DNA of 64,000 bases from Pseudomonas sp. RSB 5.4 (GTDB lineage: Bacteria > Pseudomonadota > Gammaproteobacteria > Pseudomonadales > Pseudomonadaceae): NCBI RefSeq assembly GCF_037126175.1, contig NZ_CP146986.1, positions 930,001 to 994,000 of the forward strand, read 5' to 3'. Of the stretch, positions 1 through 64,000 are shown piece by piece. Position 1 is the stretch's first letter, and each line of letters begins with the position of its first letter. The position numbers were made by a program, and so were the translations under genes. The notes below the pieces were generated by a model. The model had not been told where the DNA came from. It saw nothing but the letters and a program-made list of their open reading frames with translations, and made no database searches.

Positions 1-243
1 CAGCGGTTGAAGAAATGCCGCGCTGTCGATCATCCGGGCGTAACTGTCCAGGTCGGCCTTGCGCGTCATCAGCATCGGGTTCAGCGGCCCGAATCCAACG
101 CTCACCAACCGTGAATCGGCGTAGGCAGGCAGGCCTTGCGGCGTGGCAAAACGGGCGTCGATGCCCGCGTTGTGCAGCGCCTGCCACGGCACGCTGCTTT
201 CAGTCGGGTCGTAATCGGCGGACGGCAACAGAATCAGAATCAT
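1..243 (-). CDS. DJ-1/PfpI family protein, N-terminal part (cut by window edge)
   Basis: The first 81 codons of a leftward gene are visible; the rest lies before the window. It opens MILILLPSADYDPTE, a beta strand plus loop typical of the DJ-1/PfpI (class I amidotransferase-like) family. That family includes chaperone/deglycase-like proteins, proteases and isonitrile hydratases. The nucleophile-elbow cysteine would lie further on and cannot be checked. The start is the ATG at 243; no longer reading is needed to complete the first strand. The family assignment is from recall of the N-terminal pattern only, so the specific activity is open. Confidence 0.65.
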   Translation of the reverse strand, partial: MILILLPSADYDPTESSVPWQALHNAGIDARFATPQGLPAYADSRLVSVGFGPLNPMLMTRKADLDSYARMIDSAAFLQPL

Positions 244-303
244 CCAGAGCAAACTCCCGGGCCGGGATTGGCCGCTGATCTGGAGCGTAGTCGATTTTGA
301 CTG

Positions 304-1137
304 TCAGCCGCGATATTGGCCGGGTGTCGCGGCCAGATGCTGTTTGAACGCGCGCTGGAAGTGCGCTTGATCGGCAAACCCTGCTTCAAGGGCGACATCG
401 GCAATCAACTGGCCGCTGCGCAGGCGTTCGCGGGCGAACTGGATGCGCTGGTTGACCACGAACGCGTGCGGGGTCATGCCGTAAAGCTGCTTGAAGGCGC
501 GGATCAGGTACGAGGGCGACAGCTGCGCCGCCGTGCAGATGTCCTCCAGGCTGAGCAGATCGGTGCAGTGTTCACGAATGAAATCGGCGGCGCGTTCGAG
601 CTTGAAATTCGGCTCGCGCAACGGTTGTTCCGCCGGGTTCAGGCGCAGCTGCAGGTCGCTGAAAAACTCTACCGCTGCGCTCTGTTTACGCAGTACATCC
701 TGCTGCTCATCGACCAGTGTGGCGTACAACCCTTGCAGCGCCCGGAACAGCCGAGCGTCATTCAAGTGCGTGCTGGAAAATCGGCGGAACTCAAGCTCGT
801 TACTGAACCCCAACTGATGCTGCAAGTCCGTCAGCCACGGCGTTTCCACATACAACATCAGATACGACCACGGCTGATTATCGATCGGATTGCAGGCGTG
901 CACATCGCCCGGATTCATCAGCACCACGGTGCCGGCGGCGACGTCGAACGTCGATTGCTCATGCACATAAATGCTGCGCCCGGCGGTGATCGCACCGATG
1001 GAAAAATGCGCATGGGAATGGCGCGCGTAGCAGACCTCACGGCCATCGGCGATAGCCCGCGCTTCGATGAAGGGCAGGGCGTCGTCACGCCAGAAGTGTG
1101 GCGCTTTTTCAGGGCTTTTGGCGGCGGCGTGTTTCAT
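304..1137 (-). CDS. AraC-family transcriptional regulator with cupin N-terminus
   Basis: 277 aa. The N-terminal half (about residues 20-150) is an AraC-type cupin sensor: the stretch around CYARHSHAHFSIGAI has the His-rich first cupin motif, followed by GTVVLMNPGDVHAC. The C-terminal 100 residues hold two helix-turn-helix units (LEDICTAAQLSPSYLIRAFK, then IADVALEAGFADQAHFQRAF), ending with the usual TPGQYR signature. It should bind DNA as a one-component regulator sensing a small ligand. It lies between a DJ-1/PfpI gene and a PhnB-like gene, all leftward, so either could be a target; this is inference from position only. The ligand is unknown. Confidence 0.9.
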   Translation of the reverse strand: MKHAAAKSPEKAPHFWRDDALPFIEARAIADGREVCYARHSHAHFSIGAITAGRSIYVHEQSTFDVAAGTVVLMNPGDVHACNPIDNQPWSYLMLYVETPWLTDLQHQLGFSNELEFRRFSSTHLNDARLFRALQGLYATLVDEQQDVLRKQSAAVEFFSDLQLRLNPAEQPLREPNFKLERAADFIREHCTDLLSLEDICTAAQLSPSYLIRAFKQLYGMTPHAFVVNQRIQFARERLRSGQLIADVALEAGFADQAHFQRAFKQHLAATPGQYRG

Positions 1138-1172
1138 CGTTATTGTTCCCGGCAGGCCAGAACCGGAGTGTA

Positions 1173-1676
1173 TTAGCTCTGGCCGGCAAAGGCCCGCTCA
1201 AGTTCGGCGATGTCGAGTTTTTTCATCTTGAACATGGCCTGCATCGCCCTTTGCGACTTAGTGGTGTCGGGGTCTTGCATCATGTGCATGAAGGCCACCG
1301 GTACAATCTGCCACGACACCCCGAACTTGTCCTTGAGCCAACCGCATTGCTGGGCCTCAACCGGGCCGCCGGCCGACAGGTTGCCCCAGAAGTGGTCGAC
1401 TTCTTCCTGATTCTGGCAATTGACCTGAAACGATATGGCTTCACTGAACTTGAACATCGGCCCGCCGTTGAGGCCGGTGAAGGTCTGGCCGTCGAGTTCG
1501 AAACTGACAGTCATCACCGCACCTTCCGGCTTGCCGTGAAATTCCTGGCCGACCTTGCTGTAGTGGGTCAGGCCGGTGATTTTCGAATGATCGAAAACCG
1601 AGCAATAGAACTTCGCAGCAGCTTCGGCCTGATCATCGAACCACAGGCACGGTGTGAGTTTTTGAAAGCGTTGCAT
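1173..1676 (-). CDS. PhnB-like VOC superfamily protein
   Basis: About 167 aa from the preferred start. It begins MQRFQKLTPCLWFDDQAE and carries the VOC (vicinal oxygen chelate) fold of the PhnB / 3-demethylubiquinone methyltransferase-like group: AKFYCSVFDHSKI, FTGLNGGPMFKFSEAISF, HFWGNLS and a C-terminal GVSWQIVP. The family is widespread, and most members have no proven activity despite the inherited methyltransferase label. Start choice: an ATG at 1685 has GAGG immediately abutting it, while the ATG at 1676 sits nine bases after GAGG, which is a usable Shine-Dalgarno distance; 1676 is therefore preferred. It precedes a REP pair on its upstream side. Confidence 0.8.
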   Translation of the reverse strand: MQRFQKLTPCLWFDDQAEAAAKFYCSVFDHSKITGLTHYSKVGQEFHGKPEGAVMTVSFELDGQTFTGLNGGPMFKFSEAISFQVNCQNQEEVDHFWGNLSAGGPVEAQQCGWLKDKFGVSWQIVPVAFMHMMQDPDTTKSQRAMQAMFKMKKLDIAELERAFAGQS

Positions 1677-1781
1677 GGCAGTCATCCTCGGCAGGTTAGA
1701 CACGCAGGATAATCAGCGTAGTCAGTCCTTGGTCGAGTGGCGGTGCCGTAGATCGACAAGTGCTTCGCGGTCGAACACAAA

Positions 1782-1877
1782 CCCCTGTAGGAGTGAGCCT
1801 GCTCGCGATGACGTTGGTACAGGCGTTGGTGTTGCCTGAGCCTACGCCATCGCGAGCAGGCTCACTCCTACAAGGGG
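1782..1877. repeat. REPIN (two inverted REP arms)
   Basis: The left arm CCCCTGTAGGAGTGAGCCTG and the right arm CAGGCTCACTCCTACAAGGGG are inverted around about 55 bases, with the inner CTCGCGATG/CATCGCGAG also pairing. This is the REPIN layout common in P. fluorescens. The right arm runs into the neighbouring methyltransferase gene and supplies its stop codon at 1868-1870. Confidence 0.9.
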
Positions 1878-2542
1878 CGCTGCTCGGCAATCATCAACAG
1901 GGACTGCGGCGCCGCACTTTGCGGATGCTGCGGTTCGTGCAGGCCGACCAGTCTGAACCCCGCCATGTCCAAGGCATTCAGCCAACTCGACAGCGTGCGG
2001 AAATACCACGGCATCGGCTGCCACTGGCCCTTGAACCCGGCGAAGGATTCTTCACGCCAGCCATCCTGATAATCGCCAGCCGCCACGGCCCACGGATGCA
2101 GGGTCTGAATGATCATGGTGCCGCCCGGAACCAGCAACGCATTCATCGCGGCGAGCAGCGCAATGATGTCCTGATGCAGCAGCGAGAAATTAGCGCAGAC
2201 CAAATCGTAATCACTGCCGACATCGACCCGGGCGTCGACCAGCGCCTCATAACTGGCGACATGCACCTTGGCCGAACCGGCCTCACGTGCTGCCTCGATC
2301 AGCGTTGCATCGCCATCGACACCCGCCGCATCGATACCGCGATCCGCCAGCGCCCGCAACAACCAGCCTTCACCGCAACCCAGATCCAGCACGCGCGCGG
2401 GTTGACGGCTCATGATCGCCAGCAGGATCGCCTGATCGGTGACCTGCTGACGGCTTTCGATGGCACCGCTGCGGATCACTTCGATCCAGGCATCGGCGTT
2501 GTCGTGCCAGCTCTGCAGAAGGGTGGATTCGGGTGAAGGCAT
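1868..2542 (-). CDS. class I SAM-dependent methyltransferase
   Basis: 224 aa. Motif I is clear (RVLDLGCGEGWLLRALADRG, near residue 50), followed by the acidic motif II (AAGVDGDATLIEAAR) and a later YDLVCANFSLLHQD, which fits motif IV in a Rossmann methyltransferase. The substrate is unknown; the product resembles the unspecific methyltransferase type 11/12 group. The start is the ATG at 2542, preceded by GGAG at eight bases. The last codons (Arg-Pro-Leu-stop) come from REP sequence, so the C-terminus was probably reset by insertion of the repeat. A GFA-family gene is divergent from it. Confidence 0.8.
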   Translation of the reverse strand: MPSPESTLLQSWHDNADAWIEVIRSGAIESRQQVTDQAILLAIMSRQPARVLDLGCGEGWLLRALADRGIDAAGVDGDATLIEAAREAGSAKVHVASYEALVDARVDVGSDYDLVCANFSLLHQDIIALLAAMNALLVPGGTMIIQTLHPWAVAAGDYQDGWREESFAGFKGQWQPMPWYFRTLSSWLNALDMAGFRLVGLHEPQHPQSAAPQSLLMIAEQRPL

Positions 2543-2635
2543 GGCGCTGTCTCCGGTAAAAGGCAGATTGTGAGCGTTCGCTGATGCGCCTGCTATGTTC
2601 AAAAGCTGAACAGAGTCTGGCAGAGGATAGACACC

Positions 2636-3028
2636 ATGACCCCATTAACTGGCGGTTGCCTGTGCGGCGATGTGCGTTTCGAAGCATCGGGCCAACCTTA
2701 CCGCGTCGGCATCTGCCACTGTCTCGATTGCCGAAAGCACCACGGTGCGTTGTTCCATGCCTCGGCGATATTTCCCGAGAATGCGGTGACCGTCAGCGGC
2801 AAAACCGGCGAGTATCAAGGGCGAGTGTTCTGTCCGCGCTGTGGTTCACCGGTACTTGCACGTTCGGGAGATGAAATTGAAGTGAATGTCGGCTCGCTGG
2901 ACGCGCCGAACCAGTTCAAGCCGACTTATGAGTTGTGGACTATCCGTCGTGAGGCCTGGTTGCCGGCGCTGCCGCTGGCGCACCACTACGAACGTGATCG
3001 CGAAGGGACGGGGCGTTCCGAGGCATAA
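2636..3028 (+). CDS. GFA-family (Mss4-like fold) zinc protein
   Basis: 130 aa. It has all metal-binding motifs of the glutathione-dependent formaldehyde-activating (GFA) family: GGCLCGDVRF at the N-terminus, GICHCLDCRK near residue 30 and VFCPRCGSPV near residue 64. These cysteines hold two zinc ions in a Mss4-like beta fold. True Gfa catalyses S-hydroxymethylglutathione formation, but most short members like this one have no assigned reaction. AGAGGA precedes the ATG at 2636. It is transcribed away from the methyltransferase gene; a REPIN pair follows. Confidence 0.85.
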   Translation: MTPLTGGCLCGDVRFEASGQPYRVGICHCLDCRKHHGALFHASAIFPENAVTVSGKTGEYQGRVFCPRCGSPVLARSGDEIEVNVGSLDAPNQFKPTYELWTIRREAWLPALPLAHHYERDREGTGRSEA

Positions 3029-3030
3029 CC

Positions 3031-3121
3031 TTGTAGGAGCGAGCCTGCTCGCGAATGCGGTGGGTCAGCCACCCCATCATTGATTGACCGATTGCCTTCG
3101 CCAGCAGGCTGGCTCCCACAC
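3031..3121. repeat. REPIN, diverged arms
   Basis: TTGTAGGAGCGAGCCTGCTC opens the element, and GCCAGCAGGCTGGCTCCCACA closes it in inverted orientation. The arms are less alike than in the other elements of this window, so it is an older or hybrid copy. Confidence 0.8.
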
Positions 3122-3160
3122 GGTCCTGTTGTGTCCGAGTATTCAGCAACCACCTGAAAG

Positions 3161-3252
3161 CCTGTGGGAGCTGGCTTGCCAGCGATGGGGCCGGCACATC
3201 CACAGTTGATGTTGCCTGACCCACCGCCATCGCTGGCAAGTCAGCTCCCACA
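3161..3252. repeat. REPIN
   Basis: CCTGTGGGAGCTGGCTTGCC and an inverted GGCAAGTCAGCTCCCACA flank about 50 bases. This is the AGCTGGCTTGCCAGC subtype of the REP core, seen again near 8648 and 8974. The element lies between the GFA gene and the convergent alpha/beta hydrolase gene. Confidence 0.85.
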
Positions 3253-3312
3253 ATGATGTGTGGTTCCTGCAGATCTCTGATCACCTCCGCGGGAGCATGA
3301 AACGCTCGAATT

Positions 3313-4143
3313 TCAGCCGCGAATAAAGGCCAGCAAATCGGCATTGATCGTCGCTGCCTCAGTCGTCGGCATCCCGTGCGGAAACCCCGGATACGACTTC
3401 AACGTGCCATTTGGCAGCAACTTCGCCGACAAAGGCCCCGAGTTCGCATACGGCACAATCTGATCATCCTCGCCATGCATCACCAGCACCGGCACGGTGA
3501 CCTTCTTCAAATCTTCGGTGAAATCGGTCTGCGAGAACGCGACGATCCCGTCGTAATGTGCCTTGGCGCCGCCGATCATGCCCTGACGCCACCAGTTGCC
3601 GATGATCCCCTCGGAAGGCTTGGCACCGGGGCGGTTGTAGCCGTAGAACGGGCCGCTGGGGATATCCCGGTAGAACTGCGCGCGATTGGCCGCCAGTTGC
3701 GCCTGAAAATCGTCGAACACCGATTTCGGCAATCCGCCCGGATTGCTCTCGGTCTTGACCATCAGTGGCGGCACCGCGCTGATCAGCACGCCTTTGGCGA
3801 CGTTGTGCTGTCCATGCCGGGCGATGTAGTGGATGACCTCGCCGCCGCCGGTGGAGTGGCCGACATGCACCACGTTCTTCACCCCCAGATGTGTGACCAC
3901 TGCCAGCGCATCGTCGGCGTAATGGTCCATGTCATGGCCGTCCCAGACCTGGCTCGAGCGTCCGTGCCCACGACGGTCGTGGGCAATCACCCGAAAGCCC
4001 TGGCCCAGGAAGAACAGCATCTGCGCGTCCCAGTCATCCGAGCTGAGCGGCCAGCCGTGGTGGAAGTGGATCACCGGGGCGTCCTTCGGGCCCCAGTCCT
4101 TGTAGAAAATTTCGACGCCGTCTTTGGTGTTGACAAATCCCAT
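3313..4143 (-). CDS. alpha/beta hydrolase, non-haem chloroperoxidase/arylesterase-like
   Basis: 276 aa, full length for the family. The alpha/beta hydrolase triad is readable: nucleophile Ser97 in GHSTGG, Asp226/227 in MHGEDDQIVP and His256 in GFPHGMPT. The oxyanion region is FHHGWPLSSDDW, followed by AHDRRGHGRSSQ. This pattern matches the cofactor-free haloperoxidase (perhydrolase/esterase) subgroup; the physiological substrate is usually unknown. It has no signal peptide, so it should be cytoplasmic. It is divergent from the molybdenum hydroxylase operon, with about 250 bases between them. Confidence 0.85.
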   Translation of the reverse strand: MGFVNTKDGVEIFYKDWGPKDAPVIHFHHGWPLSSDDWDAQMLFFLGQGFRVIAHDRRGHGRSSQVWDGHDMDHYADDALAVVTHLGVKNVVHVGHSTGGGEVIHYIARHGQHNVAKGVLISAVPPLMVKTESNPGGLPKSVFDDFQAQLAANRAQFYRDIPSGPFYGYNRPGAKPSEGIIGNWWRQGMIGGAKAHYDGIVAFSQTDFTEDLKKVTVPVLVMHGEDDQIVPYANSGPLSAKLLPNGTLKSYPGFPHGMPTTEAATINADLLAFIRG

Positions 4144-4393
4144 GTTCGCGACTCCTGACCAAGGTGAGGGTTACCGCGCTCGTCGCAGACCGGTCGTGAT
4201 GGTTCGGATGAGCGCCGTTATCAGCCAGAAGATTAAAGTCGACATTTTTGCGTTGAGGCATGACCGGTGGTCGCAACGTCTGGCGTCGCGCGCAAATTAG
4301 ACTTTGCTGAAAGGGATAAGCCGAGGCGCGCACAGGCTTCGATGGCCGTAGCGACGCCCCTTCAGAACACCGTGAGTCTGAGGAAAATCCCCG

Positions 4394-4849
4394 ATGCTGA
4401 CCTTGAATATCAATGGCAAGGATCAGGAGCTCGATGTGCCGGCCGACATGCCGTTGCTCTGGGTCCTGCGTGACGTTGCGCACCTGACCGGTACCAAATT
4501 CGGCTGTGGCATGGCCCAGTGTGGCGCCTGCACCGTACACGTCGATGGCGCACCGTTGCGTGCCTGTATCACGCCCGCCACCGCCGTGGCCCACGGCCAG
4601 AAAATTCTCACCATCGAAGGCCTTTCGACCGATGGCTCGCACCCGGTGCAGCAGGCCTGGGCCGAACTCGATGTGGTGCAGTGCGGTTACTGCCAGTCGG
4701 GGCAGATCATGTCTGCCGCCGCGCTGCTGGCGAAAATCCCCAAACCGACCGACAGCGATATCGATCAGGCGCTCTCCGGCAACATTTGCCGCTGCGGCAC
4801 CTATCCACGGATCCGTGCGGCGGTTAAGCGCGCGTCCGAAATCGGTTGA
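4394..4849 (+). CDS. iorA: (2Fe-2S) subunit of xanthine-oxidase-family molybdenum hydroxylase, isoquinoline 1-oxidoreductase alpha-like
   Basis: 151 aa. The N-terminal plant-ferredoxin-type cluster uses Cys38, Cys43, Cys46 and Cys58 ([15 protein letters not shown]). The C-terminal helical 2Fe-2S domain has Cys97, Cys100, Cys132 and Cys134 ([17 protein letters not shown]). Such small subunits pass electrons from the Mo-pterin site to an external acceptor. The gene leads a three-gene operon: the large subunit follows after 20 bases and a di-haem protein after that. The IorA name follows the best-known family member; the real substrate could be an aldehyde or another N-heterocycle. Confidence 0.9.
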
Positions 4850-4869
4850 TGCATGTTGGGAGAAGGGTG

Positions 4870-7032
4870 ATGAACAGTCCTGTATCGCGTCGCGGATTTC
4901 TCAAGGGCAGTGCCGTGCTGGGTGGCGGTCTGGTGGTGGCGTTCGTGGTCCCCGGTGCCCATCGGTTTGCCATGGCGGCGGAGAATGAAGGCAAGGTCTT
5001 CGCGCCGAATGCGTTTTTACGCATCGCCGCCGACAACAGCGTGACGGTGTTGCTCGGGCATTCGGAAATGGGCCAGGGCATCTGGACCGGCCTGACCATG
5101 CTGATCGCCGAAGAGCTGGACGCCGACTGGTCAACGATCCGCGTCGAACACTCGCCGGCCTCGGCGGCCGATTACGGCATGCCGGCGTTTGGCGGGATGC
5201 AGATTACCGGCGGTTCGACCTCGACCTGGATGGAGTTCGACCGTTACCGACTCGCCGGGGCCACGGCGCGACAGATGCTGGTGGAGGCGGCGGCCAAGCG
5301 TTTCGATGTCGCGCCTTCAGCCATTCGTACTGAATCGGGCGTGGTGATCGCCGGCGATAAACGCGCGACTTACGGCGAACTGGCGGACGCCGCCGGGCAA
5401 CTGCCTGTGCCGGATCCCAAGTCGATCACCTTCAAGGAGGCCAAAGACTGGAAGGTCATCGGCAAGCCGACCAAACGCCTCGATACCCCGGAGAAAATCA
5501 CCGGCCGCGCCAAGTTCGGCATGGACGTGCAGTTCGACGGTTTGATGACCGCGATGGTCGCCCGTGCACCGGTGTTCGGCGCGACGGTCAAATCCTTCGA
5601 AGGCGCCGAGGCGCTGGCGGTCCCCGGCGTGCACAAAGTGGTGCAAGTACCGACGGGCGTGGCGGTGATTGCCGATCATTACTGGGCGGCGAAACTCGGT
5701 CGTGATGCATTAAAAGTCGATTGGGATCTGGGGCCGCATACGGATCTGAGCAGCCAGGGCTTGCTCGACAGCTTCCGCAAACTGGCAGCGACACCGGGGA
5801 CTTCCGCCAGCCAGGCTGGGGATCCGAAAGGCAACTTCGACAAGGCGGCGAAGAAAATCGACGTCGAGTACAGCGTGCCGTATCTGGCGCATGCACCGAT
5901 GGAACCGCTGAACTGTACGGTGAAGATCAGCGCCGAAAAATGCGAGATCTGGACCGGCACGCAATTCCAGACCCTCGATCAAATGGTCGCCGGCAAGATC
6001 ACCGGACTCAAACCCGAGCAAGTGGAGATTCACACCGAGTTTCTTGGCGGCGGTTTCGGGCGCCGGGCCAATCCGACCTCGGACTTCGTCGCCGAAGCGG
6101 TGCAAGTGGCGAAGGCTGCCGGGATGCCGGTGAAAACCGTGTGGTCGCGCGAGGATGACATTCGTGGCGGGTATTACCGCTCGATGTTCCTGCATCAGGC
6201 GCGCATCGGCCTGGACGGGCAGGGCATGCCGCTGAGCTGGCAGCATGTGCTGGTCGGCCAGTCGATCATGACCGGCACTCTGCTGGAAGCGACCATGGTC
6301 AAGAACGGCATCGACCCGACGTCGGTCGAAGGCGTGGCCGACAGCCCGTATATCAAAGGCCTGGCCCATCAACAGGTCGAGCTGCATTCGCCGCAGACCG
6401 GGATCAATGTGCTGTGGCTGCGTTCGGTGGGGCACAGCCACACCGCGTTCGTCATGGAGTCGCTGATCGATGAAATGGCCGCCGCCGCGAACAAGGATCC
6501 GGTCGAATACCGACGCACTTTGCTCAAGGATCATGCGCGCCATCTCGGGGTGCTGAATCTGGCGGTGGAGAAGGCCAACTGGCAAGCGCCATTGCCGGAC
6601 GGGCATGCGTTGGGCGTGGCGGTGCATGAGTCGTTCGGCAGTTATGTGGCGCAGGTGGCCGAGGTCTCGCAGGACAATCTGGCGATCCGCGTGCACCGCG
6701 TGGTGTGTGCGGTGGATTGCGGGATCGCGGTCAATCCGCAGAGCATCGCGGCGCAGATGGAATCGTGCATCACCTTTGGCCTGGGCATGGCGCTACACAG
6801 CAAACTGACGGTCAAGGACGGCGCGGTGGTGCAATCCAACTATCACGACTATCAGGTGCTGCGGCTCAACGAGATGCCGCTGGTCGAGGTGCATATCGTG
6901 CCCAGCAGCGACAAACCCGGCGGCATCGGCGAGGCCGGGGTGCCGCCCACCGCGCCGGCGGTGGCCAACGCGGTGTATGCGCTGACCGGGCAACGGTTGC
7001 GTGAACTGCCGCTGCAACTGGCGGGGGTGTGA
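4870..7032 (+). CDS. iorB: molybdopterin-binding subunit, isoquinoline 1-oxidoreductase beta / aldehyde oxidase family, Tat-exported
   Basis: 720 aa. It starts [20 protein letters not shown], a twin-arginine signal (SRRGFLK), so the holoenzyme is folded in the cytoplasm and exported. Pterin-binding and active-site regions of the family can be seen: [13 protein letters not shown] near residue 50, [11 protein letters not shown] near 395 and [15 protein letters not shown] near the C-terminus, whose Glu fits the conserved catalytic base. The start is the ATG at 4870, preceded by GGAGAAGGG; an in-frame ATG at 4846 lacks that site and would bury the Tat motif. The gene stops one base before the next start, so the two are coupled. 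Confidence 0.9.
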
Positions 7033-7033
7033 G

Positions 7034-7612
7034 ATGAAACGACATCTGCTGTTGGGCACCATGATCTTGCTGGGGCTGGGCGGCTACGCATCGGACCTGT
7101 TTGCCGATGATCAGGAGGCGCTCAAGGCGTTCGGTACGGTGCAGAAGGTGTTCCAGAGCCCGCGCTGCCAGAACTGTCACATTCCCGGCGACTCGCCGCT
7201 GCAGTTCGATGCGGGCAAACCGCACGCGATGAACGTGGTGCGCGGCATGGACGGCAAGGGCGCCGCCGGTTTGCCCTGCGCCACCTGTCACGCCGAGAGC
7301 AACCCGCCCGACAGTTATGGCCCGCATGCGCCACCGGGTGCGCCGCACTGGAGCCTGCCACCGGCGGCGCACAAAATGGCGTGGATCGGCCTGCCACCGG
7401 ACAAGTTGTGCGCAATGATCAAGGATCGTTCGAGCAACGGCGACCGGGATTTCGCCGCGCTGATAAAACATGTCAGCGATGACAAGTTGGTGCTGTGGGG
7501 CTGGAACCCCGGAGCAGGGCGCGCGCCGGTGCCGGTGCCGCATGACATTTTTGTGGCTCAGTTCAAGCTTTGGGCCGACGCGGGCGGCCCGTGTCCGGTG
7601 GCGGGCGGTTGA
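7034..7612 (+). CDS. di-haem c-type cytochrome-like subunit of the molybdenum hydroxylase
   Basis: 192 aa. The N-terminus ([20 protein letters not shown]) is a signal peptide or membrane anchor. Two c-type haem sites follow: CQNCH at residues 45-49 and CATCH at 82-86. A periplasmic cytochrome is the logical electron acceptor for the exported hydroxylase encoded just upstream, feeding electrons to the respiratory chain. The ATG at 7034 is one base after the upstream stop, so translation is coupled. It is not a canonical single-domain cytochrome c; many genomes annotate homologues only as an isoquinoline 1-oxidoreductase subunit. The cytochrome role is inferred from the motifs and operon. Confidence 0.75.
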
Positions 7613-7674
7613 TGTGTGTGAGTCGCTGGCGAATCAGGCTACTCTAACGGTCATTGACCCTGATGGAGTGCGTG

Positions 7675-8640
7675 ATGCTGGCCCCGATCAAACCCGCCAA
7701 TGAAGCCACCCGAATTCAAGCGCTGCACGGCTTGAATGTCCTCGACTCCGCGCCGGAGGAGCGTTTCGACCGGCTTACGCGGCTGGCCAAGCGCCTGTTC
7801 AACGTGCCGATTGCCTTGGTGACGTTGGTGGGTAGCGATCGTCAGTGGTTCAAGTCTTGCGTGGGGCTGGGCGTCAGTGAAACGCCGAGGGATGTGTCAT
7901 TCTGCGGCCATGCGATCCTTCAGAACGAACTGCTGTTGGTGGCTGATGCCAAGGAGGACGAGCGCTTTCACGACAATCCGCTGGTCACCGGCGAGCCGAA
8001 GATTCGTTTCTATGCCGGCTACCCGCTGACGGTGCCCAATGGCAACAAAATGGGCACGCTGTGCCTGATCGACACCAGACCGCGGGAACTCGACGACGAG
8101 GAGCGCGCCCTGTTGCGCGACCTCGCCGGCATGGCCGAGCAGGAATTGATGGCGGTGCAGATGGCGAGCATGGATGAGCTGACGCTGCTGTCCAACCGCC
8201 GTGGCTTCAAGACTCTGGCCCAGCATGCGCTGGACGCCTGCAAACACCGGGACAAACCGGCGACGCTGCTGTTTTTCGATCTCAATGATTTCAAGCAGAT
8301 CAACGATCGCTACGGCCATGCCGAGGGCGACAGTGCGCTGAAGACCTTCGCCGACGTGCTGCGCATCGCTTTTCGCGAAAGCGATGTGATCGGGCGCTTG
8401 GGCGGCGATGAGTTCGTGGCGCTGCTGACCGGCTCCAGTCACGTCGAAACCACGGCGATCATGGCGCGGCTCAAGGAAATCCTCGACGAGCGCAATGCGA
8501 TGCTGCAGCGCGGCTACGACATTCGCTTCAGCGTCGGCCAGATCGAATACGATTCCCGACGGCATGACACGGTGGATCGGCTGCTGGCCGATGCCGACGA
8601 GGCCATGTATACGCACAAGCAGGCGTTGAAACGGCGCTGA
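7675..8640 (+). CDS. GAF-GGDEF diguanylate cyclase
   Basis: 321 aa. A GAF sensor domain spans about residues 20-160, including VALVTLVGSDRQWFKSCVGL. A GGDEF domain follows, with an intact active-site signature (RLGGDEFVALL) and, five residues before it, RESD, which fits the RxxD inhibitory I-site. It should make cyclic di-GMP in response to a cytoplasmic ligand of the GAF domain and be feedback inhibited. There is no transmembrane segment. GGAG lies six bases before the ATG at 7675, which is preferred over the in-frame ATG at 7654. No partner gene is evident. Confidence 0.9.
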   Translation: MLAPIKPANEATRIQALHGLNVLDSAPEERFDRLTRLAKRLFNVPIALVTLVGSDRQWFKSCVGLGVSETPRDVSFCGHAILQNELLLVADAKEDERFHDNPLVTGEPKIRFYAGYPLTVPNGNKMGTLCLIDTRPRELDDEERALLRDLAGMAEQELMAVQMASMDELTLLSNRRGFKTLAQHALDACKHRDKPATLLFFDLNDFKQINDRYGHAEGDSALKTFADVLRIAFRESDVIGRLGGDEFVALLTGSSHVETTAIMARLKEILDERNAMLQRGYDIRFSVGQIEYDSRRHDTVDRLLADADEAMYTHKQALKRR

Positions 8641-8647
8641 TTCGGCC

Positions 8648-9003
8648 TCATCGCTGGCAAGCCAGCTCCCACAGGTTTCGGTGGAGTATTTCAGGTTTGT
8701 CGCTGATCCCCTGTGGGAGCGGGCTTGCTCGCGAAAGCATCTGGTCAGGCGATATCGATGTTGAATGTGCTGGCCTCTTCGTGAGCAAGCCCACTCCCAC
8801 AGGTTCTCGGGTGTTCACGAAACCCCGGTGCTGCGCAGGCCCCCTGTGGGAGCGGGCTTGCTCGCGAAGGCGTCTGGTCAGGCGATATCGATGTTGAATG
8901 TGATGGTCTCTTCGTGAGCAAGCCCACTCCCACAGGTTTCTCGGGTGTTCACGAAATCCCGGTACTGCGCAGACACCTGTGGGAGCTGGCTTGCCAGCGA
9001 TGC
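8648..9003. repeat. REP cluster with a tandem duplication of 133 bp
   Basis: This 360-base gap holds no gene. A solo REP (TCGCTGGCAAGCCAGCTCCC) lies at 8648-8675. Then a REPIN plus spacer of 133 bases is present twice in tandem (the T of CCTGTGGGAGC falls at 8712, 8845 and, for the start of a third related arm, 8978). The two copies share the internal sequence CTGGTCAGGCGATATCGATG and the right arm GAGCAAGCCCACTCCCACAG. The third arm, near 8974-9003, is of the GAGCTGGCTTGCCAGC subtype. Confidence 0.9.
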
Positions 9004-9004
9004 T

Positions 9005-9430
9005 CTATTTGGCAAACAACTGCCCGATGTCTTTGAACGCCTTGAATTCCAGCGCATTGCCGCACGGGTCGTACAGAAACATCGTCGCCTGTTCGCCCAC
9101 CAATCCCTGAAAGCGGATCCCCGGCTCAATCACGAACCGCGTGCCCAGCGACGTCAGGCGTTCGGCCAGCGCCTGCCACTGCGCCATCCCCAGCACCACC
9201 CCGAAATGCGGCACCGGCACGTCATGCCCGTCCACCGCATTGGTGTGTGCGGCTTCCTGGGAAGCGTTTTTTGGCGCCAGATGAATCACCAGTTGATGGC
9301 CGAAGAAATTGAAGTCGACCCAATGCTCGCTGGAACGACCTTCCTCCAGCCCGAAGACTTCGCGGTAAAAGTGCCGTGCGGCGGCCAGGTCATAGACGGG
9401 GATGGCCAGATGAAAAGGGCTGAGCTGCAT
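9005..9430 (-). CDS. VOC-family glyoxalase/dioxygenase-like protein
   Basis: 141 aa. It is a single VOC module pair: [20 protein letters not shown] (beta-alpha-beta with a metal-type His), [10 protein letters not shown], then [10 protein letters not shown] and a C-terminal [15 protein letters not shown], which supplies the usual last metal Glu. The metal-binding set therefore looks intact and a metal-dependent lyase, isomerase or dioxygenase is possible. Fosfomycin resistance enzymes are related, but the specific motifs for that were not recognised. It is divergent from a LysR-type gene about 110 bases away, a layout that often means control by that LysR protein. Confidence 0.8.
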
Positions 9431-9539
9431 GGGGGATTCTCGATCAGGGGAAGTGGATTGAGTTTAGTGCTGTGAAATGTGATTGAAAGACGATAGTTTT
9501 TGCGCCGAGCTCAAATTATTTCGATCAGTCGAGGTGTGC

Positions 9540-10394
9540 ATGCTGCGTGAACTCAAGACCTTTCTCGCGGTGGCGCGCCACGGCACGTTTGCTGCCGCCG
9601 GTTTGCACATCGGCCTGACACAATCGGCGGTCAGCGCGCAGATCCGCAATCTCGAACAGGCCTTGGGCATTCGACTGTTTGATCGCACTGGCCGCCAGGC
9701 GACGCTCAATCCGGCCGGGCAGCGCGCCTTGCCGATGGCTCAAGAGATGCTGGCGATCTTCAGCCGTATGGGCGAGAGCGAGGATGTCAGCGAGTTTCGC
9801 GGCGAGTTGAAAATCGGCGCGGTGGCCACCGCGCAAACCGGGTTGTTGCCCCAGGCGCTGTTGCGCTTGCGTCAGCAGGCTCCGGGGCTTGAGCCGAAAC
9901 TGGTGCCGGGGGTGTCGCTGAATCTGTTGAGTCAGGTCGATGCCGGCGAGGTGGATCTGGCGATCATGATCAAGCCGCCGTTCGAGCTGCCCAAGGAGTT
10001 GTCGGCGACGGTGATTCGTCGCGAGCCGTTTGTGCTGATCGTGCCGCTGCAAGTCGAGGGCGACGATCCGCTGCGCCTGCTCGCCGAACAGCCGCAGGTG
10101 CGCTATGACCGCAATTCATTCGGCGGGCGGTTGGTGACGCGGTTTTTGCGCGAGCAGCGGATCGAGGTTGACGTGGCGCTGGAGCTGGATGAGCTGGAAG
10201 CGATCGTGAAGATGGTCGAGTCCGGGCTGGGCGTTTCGCTGTTGCCCAAGGCCGGATTGTGGCTGGAGCATCCGCTCAAGGTCAGGGTGATCGAGCTGGG
10301 TGAGCTGACGTTCTACCGCGAGATGGTCCTGTTGCAGCGCTATAGCCAGCGTAATCAGCCGATTCAAAAACTGTTTGCGCAGTGCCTCGAGTAA
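9540..10394 (+). CDS. LysR-family transcriptional regulator
   Basis: 284 aa. The N-terminal winged helix (MLRELKTFLAVARHGTFAAA, then GLTQSAVSAQIRNLEQALGI and LFDRTGR) is standard for LysR regulators, followed by a periplasmic-binding-like effector domain (ELKIGAVATAQTGLLPQALL onward). The start is the ATG at 9540, after GAGGTG; upstream in-frame codons would add an unusual leader. It is divergent from the VOC gene and likely controls it, which is inference. A REPIN and a bidirectional terminator follow. Confidence 0.9.
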   Translation: MLRELKTFLAVARHGTFAAAGLHIGLTQSAVSAQIRNLEQALGIRLFDRTGRQATLNPAGQRALPMAQEMLAIFSRMGESEDVSEFRGELKIGAVATAQTGLLPQALLRLRQQAPGLEPKLVPGVSLNLLSQVDAGEVDLAIMIKPPFELPKELSATVIRREPFVLIVPLQVEGDDPLRLLAEQPQVRYDRNSFGGRLVTRFLREQRIEVDVALELDELEAIVKMVESGLGVSLLPKAGLWLEHPLKVRVIELGELTFYREMVLLQRYSQRNQPIQKLFAQCLE

Positions 10395-10402
10395 TCCCCA
10401 AT

Positions 10403-10500
10403 CCCCTGTGGGAGCGGGCTTGCTCGCGAAAGCGGTGTGTCAGGCCATGAGTAATTGCCTGAAGGAATGCCTTCGCGAGCAAGCCCGCTCCCACAGGGGG
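10403..10500. repeat. REPIN
   Basis: CCCCTGTGGGAGCGGGCTTG and its inverse CAAGCCCGCTCCCACAGGGG lie about 58 bases apart, with CTCGCGAA/TTCGCGAG extending the stems. It sits between the convergent LysR and fabI genes. Confidence 0.9.
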
Positions 10501-10518
10501 ATAGTGTTCCAGGCACAG

Positions 10519-10544
10519 AAAACCCGCCGATTGGCGGGTTTTTT
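10519..10544. terminator. bidirectional rho-independent terminator
   Basis: AAAACCCGCC-gatt-GGCGGGTTTTTT: a six-pair GC stem flanked by an A run on one side and a T run on the other. It can end both the rightward LysR gene and the leftward yej-fabI transcript. Confidence 0.85.
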
Positions 10545-10560
10545 ATCGGCAGACCGAAGA

Positions 10561-11355
10561 TTACTCTTCGATATTGCCCATCGCGGTGGTGTTGAAGCCG
10601 CCGTCGACGTACATGATTTCACCGCTGATGCCCGACGCCAGGTCGGAGCACAGGAAGGCGCCGGCGTTGCCGACTTCTTCGATGGTGACGTTGCGGCGCA
10701 GCGGAGTTTGCGCTTCGTTGGCGGCCAGCATCTTGCGGAAGTTCTTGATGCCCGAGGCTGCCAGGGTACGGATCGGGCCAGCCGATACGCAGTTGACGCG
10801 GGTGCCGTCCGGGCCCAGGGAGCCCGCCAGGTAACGCACGCCAGCTTCCAGCGAAGCCTTGGCCATGCCCATCACGTTGTAGTTAGGCATGGTGCGCTCG
10901 GCGCCCAGGTACGACAGGGTCAGCAGGCTGCCGTTGCGGCCTTTCATCATTTCGCGGCCAGCCTTGGCCAGGGCCACGAAGCTGTAGGCGCTGATGTCGT
11001 GAGCGATGCGGAAACCTTCACGGGTGGTGGCTTCGGTGAAGTCGCCGTCCAGTTGGTCGCCCGGGGCGAAGCCGACGGAGTGCACGATGCAGTCCAGGCC
11101 GTCCCACTTCTTGCTCAGTTCTTCGAAGACCTTGGCGATTTCTTCATCGCTGGCCACGTCGCACGGGAAGCACAGCTCAGGGCTCGAACCCCAGCCCTGT
11201 GCGAACTCTTCAACGCGACCCTTGAGTTTGTCGTTCTGATAAGTGAAGGCAAGCTCAGCGCCCTCGCGATGCATGGCGGCAGCGATGCCGGATGCGATGG
11301 ACAGCTTGCTGGCGACACCGACGATCAGTACGCGCTTACCGGCGAGAAAACCCAT
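10561..11355 (-). CDS. fabI: enoyl-[acyl-carrier-protein] reductase (NADH), FabI type
   Basis: 264 aa, normal FabI length. It catalyses the last reduction of each fatty acid elongation cycle. The SDR-like fold begins [20 protein letters not shown]. The FabI-specific spacing Tyr-X6-Lys is present (Tyr159 and Lys166 in NYNVMGMAK), with the earlier Tyr149 in [10 protein letters not shown]. The ATG at 11355 follows AGAGGAG; upstream in-frame codons belong to the end of the yejF region. It lies 19 bases after yejF and is probably cotranscribed with it. It should be in the class targeted by triclosan, unlike FabV; this is family knowledge. Confidence 0.96.
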
Positions 11356-11374
11356 GTGTTGCTCCTCTTTCAGG

Positions 11375-12985
11375 TTATTGCGCAGTGGCTGGTGCCAAAA
11401 AAGCGGCTTCCAGCAACTGCTGTGTATACGGATGTTTGGGGGCGGCAAAAATATCTTGCGCAGCTCCCTGTTCGACCACTTGGCCATGCTTGACCACCAT
11501 CAACTGGTGGCTCAGCGCTTTGACGACAGCCAGGTCATGGCTGATGAACAAATACGTCAGGTTGTACTTGGCTTGCAGTGAACGCAACAGCTCCACCACT
11601 TGCCGCTGCACCGTGCGGTCGAGCGCAGAAGTCGGCTCGTCCAGCAGGATCAGCGCCGGTTTGAGCACTAACGCTCGGGCAATGGCAATACGTTGCCGTT
11701 GCCCACCGGAAAATTCGTGGGGGTAGCGGTGCCGGGTTTCCGGATCCAGACCTACCTCCTTCAATGCCGCAATGATCGCCGCTTCCTGCTCGGCGGCGGT
11801 GCCCATCTTGTGAATCCGCAGGCCTTCGCCAACGATGTCGCTGACGCACATCCGCGGGCTCAGGCTGCCGAACGGATCCTGAAACACCACCTGCATCTCC
11901 CGACGCAACGGACGAACCTCGTTCTGCGTCAGGCAGTCTAGCTGTTTGCCCTCAAAGCGAATGGCGCCTTTGCTGCCGATCAGCCGCAAAATCGCCAGAC
12001 CCAGCGTGGATTTGCCGGAACCGCTTTCCCCCACGATCCCCAGAGTCTGTCCCTGAGGCAGGCTGAAATTGATGCCGTCCACTGCCTTGACGTAATCCAC
12101 CGTGCGCTTGAGCAGGCCTTTCTTGATCGGGAACCAGACTTTCAGGTTCTCGACTTCGAGCAGCGGCGCCCCGATTTTATTGGTCGCCGGGCCTCCGCTG
12201 GGCTCCGCGCCGAGCAATTCCCGAGTGTACGGATGCTGCGGCGAACGGAACAGCTCTGCGCACGATGCCTGTTCGACGATGCAACCGCGCTGCATGACAC
12301 ATACGCGATGCGCAATTCTTCGCACCAGGTTCAAATCGTGACTGATCAGTAGCAGCGACATGCCCAATCGAGCTTGAAGTTCCTTGAGCAAATCGAGGAT
12401 TTTCAGCTGAACGGTCACGTCCAGTGCGGTGGTCGGTTCGTCGGCGATCAGCAACTCTGGCTCGTTGGCCAGGGCCATGGCGATCATCACTCGCTGGCGC
12501 TGGCCACCGGACAATTCGTGGGGCAGGGCCTTGAGGCGCTTGTGCGGCTCGGGGATGCCGACCATCTCCAAAAGCTCCAGCGTGCGCTTGGTTGCGACTT
12601 TACCGGTCAGGCCCTTGTGGATGCCCAGCACCTCGTTGATCTGCTTCTCGATCGAATGCAGCGGGTTGAGAGAGGTCATCGGCTCCTGAAAGATCATCGC
12701 GATCCGGTTACCGCGGATGTGGCGGATGGTTTTTTCGCTCAGGCCGAGCAGATTCTGCCCCGCATAGTTGATGCTGCCGGCTGGATGTCGGGCCAGCGGG
12801 TAGGGCAGCAGGCGCAGGATCGAGTGCGCCGTCACCGATTTGCCCGAGCCGGACTCGCCGACCAGCGCCAGGGTTTCACCGCGCTTGATGTCGAAACTCA
12901 CGCCCTCGACTACTCGGTGCCGCCGCTCGTTCAAGCCGAACTCGACGGCGAGGTCGCGCACTTCGATCAGATTATCCTGATTCAT
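11375..12985 (-). CDS. yejF: peptide/microcin C-type ABC transporter ATP-binding protein, duplicated ATPase (YejF)
   Basis: 536 aa: two ABC ATPase domains fused head to tail. Each has a Walker A (GESGSGKS, near residues 44 and 320), a signature motif (LSGGQRQR and FSGGQRQR) and a Walker B ([12 protein letters not shown] and [12 protein letters not shown]). Each is followed by an oligopeptide-transporter C-terminal extension ([16 protein letters not shown]). It powers uptake through the two permeases encoded upstream. GAGGAAG lies ahead of the ATG at 12985, inside the last codons of yejE, and only one base separates the two genes. Confidence 0.93.
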
Positions 12986-12986
12986 T

Positions 12987-14006
12987 TCACTTCCTCGGGT
13001 CGAAGGCATCGCGAGCGGACTCGCCGATAAACACCAGCAGACTCAACATCAGCGCCAGCACGGCGAACGCGCTAATGCCCAGCCACGGTGCCTGGAGGTT
13101 GGATTTGCCCTGGGCCACCAGTTCACCCAGCGACGGGCTGCCGGCCGGCAAACCGAAGCCGAGGAAATCCAGCGCAGTCAGGGTGCCGATGGCGCCGGTG
13201 AGGATGAACGGCATGAAGGTCATGGTCGAAACCATGGCGTTGGGCAGAATATGGCGGAACATGATCGCACCGTTCTGCATGCCCAGCGCCCGCGCGGCGC
13301 GCACGTATTCGAGGTTGCGCCCGCGCAGGAACTCGGCGCGCACCACGTCGACCAGGCTCATCCACGAGAACAACAGCATGATCCCCAGCAGCCACCAGAA
13401 ATTCGGCTGGACGAAACTGGCAAGGATGATCAGCAGGTACAGCACCGGTAATCCCGACCAGATCTCCAGAAAGCGTTGCCCGGCCAGATCGACCCAGCCG
13501 CCATAGAAACCCTGCAGCGCGCCGGCAATCACGCCGATGATCGAGCTGAGCACGGTCAGTGTCAGGGCAAACAGTACGGAAATGCGGAAGCCGTAGATCA
13601 CCCGCGCCAGCACATCGCGGCCCTGATCGTCGGTGCCCAGCAGGTTGTCCGCCGACGGCGGGGCCGGGGCCGGGACTTTCAGGTCGTAGTTGATGCTCTG
13701 GTAGCTGTAGGGGATCGGCGCCCACAACACCCACGCATCCTTGGCCTTGAGCAGTTCGCGGATGTACGGGCTCTTGTAGTTGGCTTCCAGCGGGAATTCG
13801 CCGCCGAAGGTGGTTTCCGGGTAGCGCTTGATCGCCGGGAAGTACCAGTGGTTGTCGTAATGCACCACCAGCGGCTTGTCGTTGGCGATCAGCTCGGCAC
13901 CGAGGCTCAGGCCGAACAGAATCAGGAACAGCCACAGCGACCACCAGCCACGCTTGTTGGCCTTGAACAGTTCGAACCGGCGGCGATTGAGAGGGGACAG
14001 GTTCAT
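12987..14006 (-). CDS. yejE: peptide ABC transporter permease YejE
   Basis: 339 aa. The N-terminal cytoplasmic stretch (MNLSPLNRRRFELFKANKRG) leads into the first membrane helix. A periplasmic loop (DNHWYFPAIKRYPETTFGGE) is characteristic of YejE. The later five-helix BPD_transp_1 domain holds the EAA-type loop (EYVRAARALGMQNGAIMFRH) that contacts the ATPase. It pairs with YejB to form the channel. Its start is one base after the yejB stop, and GAG is seen upstream within yejB. Confidence 0.93.
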   Translation of the reverse strand: MNLSPLNRRRFELFKANKRGWWSLWLFLILFGLSLGAELIANDKPLVVHYDNHWYFPAIKRYPETTFGGEFPLEANYKSPYIRELLKAKDAWVLWAPIPYSYQSINYDLKVPAPAPPSADNLLGTDDQGRDVLARVIYGFRISVLFALTLTVLSSIIGVIAGALQGFYGGWVDLAGQRFLEIWSGLPVLYLLIILASFVQPNFWWLLGIMLLFSWMSLVDVVRAEFLRGRNLEYVRAARALGMQNGAIMFRHILPNAMVSTMTFMPFILTGAIGTLTALDFLGFGLPAGSPSLGELVAQGKSNLQAPWLGISAFAVLALMLSLLVFIGESARDAFDPRK

Positions 14007-14007
14007 C

Positions 14008-15081
14008 TCAATGCTCCCGGCTGGCGAAGTCGATGCGCGGATCGACCAGAGTGTAGGTGAGGTCGCCGATCAGTTTCACCACCAGGCCGAGCAGGGTGAA
14101 GATGAACAGGGTGCCGAACACCACCGGGTAATCGCGGTTGATCGCCGCTTCGAAACTCATCAGGCCGAGGCCGTCGAGGGAGAAGATCACTTCCACCAGC
14201 AACGAGCCGGTGAAGAAGATGCCGATGAACGCTGACGGGAACCCGGCAATCACCAGCAGCATGGCGTTGCGGAACACGTGGCCGTAGAGCACGCGATTGC
14301 GCGTCAGGCCCTTGGCCTTGGCGGTGACCACGTACTGCTTGTTGATCTCGTCGAGGAAGCTGTTTTTGGTCAGCAGGGTCATGGTCGCGAAGTTGCCGAT
14401 CACCAGTGCCGTCACCGGCAGCGCGAGGTGCCAGAAGTAGTCGAGGATCTTGCCGCCCAGGCTCAGTTCATCGAAGTTGTTCGAGGTCAGCCCGCGTAGC
14501 GGGAACCAGTCCAGATAACTGCCGCCAGCAAACACCACGATCAGCAGAATCGCAAAGAGGAACGCCGGAATCGCATAGCCGATGATGATCGCCGAACTGG
14601 TCCACACGTCGAAGTGGCTGCCGTGCCGCGTTGCCTTGGCGATCCCCAGCGGGATCGACACCAGGTACATGATCAGCGTGCTCCACAGCCCGAGCGAGAT
14701 CGATACCGGCATCTTTTCCTTGATCAGGTCGATGACCTTGGCGTCGCGGAAAAAACTGTCGCCGAAATCCAGCTTCGCGTAGTTCTTGACCATGATCCAC
14801 AGGCGTTCCGGGGCCGACTTGTCGAACCCGTACATGTGCTCGATTTCCTTGATCAGCGCCGGGTCCAGACCCTGCGCGCCGCGATAGGCGGAGCCGGCCA
14901 CCGACACTTCGGCACCGCCACCGGCGATGCGGCTGGTGGCGCCTTCGAAGCCTTCGAGCTTGGCGATCATCTGCTCCACCGGGCCGCCGGGCGCGGCCTG
15001 GATGATCACGAAGTTGATCAGCAGAATGCCGAACAGGGTAGGGATGATCAGCAGCAGTCGCCGAAAAATATACGCCAGCAT
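14008..15081 (-). CDS. yejB: peptide ABC transporter permease YejB
   Basis: 357 aa. It begins [20 protein letters not shown], the first membrane helix seen in DppB/YejB permeases. A long periplasmic loop follows (residues about 45-110), then the permease core with the EAA loop ([20 protein letters not shown]). It is the second channel subunit of the Yej importer. It follows the second binding-protein gene after four bases and is coupled to yejE. Homologues import peptides, and in E. coli Yej carries microcin C; the natural substrate here is not known. Confidence 0.93.
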
Positions 15082-15085
15082 CTGA

Positions 15086-16927
15086 TTACTCCGTGCCCGC
15101 AGGGTCGGCTTGCAGTTTGGTTTCGACTTCTATGGCGGGTTTCGCGTCAGGCTTGACCCACCAGGTGTTAATCCCGATGTCGTATTTGGGCGAGACTTTC
15201 GGGTGGCCGATGTGATTCCAGTAGGCCACGCGCCAAGTCTTGATGTGCCAGTTGGGGATCACGTAATAGCCCCATTGCAGCACCCGATCCAGCGCCCGGG
15301 CGTGAGCCACGAGGCTGCTGCGCGAGTCGGCGTTGATCAGGTTTTCCACCAGGTGATCGACGATCGGGTCCTTCAGGCCCATGGTATTGCGGCTGCTCGG
15401 TTTGTCGGCGGCGGCGCTCATCCAGAATTCGCGTTGCTCGTTACCCGGCGAGTTGGACTGCGGGAAGCTGCCGACGATCATGTCGAAGTCCCGCGAGCGC
15501 ACACGGTTGATGTACTGCGAAACATCGACGCGGCGGATCACCAGATCGATGCCGAGGTCGGCCAGGTTGCGCTTGAACGGCAGCAGCACGCGTTCGAATT
15601 CGGTCTGCGCGAGGAGGAATTCGATGACCACCGGTTTGCCGGTGGCGTCGACCATTTTGTCGTCGACGATCTTCCAGCCCGCCTCTTGCAACAGCTGATA
15701 GGCCTCGCGCTGCTGGGCGCGGATCATGCCGCTGGCGTCGGTCTTGGGGTTTTCGAAAGCTTCGCTGAACACCTGGGCCGGGAGCTTGCTGCGAAACGGT
15801 TCGAGGATCGCCCGTTGCTCGGCGTCGGGCAGGCCGGTGGCGGCCATTTCCGAGTTCTCGAAATAACTGCGGGTGCGGAAATAGGCACCGTTGAACAGCT
15901 GTTTATTGGTCCATTCGAAATCAAACAGCAGGCCGAGCGCCTGACGCACCCGCACATCCTGAAACACCGGACGGCGCAGGTTGTAAACGAAGCCCTGCAT
16001 GCCGGTCGGGTTGCTGTTGGCGATCTGTTCCTTGATCAAGCGACCTTCGGTGACCGCCGGGATGTTGTAAGCGTTGGCCCAGTTTTTCGCGGTCATTTCC
16101 AGCCAGTAATCGAACTGGCCGGCCTTCAACGCTTCGACGGCGACGGTGTTGTCGCGGTAGTAATCGGTGGTCATCACGTCGAAGTTGTAGAACCCGCGAT
16201 TGACCGGCAGGTCCTTGCCCCAGTAGTCCTTGACCCGTTCATAGCGCACCGAGCGCCCGGCCTTCACTTCGGCGACCTTGTACGGCCCGCTGCCCAGCGG
16301 AATCTCCAGGTTGCCCTTGGTGAAATCGCGATTGGCCCACCAGTGTTTCGGCAGCACCGGGAGCTGACCGAGGATCAGCGGTAACTCGCGATTGTTGTTG
16401 TGCTTGAACTTGAACAGCACCTTGAGCGGGTCTTCGGCGATGGCTTCGTCGACATCGCTGTAGTAGCCACGAAACAGCGGCGAGCCGTCCTTGGTCAGGG
16501 TCTGGAAGCTGAACACCACGTCTTCGGCGCGCACCGGGTGGCCGTCGTTGAAGCGGGCTTCCGGGCGCAGGTAGAAACGCACCCAACTGTTGTCCGGGGC
16601 TTTTTCGATTTTGGCGGCAATCAGGCCGTATTCGGTGAACGGTTCGTCGAGGCTGTGCTTGGTCAGGGTGTCGTAGATCTGCCCGACGTCATCGGCCGGC
16701 ACGCCTTTGCTGATGAACGGGTTGAGGCTGTCGAAGCCGCCGAATCCGGCCTGGCGGAAGATCCCGCCCTTGGGCGCGTCGGGGTTCACGTAGTCGAAGT
16801 TCTTGAAGTCGGCCGGGTACTTCGGCGGCTCGTTGTACAGGGTCACGGCGTGTTGCGGGGCGGCGCAGGCCAGCCCGGCGAACAGCAGACCGCTGGCCTG
16901 CACAAGCAGGGCGCGGATGGCGTTCAT
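15086..16927 (-). CDS. extracellular solute-binding protein family 5, YejA-like (second copy)
   Basis: 613 aa from the ATG at 16927. A Sec signal peptide is clear ([20 protein letters not shown], ending at CAA). The mature part is an SBP_bac_5 peptide-binding fold, with [16 protein letters not shown], the family signature around [23 protein letters not shown], and KHSLDEPF. It should deliver peptides to YejBE. Its ATG overlaps the stop of the upstream binding-protein gene (ATGA), and the two proteins are clearly paralogous (for example [10 protein letters not shown] versus NRGKYNFDRV), so this is a tandem duplication. In-frame codons upstream of 16927 belong to the neighbour's region in another frame. 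Confidence 0.92.
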
Positions 16928-18756
16928 TGAGCTTTCTCCGAAGATTTCAGCCACCACGTGTTCAGACCCAGGGTGTAGGGCGGCGTGGTGACGAAGGCCA
17001 ACCGGTTGCGGTAGGCCAGTCGGTGATAATTGAGGTACCAGTTGGGAATGCTGTAGTGCTGCCACAACAGCACGCGGTCCAGCGCCTTGCCGGCGGCAAC
17101 TTGTTCGTCGCGGGTTTGCGCGGCGAGCAACTGTTCGAGCAGGTGATCGACCACCGGGTTGGCGATGCCCGCGTAATTCTTGCTGCCCTTGACCCCGACC
17201 TGACTGGAATGGAAATACTGCCATTGCTCCAGGCCCGGGCTGAGAGTCTGGTTGAGCGTCATCAGGATCATGTCGAAATCGAACTGGTCCAGACGCTGTT
17301 TGTACTGCGCGCGATCCACTGTGCGCAGGCGCGCGTCGATACCGATGCTGTTGAGGTTCTCGATGTACGGCTGGAGGATCCGTTCAAGATTCGGGTTGAC
17401 CAGCAGCAGTTCGAAGCTCAGTGGCTGGCCCTTGGCGTTTTGCAGACGCTGGCCATTGAGTTTCCAGCCGGCCTCGGCGAGCAGCGCCAGGGCTTTGCGC
17501 ATGGTTTCCCGGGGGATGCCGCGGCCATCGGTCTGCGGCAGGCTGAACGGTTCAGTGAGCAGCTTCGCCGGCAATTGATCCTTGTACGGCTTGAGCATCA
17601 GCCATTCATGGCCGATCGGCAGGCCGCTGGCGCTGAATTCGCTGTTGGGGTAGTAGCTGGTGGAGCGTTGGTAGGCGTCGCTGAAGAGTGCCCGGTTGGT
17701 CCACTCGAAGTCGAACATCAGGCCCATGGCTTCGCGGACTTTGACGTCGGCAAAGGTCGGACGCCGGGTGTTCATGAACAGCCCCTGGCTCTGCGTCGGG
17801 ATCTGGTGCGGGATCTGCGCCTTGATCACCTCGCCACGGCGCACCGCCGGGAAGTTGTAGCCGTTGGCCCAGTTCTTCGCCTGATGCTCGATGTAGATGT
17901 CGAATTCGCCGGCCTTGAACGCTTCGAACGCCACGTCGCTGTCGCGGTAGAACTCGACTTCCACGCGATCGAAGTTGTACTTGCCGCGATTGACCGGCAG
18001 ATCCTTGCCCCAGTAATCCTTGACCCGCTCGAAAATCAGCTGCCGCCCCGGCGTCACCGAGGTGATGCGGTACGGGCCGCTGCCCAGTGGTGGCTCGAAG
18101 GTAGTGGCCTTGAAGTCGCGATCCTTCCAGTAATGCTGCGGCAGCACTGGCAACTCACCGAGGCGCAGGATCAGCAGCGGATTGCCGGCGCGCTTCATCA
18201 CGAAGCGGATGCGCTGCGGGTTGAGGATGTCCACGCGTGAGACTTCCTGCAAAGCGGTGCGGTACAGCGGATGACCTTCCTTGAGCAGCAAGCGATAGGA
18301 GAACGCCACGTCGTACGCGGTGATCGGTGTGCCATCGTGAAAACGTGCTTCCGGGCGCAGATTGAACACCACCCAGCTGCGATCTTCGCTGTACTCCACC
18401 GATTGCGCGATCAAGCCATAACTGGACGCCGGTTCGTCACCGGACGGCGAATACTGGCCGGTGCCGATCATCAGCGGTTCGTTCAGCTCATTGATGCCGT
18501 ACTGCAGGAAATTCGGCGTGGTCACCGGGCTGGTGCCCTTGAAGGTGTACGGATTGACCGTATCGAAGGTGCCGAACGCCATCACCCGCAACGTACCGCC
18601 CTTGGGCGCTTGCGGGTTGACCCAGTCGAAGTGGGTAAATCTGGCCGGGTACTTGAGCGTGCCGAACTGCGCATAACCGTGACTCTCGGTAATCGTCGCG
18701 CTTGCGGGTGAGCTCAAGGCCAGGCTGATCAGGAGCAGGAGGAGGGGACGCTTCAA
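16924..18756 (-). CDS. yejA: extracellular solute-binding protein family 5, YejA-like (first copy)
   Basis: 610 aa. The start codon is TTG at 18756 (no ATG precedes the signal peptide MKRPLLLLLISLALSSPASA, and GGAT lies upstream). The mature protein is an SBP_bac_5 periplasmic binding protein with THFDWVNPQAPKGGTL near its N-terminus and the PLGSGPYRITSVTPGRQLIF signature. It heads the five-gene importer operon that ends in yejF and perhaps fabI. The 4-base overlap with the next gene supports translational coupling. Having two binding proteins for one channel suggests a wider or split substrate range; this is inference. Confidence 0.92.
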   Translation of the reverse strand: MKRPLLLLLISLALSSPASATITESHGYAQFGTLKYPARFTHFDWVNPQAPKGGTLRVMAFGTFDTVNPYTFKGTSPVTTPNFLQYGINELNEPLMIGTGQYSPSGDEPASSYGLIAQSVEYSEDRSWVVFNLRPEARFHDGTPITAYDVAFSYRLLLKEGHPLYRTALQEVSRVDILNPQRIRFVMKRAGNPLLILRLGELPVLPQHYWKDRDFKATTFEPPLGSGPYRITSVTPGRQLIFERVKDYWGKDLPVNRGKYNFDRVEVEFYRDSDVAFEAFKAGEFDIYIEHQAKNWANGYNFPAVRRGEVIKAQIPHQIPTQSQGLFMNTRRPTFADVKVREAMGLMFDFEWTNRALFSDAYQRSTSYYPNSEFSASGLPIGHEWLMLKPYKDQLPAKLLTEPFSLPQTDGRGIPRETMRKALALLAEAGWKLNGQRLQNAKGQPLSFELLLVNPNLERILQPYIENLNSIGIDARLRTVDRAQYKQRLDQFDFDMILMTLNQTLSPGLEQWQYFHSSQVGVKGSKNYAGIANPVVDHLLEQLLAAQTRDEQVAAGKALDRVLLWQHYSIPNWYLNYHRLAYRNRLAFVTTPPYTLGLNTWWLKSSEKAQ

Positions 18757-18872
18757 GTCAGATCCGATCCAGGCGGCTTGGGCTTTTGTGGCCGTACAGT
18801 AACAGCTTGTCTGGACAGGAAAAAGATGCGGGTTAATGCGGGCTTAATCGCCTTCGATTGCGTTTGCTTTTG

Positions 18873-18960
18873 GTGGGAGCGGGCTTGCTCGCGAATGCGG
18901 CCTGTCAGCCGCATATGAAGGTCACTGATACGCCGCATTCGCGAGCAAGCTCGCTCCCAC
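18873..18960. repeat. REPIN
   Basis: GTGGGAGCGGGCTTGCTCGC and the inverse GCGAGCAAGCTCGCTCCCAC enclose about 45 bases. It lies between the yej operon start and the end of mltD, both leftward. Confidence 0.9.
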
Positions 18961-18964
18961 AAAA

Positions 18965-18992
18965 GCAAAAAAGCCCCTGAAATTCAGGGGCT
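18965..18992 (-). terminator. rho-independent terminator of mltD
   Basis: Read leftward, AGCCCCTGAATTTCAGGGGCT is followed by a T run (TTTTTTGCTTTT). The stem is nine pairs, placed a few bases after the mltD stop. Confidence 0.85.
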
Positions 18993-18998
18993 CTTCTG

Positions 18999-20465
18999 TC
19001 AATGCGGCTGGTAAACCGTGAGCATCTGCCCAGGCTTGAGGGCCTTGCCGGCACCCGGGTTCCAGCGCTTGAGATGCTGCATCTCGACGTTGAAACGCTT
19101 GGCCACCACATACAAGGTGTCGCCACGCTTGACCTTGTATTGGGTCTGCTGCTGGCTGTCAGCCTTGCCTTTGGTCTTGCTGTTGGCCGCGATCACGGTA
19201 TTGACCCGGCCACTGTTGCGAGCCGGGGCGCGCTTGGTGGTGTCTTGCATCACCAGGGTCTGGCCGACCTTGAGGTTCTTGCCGGACAACTTGTTCCAGC
19301 GTTGCAGATCCTTGACTTCGACCTTGTTGGCCTTGGCAATGGAACCGAGGTTGTCACCGCGCTTGACCCGATAGGCGCGCTTGAGCTTCGCCACTTCACT
19401 TGGGTCGGCCCCGTCGAACACCGGTTTCAGCGAGCGCGGGCTGATCAGTTCTTCAGGTCGCATGGTCTGCAGGCTGGCGGTCAGCAGTTGCGCCTTGGAG
19501 GTCGGCACCAGCAGGTGCTGGGGACCATCGATGGTGGTGCGCTGCTTGAATGCCGGGTTGAGCTGGAACAGTTCGTCTTCGTCGATGTTGGCCACCGCGG
19601 CGACCTTGGACAGGTCCATGCGCTGGTTGATTTCGACGACCTGGAAATACGGTTCGTTGGCGATCGGGTTGAGATTCACCCCGTACGCTTCCGGGGCCAG
19701 TACCACTTGCGACAAGGCCAGCAGTTTGGGCACGTAGGCCTGGGTTTCTGCCGGCAGCGACGACAGGTTCCAGTAGTCGGTTGGCAGACCGAGCTTTTCG
19801 TTACGCTCGATGGCGCGGCTGACGGTGCCTTCACCGGCGTTATAGGCGGCCAGGGCCAGCAGCCAGTCACCGTTGAACATGTCATGCAGGCGGGTCAGGT
19901 AGTCCATCGCTGCCGTGGTCGAGGCAGTGATATCGCGACGGCCATCATAAAAGCGGGTCTGGCGCAGGTTGTAGTAGCGGCCGGTGGACGGAATGAATTG
20001 CCACAGGCCCGAAGCATCGGCCCGGGAGTAGGCCATCGGGTTGTAGGCGCTCTCGATCACTGGCAGCAGGGCCAGTTCCAGCGGCATGTTGCGCTCTTCG
20101 AGACGCTCGACGATGTAATGAATGTAGAGACTGCCGCGTTCGCCGGCGTTTTCCAGAAAGGACGGGTTACTGGCAAACCACAGGCGCTGCTGCTCGATGC
20201 GCGGGTTGACGCCCAGGCCGTCCTGCAGCTGGAAACCACCGCGCATGCGCTCCCAGATGTCCTGAGGCACCTGCGGACTTGGCTTTTCGCTCAGCCAGAT
20301 CGGCTTCTGCTTGGCTCGCGCAGCAATGTTCGGCGTATGGCTCGCCTCGGACTGCGGAGCATGGCTGGAGCAGCCCGCCAACGTGGCGGACACAGCGACC
20401 GCGATGGCTTGAGCCAGGCGGGTCAACGTGTCTGAATTGACGGACTTACGTATGGATGACGACAT
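18999..20465 (-). CDS. mltD: membrane-bound lytic murein transglycosylase D
   Basis: 488 aa. The lipoprotein signal ends in a lipobox LAGC with the lipidated Cys at residue 32. The SLT (goose-lysozyme-like) domain spans about residues 115-235; the catalytic Glu138 lies in PVIESAYNPMAYS, followed by ASGLWQFIPSTGR and ALAAYNAGEGTV. Two C-terminal LysM repeats (YRVKRGDNLGSIAKAN and YKVKRGDTLYVVAKRF) bind peptidoglycan. The enzyme cleaves glycan strands non-hydrolytically, making 1,6-anhydromuropeptides. The start is the ATG at 20465; a TTG eight codons upstream is possible but would lengthen the signal region needlessly. Confidence 0.93.
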   Translation of the reverse strand: MSSSIRKSVNSDTLTRLAQAIAVAVSATLAGCSSHAPQSEASHTPNIAARAKQKPIWLSEKPSPQVPQDIWERMRGGFQLQDGLGVNPRIEQQRLWFASNPSFLENAGERGSLYIHYIVERLEERNMPLELALLPVIESAYNPMAYSRADASGLWQFIPSTGRYYNLRQTRFYDGRRDITASTTAAMDYLTRLHDMFNGDWLLALAAYNAGEGTVSRAIERNEKLGLPTDYWNLSSLPAETQAYVPKLLALSQVVLAPEAYGVNLNPIANEPYFQVVEINQRMDLSKVAAVANIDEDELFQLNPAFKQRTTIDGPQHLLVPTSKAQLLTASLQTMRPEELISPRSLKPVFDGADPSEVAKLKRAYRVKRGDNLGSIAKANKVEVKDLQRWNKLSGKNLKVGQTLVMQDTTKRAPARNSGRVNTVIAANSKTKGKADSQQQTQYKVKRGDTLYVVAKRFNVEMQHLKRWNPGAGKALKPGQMLTVYQPH

Positions 20466-20564
20466 TGGCTGGAAGTAAGTTCCGGGCAAAAATGTCGGGC
20501 GATTCTAGAAAGCGCACCCCCTGCGGTCAACCATTCAGAATTTTTGTACCAAGTGGTGAGTCAC

Positions 20565-21332
20565 TTAGAACGTATCTTTCCACGCCCGCAGAGCCGCAAA
20601 AACCTCACTCGGCGCCCGGTTTTGAGCGCCTGCCCGTTCGTCCACTTTTTGTGTAACTAATGTTTCAGTGGTACGCAAAAACGGATTGGTGAGCTTTTCC
20701 AGGGCCAGGGTCGAGGGCAGGGTCATCACGCCTTTTTCCCGTTGTTGGGTGACTTTTTCCAGACGGGCGGCAATGTCCGGGTTACTCGGTTCGACGGCCG
20801 CGGCAAATTTCAGATTGCTCAGGGTGTATTCATGGGTGCAATACACCAGCGTATCCTCGGGCAAGCTGGCGAGGCGGCTGAGCGAGTGGTGCATCTGTTC
20901 TGGCGTACCTTCGAACAGGCGTCCGCAACCGGCGGCGAACAGGGTGTCGCCGCAAAACAGCAGGCCATGGTGGTAATAGGCGATGTGGCCGAGGGTGTGA
21001 CCGGGCACCGCATAGACATCGAAGTCCCAGCCGAGGACGCTGACCTTGTCGTTGTCCTTGAGCGCCACGTCGCGCCCCGGGATGTTTTCGCTGGCCGGGC
21101 CGTAGACTTTGGCGCCGCTCGCCGCTTTCAGGCGTTCGACGCCGCCGACGTGATCGTGATGGTGATGGGTGATCAGAATGTCGCTCAACACCCAGCCCGG
21201 GTGCGCGGCCAGCCAGGCCTGCACCGGTGCGGCATCGCCCGGGTCGACCACGGCGCAGCGCTGGGTGCGGTGATCCTGTAACAACCAGATGTAGTTGTCG
21301 GTGAACGCGGGCAGGGCACTGATCTGTATCAT
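20565..21332 (-). CDS. gloB: hydroxyacylglutathione hydrolase (glyoxalase II)
   Basis: 255 aa. This metallo-beta-lactamase-fold enzyme has its dinuclear metal site in [11 protein letters not shown] (residues 54-64), followed by [12 protein letters not shown] and a C-terminal [13 protein letters not shown], which carries residues for the substrate. It hydrolyses S-lactoylglutathione to lactate and glutathione in methylglyoxal detoxification. The start [16 protein letters not shown] is typical of the family. It is divergent from the methyltransferase gene by 66 bases, the conserved Pseudomonas arrangement. Confidence 0.95.
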
Positions 21333-21398
21333 CGTCGGAATTCGCCAAGCGGAAAACATTGGCGCATCTTAGAGCTTCTAGCGGCGTTGGAGAATGAC

Positions 21399-22157
21399 AT
21401 GACCGATAAAGCGTTCGCTCAGGCCGATCCCGACTGGCTGGCGTTGATCGGCGCGGCCCGAGAATGGCTGGCCGGCCCGCTCGGGCAATTTCTGCTGGAT
21501 GAAGAACGGCGCATGCTCGAGGACGAGTTGGGGCGGTTCTTCGGCGGCTACCTGGTGCATTACGGGCCGTCGGCCCAGACTCCGCCGTCGGCGCCGCAGG
21601 TGCAGCGCAACGTGCGGCTCGGCGCGCCATTGCCGGGGGTCGAGATCGTCTGCGAGGAACAGGCCTGGCCATTGAGTGAGCACGCTGCCGACGTGGTGGT
21701 GTTGCAGCACGGTCTGGATTTCTGTCTGTCGCCCCACGGTTTGCTGCGCGAAGCGGCAAGCAGCGTGCGCCCCGGCGGGCATCTGCTGATCATCGGCATC
21801 AACCCCTGGAGCACCTGGGGCTTGCGCCATGTATTCGCCCACGATGCGTTGCGTCAGGCACGCTGCATCTCGCCATCGCGGGTGGCCGACTGGCTCAATC
21901 TGCTGGGCTTTGCGCTGGAGAAACGCCGCTTCGGGTGCTATCGTCCGCCGCTCGCGTCGCCCAAGTGGCAGGCCCGACTGGCCGGCTGGGAACGCAAGGC
22001 CGGCGACTGGCAACTGTCGGGCGGTGGCTTCTATTTATTGGTCGCGCGCAAGATCGTGGTTGGCCTGCGTCCGGTGCGTCAGGAGCGCCGCGAGCCGATG
22101 GGCAAGCTGATTCCGCTGCCGATGGCCAAGGTCAACCGCCGTCGTATCGAACCGTAA
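21399..22157 (+). CDS. class I SAM-dependent methyltransferase next to gloB/rnhA
   Basis: 252 aa. An N-terminal alpha-helical region (PDWLALIGAAREWLAGPLGQ) precedes a methyltransferase-11-like domain, with VVVLQHGLDFCLSPHGLLRE and HLLIIGINPWSTWGLRHVFA. The SAM-binding motif I is weak, around GVEIVCEEQ. GGAG lies six bases before the ATG at 21399. The gene is fixed between gloB and rnhA in Pseudomonas; its substrate is unknown. The C-terminus is basic (KLIPLPMAKVNRRRIEP). Confidence 0.8.
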   Translation: MTDKAFAQADPDWLALIGAAREWLAGPLGQFLLDEERRMLEDELGRFFGGYLVHYGPSAQTPPSAPQVQRNVRLGAPLPGVEIVCEEQAWPLSEHAADVVVLQHGLDFCLSPHGLLREAASSVRPGGHLLIIGINPWSTWGLRHVFAHDALRQARCISPSRVADWLNLLGFALEKRRFGCYRPPLASPKWQARLAGWERKAGDWQLSGGGFYLLVARKIVVGLRPVRQERREPMGKLIPLPMAKVNRRRIEP

Positions 22158-22173
22158 ACCTTCTTTTTATAGT

Positions 22174-22192
22174 GGCCGGACGTGCTCCGGCC
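22174..22192 (+). other. seven-pair hairpin ahead of rnhA
   Basis: GGCCGGA-cgtgc-TCCGGCC forms a perfect stem, 57 bases before rnhA. No T run follows, so it is not a standard terminator; it may mark the end of the methyltransferase transcript or shape the rnhA leader. Confidence 0.45.
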
Positions 22193-22248
22193 GCGGCCAT
22201 CGTCGATCCGCGATTGACGGGGCCAGGCATTTTTCTGGATAGAGTGGC

Positions 22249-22710
22249 ATGAGCGAAAGCGTCGATAGCGTAGAACTGTTCACCGACGGTGCCTGCAAGG
22301 GCAACCCCGGCCCGGGCGGCTGGGGCGCCTTGCTGGTGTGCAAGGGCGTCGAAAAGGAACTGTGGGGCGGCGAAGCCAACACCACCAACAACCGCATGGA
22401 ACTGCTCGGCGCCATCCGTGGCCTCGAAGCCTTGAAGCGGCCGTGCGAAGTGCTGCTGGTGACCGACTCGCAATACGTGATGAAGGGCATCAACGAGTGG
22501 ATGGCCAACTGGAAAAAACGCGGCTGGAAGACAGCGGCGAAAGAGCCGGTGAAAAACGCCGACCTGTGGAAAGAGCTGGATGAGCAGGTCAACCGGCACA
22601 AGGTCACCTGGAAGTGGGTGCGCGGGCACATTGGTCACCACGGTAACGAACGGGCTGACCAGTTGGCCAACCGTGGGGTGGATGAAGTTCGCGGGTACAA
22701 GCAGAGCTGA
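22249..22710 (+). CDS. rnhA: ribonuclease HI
   Basis: 153 aa, standard length. It degrades the RNA of RNA-DNA hybrids during replication and R-loop removal. The four catalytic carboxylates can be read: Asp13 in [17 protein letters not shown], Glu51 in NNRMELLGA, Asp73 in LVTDSQYV and Asp137 in [10 protein letters not shown], with the basic handle [10 protein letters not shown]. It is followed, after a REP pair, by dnaQ in the same direction, the gene order shared with other gammaproteobacteria (where the two are often divergent). Confidence 0.97.
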
Positions 22711-22735
22711 TTCCCTCCGCTGCACCGAGTCGTGG

Positions 22736-22833
22736 CCTTCGCGAGCAAGCCCGCTCCCACACTGGATCTCCTGCTTACATCAACATTGTGACCACCGCAG
22801 ATCCTGTGTGGGAGCGGGCTTGCTCGCGAATGG
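22736..22833. repeat. REP pair in reversed arrangement
   Basis: CTTCGCGAGCAAGCCCGCTC comes first and GAGCGGGCTTGCTCGCGAA second, so the pair has the opposite layout to most REPINs in the window. It lies between rnhA and dnaQ. Confidence 0.85.
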
Positions 22834-22921
22834 GCGCGACACGGTCTGACTGAAACACCCCCACCGAGCGTGTTAATATCGCCGCTTTTGCACGATTGAC
22901 CCCGTTGAGAATTGAACACTG

Positions 22922-23680
22922 ATGGCCACCAGATCCGTTGTACTCGATACCGAAACCACCGGCATGCCGGTGACCGATGGTCACCGGATCATTGAAATCG
23001 GCTGTGTCGAACTGATCGGTCGGCGCCTGACGGGCCGGCACTTTCACGTCTACCTGCAACCGGATCGCGAGAGTGACGAGGGCGCGATCGGCGTCCACGG
23101 CATCACCAACGAATTCCTCGTCGGCAAGCCACGTTTCGCCGAAGTCGCCGACGAGTTCTTCGAGTTCATCAACGGCGCGCAGCTGATCATCCATAACGCG
23201 GCGTTCGACGTTGGCTTCATCAACAACGAATTCGCCTTGATGGGGCAGCACGATCGCGCTGACATCACCCAGCATTGCACCATCCTCGACACCCTGATGA
23301 TGGCCCGGGAACGTCACCCGGGGCAGCGCAACAGCCTTGACGCGTTGTGCAAGCGTTATGGCGTCGACAACTCCGGCCGTGAACTGCACGGCGCCTTGCT
23401 CGACTCGGAGATTCTCGCCGACGTCTACCTGACCATGACCGGTGGCCAGACCAGCCTGTCGCTGGCCGGCAACGCTTCCGACGGCAATGGCACGGGCGAG
23501 GGCGCGGACAACTCCGCCACCGAAATCCGTCGTCTGCCGGCGGATCGTCAGCCTGCGCGGATCATTCGGGCGACGGAAGAAGAACTGGCGGCGCATATGG
23601 CGCGACTCGAAATCATCGCCAAATCTGCGGGTGGCCCGGCGTTGTGGACGCAGATCGCCGAGGCTGATGCTCAGGCCTAA
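22922..23680 (+). CDS. dnaQ: DNA polymerase III epsilon subunit (3'-5' proofreading exonuclease)
   Basis: 252 aa. The DEDDh exonuclease motifs are intact: ExoI VLDTETTGM with Asp9 and Glu11, ExoII HNAAFDVGFINNEF, and ExoIII HGALLDSEILADVY. The region after about residue 180 is a variable linker and the C-terminal alpha-subunit binding segment (TEEELAAHMARLEIIAK). It proofreads in the replicative core. The ATG at 22922 is used; a promoter could overlap the REP pair just upstream. Confidence 0.96.
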   Translation: MATRSVVLDTETTGMPVTDGHRIIEIGCVELIGRRLTGRHFHVYLQPDRESDEGAIGVHGITNEFLVGKPRFAEVADEFFEFINGAQLIIHNAAFDVGFINNEFALMGQHDRADITQHCTILDTLMMARERHPGQRNSLDALCKRYGVDNSGRELHGALLDSEILADVYLTMTGGQTSLSLAGNASDGNGTGEGADNSATEIRRLPADRQPARIIRATEEELAAHMARLEIIAKSAGGPALWTQIAEADAQA

Positions 23681-23691
23681 AGATCAAAGAT

Positions 23692-23769
23692 CAAAAGATC
23701 GCAGCCTTCGGCAGCTCCTACAGGGGATCGCATTTCTTTGTAGGAGCTGCCGCAGGCTGCGATCTTTTG
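23692..23769. repeat. long imperfect hairpin repeat (second repeat family)
   Basis: CAAAAGATCGCAGCCTTCGG-CAGCTCCTACA is mirrored by TGTAGGAGCTG-CCGCAGGCTGCGATCTTTTG around about 16 bases. The same arms recur near 37962 and 42735. The element sits after dnaQ and may end its transcript. Confidence 0.85.
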
Positions 23770-23876
23770 CTTTTGGCTGAGTGAAGCCAACTGGCCACCC
23801 TCGCCACTTTCGCTGCAACCCTCTACCCTGAGTGCATTGGCAGACTTTGATCTGCCGCCTCGGGACACTGAGCCTC

Positions 23877-26132
23877 ATGTACAAAGATTTGAAGTTTCCG
23901 GTGTTGATCGTCCACCGCGACATCAAGGCCGACACGGTCGCCGGTGACCGTATCCGTGGCATCGCCCGGGAGTTGGAGCAGGAAGGTTTCAATATCGTTT
24001 CGGCCATCGACTACACCGAAGGGCGGTTGGTGGCGTCGACCCATCATGGTCTGGCGTGCATGCTGATCGCAGCCGAAGACGCCAGCACCCATTCCCATCT
24101 CTTACAAAACATGGCCGAACTGATCGGTCTGGCCCGGGTGCGGGCGCCGGATCTGCCGATCTTTGCTCTGGGCGAACAGGTGACTCTGGAAAACGCCCCG
24201 GCCGATGCCATGGCCGAGCTCAATCAGCTGCGCGGCATTCTTTATCTGTTCGAAGACACCGTGCCGTTTCTCGCCCGGCAAGTGGCGCGGGCGGCGCGCA
24301 AATATCTGGATGGTCTGCTGCCGCCGTTCTTCAAGGCACTGGTGCAGCACACCGCCGATTCCAACTATTCCTGGCACACCCCCGGTCATGGCGGCGGCGT
24401 GGCCTATCACAAGAGCCCGGTGGGGCAGGCGTTTCATCAGTTCTTTGGTGAAAACACCCTGCGTTCGGACTTGTCGGTATCGGTGCCGGAGCTCGGTTCG
24501 CTGCTCGATCACACCGGCCCGCTCGCTGAAGCGGAAGAGCGTGCGGCGCGCAACTTCGGTGCCGATCACACGTTTTTCGTGATCAATGGCACCTCGACCG
24601 CCAACAAGATCGTCTGGCATTCGATGGTCGGTCGCGATGATCTGGTGCTGGTGGATCGCAACTGCCACAAGTCAGTGCTGCACGCGATCATCATGACCGG
24701 CGCGATCCCGTTGTACCTGTGCCCGGAGCGCAATGAGCTGGGGATCATCGGCCCGATTCCGCTGAGCGAATTCAGCCGCGAATCGATCCAGGCCAAAATC
24801 GACGCCAGCCCGTTGACCAAGGGCCGTGCGCCGAAAGTCAAACTGGCGGTGGTGACCAACTCGACCTACGACGGCTTGTGCTACAACGCCGAGCTGATCA
24901 AACAGAGCCTGGGCAACAGCGTGGAAGTCCTGCATTTCGATGAGGCTTGGTACGCCTACGCGGCGTTTCACGAGTTCTTCGCCGGGCGTTATGGCATGGC
25001 CACCTCGCGCACAGAAGACAGCCCGCTGGTGTTCACCACCCATTCCACGCACAAACTGCTCGCCGCGTTCAGCCAGGCCTCGATGATTCATGTGCAGGAC
25101 GGCGGTGCGCGGCAACTGGACCGTGACCGTTTCAACGAAGCGTTCATGATGCACATCTCGACCTCGCCGCAGTACAGCATCATCGCTTCGCTGGATGTCG
25201 CTTCGGCGATGATGGAGGGCCCGGCCGGGCGCTCGCTGTTGCAGGAAACCTTCGATGAAGCCCTGAGTTTTCGCCGGGCGCTGGCCAATCTGCGCCAGCA
25301 CATCGCGGCGGATGACTGGTGGTTCTCGATCTGGCAGCCGCCGGGCGTCGAAGGTATCGACCGGGTGCAGACCGAAGACTGGCTATTACAGCCGGATGCC
25401 GACTGGCATGGCTTTGGTGAAGTCAGCGACGACTATGTGCTGCTCGACCCGATCAAAGTGACCCTGGTGATGCCCGGCCTGAACGCCGGCGGTGCGCTGA
25501 GCGAGAAGGGCATCCCGGCGGCGGTGGTCAGCAAGTTCCTTTGGGAGCGCGGGTTGGTGGTGGAGAAGACCGGGCTGTACTCGTTTCTGGTGCTGTTCTC
25601 GATGGGCATCACCAAGGGCAAATGGAGCACGCTGCTCACCGAGTTGCTGGAGTTCAAGCGCAGTTACGACGCCAACGTCAGTCTGGCCACTTGCCTGCCT
25701 TGCGTGGCGCAGCAAGACACCGCGCGCTATCGCGGCATGGGCCTGCGTGACCTGTGCGATCAACTGCACGCCTGTTACCGCAGCAACGCCACCGCCAAGC
25801 ATCTGAAACGCATGTACACGGTACTGCCGGAAATCGCCATGAAACCGGCCCACGCCTACGATCATCTGGTGCGCGGCGAAGTCGAGGCGGTGCCGATCGA
25901 TGAGCTGGAAGGGCGGATTGCGGCGGTGATGCTGGTGCCGTATCCACCGGGTATTCCGTTGATCATGCCGGGCGAACGCTTTACCGAGGCGACCCGCTCG
26001 ATCATCGACTACCTGAAGTTTGCCCGCACGTTCGATAGCAGCTTCCCCGGTTTTGTCGCTGATGTGCATGGACTGCAACATGAAGACGAGGGCAATGGGC
26101 GGCAGTACACCGTCGATTGCGTCAAGGAATGA
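23877..26132 (+). CDS. ldcA: Orn/Lys/Arg decarboxylase, probably lysine decarboxylase LdcA-like
   Basis: 751 aa, the length recalled for P. aeruginosa LdcA. An N-terminal receiver-like wing (LKFPVLIVHRDIKADTVAGD) is followed by a large PLP fold-I domain. The PLP lysine lies in FTTHSTHKLLAAFSQ; upstream landmarks are SWHTPGHGGGVAYHKSPVG, FFVINGTSTANKIVWHS and LHFDEAWYAYAAFH. It makes cadaverine from lysine, or agmatine from arginine in related members; sequence by eye cannot separate the two. The position next to dnaQ/rnhA matches the ldcA context in Pseudomonas. The start is the ATG at 23877. Confidence 0.85.
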   Translation: MYKDLKFPVLIVHRDIKADTVAGDRIRGIARELEQEGFNIVSAIDYTEGRLVASTHHGLACMLIAAEDASTHSHLLQNMAELIGLARVRAPDLPIFALGEQVTLENAPADAMAELNQLRGILYLFEDTVPFLARQVARAARKYLDGLLPPFFKALVQHTADSNYSWHTPGHGGGVAYHKSPVGQAFHQFFGENTLRSDLSVSVPELGSLLDHTGPLAEAEERAARNFGADHTFFVINGTSTANKIVWHSMVGRDDLVLVDRNCHKSVLHAIIMTGAIPLYLCPERNELGIIGPIPLSEFSRESIQAKIDASPLTKGRAPKVKLAVVTNSTYDGLCYNAELIKQSLGNSVEVLHFDEAWYAYAAFHEFFAGRYGMATSRTEDSPLVFTTHSTHKLLAAFSQASMIHVQDGGARQLDRDRFNEAFMMHISTSPQYSIIASLDVASAMMEGPAGRSLLQETFDEALSFRRALANLRQHIAADDWWFSIWQPPGVEGIDRVQTEDWLLQPDADWHGFGEVSDDYVLLDPIKVTLVMPGLNAGGALSEKGIPAAVVSKFLWERGLVVEKTGLYSFLVLFSMGITKGKWSTLLTELLEFKRSYDANVSLATCLPCVAQQDTARYRGMGLRDLCDQLHACYRSNATAKHLKRMYTVLPEIAMKPAHAYDHLVRGEVEAVPIDELEGRIAAVMLVPYPPGIPLIMPGERFTEATRSIIDYLKFARTFDSSFPGFVADVHGLQHEDEGNGRQYTVDCVKE

Positions 26133-26146
26133 GGACTTTTCCGAGT

Positions 26147-26761
26147 ATGCAACCGGTCATGAATCCGAAATACCCAGGGCTGTCGGTGCGTGTCGCCGAC
26201 GATGGTTTCGCGGCGTACATCTGGGGCAGCGACTTCAGTTTCGAAGTCGCCGCGTACGGCGCGGCAGTTATTGGCCAACCGGTCGAGCGCTGGGCGGTGA
26301 CGCCGATCGTGCCATACCGCAAGTGCTACGGCATCGATCCCGAAGAGTTCAGCAGCTATCGCGATGCCGCCGACAGCGCGATCTTCATGGCGTATCTGGA
26401 TGACGAGCCGGTCGGCCATCTGGTGATCAGCACCAACTGGAACGGCTTCGCCCATATCGATGAGCTGGCGGTACACGCCCCGGCCCGCCGGCATGGTGTG
26501 GCCAAGGCGCTGCTGGATGTCGCGCAGTTCTGGAGCCGCAAGAAAAAACTGCCGGGGATCATGCTCGAGACGCAGAACAACAACCTCGGCGCCTGTCGCT
26601 TGTATGAGCGTTGTGGCTACGAGATTGGCGGTATCGACCATTTGCGTTATCGCGGGATAGACCCGAACACTGCGGAAATCGCGCTGTTCTGGTATCGACT
26701 GTTCGATGACCCGTTGGAAAACCCGCTCAGCTCGCCAGCATCGCCTCGGCTTGTTCCGTGA
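26147..26761 (+). CDS. GNAT-family N-acetyltransferase
   Basis: 204 aa. The acetyl-CoA binding region reads IDELAVHAPARRHGVAKALLD (the R/Q-x-x-G-x-G/A loop, altered here to RRHGVA), followed by GIMLETQNNNLGACRLYERC, a typical GNAT beta5-alpha4. It starts 14 bases after the decarboxylase gene and is probably cotranscribed, so it could modify a polyamine or related amine; that is inference. An ATG at 26129 is also in frame but its AAGGA abuts the codon. The 3' end overlaps the convergent LysR gene by 35 bases. Confidence 0.8.
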   Translation: MQPVMNPKYPGLSVRVADDGFAAYIWGSDFSFEVAAYGAAVIGQPVERWAVTPIVPYRKCYGIDPEEFSSYRDAADSAIFMAYLDDEPVGHLVISTNWNGFAHIDELAVHAPARRHGVAKALLDVAQFWSRKKKLPGIMLETQNNNLGACRLYERCGYEIGGIDHLRYRGIDPNTAEIALFWYRLFDDPLENPLSSPASPRLVP

Positions 26762-27620
26762 CGATCGCCAGCAGCGTCTGAATCGCTGACGGCGTGGCGC
26801 TGTGTCGGTAGGTCAGGGCATACAGGCTGATCGGCACCGCCGGTGACAGCGGGCAGACATCCAGTCCGCCCGCCCGTGCGCCGAGGGCGGTGAACGGGTC
26901 GACAATGGCCAGGCCTTCGCCGGCCTCGACCATGCTGCGCATCATCTGATGGGTTTGCACTCGAGTCTGGATGCTCGGCGCCGGGCGCAGGGCCTGGAGT
27001 TTGTTCTCCAGCGCCGGGCTCAACGGGTCGTGGCCTTCGAGGCCGACCATCGCCTGACCGGCGAGATCCTGCAGGGAAATGTATTTCTGCTTCGGTTGCA
27101 GCCAGCCGTGGGGCGCGAGCAGTTGCAGCTTGCCGTGGGCCACCGGCTGCGCACGTATGTCGGGATGTTCCGGGTCGTGCAGGCTCAGGCCCAGATCGCT
27201 TTCACGCAGCAGCAGACTGCGGACGATGTCGCACGTGGGCGAACTGAGCAAACGGCAGGGGGCATCGGGCAAACGCCGGCGCAGCAGCGCGATGCTTTGC
27301 GGCAACAACTGTTGCGCCAGCGGCGGGGTGCCGATGATGCGCAGGGGTGGGGCGAGGTATTGCTTGAGGCTGCTGGCCAGCCGTTGCACCGGTTCCAGCG
27401 CTTGATAGACGTGAGCGATTTCCACCTGCAACGCCCGCGCTTCAGGCGTCGACTGCAGGCGGCCACGGACGCTGGCGAACAGCATGAACCCCAACTGACT
27501 CTCGGCTTCGCGCAATCGCTCTTCGACATCGGCCACCGGCAGTTGCAGCCATTCGGCGGCGGTGCCCAGGTGACCGGTCTGCAAGAGCGCCTGAATCACT
27601 TCGATATGACGTAAACGCAT
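26727..27620 (-). CDS. LysR-family transcriptional regulator
   Basis: 297 aa. A LysR winged helix (MRLRHIEVIQALLQTGHLGT, then WLQLPVADVEERLREAESQL) is followed by an effector domain (APPLRIIGTPPLAQQLLPQS onward). The recognition helix is slightly atypical, lacking the usual Gln-Pro-Ser-x-Ser. It runs toward the decarboxylase-GNAT operon and overlaps the GNAT end by 35 bases. It may regulate amine or amino acid use, but nothing in the sequence proves this. Confidence 0.85.
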   Translation of the reverse strand: MRLRHIEVIQALLQTGHLGTAAEWLQLPVADVEERLREAESQLGFMLFASVRGRLQSTPEARALQVEIAHVYQALEPVQRLASSLKQYLAPPLRIIGTPPLAQQLLPQSIALLRRRLPDAPCRLLSSPTCDIVRSLLLRESDLGLSLHDPEHPDIRAQPVAHGKLQLLAPHGWLQPKQKYISLQDLAGQAMVGLEGHDPLSPALENKLQALRPAPSIQTRVQTHQMMRSMVEAGEGLAIVDPFTALGARAGGLDVCPLSPAVPISLYALTYRHSATPSAIQTLLAIVTEQAEAMLAS

Positions 27621-27705
27621 GCGTGAAGTCCATGTTCAGCAGGTGGGGTCAGTGGCTGAATCCTACCCCAAGTCTGCGCATATGACTTCTGCTCATAACG
27701 CGCGG

Positions 27706-27942
27706 TTATTGAGCGGCGGTTGTCTCAGGTTCGCGGATCAGCGTGATGTCCGACTGAACCAGCAAAAACTCGCTGTCACTGAGCTTTTTGACGCGATCGC
27801 CAATGGCCAGTTTGTAGGTGGTGACTGGCTCCATGCCGGTGAGACCGTCTGCCGACGGGGTGGATTCCTGGAACTCATGCACGGAATAAACGCGGCCTTC
27901 CGCATCTCTTGCATGGAACTGACCGACGAGTACTGCTGCCAT
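27706..27942 (-). CDS. conserved small protein of unknown function
   Basis: 78 aa, acidic, no signal peptide or membrane segment. The pattern GQFHARDAEGRVYSVHEFQE and KLAIGDRVKKLSDSEFLLVQ suggests a compact beta-rich domain. GAGG lies upstream of the ATG at 27942 at a rather long distance. The coding bias looks real (third-position GC, no frame conflict). It stands alone between a LysR gene and an FMN reductase gene. Function unknown. Confidence 0.65.
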   Translation of the reverse strand: MAAVLVGQFHARDAEGRVYSVHEFQESTPSADGLTGMEPVTTYKLAIGDRVKKLSDSEFLLVQSDITLIREPETTAAQ

Positions 27943-28125
27943 CTGCTTAGAACCTCTGGAGATAAAACACTTGATTTGCGGCTTGGTAGACCGTCATCAA
28001 GCCCTGTAAGTTTTCCTACAGGAAAAAAATAATCAGCGCGGAGGAATTTCCTTCGCTCACTGGTGGAATCGGCTTCGGATCATCTATAACTACTGGCTCT
28101 TCCCTCCGACAGTCGAGAGTCTTCC

Positions 28126-28683
28126 ATGAGCAATGTCTACAACGTCGCTGTAGTCGTCGGCAGCCTGCGCAAAGCATCGATCAACCGCAAAGTCGCACTG
28201 GCGCTGGCCGAGCTGGCACCGGCGAACCTCAAACTGAAGATTGTCGAAATAGGCGATCTGCCACTTTATAACGAAGACATCGACGGCGATTCACCGCCGG
28301 CAGCCTACAGCACTTTTCGCCAGGAAGTCGGCTCTTCCGACGCGGTGCTGTTTGTCACCCCGGAATATAACCGCTCGGTGCCGGCACCTTTGAAGAATGC
28401 GATTGACGTGGGCTCACGGCCTTATGGCAAAAGCGTCTGGGGCGGCAAGCCGGGTGCGGTGATCAGCGTGTCGCCGGGGGCGATTGGCGGTTTTGGCGCC
28501 AACCAGCATTTGCGCCAGTCCTTCGTGTTTCTCAATGTGCCATGCATGCAGCAGCCGGAGGCGTATCTGGGTGGCGCGGGTTCGGCGTTTGACGAGGCGG
28601 GCAAGCTGAGCGAGTCGGTCAAGCCGTTCCTGCAGAATTTCATCAATGCGTATGGGGAATTTGTGGAACAACACAAAAAATAA
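28126..28683 (+). CDS. NADPH-dependent FMN reductase (ChrR/quinone reductase-like)
   Basis: 185 aa. It is a flavodoxin-like fold: the FMN phosphate loop VVGSLRKASINRKVA is at the N-terminus, VLFVTPEYNRSVPAPLKNAID near residue 75 is the family signature, and GAIGGFGANQHLR follows. Members reduce quinones, chromate or azo compounds with NAD(P)H. It is shorter than ArsH, so the downstream arsB is not evidence for an arsenic role. A REPIN separates the two genes. Confidence 0.88.
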   Translation: MSNVYNVAVVVGSLRKASINRKVALALAELAPANLKLKIVEIGDLPLYNEDIDGDSPPAAYSTFRQEVGSSDAVLFVTPEYNRSVPAPLKNAIDVGSRPYGKSVWGGKPGAVISVSPGAIGGFGANQHLRQSFVFLNVPCMQQPEAYLGGAGSAFDEAGKLSESVKPFLQNFINAYGEFVEQHKK

Positions 28684-28712
28684 TCTGGTCAGAGCTGCGA
28701 CAAACCAGAGAT

Positions 28713-28803
28713 CCTGTGGGAGCGGGCTTGCTCGCGAAGGCGGCGTGTCAGACACAAAGTTGTCATCTGACACGCCGCCTTCGCGAGCAAGCCCGCTCCC
28801 ACA
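28713..28803. repeat. REPIN
   Basis: CCTGTGGGAGCGGGCTTGCT and AGCAAGCCCGCTCCCACA are inverted around a centre that is itself self-complementary (GGCGGCGTGTCAGA ... TCTGACACGCCGCC), giving an unusually long and perfect hairpin. Confidence 0.9.
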
Positions 28804-28843
28804 TTTGGATCTCCACTCATTGAATAATTGAAGGCTGTCGTGA

Positions 28844-30127
28844 ATGCTTGCTGCGTCACTGATCTTCCTGCTGACCATTACCCTTGTCATCTGGCAACCC
28901 AAAGGCCTCGGGGTCGGCTGGAGCGCGACGCTCGGCGCGGTGCTGGCCCTGATCTTCGGCGTCGTGCACCTGAGCGACATTCCGCTCGTTTGGCAGATCA
29001 TCTGGAACGCCACCGGCACCTTCGTCGCGCTGATCATCATCAGCCTGTTGCTCGACGAAGCCGGGTTCTTCGCCTGGGCCGCGCTGCACGTGGCGCGCTG
29101 GGGGCGGGGCAGTGGGCGCAAGCTGTTTGCCTACATGGTGCTGCTCGGCGCGCTGGTATCGGCGCTGTTTGCCAATGACGGCGCGGCGCTGATCCTCACG
29201 CCTATCGTGATTTCGATGCTGCTGGCGCTGCGCTTTTCCCCGGCGGCGACCCTCGCGTTCGTCATGGGCGCTGGTTTTATCGCCGACACCGCGAGCCTGC
29301 CGCTGGTGGTGTCGAACCTGGTCAACATCGTTTCGGCGGACTTCTTTCACATTGGCTTCAACCGTTATGCGGCAGTGATGGTGCCGGTCAACTTCGTCAG
29401 CGTGGCCGCAACGCTGGGCGTGCTGATGTGGTTTTTCCGCAGCGACATTCCCAAGGCCTACGACCCCGAACAGCTTGACCTGCCGCACACGGCGATCCAC
29501 GACAAAGCCACGTTCTACGCCGGTTGGATGGTGCTGGTGATTCTGTTGATCGGCTGCTTCTTCCTCGAACAGCTGGGCATCTCGATCAGCGCGATCTCGG
29601 CGGTCTGCGCGGCGCTGCTGCTGGGGATCGCCGCGCGAGGCCACAAGATTTCCACGCGCAAGGTACTGAAAGAAGCACCGTGGCAGATCGTGATTTTCTC
29701 CCTCGGCATGTATCTGGTGGTGTATGGCCTGCGCAATGCCGGACTCACCGGGTATCTGGCTGGCTGGCTGGATGTGTTCGCCGGGTACGGCGTGTGGGGC
29801 GCGGCGCTGGGCACCGGGGTGCTGACGGCGTTGCTGTCGTCGATCATGAACAACTTGCCGACGGTGCTGATCGGCTTGTTGTCGATCGATGCGAGTCAGG
29901 CCAGCGGTGTGGTCAAGGAAGCGATGATCTATGCCAACGTGATCGGCAGCGACCTGGGGCCGAAAATCACCCCGATCGGCAGTCTGGCGACCTTGTTGTG
30001 GCTGCATGTGCTGGCGCGCAAGGATATCCGGATTGGTTGGGGATATTACTTCAAGGTCGGGATTGTGCTGACGGTGCCGGTGTTGTTGGTTACCTTGGCG
30101 GCTTTGGCGCTGCGGCTATCCCTTTAG
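28844..30127 (+). CDS. arsB: ArsB-type arsenite/antimonite efflux membrane protein
   Basis: 427 aa, the normal ArsB length, with about ten to twelve hydrophobic segments from residue 1 on. It belongs to the ion transporter superfamily: [35 protein letters not shown] and [18 protein letters not shown] are characteristic landmarks. It exports arsenite by proton exchange. No arsR, arsC or arsH gene is adjacent, so it is an isolated copy. GAAGG lies ahead of the ATG at 28844. Confidence 0.9.
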
Positions 30128-30140
30128 ACCGAGTCGGCCC

Positions 30141-30232
30141 ATTCGCGAGCAGGCTCGCTCCCACAGGGAGTGTGGCGCCTCTCCCTACATTTGAAATGCA
30201 GTCCAAATGTGGGAGCGAGCCCGCTCGCGAAG
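30141..30232. repeat. REP pair in reversed arrangement
   Basis: ATTCGCGAGCAGGCTCGCTC comes first and GGGAGCGAGCCCGCTCGCGA second, with a small inner palindrome (CATTTGAAATGCAGTCCAAATG). It lies between the convergent arsB and DUF1853 genes. Confidence 0.85.
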
Positions 30233-30256
30233 CGGCCGGGTCAGGCATTGAAATTT

Positions 30257-31207
30257 TCAGGCCTGGCCCGGCACATTCGGCCAAAGATCCGCCACCAGAA
30301 ACAACCGCTCCGCCTCTTCCCATTCGCCCTGTGCGTTCTCGGTCAGGCGCACCAGCAGTTGCGCCGGGGCCATCGGTTCCAGGTCATCCAGCCACATCTG
30401 CAGGTGTTCAGCGCTCCAGGTCTGATCCGCCGGGTAATGCGCCGGCGCCAGCCAGGCATGGCGGGGCAGGGGTTGCCAGCGGCCGGCCGGGCGTTGAGCG
30501 ACAAACGCTGGCCAGTCCTTCTGATGCAGCCAACTGCCACGCAGGTGCTGCGGATGCGCGCCTCTGGGCGGTTCGGCCTGACCGGGCCACGGGTACAGCA
30601 GGTATCCGCCCAGCCACAGCTGCGCACTGAACACCTCGATATCCAGCTTGGCCAGCGCCTCGCGGCTTTCCGGGCGCGCCGAGATCGGCAGTTGATGTTC
30701 GGCCAGATGCGCCAGTTTGCGGTCGAGCCGATCGTGACAGCCCGGCCCCAGCCACTGCGCCGGGTCGTGGCCGTCGCCTTCCTGCGGGCCGAGGTAGAGC
30801 TTGATCGCCAGTTCCAGGTGATGCACGCCGTCGCGGTCGCGCAGCAGCATGTCCAGCTCGCCGAGGGTGTGGCCTTCGCGGCGGATTGGCAGGTTGGCGG
30901 CAATCAGCTCGATGCCCGGCGCATGCTCCACGGCAAACTGCCACAACCGTTCGTAATACAGGCCCAGCCGCCGCGTGCGCGCCTGCGCCAGCCAGTGCAG
31001 CAAGCCATAACTGTCGCGATCCAGTTGCCGCAGCCAGTGCTCCAGACGCGCGGGATCGCTCACCCAATCGCTGCCGGCCAGCGGATGGCGCTGCGGCCAC
31101 GGCGTCGCGGCCAACATTGGCGGGGCGAGAATCACCCACGCCAGGTCACGCACTTCCGGATGGCGTAATTGGTGTGGCAACTGGAGCAAGTCGGGAAACA
31201 GGATCAT
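30257..31207 (-). CDS. DUF1853 family protein
   Basis: 316 aa. The N-terminal [17 protein letters not shown] and the central [23 protein letters not shown] pattern mark DUF1853. The spaced acidic residues and the ELAIK element resemble a PD-(D/E)XK nuclease core (D...E-x-K), which is an inference. It has no signal peptide. It is divergent from nadK; the roughly 115 bases between them must hold both promoters. Confidence 0.8.
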
Positions 31208-31257
31208 CTTGCGAGCATAGCCTTAAACACGAGCGCACCCTTGTGGCTGAAAGGATT

Positions 31258-31285
31258 TTGTCTATGGCGGGCTTTCGCCCATAAT
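31258..31285 (+). promoter_or_regulatory. sigma-70-like promoter of nadK
   Basis: TTGTCT (31258-31263), 16 bases, CATAAT (31280-31285). The spacer contains GGGC-tttc-GCCC, a small palindrome. The ATG lies 38 bases downstream. Confidence 0.5.
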
Positions 31286-31322
31286 CGTGCTTTTCGCGTT
31301 TTCGATTGTCCGCAGAGGTCCC

Positions 31323-32213
31323 ATGGAGCAATTTCGTAATATCGGCATCATCGGTCGCCTGGGCAGTTCCCAGGTGCTGGATACCGTCCGCCGACTGAAA
31401 CGCTTTCTGCTCGATCGTCACCTGCATGTGATTCTCGAAGACACCATCGCCGAAGTCCTGCCGGGCCACGGTCTGCAGACCTCGTCACGCAAGATGCTCG
31501 GCGAAGTCTGCGACATGGTCATCGTCGTTGGCGGTGACGGCAGCCTGCTCGGTGCCGCTCGCGCGTTGGCCAAGCACAATATTCCGGTGCTGGGGATCAA
31601 CCGTGGCAGCCTCGGTTTTCTGACGGATATTCGCCCCGATGAACTGGAAGTCGAAGTGGCCAAGGTGCTCGACGGCCACTATTTGGTGGAAAACCGTTTC
31701 CTGCTGCAAGCCGAAGTTCGCCGGCATGCCGAGGCCATTGGCCAGGGCGATGCGCTGAACGACGTGGTGCTGCACCCGGGCAAATCGACGCGGATGATCG
31801 AGTTCGAGCTGTACATCGACGGCCAGTTCGTCTGCAGCCAGAAGGCCGACGGCCTGATCGTCGCCACGCCGACCGGTTCCACCGCGTATGCGCTGTCCGC
31901 CGGTGGCCCGATCATGCATCCCAAGCTCGATGCCATTGTGATCGTGCCGATGTACCCCCATATGTTGTCGAGCCGGCCAATTGTGGTCGATGGCAACAGT
32001 GAGCTGAAAATCGTCGTGTCGAAAAACATGCAGATTTACCCGCAAGTCTCCTGCGACGGGCAGAACCACTTCACCTGCGCGCCGGGCGACACCATCACCG
32101 TGAGCAAGAAAGCGCAGAAGCTACGGCTGATTCACCCGCTCGACCACAACTACTACGAAGTCTGCCGGACCAAGCTCGGCTGGGGCAGCAAGTTGGGCGG
32201 TGGAGGCGACTGA
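31323..32213 (+). CDS. nadK: NAD kinase
   Basis: 296 aa, typical. It phosphorylates NAD+ to NADP+. The GGDG motif is at residues 70-73 (VVVGGDGSLLGAARAL), followed by GINRGSLGFLTDI and the substrate region ALNDVVLHPGKSTRMIEFEL. The second conserved region is TPTGSTAYALSAGGPI. The start is the ATG at 31323. The stop overlaps the next start by one base, so it is the first gene of a coupled run (phosphoesterase, rhomboid). Confidence 0.96.
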   Translation: MEQFRNIGIIGRLGSSQVLDTVRRLKRFLLDRHLHVILEDTIAEVLPGHGLQTSSRKMLGEVCDMVIVVGGDGSLLGAARALAKHNIPVLGINRGSLGFLTDIRPDELEVEVAKVLDGHYLVENRFLLQAEVRRHAEAIGQGDALNDVVLHPGKSTRMIEFELYIDGQFVCSQKADGLIVATPTGSTAYALSAGGPIMHPKLDAIVIVPMYPHMLSSRPIVVDGNSELKIVVSKNMQIYPQVSCDGQNHFTCAPGDTITVSKKAQKLRLIHPLDHNYYEVCRTKLGWGSKLGGGGD

Positions 32214-33184
32214 TGCTCGATCCCGCGCGCAGTTATGACTTGATTGGTGACGTGCACGGATGCGCCCTGACCCTCGAACACTTGCTTGACCGTCTCGGTT
32301 ACCACAAGCAGGGCGGGGTCTGGCGGCATCCATCGCGCATGGCCGTGTTCGTCGGCGACATCATCGACCGTGGCCCGCGGATTCGCGAGGCGCTGCACAT
32401 TGTCCACGACATGGTCGTGGCCGGGCAGGCGCGGTGCATCATGGGCAACCACGAATTCAACGCCCTGGGCTGGAGCACGCCGGCGCCTCCGGGCAGTGGC
32501 AAGCAGTTCGTCCGTGAGCACACGCCGCGCCATGCGCGCCTGCTGCAGGAAACCCTGACCCAGTTCGAAGGCCACCCCGGTGACTGGCACGATTTCCAGC
32601 GCTGGTTCTACCAACTGCCGCTGTTTGTCGACGCCGCACGTTTCCGCGTGGTGCACGCTTGCTGGGATGCCGGACTGATCGAACCGTTGCGCGCGCTGTT
32701 TCCCGATGGCTGCATCGACGAGCATTTTCTGCAGGCCTCGGCGGTTCCGGACAGCTTCGCCTGTACGGTGTTTGATCGACTGCTGCGCGGCACCGACATG
32801 CGCCTGCCAGATGGCTTGACCATGACCAGCGGCGACGGTCTGGTGCGTTCGTTCTTCCGTACCAAGTTCTGGGAAGACGACCCGAAAACCTACGGTGACA
32901 TCGTCTTCCAGCCGGATGCGCTGCCGGAGCCGGTGGCGCAGAAGCCGCTGACTTCCAGTGAAAAAAACAACCTGCTGCGCTACGGCATCGATGAGCCGTT
33001 GCTGTTCGTCGGCCACTACTGGCGCAGTGGCAAACCGGCGCCGATCCGCCCGAACCTCGCGTGTCTCGATTACAGCGCGGTGCTCTACGGCAAACTGGTG
33101 GCCTATCGTCTGGATCAGGAAACACGCCTGGATCCGCATAAATTTGTCTGGGTCGATGTCGAGCGGCCGGAGGTGCTGCAATGA
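32213..33184 (+). CDS. calcineurin-like metallophosphoesterase
   Basis: 323 aa. Metal-binding motifs are in order: GDVHGC (residues 12-17), GDIIDRGP near 45 and GNHEFNA near 80, with a later VGHYWRSG. The arrangement resembles bis(5'-nucleosyl)-tetraphosphatase/PrpE-type serine/threonine phosphatases. It is coupled to nadK (overlapping TGATG) and to the rhomboid gene (ATGA). Its substrate is unknown; a role in nucleotide turnover would suit its neighbour. Confidence 0.85.
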   Translation: MLDPARSYDLIGDVHGCALTLEHLLDRLGYHKQGGVWRHPSRMAVFVGDIIDRGPRIREALHIVHDMVVAGQARCIMGNHEFNALGWSTPAPPGSGKQFVREHTPRHARLLQETLTQFEGHPGDWHDFQRWFYQLPLFVDAARFRVVHACWDAGLIEPLRALFPDGCIDEHFLQASAVPDSFACTVFDRLLRGTDMRLPDGLTMTSGDGLVRSFFRTKFWEDDPKTYGDIVFQPDALPEPVAQKPLTSSEKNNLLRYGIDEPLLFVGHYWRSGKPAPIRPNLACLDYSAVLYGKLVAYRLDQETRLDPHKFVWVDVERPEVLQ

Positions 33185-34050
33185 GTGCGGTAGCGGTATT
33201 GCGTCTGCCGTTGGCGGTGGATCTGAGCGGTTTCGTCAAACTGCTGCAACGGATGCAGGTGCCGCATCGGGTCAGTGAAGAGGCGGGCGAGCAGGTGCTG
33301 TGGGCGCCGGCGGAAATCAGTGAGGACGTGCGCTCGCTGTACGAGCGCTTCCCGGCCGGTGACCCCGATCAACAGCTGGACATTCCGGTGGCCCCGGCCT
33401 TCAAGCGTCCGGGCTTCGCCGAACAACTCAAACACGCCAAGGCCACCGGGTTGATCCTGCTGCTGAGCCTGCTGGTCGGCGGCCTGACCTATCTGGGCGA
33501 CAACCTGGAGACCCTGCGCTGGCTGACCTTCCTCGATTTCCGCGTGGTCGGCGAGTACATCCACTTCACGCCGCTGGCCGACAGTCTGGCAGCGGGGCAG
33601 TGGTGGCGCCTGTTCACCCCGATGCTGCTGCACTTCGGCATCCTGCACCTGGCCATGAACGGCATGTGGTACTGGGAGCTGGGGCGGCGCATCGAATCGC
33701 GTCAGGGCAGCATCAATCTGCTCGGTCTGACGTTGTTGTTCAGCCTGGTGTCGAACTACGCGCAGTTTGCCTGGAGTGGCCCGAGCCTGTTCGGCGGCCT
33801 GTCCGGCGTGCTTTACGGATTGCTCGGCCACTGCTGGATTTTCCAGTTGCTGGCGCCGAACCCGGCGTATCGCCTGCCGCGTGGCGTGCTGGTGATGATG
33901 CTGGTGTGGCTGGTGATTTGCATGTCCGGGCTGGTCTCGATGATTGGTTTCGGCCAGATCGCCAACGCCGCGCACGTCAGCGGGTTACTCATCGGATGCC
34001 TCACCGGTTTGTTGGGCGGTTTGTATAACCGCCGTAAACTGGCCGCCTAA
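33181..34050 (+). CDS. rhomboid-family intramembrane serine protease
   Basis: 289 aa. A soluble N-terminal domain (residues 1-85) precedes six membrane helices. Catalytic Ser208 is in GGLSGVLYG and His265 is in NAAHVSG; the oxyanion residues His156 and Asn160 lie in HLAMNGMWYW. The layout is that of GlpG. It cleaves membrane proteins within helices. The start overlaps the preceding stop by four bases. Confidence 0.92.
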   Translation: MSAVAVLRLPLAVDLSGFVKLLQRMQVPHRVSEEAGEQVLWAPAEISEDVRSLYERFPAGDPDQQLDIPVAPAFKRPGFAEQLKHAKATGLILLLSLLVGGLTYLGDNLETLRWLTFLDFRVVGEYIHFTPLADSLAAGQWWRLFTPMLLHFGILHLAMNGMWYWELGRRIESRQGSINLLGLTLLFSLVSNYAQFAWSGPSLFGGLSGVLYGLLGHCWIFQLLAPNPAYRLPRGVLVMMLVWLVICMSGLVSMIGFGQIANAAHVSGLLIGCLTGLLGGLYNRRKLAA

Positions 34051-34083
34051 AATTTTCAGTGAATAAAGAGCACGGAGACCCAG

Positions 34084-34344
34084 ATGTCCTCTTTTAACGA
34101 CATGATCAAAAACATCACCCCGGACATCTACGAGAGCCTGAAACTGGCCGTGGAAATCGGCAAGTGGTCCGACGGTGGCAAACTCACCGCCGAACAGCGC
34201 GAGCTGTCGCTGCAGGCGATGATCGCCTGGGAAATCCAGAATCTGCCTGAAGATCAGCGCACCGGTTATATGGGCCCGCAGGAATGTGCGTCGAAGTCGA
34301 TCGAAGTGCCGAACATCCTGTTCAAGTCGGATGCCATCCATTGA
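34084..34344 (+). CDS. YeaC-family (DUF1315) small protein
   Basis: 86 aa. It begins MSSFNDMIKNITPDIYESLK and contains KWSDGGKLTAEQRELSLQAM, which marks the DUF1315/YeaC family of unknown function. It is soluble and mostly helical. GGAG lies nine bases ahead of the ATG at 34084. It overlaps the DUF2797 gene, so the two are likely translated together. Confidence 0.88.
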   Translation: MSSFNDMIKNITPDIYESLKLAVEIGKWSDGGKLTAEQRELSLQAMIAWEIQNLPEDQRTGYMGPQECASKSIEVPNILFKSDAIH

Positions 34345-35171
34345 TCGAGATTGGCCGCGGTGCAATCAGCAAAATGTCGGCGCGCCTGGACGGGCCGAAT
34401 GTGCAATACGCGTTTCGTCTCGATGACGTCGAGGTGCCGGTCAATCCCATGATCGGCACCACGGTGCGTCTGGAGTACCTGGGCGCGATTCATTGCACCC
34501 ATTGCGGGCGCAAGACCAAAACCAGTTTCAGCCAGGGTTACTGCTACCCGTGCATGACCAAACTGGCGCAGTGCGACCTCTGCATCATGAGCCCGGAGCG
34601 CTGCCACTTCGAGGCCGGCACCTGCCGCGACCCGGTGTGGGGCCAGCAGTTCTGCATGACCGATCACGTGGTGTATCTGGCCAACTCGTCGGGGATCAAG
34701 GTCGGCATCACTCGCGCCACGCAACTGCCGACCCGCTGGCTCGATCAGGGCGCGAGTCAGGCGCTGCCGATCATGCGCGTATCGACGCGCCAGCAGTCGG
34801 GCTTCGTCGAAGACCTGTTCCGCAGTCAGGTGGCCGACAAGACCAACTGGCGCGCCTTGCTCAAGGGCGATGCGACGGCGGTGGACCTGGCCCAGGTGCG
34901 CGACCAGCTGTTCGACAGCTGTGCCGAAGGCCTGGACGGCTTGCAGCAGCGATTCGGCCTACAAGCTATTCAGAAAATTACCGATGTAGAACCTCTCGAA
35001 ATCCGCTATCCGGTCGAGCAATACCCGGCCAAAATCGTCAGCTTCAACCTGGACAAGAACCCGATTGCCGAAGGCACGCTGCTGGGGATCAAGGGTCAGT
35101 ACCTGATTTTTGACACCGGCGTGATCAACATTCGCAAATACACGGCCTATCAGCTCGCCGTGCATCAATAA
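34341..35171 (+). CDS. DUF2797 protein with cysteine-rich and GIY-YIG-like segments
   Basis: 276 aa if started at the TTG at 34341, which overlaps the YeaC stop; an ATG at 34374 would give 265 aa. The reading frame between the two is DUF2797-like (IEIGRGAISKMSARLDGPN), favouring the TTG. A zinc-finger-like part has CTHCGRKTK, CYPCMTKLAQCDLC and CHFEAGTC. It is followed by VVYLANSSGIKVGITR, which looks like the strand pair of a GIY-YIG nuclease. The nuclease idea is inference. pepN follows 10 bases later. Confidence 0.85.
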   Translation: MIEIGRGAISKMSARLDGPNVQYAFRLDDVEVPVNPMIGTTVRLEYLGAIHCTHCGRKTKTSFSQGYCYPCMTKLAQCDLCIMSPERCHFEAGTCRDPVWGQQFCMTDHVVYLANSSGIKVGITRATQLPTRWLDQGASQALPIMRVSTRQQSGFVEDLFRSQVADKTNWRALLKGDATAVDLAQVRDQLFDSCAEGLDGLQQRFGLQAIQKITDVEPLEIRYPVEQYPAKIVSFNLDKNPIAEGTLLGIKGQYLIFDTGVINIRKYTAYQLAVHQ

Positions 35172-35181
35172 GGATTCCAGC

Positions 35182-37839
35182 ATGCGCACCGAACAACCGA
35201 AGATGATTTACCTGAAGGACTATCAGGCCCCCGAGTACCTGATCGACGAGACGCACCTGACCTTCGAGTTGTTCGAGGACCACAGCCTGGTCCACGCGCA
35301 ACTGGTGATGCGCCGCAACCCTGAGCGTGGCCCGGGCCTGCCGCCGCTGGTGCTCGACGGCCAGCAACTGGAGCTACTTTCGGTGACCCTGGCTGACCAG
35401 GAACTGAGCGCCGGCGATTATCAGCTGACCGAAAACACCCTGACCCTGCAGCCGGCCAGCGCCAGCTTCACGGTCGATACCAGCGTCAGGATCCACCCGG
35501 AAACCAACACCGCACTGGAAGGCCTGTACAAGTCCGGCACAATGTTCTGCACCCAGTGCGAGGCCGAGGGCTTCCGCAAGATCACCTATTACCTCGACCG
35601 CCCGGACGTGATGAGCAAGTTCACCACCACGGTGGTCGCCGAGCAGCACAGCTATCCGGTGCTGCTGTCCAACGGCAACCCGATTGCCTCGGGCCCTGGC
35701 GAAGATGGCCGGCACTGGGCGACCTGGGAAGACCCGTTCATGAAGCCGGCGTACCTGTTCGCGCTGGTGGCTGGTGATTTGTGGTGCGTCGAAGACACCT
35801 TCACCACCATGACCCAGCGCAATGTCGCGCTGCGCATCTACGTCGAGCCGGAAAACATCGACAAGTGCCAGCACGCGATGAACAGCCTGAAGAAGTCGAT
35901 GCGCTGGGACGAAGAGGTCTACGGTCGCGAGTACGATCTGGACATCTTCATGATCGTCGCCGTCAACGACTTCAACATGGGCGCGATGGAGAACAAGGGT
36001 CTCAACATCTTCAACTCCAGCGCCGTGCTGGCTCGCGCCGAAACCGCCACCGACGCTGCGCACCAGCGGGTCGAGGCGATCGTCGCCCACGAATACTTCC
36101 ACAACTGGTCGGGCAACCGCGTGACCTGCCGCGACTGGTTCCAGCTGTCGCTCAAGGAAGGCTTTACCGTATTCCGCGATGCCGGTTTCTCCTCGGACAT
36201 GAACTCGGCCACGGTCAAGCGCATTCAGGACGTGGCGTACCTGCGTACCCACCAGTTCGCCGAAGATGCAGGTCCGATGGCTCACGCGGTGCGTCCGGAC
36301 AGCTTCATCGAGATTTCCAACTTCTACACCCTGACCGTGTACGAAAAAGGCTCGGAAGTGGTCGGCATGATCCACACCCTGCTGGGCGCCGAGGGTTTCC
36401 GCAAGGGCAGTGACCTTTACTTCGAACGCCATGACGGCCAGGCTGTGACCTGCGACGATTTCGTCAAGGCCATGGAAGACGCCAACGGTGTCGACCTGAC
36501 CCAGTTCAAGCGCTGGTACAGCCAGGCCGGCACACCGCGTCTGGCGGTCAGCGAGTCGTATGACGCCGCGGCGAAAACCTACAGCCTGACCTTCCGCCAG
36601 AGCTGCCCGGAAACCCCGGACAAGGTGGAAAAACTGCCGTTCGTGATCCCGGTCGAACTCGGTCTGCTCGACAGCAAAGGCAACGAGATTGCCCTGCGTC
36701 TGGCCGGTGAAGCATCGGCCCAGGGCACCAGCCGCGTGATCTCGGTGACCGAGGCTGAGCAGACCTTCACCTTCGTCGACATCGCTGAACACCCGCTGCC
36801 ATCGTTGCTGCGTGGTTTCTCGGCACCGGTGAAACTGAGCTTCCCGTACAACCGCGACCAGTTGATGTTCCTGATGCAGCACGACAGCGACGGCTTCAAT
36901 CGCTGGGATGCCGGTCAGCAGCTGTCGGTGCAGGTGCTGCAGGAACTGATCGCCCAGCAGCAGAAGGGCGAGAGCCTGGTGCTCGATCCGCGTCTGATCT
37001 CGGCGCTGAAAACCGTGCTGTCCGACGAGTCGCTGGATCAGGCCATGGTCGCTGAAATGCTCTCGCTGCCGAGCGAAGCCTATCTGACCGAAATCAGCGA
37101 AGTGGCGGATGTCGAGGCGATCCACACCGCCCGCGAGTTTGCCCGCAAGCAACTGGCGGACAACCTGTTCGAAGCGCTGTGGCTGCGTTACCAGGCCAAC
37201 CGTGATCTGTCGAAGCAAACACCGTATGTGGCCGAGGCCGAGCACTTTGCCCGTCGCGCGCTGCAGAACATTGCGCTGTCGTACCTGATGCTCAGCGGCA
37301 AGCCGGAAGTGCTGGCCGCTACGCAAGAACAGTTCGAAAACAGCGACAACATGACCGAGCGCCTGACCGCGCTGGCGGTGCTGGTCAACTCGCCGTTCGA
37401 AGAACAAAAGGCCAAAGCACTGGCGACCTTCGCCGAACACTTCAAGGACAACCCGCTGGTCATGGATCAGTGGTTCAGCGTGCAGGCCGGCAGCACGCTG
37501 CCGGGCGGTCTGGAACGCGTGAAAGCCTTGATGCAGCACCCGGCGTTCAACATCAAGAACCCGAACAAGGTGCGTGCGCTGGTCGGTGCGTTTGCCGGGC
37601 AGAACCTGATCAACTTCCACGCCGCCGACGGTTCGGGCTACCGCTTCCTCGCGGATCTGGTGATCGAACTGAACGGCTTCAACCCGCAGATCGCCTCGCG
37701 CCAACTGGCGCCACTGACTCGCTGGCGTAAATACGACAGCGGCCGTCAGGCGTTGATGAAGGCTGAGCTGGAGCGGATTCGGGCTTCGGGGCAGTTGTCG
37801 AGCGATGTGTACGAAGTGGTGAGCAAAAGCCTGGCGTAA
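35182..37839 (+). CDS. pepN: aminopeptidase N (M1 family)
   Basis: 885 aa, the length of gammaproteobacterial PepN. The exopeptidase motif GAMEN is at residues 267-271 and the zinc site HEYFHNWSGN begins at His303, with the third ligand Glu about 23 residues on (SLKEGFTVF). It removes N-terminal residues from peptides in the cytoplasm. AAGGA precedes the ATG at 35182. A REPIN and a second-family hairpin follow the stop. Confidence 0.97.
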   Translation: MRTEQPKMIYLKDYQAPEYLIDETHLTFELFEDHSLVHAQLVMRRNPERGPGLPPLVLDGQQLELLSVTLADQELSAGDYQLTENTLTLQPASASFTVDTSVRIHPETNTALEGLYKSGTMFCTQCEAEGFRKITYYLDRPDVMSKFTTTVVAEQHSYPVLLSNGNPIASGPGEDGRHWATWEDPFMKPAYLFALVAGDLWCVEDTFTTMTQRNVALRIYVEPENIDKCQHAMNSLKKSMRWDEEVYGREYDLDIFMIVAVNDFNMGAMENKGLNIFNSSAVLARAETATDAAHQRVEAIVAHEYFHNWSGNRVTCRDWFQLSLKEGFTVFRDAGFSSDMNSATVKRIQDVAYLRTHQFAEDAGPMAHAVRPDSFIEISNFYTLTVYEKGSEVVGMIHTLLGAEGFRKGSDLYFERHDGQAVTCDDFVKAMEDANGVDLTQFKRWYSQAGTPRLAVSESYDAAAKTYSLTFRQSCPETPDKVEKLPFVIPVELGLLDSKGNEIALRLAGEASAQGTSRVISVTEAEQTFTFVDIAEHPLPSLLRGFSAPVKLSFPYNRDQLMFLMQHDSDGFNRWDAGQQLSVQVLQELIAQQQKGESLVLDPRLISALKTVLSDESLDQAMVAEMLSLPSEAYLTEISEVADVEAIHTAREFARKQLADNLFEALWLRYQANRDLSKQTPYVAEAEHFARRALQNIALSYLMLSGKPEVLAATQEQFENSDNMTERLTALAVLVNSPFEEQKAKALATFAEHFKDNPLVMDQWFSVQAGSTLPGGLERVKALMQHPAFNIKNPNKVRALVGAFAGQNLINFHAADGSGYRFLADLVIELNGFNPQIASRQLAPLTRWRKYDSGRQALMKAELERIRASGQLSSDVYEVVSKSLA

Positions 37840-37851
37840 CGCGTAACGACA

Positions 37852-37941
37852 TGTGGGAGCGGGCTTGCTCGCGAAAGCGGTGTGTCAGACACGGAGATGT
37901 CGACTGGTACACCGCATTCGCGAGCAAGCCCGCTCCCACAG
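37852..37941. repeat. REPIN
   Basis: TGTGGGAGCGGGCTTGCTCG and CGAGCAAGCCCGCTCCCACA are inverted around about 50 bases, just after pepN. Confidence 0.9.
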
Positions 37942-37961
37942 TTATTTGCGTCGTGCACAAA

Positions 37962-38061
37962 CCCCTGTAGGAGCTGTCGAGTGCAACGAGGCTGCGATCT
38001 TTTGATTCTGGTTGTTTGAATCAGGATCAAAAGATCGCAGCGTGCCGCAGCTCCTACAGGG
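37962..38061. repeat. long hairpin of the second repeat family
   Basis: CCCCTGTAGGAGCTG ... GGCTGCGATCTTTTGATT is mirrored by AATCAGGATCAAAAGATCGC ... CAGCTCCTACAGGG. It lies between the convergent pepN and katG genes and could act on both transcripts. Confidence 0.85.
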
Positions 38062-38069
38062 TTATTGCG

Positions 38070-40421
<2,352 letters not shown>

Positions 40422-40424
40422 CTA

Positions 40425-40461
40425 ATAGGCCGACTATTGGAGGCTGATAGGCGCAGTCTTT
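40425..40461 (-). promoter_or_regulatory. possible OxyR-like array upstream of katG
   Basis: ATAG (40425), ATTG, ATAG (40447) and CTTT fall at 11-base steps, the spacing of the four OxyR contacts; two of the four tetranucleotides match exactly. An overlapping ATAG-gccga-CTAT lies at 40425-40437. Weak by sequence; suggested by position 85-121 bases before katG. Confidence 0.3.
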
Positions 40462-40487
40462 CAGCGTCTTTGAGCTATTGCCCAGGC

Positions 40488-40510
40488 GGCCTGATTCCCT
40501 GAATCAGGCC
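40488..40510. other. perfect ten-pair palindrome in the katG-znuD gap
   Basis: GGCCTGATTC-cct-GAATCAGGCC. It has no T run on either side. It could be a protein binding site or an mRNA hairpin; nothing else in the window matches it. Confidence 0.5.
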
Positions 40511-40571
40511 TGAAATCCGCGTGCTTGAGCGCTTGCTGCAAAACGAATTGGAAGAATCGTGATGACAGAAA

Positions 40572-40594
40572 GAAATGTTATTGTATAACATAAA
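40572..40594 (+). promoter_or_regulatory. Zur box
   Basis: GAAATGTTATTGTATAACAT, followed by AAA, fits the gammaproteobacterial Zur consensus (GAAATGTTATA-N-TATAACATTTC as recalled) at nearly every position. TGTTAT-tgt-ATAACA is a perfect palindrome. It lies about 85 bases before the TonB receptor start, so the receptor should be repressed when zinc is ample. Confidence 0.8.
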
Positions 40595-40676
40595 AAAGAT
40601 TTCATTCTGTTTCTGCCGGTATTGTTTGCAACACGCCGGCAGCGATTCTCACTTTTCTGCTCACGGAAGTTCTGAA

Positions 40677-42713
40677 ATGCCTGCCCGTTCCCAACCCCTT
40701 CAACGACGCCTGACTCCGCTGGCTGCCGCGCTGCTGATCGCCTCACCGGTGTTCGCCGCCGAGCCGCTCGAGTTGCAACCGCAAGTCATCACCGGCAACC
40801 CTTTGGGCAGCCAGACTCTGGCATCGCCCTCGACCGTCCTCAGCGGCGACGACCTTACGTTTCAACAGAAAGGCAGTCTGGGAGAGACCCTGAACAAGCA
40901 GCCCGGCGTGTCCTCGTCGTACTTCGGCCCCGGCGCGAGTCGGCCGATCATTCGCGGTCAGGATGGTGATCGCATTCGCATCTTGCGTAACGGTGTCGGC
41001 GCGCTGGACGCCTCGTCGCTGTCGTACGACCACGCGGTGCCACTGGACCCGGTCAACGTCGAGCGCATTGAAATCGTCCGTGGCCCGGCAGCGTTGCTGT
41101 ATGGCGGCAGTGCGATTGGCGGGGTGGTCAACACCTTCGATAACCGCATCCCCACCGAAGCCATCGACGGCATTCACGGTGCCGGCGAGTTGCGCTACGG
41201 CGGCGCCGACACCACCCGCAGCAGCGCCGGGAAACTGGAGGCCGGTAATGGTCAGTTCGCCTTGCACCTGGACGCCAGCGCCCGTGAGTTCAATGACCTG
41301 AAGATTCCCGGCTATGCCAAGACCGGCGCGGCACGCGCCAACGACGACAGCGACTCGCGCAAACATCGGCTGGCCAACAGCGACGGCCGTCAGGACGGTG
41401 GCGCCGTCGGCGGTTCCTACACCTGGGATGACGGCTACGCCGGTCTGTCCTACAGCAATTACGATTCGAACTACGGCTCGCCCGCCGAAGACGACGTGCG
41501 CATCCGCATGCAGCAGGAGCATTACGCATTCGCCTCGGAAATGCGCAATCTCGACGGGCCGTTCAGCTCGATCAAGCTCGACGCCGGCTACACCGATTAC
41601 CAGCATCGGGAAATCGAGGGCGGCGAGGTTGGTACCACGTTCAAGAACAAGGGTTACGAAGCACGGGTCGAGGCCCGGCATCAGCCGCTGGGACCGTTCA
41701 ACGGGGTGATCGGCGCCCAGGTCAGCCGCAACGAATTCTCAGCGCTGGGCGAAGAGGCCTTTGTGCCGCACACCGATACCGACGCTGGCGCACTGTTCAT
41801 TCTGGAAGAGTTGCAAGCCACCGAGCGTCTGCTGTTCACCCTCGGCGGCCGACTCGAACACACCACGGTCGACCCGGACGCCAAAGGCAACGAGCGCTTT
41901 GCCAACGCCGACCGCTCCAACCGTTTCACCGCCGGCAGCCTGTCGTCCGGCGCGGTCTACACGCTGACGCCGATCTGGTCGGTCGCCGCGACACTCGGCT
42001 ACACCGAGCGTGCACCGACCTTCTATGAGCTGTACGCCAACGGCGCCCATGTCGCGACCGGCACCTATGAAGTCGGCGATGCCGGGCTGTCGAAAGAAAA
42101 AGCCGTGTCCAGCGACCTCGCATTACGCTTTGACAACGGCACGCACAAGGGCAGTGTCGGCGTGTTCTACAGCCACTTCTCCAACTACATCGGCTTGCTC
42201 GGCACTGGCCGCACACTGAATGACGAAGGCGAAGAGGACGCCGGCGGGATTCCCGAATACACCTACTCGGGCGTGCGTGCACGTTTCAGCGGCATCGAGG
42301 CGCAGGATCGCTGGACGCTTGGCGAAAATGCCTACGGCAAGTTCGCGCTGGAGCTGTCGGGCGATTACACCCGCGCCAAGAATCTCGACAACGGTCAGGA
42401 TCTGCCGCGCATTGCGCCGCTGCGCTTGAACAGCGGTTTGCTGTGGGAACTGGATCGCTGGCAGGCGCGGATCGATATCGAACATGCCAGCTCGCAGCAT
42501 CGTGTGCCGACCAACGAAAGCAGCACCGATGGCTACACCACGCTGGGGGCGAATGTGGGGTATCACTTCGATGTCGGCCAGAGCAAATGGCTGGCCTTTG
42601 TCGACGCCGAGAACCTGACCAACCAGACCGTGCGTTACGCCAGTTCGATCCTGCGCGATATTGCACCGGCAGAAGGGCGCAGCATTCAGGTGGGGTTGCG
42701 TACGACGTTCTGA
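40677..42713 (+). CDS. znuD: TonB-dependent zinc receptor, ZnuD-like
   Basis: 678 aa. A signal peptide (MPARSQPLQRRLTPLAAALL, cut after VFAA) is followed by the TonB box region (LQPQVITG), a plug domain (LGETLNKQPGVSSSYFGPGA, RPIIRGQDGDRIRILRNGVG, VERIEIVRGPAALLYGGSAI) and a beta barrel ending in Phe (VGLRTTF). The plug resembles the ZnuD/PA0781 zinc receptor group, and a Zur box lies upstream, which together give the substrate. GGAAG precedes the ATG at 40677; in-frame codons further up cross the Zur box. It imports zinc across the outer membrane. Confidence 0.85.
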   Translation: MPARSQPLQRRLTPLAAALLIASPVFAAEPLELQPQVITGNPLGSQTLASPSTVLSGDDLTFQQKGSLGETLNKQPGVSSSYFGPGASRPIIRGQDGDRIRILRNGVGALDASSLSYDHAVPLDPVNVERIEIVRGPAALLYGGSAIGGVVNTFDNRIPTEAIDGIHGAGELRYGGADTTRSSAGKLEAGNGQFALHLDASAREFNDLKIPGYAKTGAARANDDSDSRKHRLANSDGRQDGGAVGGSYTWDDGYAGLSYSNYDSNYGSPAEDDVRIRMQQEHYAFASEMRNLDGPFSSIKLDAGYTDYQHREIEGGEVGTTFKNKGYEARVEARHQPLGPFNGVIGAQVSRNEFSALGEEAFVPHTDTDAGALFILEELQATERLLFTLGGRLEHTTVDPDAKGNERFANADRSNRFTAGSLSSGAVYTLTPIWSVAATLGYTERAPTFYELYANGAHVATGTYEVGDAGLSKEKAVSSDLALRFDNGTHKGSVGVFYSHFSNYIGLLGTGRTLNDEGEEDAGGIPEYTYSGVRARFSGIEAQDRWTLGENAYGKFALELSGDYTRAKNLDNGQDLPRIAPLRLNSGLLWELDRWQARIDIEHASSQHRVPTNESSTDGYTTLGANVGYHFDVGQSKWLAFVDAENLTNQTVRYASSILRDIAPAEGRSIQVGLRTTF

Positions 42714-42734
42714 TTAGTTGACCTGTTAACACTT

Positions 42735-42838
42735 CCCCCTGTAGGAGCTGCCGCAGGCTGCGATCTATTGATCTTGATCTTGATCTTGAAAAAACAAAAT
42801 CAAAAGATCGCAGCCTGCGGCAGCTCCTACACGGGGGG
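42735..42838. repeat. long hairpin of the second repeat family
   Basis: CCCCTGTAGGAGCTGCCGCA ... GGCTGCGATC is mirrored by GATCGCAGCCTGCGG ... CAGCTCCTACACGGGG. The loop holds three TTGATC units in tandem (42769-42786). It lies between the convergent znuD and LTA-synthase-like genes and probably separates their transcripts. Confidence 0.88.
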
Positions 42839-42840
42839 CA

Positions 42841-45051
42841 TCAGCTCGATTGCGCAGTGTCATCATCCGGCAGCGCATCCAGCGGATCTTCCTGCCCCGG
42901 CAACTCGGTAATCACGCTGAAGTCCGTGACCTCGACCGCACCCAGTCCATAGCCCAGCAAGTGGAACGAAAAGGCCTTGCGCGGTTGCGGGTTGTCGAAG
43001 CTGAAATCCATCTCCAGCGGCTGATCGGCCGTGGCAACCATCTCGGTCGGCAGCCCCAGTTGCACGTCCTGTTCGAACTCCTTGGCCTTGAGCTGAATAT
43101 ACGCCGCCTGCTGCGGATCCACCGAGCGCACGGTCAGGCGCACGCGGGTGTGCGAGCCCTTGGGCATTTCCAGGTATTGCGCACCGATCAGGTTGTCGGC
43201 CCAGTCATCGTTGATCTGCGCCTGCAGCGGGATCACGTTGTTGCTGCCGAACTGGTAACGTTGATTGAGCGGGGTGCGCAGCAGCGACAGGTCCAGCGCC
43301 ATGGCCCGCGCGGCTATCTGGCGGGCCTGCTGGCTGCTTTCGGTACCCTTGAAGGTGGCGCGCTCGGCAATGAAACCGGCGCTTTCGTAGTAGCGACAAC
43401 GGCGCGGCATGTCGCACTCGGAAAAGATTCCCTGGCCGTTGTGGTAGCGCAGTTTGCCGTTGGTGTAGGACATGATTTCGCGCCCGCTGTCGTAATCGCG
43501 AAACAGCGAACGGCCGCTCAGCGCCGACGGCACCGGCAGATCGAAATAGTCGAGGATCGACGCGCTCAGATCGACATGACCGTACACCCCGGCATTCAGT
43601 CGCGGCAGTTGCTCATGCTCAGGCGCCAGCGTCAGGTTGAAGCCCCACGACGACGCCAGACGCACGCCGTCAATGCCGTGGGATTCGTCCGAGGTGATCA
43701 CCACCAGCGTGTCCTTGAGCACGCCCTGGCGTTCGAGACCGCTTAGGAACTGCTCCAGTGCATCATCGAGGTAACCGACAGCGGCCTGCTTCGGCGTTTC
43801 GTAACGCGCCAGATATTCTTCCGGTGCGGAGTAGGGCTGGTGGGTGCCGACGGTCAACAGGGTGAGCATCCACGGTTGCTTCTGCTTCTTCAGTTGGCCA
43901 ACGTAGTCCAGCGCGCCTTCGAAGAACGCCTTGTCATCCTTGCCCCACGGGAATTCCAGATAGTTGGCGTTGGTGAACCATTCCAGACCATGGGTCGCAT
44001 CGAAACCGATGTGCGGCATGATCTTGTCTTTGGCCATGAAACGCAGACCGGCGCCTTGCAGATAGTGGGTGCTGAAGCCGTTCTGCCGCAGTTGCGCCGG
44101 CAGGCAGGCCTGATTGCGCTCCTGCTGGGTGAGCATTTCAACGCCTTTGGGCGTGCCGTTGTTGAGCTTGTCGTAATCGCCACAGAGCATGGCGTACAGG
44201 CCGCGAATGGTCTGGTGCGTATGCAGCACGTAATCCGGGGTGTTCATGCCGCGCTCGGCCCAGCGGCTGAGATTGGGCATCAGGTCTTCCTGATAATGAC
44301 TGCCGATGGCCTCGCGATTGGCGCGGATGTAAGCGCCGGGAATGCCTTCCAGGGCGATGATCAGCACATTGCGCGCCAGACCCGGCGCGGCCAGCAGCTT
44401 GTGGCCATTGAGATCCAGATCGGTCAGCCCGGCCATCTGTGGCGCGGCGGGTTCGACGTCACCGTCCAGCCATTCCTCGGCCTGCAACTGCAGATCGGCC
44501 ACTTGCGCGGCGAGCAATTGATGCGGCAGGTTGTACATGCGCCATGGGTCTTCTTCGCTCGGCCACTGGTTTTGCATGGCCCAATGCGCGGCGAACAGCA
44601 GCGCCGGTGCGACCCACACGGCACGGGGCAGGGCAGCAGCGGGTTGCGCGCGATTGGCGAAACGCGTCAGCAACCAGAGCAGCAGCGCCAGCAGCAGGGC
44701 AACGCCCAACGCCGGGTGGGCGAAACCGCCACCGGTGGAGTTTTCCACGAACTGCGGGTCAATCAGGTAATGCAGGTCGGTAGGATTCGGCAGCCGGCCG
44801 ACAGCACTGACCAATTCGGCCGTCGCCACCGCCAGCAACCCCCAGAACAGCAGCAACGGCAACGCCAGCCACCACGCGCGACGATGCAGCGACACCACCA
44901 ACAAACTGCCAATGGCCAGGTCGGACAAATAGCCCAGCGGCGACGACCAGCCCAACACTGCGCGCAGGCACACCGGCACGATCAGCACCAGCAGAATCAA
45001 GGAAAACAGGCGGGCATGCGGTTGCCGCAACCAACGCAAAAGAACGCTCAC
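42841..45051 (-). CDS. LTA synthase-family membrane sulfatase/phosphotransferase
   Basis: 736 aa. About five membrane helices in the first 160 residues lead to a periplasmic alkaline-phosphatase-fold domain. Expected metal and nucleophile elements are seen: VLIIALEGIPGAYIRAN, HTHQTIRGLYAMLCGD (Thr nucleophile), LLTVGTHQPYSAPEEY and VVITSDESHG. A C-terminal beta-rich part follows. Gram-negative members transfer phosphoglycerol or similar groups to periplasmic glucans or glycolipids, so glucan decoration is a fair guess. The start is GTG at 45051, with GGAAGG eight bases ahead. Confidence 0.82.
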   Translation of the reverse strand: MSVLLRWLRQPHARLFSLILLVLIVPVCLRAVLGWSSPLGYLSDLAIGSLLVVSLHRRAWWLALPLLLFWGLLAVATAELVSAVGRLPNPTDLHYLIDPQFVENSTGGGFAHPALGVALLLALLLWLLTRFANRAQPAAALPRAVWVAPALLFAAHWAMQNQWPSEEDPWRMYNLPHQLLAAQVADLQLQAEEWLDGDVEPAAPQMAGLTDLDLNGHKLLAAPGLARNVLIIALEGIPGAYIRANREAIGSHYQEDLMPNLSRWAERGMNTPDYVLHTHQTIRGLYAMLCGDYDKLNNGTPKGVEMLTQQERNQACLPAQLRQNGFSTHYLQGAGLRFMAKDKIMPHIGFDATHGLEWFTNANYLEFPWGKDDKAFFEGALDYVGQLKKQKQPWMLTLLTVGTHQPYSAPEEYLARYETPKQAAVGYLDDALEQFLSGLERQGVLKDTLVVITSDESHGIDGVRLASSWGFNLTLAPEHEQLPRLNAGVYGHVDLSASILDYFDLPVPSALSGRSLFRDYDSGREIMSYTNGKLRYHNGQGIFSECDMPRRCRYYESAGFIAERATFKGTESSQQARQIAARAMALDLSLLRTPLNQRYQFGSNNVIPLQAQINDDWADNLIGAQYLEMPKGSHTRVRLTVRSVDPQQAAYIQLKAKEFEQDVQLGLPTEMVATADQPLEMDFSFDNPQPRKAFSFHLLGYGLGAVEVTDFSVITELPGQEDPLDALPDDDTAQSS

Positions 45052-45380
45052 AAAAAAGACCTTCCAGCCATCAAACCGTCATAAAAGTGTGCGCGATGAT
45101 ACCAAGGGTGGGCTGTCTGATCGCCCTTTTAAACACGCGGCTGATCTGCTCTCGCAAGCGCGGTAAAGGGCCTGAAGCCATGACCGGCGTTCGTGTCAGC
45201 CCGATAGCGGCGAATGGGCGCGCTGCTGTCGACGGCAGATTTATTGTTTCAGGCTGTTTAAGGAAGTCGCTAGCACTGTATGAAAGCCACACCACGACGG
45301 CAGCTGGAATCGAAGAAGCGCATGGCGATGCCGACAGCTGACAACTCTGAGGCATCGCCCACCGTCAGCCAATTCGGCGC
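45052..45380. other. intergenic gap with one inverted repeat
   Basis: No convincing gene is seen; short open frames on both strands lack Shine-Dalgarno sites and have atypical composition. GGCGATGCC (45324-45332) and GGCATCGCC (45351-45359) form a nine-pair stem with an 18-base loop just after the XRE gene stop; there is no T run, so a classical terminator is not supported. Confidence 0.6.
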
Positions 45381-45578
45381 TCAGTTCAAACCGTCGTCGA
45401 AGATGCTTTCAATCGGTAACTCGAACGCCCGGGCAATCTGAAACGCCAGTGGCAGGCTAGGGTCATAACGCTCGTTTTCGATGGCGTTGATCGTCTGGCG
45501 CGACACCTTGAGGCGTTCAGCCAGATCGACCTGCGACCAGTTGCGCTCGGCGCGGAGTGCCTTGAGGCGATTTTTCAT
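45381..45578 (-). CDS. small XRE-family transcriptional regulator
   Basis: 65 aa, almost entirely a Cro/CI-type helix-turn-helix: MKNRLKALRAERNWSQVDLA, ERLKVSRQTINAIENERYDP and FELPIESIFDDG. It resembles the YgzD-type mini-repressors that are coupled to a membrane protein. Its ATG overlaps the stop of the membrane protein gene (ATGA). Two matching palindromes upstream of the operon are its likely operators, giving autoregulation. Confidence 0.92.
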   Translation of the reverse strand: MKNRLKALRAERNWSQVDLAERLKVSRQTINAIENERYDPSLPLAFQIARAFELPIESIFDDGLN

Positions 45579-45949
45579 TGGTAGCGACGTCGCGCGATTT
45601 GCAGGCCGAGAATCCACATGGCGCCCATCACGGGCCACACGCAAGTCCACGGTATGTGTGGGGCGCCGACGTTTTCCAGAAAACCGTAACTGAAGGTCAG
45701 CAGCGCCGAGGCGGCGAAGGCAAATCCCAGCGCTTCGAACTGTATACGCAGATGCATTTCGTCCATGCGCCGCATGTTGCGCACGATGCTCCAGCACATC
45801 AATCCTGCCGGGATAATCGGTGTCAGCGCGACGGCTGAACGCAGAATCATGTTGGCATCCGTCAGGTATTGCGTAGCGATCACTGAGGCCATCAACACCA
45901 GCATATAGAGGATCAACGCTGTGCCCATTTCAAGGTAGTACCGGTTCAT
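45575..45949 (-). CDS. four-helix membrane protein partnered with the XRE regulator
   Basis: 124 aa, with four hydrophobic segments (GTALILYMLVLMASVIA, AVALTPIIPAGLMCW, GFAFAASALLTFSYG, VWPVMGAMWILGL) and a basic, soluble turn (RNMRRMDEMHLRIQ) in the middle. No family is recognised beyond small membrane proteins found next to mini XRE repressors. AGGAAG is seven bases ahead of the ATG at 45949. It may sense a membrane signal for the regulator; this is inference from the pairing. Confidence 0.8.
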   Translation of the reverse strand: MNRYYLEMGTALILYMLVLMASVIATQYLTDANMILRSAVALTPIIPAGLMCWSIVRNMRRMDEMHLRIQFEALGFAFAASALLTFSYGFLENVGAPHIPWTCVWPVMGAMWILGLQIARRRYQ

Positions 45950-45961
45950 TCTTCAACTTCC

Positions 45962-45983
45962 TATGTAAAAGACCCTTTACATA
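45962..45983 (-). promoter_or_regulatory. operator 1 of the XRE-membrane protein operon
   Basis: TATGTAAA-agaccc-TTTACATA: perfect eight-base arms with a six-base centre, 13 bases before the start codon at 45949. It would block a promoter or the ribosome site. Confidence 0.7.
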
Positions 45984-46001
45984 CTTGCTAAAATTTTTCC
46001 T

Positions 46002-46023
46002 TATGTAAAGCAAGCTTTCCATA
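46002..46023 (-). promoter_or_regulatory. operator 2 of the XRE-membrane protein operon
   Basis: TATGTAAA-gcaagc-TTTCCATA: the same arms and six-base centre as operator 1, with one mismatch between arms. The two centres are 40 bases apart, close to four helical turns. A possible -35 (TTTACA read leftward) lies inside it. Confidence 0.65.
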
Positions 46024-46132
46024 AACCTCGACCGGGTTGTTTCTGGACAGCCTAATGGCCACTCAGTAGCATTCGAGCCCAACGGATTTTCCCTCTGCAC
46101 GTCGTCCGACGTGGAATGCTCAAGGAATCGAC

Positions 46133-46228
46133 ATGCGTGACACCCCTAAAGGCGAACAACGAACGGTCGTGACCTTGGTCAACGGCGAGGTTCACCACGA
46201 AACCCAGATCAGTTTCAGTTCGGTATAG
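46133..46228 (+). CDS. 31-codon small ORF coupled to the next gene
   Basis: MRDTPKGEQRTVVTLVNGEV is its start; it ends FSSV. AAGGA lies six bases before the ATG, a better ribosome site than that of the following gene, and the stop is two bases ahead of the next ATG. The next gene is in a different frame. It may be a real small protein, a translational leader or the displaced N-terminus of the next product. No known family is recognised. Confidence 0.5.
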   Translation: MRDTPKGEQRTVVTLVNGEVHHETQISFSSV

Positions 46229-46230
46229 CC

Positions 46231-46851
46231 ATGCAGGCGTTCACAAGTGGAAAGGTCGTCATCGAGTTCGGTGATTTCAGAGGAACGATGGTTCGCCATG
46301 AACGGTTTTTGATGCCTGCCGGCGAGTATCAGGATCGGTATTGGGTCAGGACTGCACAGGGTGATCTGCCGCTGGATCTGTTCAACAAGCATCTGCCGGT
46401 CAAGCGGGGCGAAGAGATCTCGGTGCTCTACGGTTGCCTGCCGGGTGGCGAACGCAAGAGCGCGGTCTGTGTGTTCAACCACTGCGAGGGTCGCCTCACG
46501 CCGCTGTCGGAGGGGAAAATGCTTCACGAAGAATTCATTCATCGCATCCCGGTCAGCCTCCCGTATGTTGCCTGCCTGGCGACCTCGGCAGTGGCGGGGG
46601 CGTTCTTCAACTGGTGGGGCGCGCCGGCGGGATTGGTCGTCTACTACCTGCTGAAGGCCGAGAGCGCCAAACGCAAAATGCTTCTGGTCAGTGGTCTGGA
46701 CCTGCACCTGGAGAAGTTGAGCAAGCGCTATTTACGTCAAGCATCGCGGGGCAGGATCAAGCGGTTGCTGGCGCGAAATCCTCGAATGACTGCACAGTTG
46801 GATTTGAACAAGCAGGACAGTGATTCGCTGGCGATTGCGCGAGACGCGTAA
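46231..46851 (+). CDS. unknown protein with one or two membrane segments
   Basis: 206 aa. The first 100 residues look beta-rich (SGKVVIEFGDFRGTMVRHER, YWVRTAQGDLPLDLFNKHLP, GEEISVLYGC) with a GGERKSAVCVFNHCEG turn. A hydrophobic hairpin follows (LPYVACLATSAVAGAFFNWW, APAGLVVYYLL), then a basic C-terminal tail (KLSKRYLRQASRGRIKRLLA). No own Shine-Dalgarno is clear, so it probably relies on coupling to the small ORF upstream. Function unknown. A strong shared terminator follows. Confidence 0.75.
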   Translation: MQAFTSGKVVIEFGDFRGTMVRHERFLMPAGEYQDRYWVRTAQGDLPLDLFNKHLPVKRGEEISVLYGCLPGGERKSAVCVFNHCEGRLTPLSEGKMLHEEFIHRIPVSLPYVACLATSAVAGAFFNWWGAPAGLVVYYLLKAESAKRKMLLVSGLDLHLEKLSKRYLRQASRGRIKRLLARNPRMTAQLDLNKQDSDSLAIARDA

Positions 46852-46856
46852 CGCGC

Positions 46857-46899
46857 AAAAAAAGGGGCGGCCTGATCATCGATCAGGCCGCCCCTTTTT
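46857..46899. terminator. bidirectional rho-independent terminator
   Basis: An A run, then GGGGCGGCCTGATC-atc-GATCAGGCCGCCCC, then TTTTT: a perfect 14-pair stem. It serves the rightward unknown gene and the leftward SCO-PCu(A)C operon. Confidence 0.93.
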
Positions 46900-46916
46900 A
46901 TTGCCGCAAAGTCAGA

Positions 46917-47396
46917 TCAATGCATCTTGCTGTGATCGTGACCTTCCATGTGCGTCAGCGCACGGACTTCAGCTTTGACTTCGACGGTTTCTTTCTCGCC
47001 CTTGGCGTTTTCCACGGTCAGGGTCAGCGGCACGCTTTCGCCTTCGTTGAGCTGGCCGGTCAGGCCCATCAGCATTACGTGGTAGCCGTTCGGGTCGAAG
47101 GTGACCGCTTTGCCGGCCGGCAGGTCGACCGATTTGACCGGGCCCATGCTCATCACGTCGTTCTTCATGCTCATTTCATGGATCTGCACATCTTTGGCCA
47201 CTGGCGAGGCAACGCTCAGCAGTTTGCTGTCGCTCTCAGCGGTGACGGTCATGAACGCACCGCTGGCCGATTGGGTCGGCACGGTCGCACGCACCCAGGC
47301 GTCGTCGACCCTGGTCTGAGCGCTGGCCTGAAAAGCCAGGCCCAGCAGCGACACAGCGAAAACGGCGCGTTTGATGTTGTTCAAAACGGGGTGCAT
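46917..47396 (-). CDS. copper chaperone PCu(A)C
   Basis: 159 aa. A signal peptide (MHPVLNNIKRAVFAVSLLGL, cut after ASA) precedes the PCu(A)C cupredoxin-like domain. Copper-site residues fit the HxM-x-HxM scheme: VQIHEMSMKNDVMSMGPV and NGYHVMLMGLTG. The C-terminus is rich in His and Met (HMEGHDHSKMH). It delivers Cu(I) in the periplasm to cytochrome c oxidase, along with SCO. The ATG at 47396 follows GGAGG; the start overlaps the SCO stop (TGATG). Confidence 0.93.
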   Translation of the reverse strand: MHPVLNNIKRAVFAVSLLGLAFQASAQTRVDDAWVRATVPTQSASGAFMTVTAESDSKLLSVASPVAKDVQIHEMSMKNDVMSMGPVKSVDLPAGKAVTFDPNGYHVMLMGLTGQLNEGESVPLTLTVENAKGEKETVEVKAEVRALTHMEGHDHSKMH

Positions 47397-48001
47397 CAGC
47401 AGACCTCCATAACGGTGAGCAAATCTTCCGTGCACTCTTGTGCCGAAAGCGATACAGACAGACCCAGGCGCAACTGGCCGCGCGAGTCATAGACGTAACT
47501 GGTGGACGTGTGGGAGATGGTGTAGGTGTCGCCCGCCGGCACTTTCTCGAAGAACACGTCGAATTCCTTGGCGGTGGCCTGGGTTTCTTCCAGCGTGCCG
47601 TACAGCGCGACGAAGCTCGGGTCGAAGGCTTTGACGTAGGCGTCGAGGATCTGCGGCGTGTCGCGTTCCGGGTCGAGGGTGATGAAGATCACCTGCAGAC
47701 GGTCGCCGTCCTTGCCCATCAGCTTCTTGATTTGCGCGGCGCGGGCGAGGGTGGTCGGGCACACCGCCGGGCATTGGGTGAAGCCGAAGAAGATCATCGG
47801 CATCATCCCGCGAAAGCTCGACAGCGTCATGGTTTCGCCGTCGGTGTTCTTCAGCTTGAAGGTGCGTCCGAGGATCTTGTCACTCAGGTCCTTGCCGTAC
47901 TTGTACGACAGTTGGCCACGGGTGTCGCAGCCGGCGAGCAGGCCCAGGCCCAGCACGCCCATTCCCGCAAGCACCTTGCGGCGAGTCAACAAAGCCGTCA
48001 T
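47396..48001 (-). CDS. SCO1/SenC-family copper chaperone, lipoprotein
   Basis: 201 aa. The lipobox is LLAGC with Cys25. The thioredoxin fold carries the copper motif CPAVC (Cys77, Cys81) and the distal His164 in TISHTSTSYVY. It helps assemble the Cu(A) centre of cytochrome oxidase. A further Cys pair near the C-terminus (AQECTEDLLTVMEVC) is less usual and could be an extra metal or redox site. It is the first gene of the pair with PCu(A)C. Confidence 0.93.
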   Translation of the reverse strand: MTALLTRRKVLAGMGVLGLGLLAGCDTRGQLSYKYGKDLSDKILGRTFKLKNTDGETMTLSSFRGMMPMIFFGFTQCPAVCPTTLARAAQIKKLMGKDGDRLQVIFITLDPERDTPQILDAYVKAFDPSFVALYGTLEETQATAKEFDVFFEKVPAGDTYTISHTSTSYVYDSRGQLRLGLSVSLSAQECTEDLLTVMEVC

Positions 48002-48157
48002 CTAATACCGCCTTTTGCAGCCCGTCAGTCGGCAGGACTGGCGGGGGGTTAACCGTAAAAGCGGCGCATGATACCAAACTGAAGGCAGACCCCGGCCACG
48101 GATCGCCGTGCGGCGCAGGATCTGGCGACAAAAGGTGTAAGAAAAAGTGACGAGTGC

Positions 48158-49564
48158 CTACTGAACACTGGCCTCATCGGCCCGCCAGCCGCCGCCCAGC
48201 GCGGTGTACAGATTGACCTCGGCCACCAGTTGCGCCAGCCGGTCAGTGATCAGACCCTGTTGCGAACTGAACAGTGAACGTTGCGCATCGAGAAACACCA
48301 GACTGCTGTCGACGCCATTCTGATAACGGTGCTGTGCCAGGTTGTAGTAGTCCTGAGTGGCCTGCACCAGGTCGCGCTGCGCCTGCAATTGCTGCTGATA
48401 AGTGCTGCGCGCCGCCAAGCCATCGGCGACTTCCTGAAACGCGGTTTGAATCGATTTCTCGTATTCGGCAACCGCCACGTCTTTCTGCAACTTCGAGTAA
48501 TCCAGACTCGCGCGCAAGCTGCCAGCATTGAAAATCGGCAGGTTGATTTGTGGCTGGAAAGTCCAGCCCCCCGATCCGCCGCTGAACAGTCCGGAGAGGT
48601 CGCGGCTGGAGGTGCCGGCGCTGGCGGTCAGGCTGACGCTGGGGAAAAACGCCGCCCGCGCCGCGCCGATATTGGCGTTGGCCGCCTTCAGTTTGTACTC
48701 GGCCTGAAGAATGTCCGGGCGTCGTTGCAGCAGATCCGACGGCAACCCGGCCGGCAGTTGTTGCACCAGATCGCTGGACAGTGGCCGCGCCGGCAGTTTC
48801 TCGGGGATCTGAGCGCCGACCAGCAGCGTCAGGCTGTTCAGATCCTGCGCCACCTGGCGTTTATAACGCGCCAGATTGGCCCGCGAACTGTCGACGCTGG
48901 TTTGCGCCTGCGCCTGTTCCAGCGCCGAGGACTTGCCAGCGTCACGGTTGCGCGTGGTCAGGCGCAGACTTTGCTCATCGGCGGCCAGGGTCTGGCGGCT
49001 CAGCTCGAGCAGCTCCTGATCGGCGCGCCAGGTCAGGTAGGCGTTGGCGACGTTGGCCACCAGACTCAGCTCGGCACTGCGCCGCGCCTGCTCGGTCGCC
49101 AGCCAGGTTTGCAACGCCTGCTCACTGAGGCTGCGCACCCGGCCGAAAAAATCCAGTTCATAGGCACTGACGCCCAGATTCACCGCGTAAGTGGAATTGA
49201 TCAGCGCTTTGCCGCGGGTCACGCTGGGCGGCATGCGCTGGCGCGATTCGCTGGCAGTGGCCGACACCGCCGGCAGTAAATCGGCACGCTGAATCCGGTA
49301 CTGCGCCTGGAACGCCTCGACGTTCAGCGCCGCCACCCGCAGATCGCGATTGTTCACTAATGCGCTTTCGATCAACTGTTGCAGCGCCGGGTCGTTGAAC
49401 AAGGTGCGCCAGTCTTCAGTACGCGGTGCAGCCTGAGTCGGTGCCGGGTAAACGGTGCCTTGCGGATACTGCGCCGCGCTCGGTGAGGCAGGGCGCTGGT
49501 ACTCGGGAATCAACGAACAACCGGCGAGCAGGACGGCGAAGGACAGCAGGGAAATGCGCAACAT
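48158..49564 (-). CDS. NodT-family outer-membrane efflux lipoprotein
   Basis: 468 aa. The lipobox LLAGC is near residue 15, then the OprM/NodT family pattern appears twice ([40 protein letters not shown]). Two half-repeats build the TolC-like barrel and helical tunnel. No membrane-fusion or inner-membrane pump gene is adjacent. From memory, lipopeptide clusters of Pseudomonas carry such a NodT gene and a LuxR gene ahead of the first synthetase, and MacA/MacB genes after the last. It therefore probably exports the NRPS product with a pump encoded outside the window. Confidence 0.9.
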
Positions 49565-49648
49565 CGGACGCTCTCATGCAGAAAAAACACGTGCCGGGGA
49601 CTGAGTCCCCACACCACTATCGAACACCGCTGAACCATGACCCCGCGG

Positions 49649-50443
49649 TTACGCGCCGGCCATCCAGCGCGCCAGCCCGTGCCGTCCGCTGACCCCGAGT
49701 TTGGCGGTCGCCCGTTTGAGATAGGTCTCGATCGAACTGCTCTTGACCCGCAGCTTCTCGGCCAGTTGCGGCACGGTGCCGCCGGTCAGCAGGCCCAGGC
49801 AAACTTCTTTTTCCCGCGCCGACAGCACGATGCCGCCCAGCGCCAGGCGCTCATCCAGCATCTGTTGCAACGGTGCCTGCTCCAGATCGGCCAACGGTGG
49901 GCGCGGCTGTTTGGCGATGATTTGCCGACTGAGGTGCGCGTGCCGTTCAATCAGCGGCAGCAGGGTGTCGGACAGACTTTTGAGAAACGACAGCTCCGGC
50001 AGGGAAAACACCCGTTGCGTATGCGGTCGGTAGAATGAGATGACACAACGGCGGTTGGAGGTGCGGGACACCAGATTGCACTGGTGGACGCTGTGCTGCG
50101 GATGTCGTGGCTGAAGTGATGCTTTGAGTTGAATCAGCAGGGAATCATTCATCTCGATCATCTTCTGCAACAACGGATGATCGTCCGGACTATTCAACGG
50201 GTCCGGTGGCGGGAAGGTCTGGGGCAGGCCGGCGCTGCCCAGCGCCTTGATCTCGACCACGCTGGCCTGGCGCTCGTCGAGGATCCACTCGCTGAGGTCG
50301 ACGCGATTGACCGGCACCAAAGTGTCGACCAACTGGAACATATTGCTGGCGAAAAGATCGTCGCCCGTGCTGGCAATCAGTTCCCCCAGTTGCCAGTAAA
50401 AGTGCGGGTTTTCCATGTTGCGAATGCTGCCGGTCAGATTCAT
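49649..50443 (-). CDS. LuxR-type regulator of the lipopeptide cluster
   Basis: 264 aa. The C-terminal LuxR helix-turn-helix is clear (LSAREKEVCLGLLTGGTVPQ, LAEKLRVKSSSIETYLKRAT, GVSGRHGLARWM). The N-terminal 190 residues have no recognised acyl-homoserine-lactone domain or receiver aspartate, as in the orphan LuxR regulators beside lipopeptide synthetases. It is divergent from the NRPS and upstream of the NodT gene. Its start may be the ATG at 50443 (AAGGAT very near) or 50416. It likely activates the NRPS genes. Confidence 0.9.
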   Translation of the reverse strand: MNLTGSIRNMENPHFYWQLGELIASTGDDLFASNMFQLVDTLVPVNRVDLSEWILDERQASVVEIKALGSAGLPQTFPPPDPLNSPDDHPLLQKMIEMNDSLLIQLKASLQPRHPQHSVHQCNLVSRTSNRRCVISFYRPHTQRVFSLPELSFLKSLSDTLLPLIERHAHLSRQIIAKQPRPPLADLEQAPLQQMLDERLALGGIVLSAREKEVCLGLLTGGTVPQLAEKLRVKSSSIETYLKRATAKLGVSGRHGLARWMAGA

Positions 50444-50931
50444 ATCCTTGTCATCCCTGGTTCCGAGTCATCACCGAGTCGTCCGCTGTTTATGCAAAAG
50501 CCGCCCACGCAATCGTCCCTCCTTGAAACTGATCTGGGGCGGGATTTAAGCCTATGGATTTGTCCTACGTCTGTAGGGGAAAACAGGGACACAAAGTGCC
50601 ATCATTTCTGAAACTTGGCGCCGGGCTTCTGACGCCATTTGGTACAGATGTCGTGCGCTGCCTGACTGTTTGGTCACGGAAAGGCCTTGAAAATCGGGAC
50701 ATTTACGTTGTTGTGAGGTAACTGAGAGGGCCGATGGCAGCGCTGATGTGTGGCATTTTTCCTACAAGTTTTTCAGTGTTTCCTGTCCGAACTTTTAGAT
50801 AGTTCCCGCCCAGTCACGGTCAACAAGCACTGACAGGCCCGCGCACGGGGTGGGGTTGTCCGGGTTTCACGTGTCATGTCGGCATCGGGGCCGATGCTTG
50901 AATAGGCGCAAAATCACATGAGAAGGATCTT
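50444..50931 (+). promoter_or_regulatory. divergent regulatory region between luxR and the NRPS genes
   Basis: 488 bases without a gene. It holds the palindrome at 50561-50580 and long AT-richer runs near 50750-50810 where a promoter would fit. The end has AGAAGGA four bases ahead of the NRPS ATG, a strong ribosome site that also contains an AnGGA element such as Gac/Rsm-type repressors bind. Confidence 0.55.
50561..50580 (+). promoter_or_regulatory. candidate LuxR-type operator
   Basis: TGTCCTAC-gtct-GTAGGGGA. The inner arms CCTAC/GTAGG are perfect; the outer bases are partly matched. The geometry recalls the TGTCCCG-N4-CGGGACA box used by LuxR-type lipopeptide regulators in plant-associated pseudomonads. 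Confidence 0.45.
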
Positions 50932-53900
50932 ATGCCGCCTATTTCTGCTCTTGCGGTGGCCACGCCGTCCGCATCGCTCCAGACGTATCCGCTGACCGCT
51001 GCGCAGCTGGATATCTGGCTGGATCAGCTGAGTCGCGGTGATTCGCCGCTGTACAACATCGGCGGGTATATGGACCTCAGCGGCCCGCTGGATCCGGCAC
51101 TCATGCACGCCGCCCTCGAAGTGCTGGTGGCCCGGCATGACGCGATGCGCACGATCCTGCTGCCGGGCGCCGGTGTCGATGGCTTGCCTTTGCAGCAATT
51201 TGCCCAGTCATTAGCGGTGCCGATGCCGATCGACGATGTGTCGACGCACACTGACCCGGAGGCGGCAGCGCGGGCTCTGGTGCAGGCGCGCATCAATCAG
51301 CCCTTCGTGCTGGACGGCGGCTGCCTGTTCCGTTTTCTGTTGATCCGCCTTGATGGCGAGCGCCATTGGTTGTCCGTTCAGGCCCATCATTTGATCGTCG
51401 ATGGCTGGAGCTTCGGCGAAATGTTCAAGTCGCTGGACGAAATCTATAACGCGCTGGCGCAGGGCCGGCCTGTGCCGGCTTCGGCGCCGTCTTACATCGA
51501 CTTCATCGAAGACAATGCGCGCTATCACGCGTCGCCGCGTTATGCGCAGGACCGCATCTACTGGCTGGACAAGTACCGACAATTGCCCGAGCCGCTGTTG
51601 CTGCCGCGATATCAGCAGAGCCTGGCCGGCAATGCCGCGCAGACGCAGGTCCATGCGCAGCCCTTGCCGGCGCTGCTGCACCAGCGCATGAAACAGGTTG
51701 CCCGGGAATTTGGCGCTTCGGCATTTCATGTGTTGCTGGCGGCGCTGCACGTGTATTTCAGCCGTACCGCCGAGCGTGACGAATGGGTCGTCGGGCTGCC
51801 GATCCTCAATCGCTCCGGCGCGCGTTTCAAGTCCACGCTTGGGCTGTTCGCCCAGGTCAGTGCGGTGCGCATGGGCTTCGGCCGCGAACGCACCTTCGCT
51901 GAACTGATCAGTACGATCCGTGAGGAACTGCGCAAGGATTTCCGCCATCAGCGTTTTTCCGTGAGTGAGATGAACCGTGCCCTGGGCCTGCTGCGTGAGG
52001 AGCGCTCGCAGTTGTTCGAGGTCACGGTGTCCTACGAGCAGGGCACTCACGATTATCGCTATGGCGAGGCGTCGGGGCGCATGGTCAAGGCCTCGAACCA
52101 GGAAGAGGCCACGCCGCTTGCGGTGCACCTGCTGAGTAATCTGACCAATGACGACGCGCGCCTCTACCTGATCTACAGCGAGGCGTTTTTTGCCGCCGAT
52201 GAGGTCAAGGCGCTGGCCGACCGCTGGTTGCTGATTCTGGAGCAAGGGCTGGAGGCGGTGAACCTGCCTGTCGCGGATTTCGCGCTGAGCACGCCCGAAG
52301 AAAGCGCGCTGCTGCAACAGTGGAATGCGACACGAGTGGAATACCCGAGCGCGACGACCATCCATCAGCGTATCGAGGCCCAGGCCGCGCAGCGACCACA
52401 GGCGCTGGCGGCGGTTCATCAAGGGCATTGCCTGACCTATGCCGAGCTCAATCAGCGCGCCAACGCACTCGCTCATCATCTACTCGATCTCGGTGCACGG
52501 CCGGATGACCGGGTGGCCATCGTCGCCCGGCGCGGGCTCGACACACTGGTCGGGCTGTTGGCCATTCTCAAGGCGGGGGCCGCTTATGTGCCGCTCGACC
52601 CGGCGCATCCTGCCGAGCGCCTGAGCTATCTGCTGGAGGACAGTTCGCCGATCGCGGTGCTGACCCAGAGTGCGTTGCGCGGGCACCTGCCGGCGTTGTC
52701 GGTGCCGGTGATCGAGCTGGATCACCCGACCTGGTCCATCGCCCCTGTCGGCGCACCGAAGGTGCCGGGGCTGACCCCGGAAAACCTCGCGTATGTGATT
52801 TACACCTCCGGCTCTACCGGTCTGCCCAAAGGGGTGATGGTCGAGCATCGCACACTGTGCAATCTGGTCGATTGGCACACTGACGTTTTCGACCTGCGTG
52901 CCGGCAGCCATACGTCGAGCCTTGCCGGCTTCGGTTTCGATGCGATGGCCTGGGAAGTCTGGCCGGCGCTGTGCGTAGGTGCGATCCTGCACCTGGCGCC
53001 GGTCAGCGATGGCAACGAAGACATTGATGCGCTGCTCGACTGGTGGCGTGCGCAGCCATTGGACGTAAGTTTTTTGCCGACCCCGATCGCCGAATACGCG
53101 TTCAGCCGCCAGCTCGATCACCCGACGTTGCGCACGCTGCTGATCGGTGGCGATCGCTTGCGTCAGTTCCCGCGTCAGCAATCGTTCGAAGTGATCAACA
53201 ACTACGGACCGACCGAAGCCACCGTGGTGGCGACTTCAGGGCGCATCGACGTCGGGCAGGCGCTGCACATCGGCAAACCGGTGAGCAACGCCACGGTGTA
53301 TCTGCTCGACGAGCAGCGGCAACCGGTGCCGATTGGCGTGAGCGGCGAGTTGTACGTCGGCGGCGCCGGGGTGGCTCGCGGTTACCTGAACCGCGCGGAC
53401 CTGAGCGCCGAGCGCTTCCTGCGTGATCCGTTCAGCGCTGAGCCGGGCGCGCGCCTGTACCGCACCGGCGACCTTGCACGCTGGCGCGCCGACGGCAATC
53501 TGGAGTATCTGGGGCGCAACGACGATCAGGTGAAAATCCGTGGCGTACGGATCGAACCGGGCGAGATCGAGAGCGCACTCGCCAGCCATACGGCGGTGCG
53601 CGAAGCGGTGGTACTGGTGCGCGACGGGCAACTGCTGGCGTGGTTCACCGAGCAGGCGCCGCTGGACATCAACGCGTTGCACGCGCACCTGAAAACGCGC
53701 CTGAGCAGCGCCATGTTGCCCAGTGCTTATGTGCGTCTGGCGGCGTTGCCGCTGACCGCCAACGGCAAGGTCGATCGCAAGGCGCTGCCGGCCCCCGGGG
53801 CGGAAGATTTGATCCGCCGCGAATACGAGGCGCCGCAAGGCGAGGTCGAAATCGCTTTGGCGCAGATCTGGGCCGAAGTCCTGCAAATCGAGCGGGTCGG

Positions 53901-56900
53901 GCGTCACGACCATTTCTTCGAGCTGGGTGGGCATTCGTTGCTGGCGGTGATCATGATCGAACGCATGCGTCAGCTCGATTTGAGCAGCGATGTGCGTGTG
54001 CTGTTCAGTCAGCCGACCCTCGCGGCGCTGGCGGCTTCGGTCGGCAGCGGTCGCGAGATCGAAGTGCCGGCCAACCGCATCGCCGCCGATTGCACCCACA
54101 TCACCGCGGATATGCTGCCCCTGCTGCAACTGGATCAGCCGACGCTCGAGCGGATCGTGGCCACTGTGCCGGGCGGCGCCGCCAACGTGCAGGACATCTA
54201 CCCGCTGGCACCGCTGCAGGAAGGCATTCTCTATCACCACATCACCGCCGCTCAGGGCGATCCGTACCTGCTGCAATCGCAACTGGCGTTCGACAGTCTT
54301 GAACGCGTCGAAGCCTTCGCCGCTGCGCTGCGCCAGGTCATGGCGCGCCACGACATTCTGCGCACCGCGGTGCTCTGGGAAGGCCTGACCACCCCGGTGC
54401 AGGTAGTGTGGCGCGAGGCGATTCTGCCGTTGCAGGAGGTCGAGCTGGACCCGGCCAACGGCCCGATCATCGATCAGTTGCACGCGCGCTTCAACGCCCG
54501 GCGTTATCGCCTCGACGTCAGCCAGGCGCCACTGATGCGTCTGGTGTATGCCCGCGATCCGGCGCTGGATCGGGTGGTGGGGATTCTGCTGTTCCATCAC
54601 CTGGCCATGGACCACATCGCTCTTGAAGTAATGCGCGGCGAGATGCAGGCCAGCCTGTCGGGGCAGGTCGTGGCGCTGGCGCCGCCGGTGCCCTATCGCA
54701 ATTACGTGGCGCAGACGCGGCTGGGCGTCACAGAGCAGGAACACGAGGCGTTTTTCCGCGCGCAACTGGCGGACATCGACGAGCCGACCCTGCCGTTCGG
54801 GCTGCAGGAAGTGCAGGGCGACGGTAACGGTATCGAGGAAGCGCAGCAGGTGCTGCCGGCGGACGTGTATCAGCGTTTGCGCACCCAGGCGCGACAGGCC
54901 GGTGTCAGCGTCGCCAGTCTGATTCATCTGGCGTGGGCGCGGGTGCTGGCGGCGACTTCGGGCCAGCAGCGCGTGGTGTTCGGCACCGTGCTGATGGGGC
55001 GCATGCAGGGGGGCGAGGGTGCCGACCGCGCCTTGGGTGTGTTTATCAATAGCTTGCCGCTGCGCATCGATGTCGATGCAGGCGTGCTGGACGCGGTGCG
55101 CGCCACCCATGCGCGGCTGACCGCGCTGCTCGGCCATGAACACGCTTCGCTGGCACTGGCCCAACGCTGCAGCGGCGTGGCCTCGCCGTCGCCGCTGTTC
55201 AGCGCGCTGCTCAATTATCGGCACAGTGACGAGTCCGAACTGCTGGAGCCATCCAGCCAGGCCTGGCAAGGCATCGAAACCCTGGCCAACGAGGAGCGCA
55301 CCAATTACCCGCTGACCATGAGCGTGGACGATTTTGGCAACGGCTTGCGCTTCACCGGCAGGGCCGTCGTCCAGATCGGCGCGCAACGGATTTGCGGCTA
55401 CATGCAAACCGCGTTGCACGGTTTGCTGCTGGCCTTGGAAAAGGCCCCGCAACAGCCGTTGAATCAGTTGCCGATCCTGCAGCCGGAGGAGTTGCAGCGC
55501 TTGCTGATCACGTTCAACGCCACCGAGGTCGATTGTGCGCTGGACCAGCCGCTGCACACGCTGTTCGAAGCACAGGTGCGGCGCAAACCGCACGCCGTTG
55601 CTGCACAGACCGTCGAGCGAAGCCTGACCTATGCGCAACTCAACGAGCGCGCCAATCGCCTGGCCCATCACCTGCGCGAAGTCGGCGTGCAACCGGACTC
55701 GCGGGTGGCGATCTGCGTCGAGCGCGGGCTGGATCTGCTGGTCGGCTTGCTCGGCATCCTCAAGGCGGGCGGCGCCTACGTGCCGCTGGACCCGGACTAT
55801 CCGCTGGAGCGCCTGAACTACATGTTGCAGGACAGCGCGCCGGTCGCACTGTTGGTGCATGGCGCCACGCGACAACTGCTGGGCGAACCGGGTGTGACGC
55901 TGATCAATCTGGATCACGGCAGTTGGGAGCAGCAGCCGGCAGGCAACTTGCAGGTGCCGGGCCTGAGTGCTTCGAACCTCGCCTACATGATCTACACCTC
56001 GGGCTCCACCGGGTTGCCGAAAGGGGTGATGATCGAGCATCGCAGCGCCTGCAACATGGTGCATTGGGGTTCGCAGATTTCGCCGCCGACCGAACACGGT
56101 GCGCTGCTGCAAAAAGCGCCGTTCAGCTTCGACAGTTCGGTGTGGGAGATCTTCTGGCCGCTGTGTTCCGGCATGCGTCTGGTGCTGGCGCGGCCGGACG
56201 GCAACCGCGATTCGGCGTATGTGGTGCAGACCATTCGCGAGCAGCAGGTGACGGTGGTCAAGTTCGTTCCTGCGCTGCTGCAGCAGTTCATCGAACAGGA
56301 TGGCGTCGAGCAGTGCACCAGCCTGACCGATGTGCTCAACGGTGGTGGTGAACTCAGCGCGGCGCTGGCGCGTCAGGTGCGTGATCGCCTGCCGTGGGTG
56401 CGTTTGCACAATGTTTATGGCCCGACTGAAACCACGGTGGACAGCACGGGCTGGACGCTGGAACCGGACATGAATGTGCCGGACAACGTGGTGCCAATCG
56501 GCACAGCCTTGAGCAACACGCGGCTGTACGTGCTTGATGCGTACGGTCAACCAGTGCCACAAGGCGTCAGCGGTGAGTTGTACATCGGTGGCGTCGGCGT
56601 GGCGCGTGGTTATCACGGTTTGCCGGAGATGCAGGCCGAGCGCTTCATCGACAGCCCGTTTGTGGCGGGTGATCGCCTGTACCGCACGGGAGATCTGGCG
56701 CGCTACAACAACCATGGTGAACTGGAATTCCTCGGCCGCAACGACTTCCAGATCAAGCTGCGTGGCTTGCGCCTGGAGCCGGGGGAAATCGAGGCGCGGT
56801 TGATCGAACATCCGGCCATTCGCGAGGCGGTGGTGATGGTGCGCGATGAACGTCTGGTGGCCTGGTACACCGTGCGTTCCGGCGTAGAAGCACCGAGTCT

Positions 56901-57345
56901 TGAGACGTTGCGCAGCCATGTGCTGGAGCGCTTGCCGGAGTACATGGTGCCGGGCGCGTTTGTGCGGCTCGACGCCTTGCCACTGACGCCAAACGACAAG
57001 ATCGACCGCAAAGCCCTGCCGGAACCGGGGGGCGATGCGGTGATCAATCGCCCATACGTGGCGCCACAGGGTGAAATCGAAACCGCGCTGGCGCAGATCT
57101 GGGCTGAAGTCCTCGGCGTCGAACAGGTCGGTCGCCATGACAACTTCTTCGAACTCGGTGGGCACTCGCTGCTGGCAGTGAGTCTGGTGGCGCGCATGCG
57201 TCAGAGCGGTTTGCACACCGACGCCCGGGCGCTGTTCAGCCAGCCGACCCTGGCGGCGCTGGCGCTCAGCACCACACCCGAGGCGCAGCAAGTAGTCATC
57301 CCGCAAACCACCATCCCGAGCCTCAATCGCAAACGCCGGCTCTAG
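50932..57345 (+). CDS. nonribosomal peptide synthetase, two modules (C-starter-A-T-C-A-T), lipopeptide initiation
   Basis: 2137 aa. Domain order: C-starter (about residues 18-440, HHLIVDGWS at 152-160) for joining the fatty acid; A1 (460-960; YTSGSTGLPKG near 624); T1 (Ser near 1002 in GGHSLLAV); dual condensation/epimerisation domain (1040-1470; HHITAAQGD and HHLAMDH); A2 (1500-2000); T2 (Ser near 2079). Read against the GrsA positions, A1 gives DAWFLGNVV, a Leu code, and A2 gives DSWKLGVVD, probably Glu. There is no thioesterase, so the chain passes to the next protein. The C-terminus is basic (SLNRKRRL). AGAAGGA lies four bases before the ATG. Confidence 0.95.
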   Translation: MPPISALAVATPSASLQTYPLTAAQLDIWLDQLSRGDSPLYNIGGYMDLSGPLDPALMHAALEVLVARHDAMRTILLPGAGVDGLPLQQFAQSLAVPMPIDDVSTHTDPEAAARALVQARINQPFVLDGGCLFRFLLIRLDGERHWLSVQAHHLIVDGWSFGEMFKSLDEIYNALAQGRPVPASAPSYIDFIEDNARYHASPRYAQDRIYWLDKYRQLPEPLLLPRYQQSLAGNAAQTQVHAQPLPALLHQRMKQVAREFGASAFHVLLAALHVYFSRTAERDEWVVGLPILNRSGARFKSTLGLFAQVSAVRMGFGRERTFAELISTIREELRKDFRHQRFSVSEMNRALGLLREERSQLFEVTVSYEQGTHDYRYGEASGRMVKASNQEEATPLAVHLLSNLTNDDARLYLIYSEAFFAADEVKALADRWLLILEQGLEAVNLPVADFALSTPEESALLQQWNATRVEYPSATTIHQRIEAQAAQRPQALAAVHQGHCLTYAELNQRANALAHHLLDLGARPDDRVAIVARRGLDTLVGLLAILKAGAAYVPLDPAHPAERLSYLLEDSSPIAVLTQSALRGHLPALSVPVIELDHPTWSIAPVGAPKVPGLTPENLAYVIYTSGSTGLPKGVMVEHRTLCNLVDWHTDVFDLRAGSHTSSLAGFGFDAMAWEVWPALCVGAILHLAPVSDGNEDIDALLDWWRAQPLDVSFLPTPIAEYAFSRQLDHPTLRTLLIGGDRLRQFPRQQSFEVINNYGPTEATVVATSGRIDVGQALHIGKPVSNATVYLLDEQRQPVPIGVSGELYVGGAGVARGYLNRADLSAERFLRDPFSAEPGARLYRTGDLARWRADGNLEYLGRNDDQVKIRGVRIEPGEIESALASHTAVREAVVLVRDGQLLAWFTEQAPLDINALHAHLKTRLSSAMLPSAYVRLAALPLTANGKVDRKALPAPGAEDLIRREYEAPQGEVEIALAQIWAEVLQIERVGRHDHFFELGGHSLLAVIMIERMRQLDLSSDVRVLFSQPTLAALAASVGSGREIEVPANRIAADCTHITADMLPLLQLDQPTLERIVATVPGGAANVQDIYPLAPLQEGILYHHITAAQGDPYLLQSQLAFDSLERVEAFAAALRQVMARHDILRTAVLWEGLTTPVQVVWREAILPLQEVELDPANGPIIDQLHARFNARRYRLDVSQAPLMRLVYARDPALDRVVGILLFHHLAMDHIALEVMRGEMQASLSGQVVALAPPVPYRNYVAQTRLGVTEQEHEAFFRAQLADIDEPTLPFGLQEVQGDGNGIEEAQQVLPADVYQRLRTQARQAGVSVASLIHLAWARVLAATSGQQRVVFGTVLMGRMQGGEGADRALGVFINSLPLRIDVDAGVLDAVRATHARLTALLGHEHASLALAQRCSGVASPSPLFSALLNYRHSDESELLEPSSQAWQGIETLANEERTNYPLTMSVDDFGNGLRFTGRAVVQIGAQRICGYMQTALHGLLLALEKAPQQPLNQLPILQPEELQRLLITFNATEVDCALDQPLHTLFEAQVRRKPHAVAAQTVERSLTYAQLNERANRLAHHLREVGVQPDSRVAICVERGLDLLVGLLGILKAGGAYVPLDPDYPLERLNYMLQDSAPVALLVHGATRQLLGEPGVTLINLDHGSWEQQPAGNLQVPGLSASNLAYMIYTSGSTGLPKGVMIEHRSACNMVHWGSQISPPTEHGALLQKAPFSFDSSVWEIFWPLCSGMRLVLARPDGNRDSAYVVQTIREQQVTVVKFVPALLQQFIEQDGVEQCTSLTDVLNGGGELSAALARQVRDRLPWVRLHNVYGPTETTVDSTGWTLEPDMNVPDNVVPIGTALSNTRLYVLDAYGQPVPQGVSGELYIGGVGVARGYHGLPEMQAERFIDSPFVAGDRLYRTGDLARYNNHGELEFLGRNDFQIKLRGLRLEPGEIEARLIEHPAIREAVVMVRDERLVAWYTVRSGVEAPSLETLRSHVLERLPEYMVPGAFVRLDALPLTPNDKIDRKALPEPGGDAVINRPYVAPQGEIETALAQIWAEVLGVEQVGRHDNFFELGGHSLLAVSLVARMRQSGLHTDARALFSQPTLAALALSTTPEAQQVVIPQTTIPSLNRKRRL

Positions 57346-57370
57346 CCCGGAATTGGTTGTGTAAACCAAA

Positions 57371-57467
57371 CCCTGTGGGAGCGGGCTTGCTCGCGAATGC
57401 GGTGTAACAGTCACCATCAACATCGACTGACCCACCGCATTCGCGAGCAAGCCCGCTCCCACAGGGG
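57371..57467. repeat. REPIN between the two NRPS genes
   Basis: CCCTGTGGGAGCGGGCTTGC and GCAAGCCCGCTCCCACAGGG are inverted around about 57 bases, inside the 268-base gap between the synthetase genes. Confidence 0.92.
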
Positions 57468-57613
57468 GATTGCGGCGGCCGAGCCTGTGGCTTGTCCCCG
57501 CTTCCCATGTCAGCCCCGCAAGCCCCGATGTTTTAGCTTTTCCAGGCTGCGCGCAGCAGGCACGGACTCGCCGCTGCGCGCTCCTTTTTCTCGTATTTAC
57601 AGCAGGTTATCCC

Positions 57614-60600
57614 ATGCATTTCAGCGAACTGATGGCTGTTATTTCCACCCATGCGATCCGCCTTCAACAGGAAGATGAAGACCTGGTCATTCTGGGCAGC
57701 GACGACGCGCTGGACGATGCGTTGTGGGACAGCCTCAGCGAACACAAGGCGCAGCTGCTGGAACTGGTCGCGCAACACGGTGGCGACTGGCTGAGCCCGG
57801 CGTTTCGCATCACCCCGGACATGCTGCCGCTGGTGACGCTGGATCAGCCGACCATCGATCGGCTGGTCGCCAATGTGCCCGGCGGCGCCGCCAACCTGCA
57901 GGACATTTACCCGCTGGCGCCGCTGCAGGAAGGCATGCTCTATCTGCATCTGTCGGCGCCCGCCGGTGACCCTTACGTGTCGCAGGCGCGGTTCGCCTTC
58001 GACAGCCGCGAACATCTGGACGCCTTCGCCGAGGCGTTGCAGTGGATGATCGAACGCCACGACATCCTGCGCACCTCGTTCGTCTGGGAACGCCTGGACG
58101 AACCGCTGCAAGTGGTGCAGCGGCAGGCTCGTCTGCACTGCGAAGAAATCGCCCTCGCGCCGGGCGCGGATGTCCTGACGCAATTGCTGGAACGCCACGA
58201 CCCTCGATTCTTCCGCCTCGACATCCAGCAGGCGCCGCTGCTGCGTCTGGTCTACGCCATGGACCCGGACAACGGTCGTGTGGTCGCGCTGTTGCTGTTT
58301 CATCACCTGATCATGGACCACGTCGCCCTCGATGTGGTGCGCCGCGAAACCCGCGCGCACCTGCTCGGCCAGACCGCGCAGGTCGGGCCGGCGGTGCCGT
58401 ACCGCGATCACCTGGCCAAGGCCCGCCTGCGTCTGGACGAGCAGGTGCACGAAGCGTTTTTCCGCGAAATGCTCGCCGACATCGACGAGCCGACCTTGCC
58501 CTGTGGTCTGCAGGATGTGCAGGGCGATGGCCAAGGCATCGAAGAAGCCTTGCTGATGCTCGACACCGATTTCAGCCGGCAACTGCGCGGCCAGGCGCGT
58601 CAGCTCGGCGTCAGTGTGGCGAGCCTGATGCACCTGGCGCTGGCGCGGGTGCTCGGCCAATTGTCCGGGCGTACGGCGGTGGTGTTCGGCACCGTGCTGC
58701 TGGGGCGGATGGCGGCGGGAGAGGGTGGCGAACAGGCGCTGGGGATGTTCATCAACACCTTGCCGCTGCGCGTGGATGTCGGGCAGGACGGCGTGCGAGC
58801 CGGGGTGCTTGCAACCCATCGACGCCTGACCGCGTTGCTCGGCCATGAGCAGACCTCGCTGGCTCTGGCCCAGCGTTGCAGCGCGGTGGCGGTGCCGACG
58901 CCGCTGTTCAGCGCGATCCTCAACTATCGCCATAGCAGCAGTGAAGAAATCGCCGAAGTCAGCGAACTGGCCCCCGGCGTGCAAGTGCTGGGCGCCCGCG
59001 AGCGCACCAACTACCCGCTGACGATCAACATCGACGACCTCGGCGAAGACTTGCGCATCACCGCGCTGGCCGATGCGGCGCTGGGCGCCGAACGCATCGC
59101 CGCTTATCTGCACACCGCGTTGCACAGCCTGCTGCAGGCCTTGCAATCGACCCCGGATGCGCCGCTGCAACGCCTGAATATTCTGCCGGCCGCCGAGCGC
59201 GAATACCTGCTGCACGGGGTCAACTCGCCGTTGCCGCAGTTCCCGGAAGCGCCGCTGATTCATCAGCAATTCGAAGCCCATGCGGCGGCGCGCCCTGAGG
59301 CCACAGCGCTGCTGTTCGAGGCGCAGACGCTGAGCTACGGCGAGCTGAACCGCCGCGCCAATCAGCTTGCGCATCACCTGCTGGCACAGGGGATTCGCCC
59401 GGATCAGCGCGTGGCGATCTGCGTCGAGCGTGGCCCGCACATGATCATCGGCCTGCTCGGTATCCTCAAGGCGGGCGCCGGTTACGTGCCGATCGACCCG
59501 GCGTATCCACTGGAGCGCATCGCCTACACCCTGCAGGACAGCGCCCCGGTGGCGGTGCTGACCCAGGCCGATACGCTGGACCGGGTTGGCGCGCTCAACG
59601 TGCCGATCATCGCTCTGGACAGCCTGCAGTTGCAGGCTGAACTCAGCAGCAATCCGCAGATTCCCGAGCTGACTCCAAGTCATCTCGCCTACGTGATCTA
59701 CACCTCCGGTTCCACCGGGCTGCCCAAAGGCGTGATGGTCGAACACCGCAACGTCACGCGCCTGTTTTCGGCGACCCACGACTGGTTCAACTTCAACCCG
59801 CAGGACGTGTGGGCGCTGTTCCATTCCTTCGCTTTCGACTTCTCGGTGTGGGAAATCTGGGGCGCGCTGGCGTTTGGCGGCCAGTTGTTGCTGGTGCCGC
59901 AGGCCGTCAGCCGCTCGCCGGACGACTGCTACGCGCTGCTGTGCCGCAGCGGCGTCACCGTGCTCAATCAGACCCCGAGCGCCTTCCGCCAGTTGATCGC
60001 CGCGCAGGGGCGCAGCCCGTTGCAGCACTCGTTGCGCGAAGTGATTTTCGGCGGCGAAGCCCTGGAACCGGGCCTGCTCAAACCGTGGTACGCGCGGGTC
60101 GGCAATGCCGGTACGCGGCTGGTGAACATGTACGGCATCACTGAAACCACGGTGCACGTGACCTATCGCCCACTGCAGGCAGCGGACGCACTGCTGGTCG
60201 GGCGCAGCCCGATCGGTGTCGGCATCCCCGACCTGCAGCTGTACGTGCTCGACGCGCAGCGCGAACCGGTGCCGGTCGGTGTGATCGGCGAGTTGTACGT
60301 CGGTGGCGCCGGGGTTGCCCGCGGCTACCTCAACCGCGAGACGCTGACTACCGAGCGCTTTATTGCCGACCCGTTCAGCGGCCGTGCCGAGGCGCGTCTG
60401 TACAAGACCGGTGACCTCGCGCGCCGGACGGCGGATGGCAGCCTTGAGTACCTGGGGCGTAACGACGATCAAGTGAAGATCCGTGGTTTCCGCATCGAAC
60501 TCGGTGAAATCGAAGCTCGCCTGGCAGCCTGCACCGGTGTGCGCGAAGCGGTGGTGATCGCCCGCGAAGACAGCCCCGGCGATCAGCGTCTGGTCGCCTA

Positions 60601-63600
60601 CTGGCTGGCCGCCGAAGGCGCTGAGCCGAGCGCTGCGCAATTGCGCGACGAGTTGCTGCTGTCGCTGGCCGACTACATGGTGCCGAGCGCGTTTGTGCGC
60701 CTCGATGCGTTGCCGCTGACCAGCAACGGCAAGCTCGATCGCAAAGCCTTGCCACAACCGGACAGCGAGGCGTTCGCCCGTCGCGGTTTCGAAGCCCCGC
60801 TGGGACCAGTGGAAGAGCTGATCGCCGGGATCTGGCAGACCCTGCTCGGTGTCGAGCAGGTCGGGCGGCATGACAATTTCTTCGAACTTGGCGGTCATTC
60901 GCTGTTGGCGGTGAAACTGATCGAACGCATGCGTCAGCACGACTTGCAGTGCGACGTGCGCGTGCTGTTCGGCCAGCCGAGCGTGGCGGCACTGGCGGCG
61001 ACCTTGAGTCACCGTCACGCCCTGCGAGTGCCGGACAATCGGATTCCTGCCGATTGCCCGCGGATCACCCCGGACATGCTGCCCCTGGCGACGCTGGATC
61101 AGGCCGCCATCGACCGCGTGGTCGCCACTGTGCCCGGCGGCGTTGCCAATGTGCAGGACATCTATGGCCTGGCACCGTTGCAGGCAGGGATCCTCTATCA
61201 CCATCTGGCGACCAGCGCCGGTGACCCGTACGTGTTGCAGGCGCAATTCGCCTTCGCCGGACTGGCGCAGATCAAGGCCTTCGTCCGTGCGTTGAACGCA
61301 GTGATCGAACGCCACGACATTCTGCGCACCAGTGTGGTCTGGGAAGGGCTTGAAGAACCGGTGCAAGTGGTCTGGCGCGAGGCGCCGCTGGCGCTGGAAC
61401 GGGTCGATGCCGACCTGCTGGTCGGCGATGTGCTGGAGCAGATGCAGGCACGGTTCGATCCGCGGCACTATCGCCTCGACCTGCGCCGCGCACCGCTGAT
61501 GCGTCTGGCCTACACCGAAGATCGTGAACAGCAACGCTGGGTTGGCATCCTGTTGCTGCACCACATCGTGCTCGACCACACCGCACTGGAAGTGTTGCTC
61601 GCGGAAATGAACGACAGCCTGTACCCGAGCGGCGTCGATCTGCCGCCGCCGGCGCAGTACCGCAACTACGTGGCGCAGGCGCAACAGCAGGCCAATGCCC
61701 AGGCGCATGAAGCGTTCTTCCGCGACATGCTCGGCGACATCGACGAGCCGACCGTGGCCTTCGGTGTGCAGGACGTGCATGGCGATGGCAGCACGATCAT
61801 TGACAGTGAGCAGGCGCTGGACGCTGGCGTGGCCGAGCGGTTGCGCGAGCAGGCGCGCCGCCTCGGCATCAGCGCGGCCAGTCTGGTGCACCAGGCCTGG
61901 GGCCAGGTGCTGGCGCAGGTTTCGGGGCGCGAAGAGGTGGTGTTCGGCACCGTACTGCTCGGGCGCATGCAGGGCGGCGAGGGTGCCGATCGCGCACTCG
62001 GCATGTTCATCAATACCTTGCCGCTGCGGGTCAGCGTCGGCGCGACCGCGGTGAAGCAAGGCGTGCGCGCTACTCACGAACGTCTGGCGCAATTGCTGGC
62101 ACATGAGCAGGCCTCACTGTCGCTGGCCCAGCGTTGCAGCGGTGTTGCCGCGTCGCTGCCGCTGTTCAGCAGCTTGCTCAACTATCGCCACAGTGCGGCG
62201 GAACCGGCAGGCGTGACCTGGGACGGGATCGAGATTCTCAGCTCGCGCGAGCGCAGCAACTATCCGCTGGTGGTCAGCGTCGATGACCTCGGCGCAGGTT
62301 TCCGCCTGAGCGTGCAGGCGGTGCCGCAAGTGGATGGCGCGCGGGTCTGCGATTACTTGCAGACCGCGCTGCACAACCTGCTGACCGCCCTCGAGCACAA
62401 TCCGGCCACGCCGCTGCGGCAGATTTCGGTGATGTCGCCGAGCGAGCGGCAGCGGGTCCTGGTCGGGTTCAACATCACCGGTCGCGACTACCCGCCGGCG
62501 CAGACCGTGCAGCGTTTGTTAGAGGCCCAGGCGGCCTCGCACCCCGAGGCATTGGCGGCGGTGCAAGGCACCCAGCAGTTGAGCTATGGCGAACTCAATC
62601 AGCGGGCCAATCGCCTGGCGCATCACCTGATCGGCCTTGGCGTGCAGCCCGATGACCGGGTCGCCCTGTGTGCCCGGCGCAGCCCGGACATGCTGGTCGC
62701 GCTGCTGGCGATCCTCAAGGCCGGCGCCGGTTATGTGCCGGTCGATCCGGCGTATCCGCCGGAACGCATCGCCTATCTGTTGCAGGACTGCGCCCCGGTG
62801 GCCGTCGTGGCGCAGGCATCGACCCGCGATCTGCTCGGTGGCGTGCCGGTCATTGATCTGGACAACGACCTCTGGCAGCACCTGTCGGATGCCAATCCGC
62901 AGGTGCTGGCATTGACGCCGAAGCATCTGGCTTACGTGATCTACACCTCCGGCTCCACTGGCCAACCGAAAGGGGTGATGGTCGAGCATGCGACCCTGGA
63001 AAACCTCGTGCACTGGCACGCTGAAGCCTTCGACTTGCAGGCCGGCAGCCAGACTGCGAGTGTCGCCGGCTTCGGGTTCGATGCGATGGCCTGGGAAGTC
63101 TGGCCAGCGCTGTGTGTCGGCGCCACTTTGCACCTGCCGCCGGCGTCGATCCGCAACGAGCACCTCGACGAGCTGCTCGACTGGTGGTGCGCGCAGCCGT
63201 TGCAGGTCAGCTTCTTGCCGACGCCGGTGGCCGAATACGCGTTCAGCCGGCAATTGCAGCACCCGACCTTGCGTACGCTGCTGATCGGTGGCGACCGACT
63301 GCGTCAGTTCAGTCGCCAGCAAACCTTCGCAGTGATCAACAACTATGGCCCGACCGAAGCGACGGTGGTCGCCACCTCGGGGCCGGTCGAGCTTGACCAG
63401 CCGTTGCATATCGGCCGCCCGATCGCCAATGCCAAAGTCTACGTGCTGGACGCTGAACAGCGCCCGGTGCCGGTGGGTGTGGCGGGCGAGTTGTATGTCG
63501 GCGGGGCGGGCGTCGCGCGCGGCTATTTGAATCGCCCCGAGCTGAGCGCTGCGCAGTTCCTCTTCGATCCGTTCAGCGACGAGCCGCAGGCACGCATGTA

Positions 63601-64000
63601 CCGCACCGGCGATCAGGCGCGTTGGCTGGCCGACGGCAACATCGAGTACCTGGGGCGCAACGACGATCAGGTCAAATTGCGTGGCGTGCGTATCGAACTC
63701 GGTGAAATCGAAGCCGCGCTCGGCAGCCACGCTGCGCTGCAGGAAGCGGTGGTGCTGGTCCGCGACGGGCGGCTGATTGCGTGGTTCACCGAGCGCACGG
63801 CGGTCGATATTCAACAGTTGCATACGCATTTACAGGCACGCTTGCCGGATGCGCTGCTGCCGGCGGCTTACGTGCGGCTGGACGCATTGCCGCTGACCGC
63901 CAACGGCAAGATCGACCGCAAGGCCTTGCCGGAACCGGAGCATGGCGCGTGGCTCAGTCGCGAGTATCAGGCCCCGCAAGGGCCGGTCGAGACGGCGCTG
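57614..64000 (+). CDS. nonribosomal peptide synthetase, second protein (docking-C-A-T-C-A-[T]; cut by window edge)
   Basis: 2129 codons are visible with no stop. Residues 1-55 (MHFSELMAVISTHAIRLQQE) form a TubC-like docking domain. Then come a dual C/E-type domain (65-500; HHLIMDH), A3 (code DFWNIGMVH, a Thr code), T3 (Ser near 1096 in GGHSLLAV), a second dual C/E-type domain (1150-1570; HHLATSAGD and HHIVLDH), A4 (code DAWFLGNVV, Leu) and the start of T4. It adds residues 3 and 4 of the lipopeptide and, judging by homologous systems, two more beyond the window. CAGG lies eight bases before the ATG at 57614. The REPIN upstream may place a new promoter or weaken readthrough. Confidence 0.95.
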   Translation, partial: MHFSELMAVISTHAIRLQQEDEDLVILGSDDALDDALWDSLSEHKAQLLELVAQHGGDWLSPAFRITPDMLPLVTLDQPTIDRLVANVPGGAANLQDIYPLAPLQEGMLYLHLSAPAGDPYVSQARFAFDSREHLDAFAEALQWMIERHDILRTSFVWERLDEPLQVVQRQARLHCEEIALAPGADVLTQLLERHDPRFFRLDIQQAPLLRLVYAMDPDNGRVVALLLFHHLIMDHVALDVVRRETRAHLLGQTAQVGPAVPYRDHLAKARLRLDEQVHEAFFREMLADIDEPTLPCGLQDVQGDGQGIEEALLMLDTDFSRQLRGQARQLGVSVASLMHLALARVLGQLSGRTAVVFGTVLLGRMAAGEGGEQALGMFINTLPLRVDVGQDGVRAGVLATHRRLTALLGHEQTSLALAQRCSAVAVPTPLFSAILNYRHSSSEEIAEVSELAPGVQVLGARERTNYPLTINIDDLGEDLRITALADAALGAERIAAYLHTALHSLLQALQSTPDAPLQRLNILPAAEREYLLHGVNSPLPQFPEAPLIHQQFEAHAAARPEATALLFEAQTLSYGELNRRANQLAHHLLAQGIRPDQRVAICVERGPHMIIGLLGILKAGAGYVPIDPAYPLERIAYTLQDSAPVAVLTQADTLDRVGALNVPIIALDSLQLQAELSSNPQIPELTPSHLAYVIYTSGSTGLPKGVMVEHRNVTRLFSATHDWFNFNPQDVWALFHSFAFDFSVWEIWGALAFGGQLLLVPQAVSRSPDDCYALLCRSGVTVLNQTPSAFRQLIAAQGRSPLQHSLREVIFGGEALEPGLLKPWYARVGNAGTRLVNMYGITETTVHVTYRPLQAADALLVGRSPIGVGIPDLQLYVLDAQREPVPVGVIGELYVGGAGVARGYLNRETLTTERFIADPFSGRAEARLYKTGDLARRTADGSLEYLGRNDDQVKIRGFRIELGEIEARLAACTGVREAVVIAREDSPGDQRLVAYWLAAEGAEPSAAQLRDELLLSLADYMVPSAFVRLDALPLTSNGKLDRKALPQPDSEAFARRGFEAPLGPVEELIAGIWQTLLGVEQVGRHDNFFELGGHSLLAVKLIERMRQHDLQCDVRVLFGQPSVAALAATLSHRHALRVPDNRIPADCPRITPDMLPLATLDQAAIDRVVATVPGGVANVQDIYGLAPLQAGILYHHLATSAGDPYVLQAQFAFAGLAQIKAFVRALNAVIERHDILRTSVVWEGLEEPVQVVWREAPLALERVDADLLVGDVLEQMQARFDPRHYRLDLRRAPLMRLAYTEDREQQRWVGILLLHHIVLDHTALEVLLAEMNDSLYPSGVDLPPPAQYRNYVAQAQQQANAQAHEAFFRDMLGDIDEPTVAFGVQDVHGDGSTIIDSEQALDAGVAERLREQARRLGISAASLVHQAWGQVLAQVSGREEVVFGTVLLGRMQGGEGADRALGMFINTLPLRVSVGATAVKQGVRATHERLAQLLAHEQASLSLAQRCSGVAASLPLFSSLLNYRHSAAEPAGVTWDGIEILSSRERSNYPLVVSVDDLGAGFRLSVQAVPQVDGARVCDYLQTALHNLLTALEHNPATPLRQISVMSPSERQRVLVGFNITGRDYPPAQTVQRLLEAQAASHPEALAAVQGTQQLSYGELNQRANRLAHHLIGLGVQPDDRVALCARRSPDMLVALLAILKAGAGYVPVDPAYPPERIAYLLQDCAPVAVVAQASTRDLLGGVPVIDLDNDLWQHLSDANPQVLALTPKHLAYVIYTSGSTGQPKGVMVEHATLENLVHWHAEAFDLQAGSQTASVAGFGFDAMAWEVWPALCVGATLHLPPASIRNEHLDELLDWWCAQPLQVSFLPTPVAEYAFSRQLQHPTLRTLLIGGDRLRQFSRQQTFAVINNYGPTEATVVATSGPVELDQPLHIGRPIANAKVYVLDAEQRPVPVGVAGELYVGGAGVARGYLNRPELSAAQFLFDPFSDEPQARMYRTGDQARWLADGNIEYLGRNDDQVKLRGVRIELGEIEAALGSHAALQEAVVLVRDGRLIAWFTERTAVDIQQLHTHLQARLPDALLPAAYVRLDALPLTANGKIDRKALPEPEHGAWLSREYQAPQGPVETAL

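Follow-up and report, generated by a model that had tools for sequence, protein, structure and literature searches.

Arthrofactin belongs to the Amphisin family of Pseudomonas cyclic lipopeptides, which is defined here by 11 residues and a nine-residue ring closed by an ester from Thr3 to residue 11; the definition of arthrofactin used also includes a 3-hydroxydecanoyl chain. Its published sequence is Leu-Asp-Thr-Leu-Leu-Ser-Leu-Ser-Ile-Ile-Asp (Table 2 of both PMC3039948 and PMC8788793) and its configuration is tabulated as D1-D6, L7, D8, L9 and L10 (PMC3039948, Table 2). The ArfABC system of Pseudomonas sp. MIS38 is described as having 2+4+5 modules, dual condensation/epimerization (C/E) domains and tandem thioesterases (TE) (PMC3039948). 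The lokABC clusters of P. koreensis S150 and Pseudomonas sp. COR10 are described with genes for PCuAC, SCO, an outer-membrane efflux protein, a LuxR regulator, three NRPSs, MacA and MacB (PMC7520995, PMC6636606). Three further peptides have producers whose genomes could be compared. Milkisin, made by P. crudilactis UCMA 17988, is given as Leu-Asp-Thr-Leu-Leu-Ser-Leu-Gln-Leu-Ile-Glu (PMC5985324, PMC8788793); anikasin, made by P. fluorescens HKI0770, is reported with Asp2 and Asp11; and nepenthesin, made by Pseudomonas sp. H1h, has Gln6 and Ser8, with a Val4 domain named in its paper.

The DNA analyzed here (the window, 64,000 nucleotides) corresponds to G000:C1:930001-994000 of Pseudomonas sp. 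RSB 5.4, whose 6.24 Mb genome is a single contig, and the remainder of the cluster was read from the same genome (980001-1031000). ORF and Pfam analysis found, on the - strand, the two accessory genes that had been proposed for this locus: one for a PleC-like, NodT/OprM-type outer-membrane efflux protein of 468 aa (48158..49564; two OEP stretches, PF02321, E 3.5e-52) and one for a LuxR-family regulator of 264 aa (49649..50443; Pfam GerE, E 1.7e-8). The NRPS genes are on the + strand. The first, arfA-like (50932..57345, 2137 aa), encodes modules 1 and 2 with two Condensation, two AMP-binding and two PP-binding stretches by Pfam, and its best segment is 89-92% identical to the counterpart in P. 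koreensis DSM 16610, H1h, HMWF021, P. parakoreensis and RIT288. It is followed by a spacer of 268 bp (57346..57613); trigenic clusters are reported to have an intergenic region of 150-300 bp between the first and second NRPS genes (PMC9948697). The second gene, arfB-like, was taken to start at the ATG at 57614, the codon chosen in this analysis; it occupies 57614..64000, leaves the window and ends at G000:C1:1000627, encoding four modules in about 4337 aa. Its portion within the window contains two Condensation, two AMP-binding and one PP-binding stretches, and a weak match to the TubC_N docking domain fell under the cut-off.

Beyond position 64000, a third NRPS gene (G000:C1:1000624-1018467, 5947 aa) adds five modules; a carrier domain followed by two thioesterase stretches (tandem TE) forms its end. 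The NRPS part stops at G000:C1:1018467 and is followed by macA (HlyD type) and macB, and SCO1 and PCuAC genes are located upstream of the NodT-type, LuxR and NRPS genes, so that order and orientation are identical to those described for lokABC. There are 24 condensation stretches genome-wide, 11 of them in this cluster, arranged 2+4+5 over the three ORFs. Epimerization (E) domains also match the Condensation family, and 11 such stretches for 11 A domains leave no separate E domain over. The cluster consequently shows the Amphisin-family organization, with three NRPS genes of 2+4+5 modules, dual C/E domains without separate E domains, and a tandem TE. When 57 genomes (this one and relatives) were searched with the first NRPS, 41 had matches, which for the most part were partial or weaker NRPS ones. 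Among plasmids, a nucleotide search returned 27 records, none with a single place spanning 80% of the query. Among solved structures, the 60 of 64 sequences listed were by molecule name NRPSs and other adenylating enzymes, none of them named as this cluster.

The condensation domains in the window, all on the + strand, are C1 (50980..52314, G000:C1:980980-982314, motif HHLIVDG), C2 (54187..55506, G000:C1:984187-985506, HHLAMDH), C3 (57899..59212, G000:C1:987899-989212, HHLIMDH) and C4 (61151..62455, G000:C1:991151-992455, HHIVLDH). In a tree without support values, C1 clustered with the C domains that open the anikasin, milkisin and P. poae assembly lines, in agreement with its proposed role as starter domain, and each of the 11 C domains grouped with its anikasin and milkisin counterpart. 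C2-C7 and C9 have the xxxDH form of the motif, which we take to mark the dual epimerization/condensation type, and C8, C10 and C11 the xxxDG form, presumably the ordinary type; the two sets group apart in the C-domain tree. These types predict D configuration at residues 1-6 and 8 (residues 1, 2 and 3 through C2, C3 and C4) and L at 7, 9 and 10, which is the arthrofactin pattern. The motif of C5 (second NRPS, before module 5, beyond the window) is QHLILDH in place of HHxxxDH. A damaged domain was rejected as explanation because the QH form is common to other loci (L015, L017, L020, L054 and L069, 5 of the 12 others matched by pattern, the H1h locus included), and it was taken as a clade variant.

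The A domains in the window, also on the + strand, are A1 (52432..53790), A2 (55624..57021), A3 (59330..60754) and A4 (62579..63931). Their codes were re-read as in the original prediction, DAWFLGNVV, DSWKLGVVD, DFWNIGMVH and DAWFLGNVV, respectively, and Leu1, Thr3 and Leu4 were supported. The HMM column suggested that the Leu code has S, not F, as its fourth letter; this was discarded as an alignment gap, since the ungapped VSFLPTP gives F. Code positions follow what we take to be GrsA numbering, and the substrates of the common codes (Leu, Thr, Ser, Ile) were assumed from general knowledge of the field and checked against producers. The 11 codes give, in order, Leu-X-Thr-Leu-Leu-Ser-Leu-Ser-Ile-Ile-X, X being DSWKLGVVD at both modules 2 and 11, and A8 to A11 read DVWHMSLVD, DAMFLGCTY, DAMFLGCTY and DSWKLGVVD. 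Pseudomonas sp. HMWF021 has an identical set of 11 codes; in P. koreensis DSM 16610 the codes are identical at the 10 of 11 modules that could be read (all except module 6). No paper turned up in a literature search for DSWKLG.

A reading of A2 as Glu/Asx by its code alone was dropped in favor of calibration on producers of known peptides. Named genomes were scanned with the first NRPS and 68 loci were kept out of 478 places encoding a relative; 14 of these 68 were taken further, and 14 additional stretches, drawn from 13 of their genomes, were included for the later modules. The codes of UCMA 17988 (L021/L085) fit milkisin at 11/11 positions; its Asp2 module has DSWKLGVVD and its Glu11 module DGWKFGVVD. 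Those of HKI0770 (L030/L084) fit anikasin at 11/11, with DSWKLGVVD at both Asp2 and Asp11. The H1h codes fit nepenthesin, including a Val code at A4. DSWKLGVVD occurs once, at module 2, in 26 of the 68 loci. Among the domains in the comparison table, A2 of RSB 5.4 has an identity of 0.818-0.952 to the A2 and A11 domains coded DSWKLGVVD, and of 0.714-0.736 to the four coded DGWKFGVVD or DGWKLGVVD. Because DSWKLGVVD stands at the Asp positions of the milkisin and anikasin producers, X is predicted to be Asp at modules 2 and 11, on the basis of code, position and orthology and not of the tree alone.

The original prediction had left A2 at Glu/Asx/Glx and considered a Glu2-Leu4 combination. It is unlikely that this domain mainly activates Glu, which would put Glu2 (and Glu11) into an arthrofactin-like peptide. 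The Asp and Glu A domains of the Amphisin family are closely related, and stechlisin E2 has Glu2, the other listed stechlisins of its strain having Asp2. However, both acidic domains of RSB 5.4 have S as their second code letter (position 236). The modules for Asp in milkisin and anikasin have S there too, whereas G stands at milkisin Glu11 and in A2 of P. poae DSM 14936, the latter taken as Glu from its family and not from that strain's chemistry. Position 236, S or G, is therefore suggested to distinguish modules for Asp from those for Glu among the calibrated family members. A2 had rightly been named as the weak link of the assignment. In a tree of 81 A domains, with some weak nodes, Asp and Glu were not cleanly separated, and the Glu-coded L040 (DGWKFGVVD) and L024 (DGWQFGVVD) adjoined the DSWKLGVVD group. 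Co-clustering of Asp and Glu A domains is also described for the Amphisin family, as is recruitment of both amino acids by arthrofactin A11 and stechlisin A2 (PMC9948697), so that minor Glu congeners of the product are possible. The combination of Glu2 and Leu4, which had been considered unusual, is already in print for MDN-0066, prosekin and stechlisin E2 (PMC8788793, Table 2).

With Asp at modules 2 and 11, the residue order equals the published arthrofactin sequence and the C-domain types fit its D/L pattern; on these grounds we regard the locus, with a probability of about 0.9, as an Amphisin-family assembly line that is complete, with 11 modules, and has arthrofactin as its predicted main product. 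Leu-Asp-Thr at the N-terminus, a mark of the family, is predicted by the calibrated codes, and Ser8, Ile9, Ile10 and Asp11, which mark arthrofactin, are likewise predicted. In module layout, dual C/E domains, tandem TE, predicted residues and configuration, the cluster equals the ArfABC system of MIS38 as published, and no difference was seen at the level of the predicted product, the likeness being to the published description and not to the gene sequence. Putative arthrofactin producers GM30, BS3658, CRS05-R5 and Irchel s3a10 have Ile9 predicted from their A domains, as here, all of these being predictions (PMC6636606). Milkisin and anikasin share the family and the A2 code and differ from the predicted peptide by Gln8, Leu9 and Glu11 and by Leu9, respectively. 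Lokisin also has Leu9 and a stated mass of 1354.6 g/mol (PMC7520995), with which arthrofactin is expected to be isomeric, and its cluster is described with identical gene order and 2+4+5 layout; even so, a lokisin or anikasin type with Leu9 replacing Ile9 is very improbable, as A9 here is DAMFLGCTY, like A10, and A9 of HKI0770 and P. parakoreensis has a Leu code. Ile-type domains are, according to the literature, also able to take Val or Leu (PMC9948697). A product of gacamide type has the least to recommend it. Gacamide likewise has 11 residues, in its case with a five-residue ring, and comes from the same Pseudomonas subgroup with related A domains, but its first two NRPSs are stated to hold seven modules together (PMC12948218), against six here in the arthrofactin residue order. 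The Viscosin, Orfamide and Poaeamide families (9 or 10 residues, Glu/Gln2) were discarded in view of the 11 modules and the Asp code.

ORFs, Pfam content and full module order thus bear out the view of this region as an NRPS locus for an acidic cyclic lipopeptide of Pseudomonas. The suggestion that it fits no common group was abandoned, and with it the claim of novelty: extension to the right led to the Amphisin family, arthrofactin type, the outcome that the original prediction had itself set against a new compound. The predicted product of the arthrofactin-type cluster is most likely an already described surfactant lipopeptide, and the cluster drops off the list of candidate new lipopeptides. 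By analogy with the family, the starter C domain would acylate Leu1 and the dual domains C2-C7 and C9 would each epimerize the preceding residue. The tandem thioesterases would release and cyclize a peptide expected to be a 3-hydroxy fatty acid on D-Leu1-D-Asp2-D-allo-Thr3-D-Leu4-D-Leu5-D-Ser6-L-Leu7-D-Ser8-L-Ile9-L-Ile10-L-Asp11, the fatty acid and allo-Thr being those of the family, with a ring of nine residues presumably closed between Thr3 and Asp11. MacA/MacB and the NodT protein would provide export, and the LuxR protein probably regulates the cluster.

The two Asp-selecting domains showed a further feature. Over a core block of A2 (55954..57153, + strand), DNA identity to the A11 core is 0.89-1.00 in 75-base steps, with flanks at 0.64 and 0.53, and it climbs again to 0.85 upstream, at 55654-55803. 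The core (alignment columns 1050-2100) was compared in seven genomes. In the core tree, A2 pairs with the A11 of the same genome in P. koreensis, H1h, HMWF021 and P. parakoreensis (ultrafast bootstrap 95-100) and in RSB 5.4 (94); those of HKI0770 group with 92 on long branches, and those of RIT288 are unpaired. In the 600 columns preceding the A domain and in the first 450 columns of the domain itself, the split is by module (100 and 99), and in the whole-domain protein tree the A2 domains of these genomes group separately from the A11 domains. At third codon positions of the core, A2 and A11 of RSB 5.4 agree at 301 of 350; when its domains are set against the orthologues of four relatives, the figure is 249-277 of 350. 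Agreement within genomes, again out of 350, is 323 in H1h, 314 in P. koreensis, 293 in HMWF021, 278 in P. parakoreensis, 267 in RIT288 and 216 in HKI0770.

The cores of modules 2 and 11 thus look homogenized within most of the genomes compared, as by gene conversion. Gene conversion of the core would be the simplest reading of these alignments, with more than one event if the pairs are independent. Recombination of A-domain cores as such is already known, since A-domain recombination in a Streptomyces has been reported in a paper citing hot-spot work that includes Pseudomonas (PMC9205934). A structure study describes acidic residue 2 and the C-terminal acidic residue of arthrofactin as lying together (PMC12948218), which might be a reason for both modules to be kept alike. 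We lean toward the view that in arthrofactin-type clusters repeated gene conversion in each genome may keep the two cores alike, so that the acidic residues, neighbors in the folded peptide, would change together and not independently. The likeness of A2 and A11 is a modest, testable example of the way in which two distant modules of an assembly line may be kept alike.

Some observations concern other loci. At L091 (RIT288), A11 has the code DNWKLGMVD, together with Gln8-Leu9-Ile10 codes; this may be a cluster of amphisin type that uses a different code for Asp. At L033 (Pseudomonas sp. TH15), the first NRPS is split into two open frames (1707 and 536 aa) with the break inside A2, either a real frameshift or an assembly error. 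Finally, the genome of RSB 5.4 contains two more groups of NRPS condensation domains, at G000:C1:446524-469965 and 2636327-2645434, which, judging by their codes, may serve siderophore synthesis.
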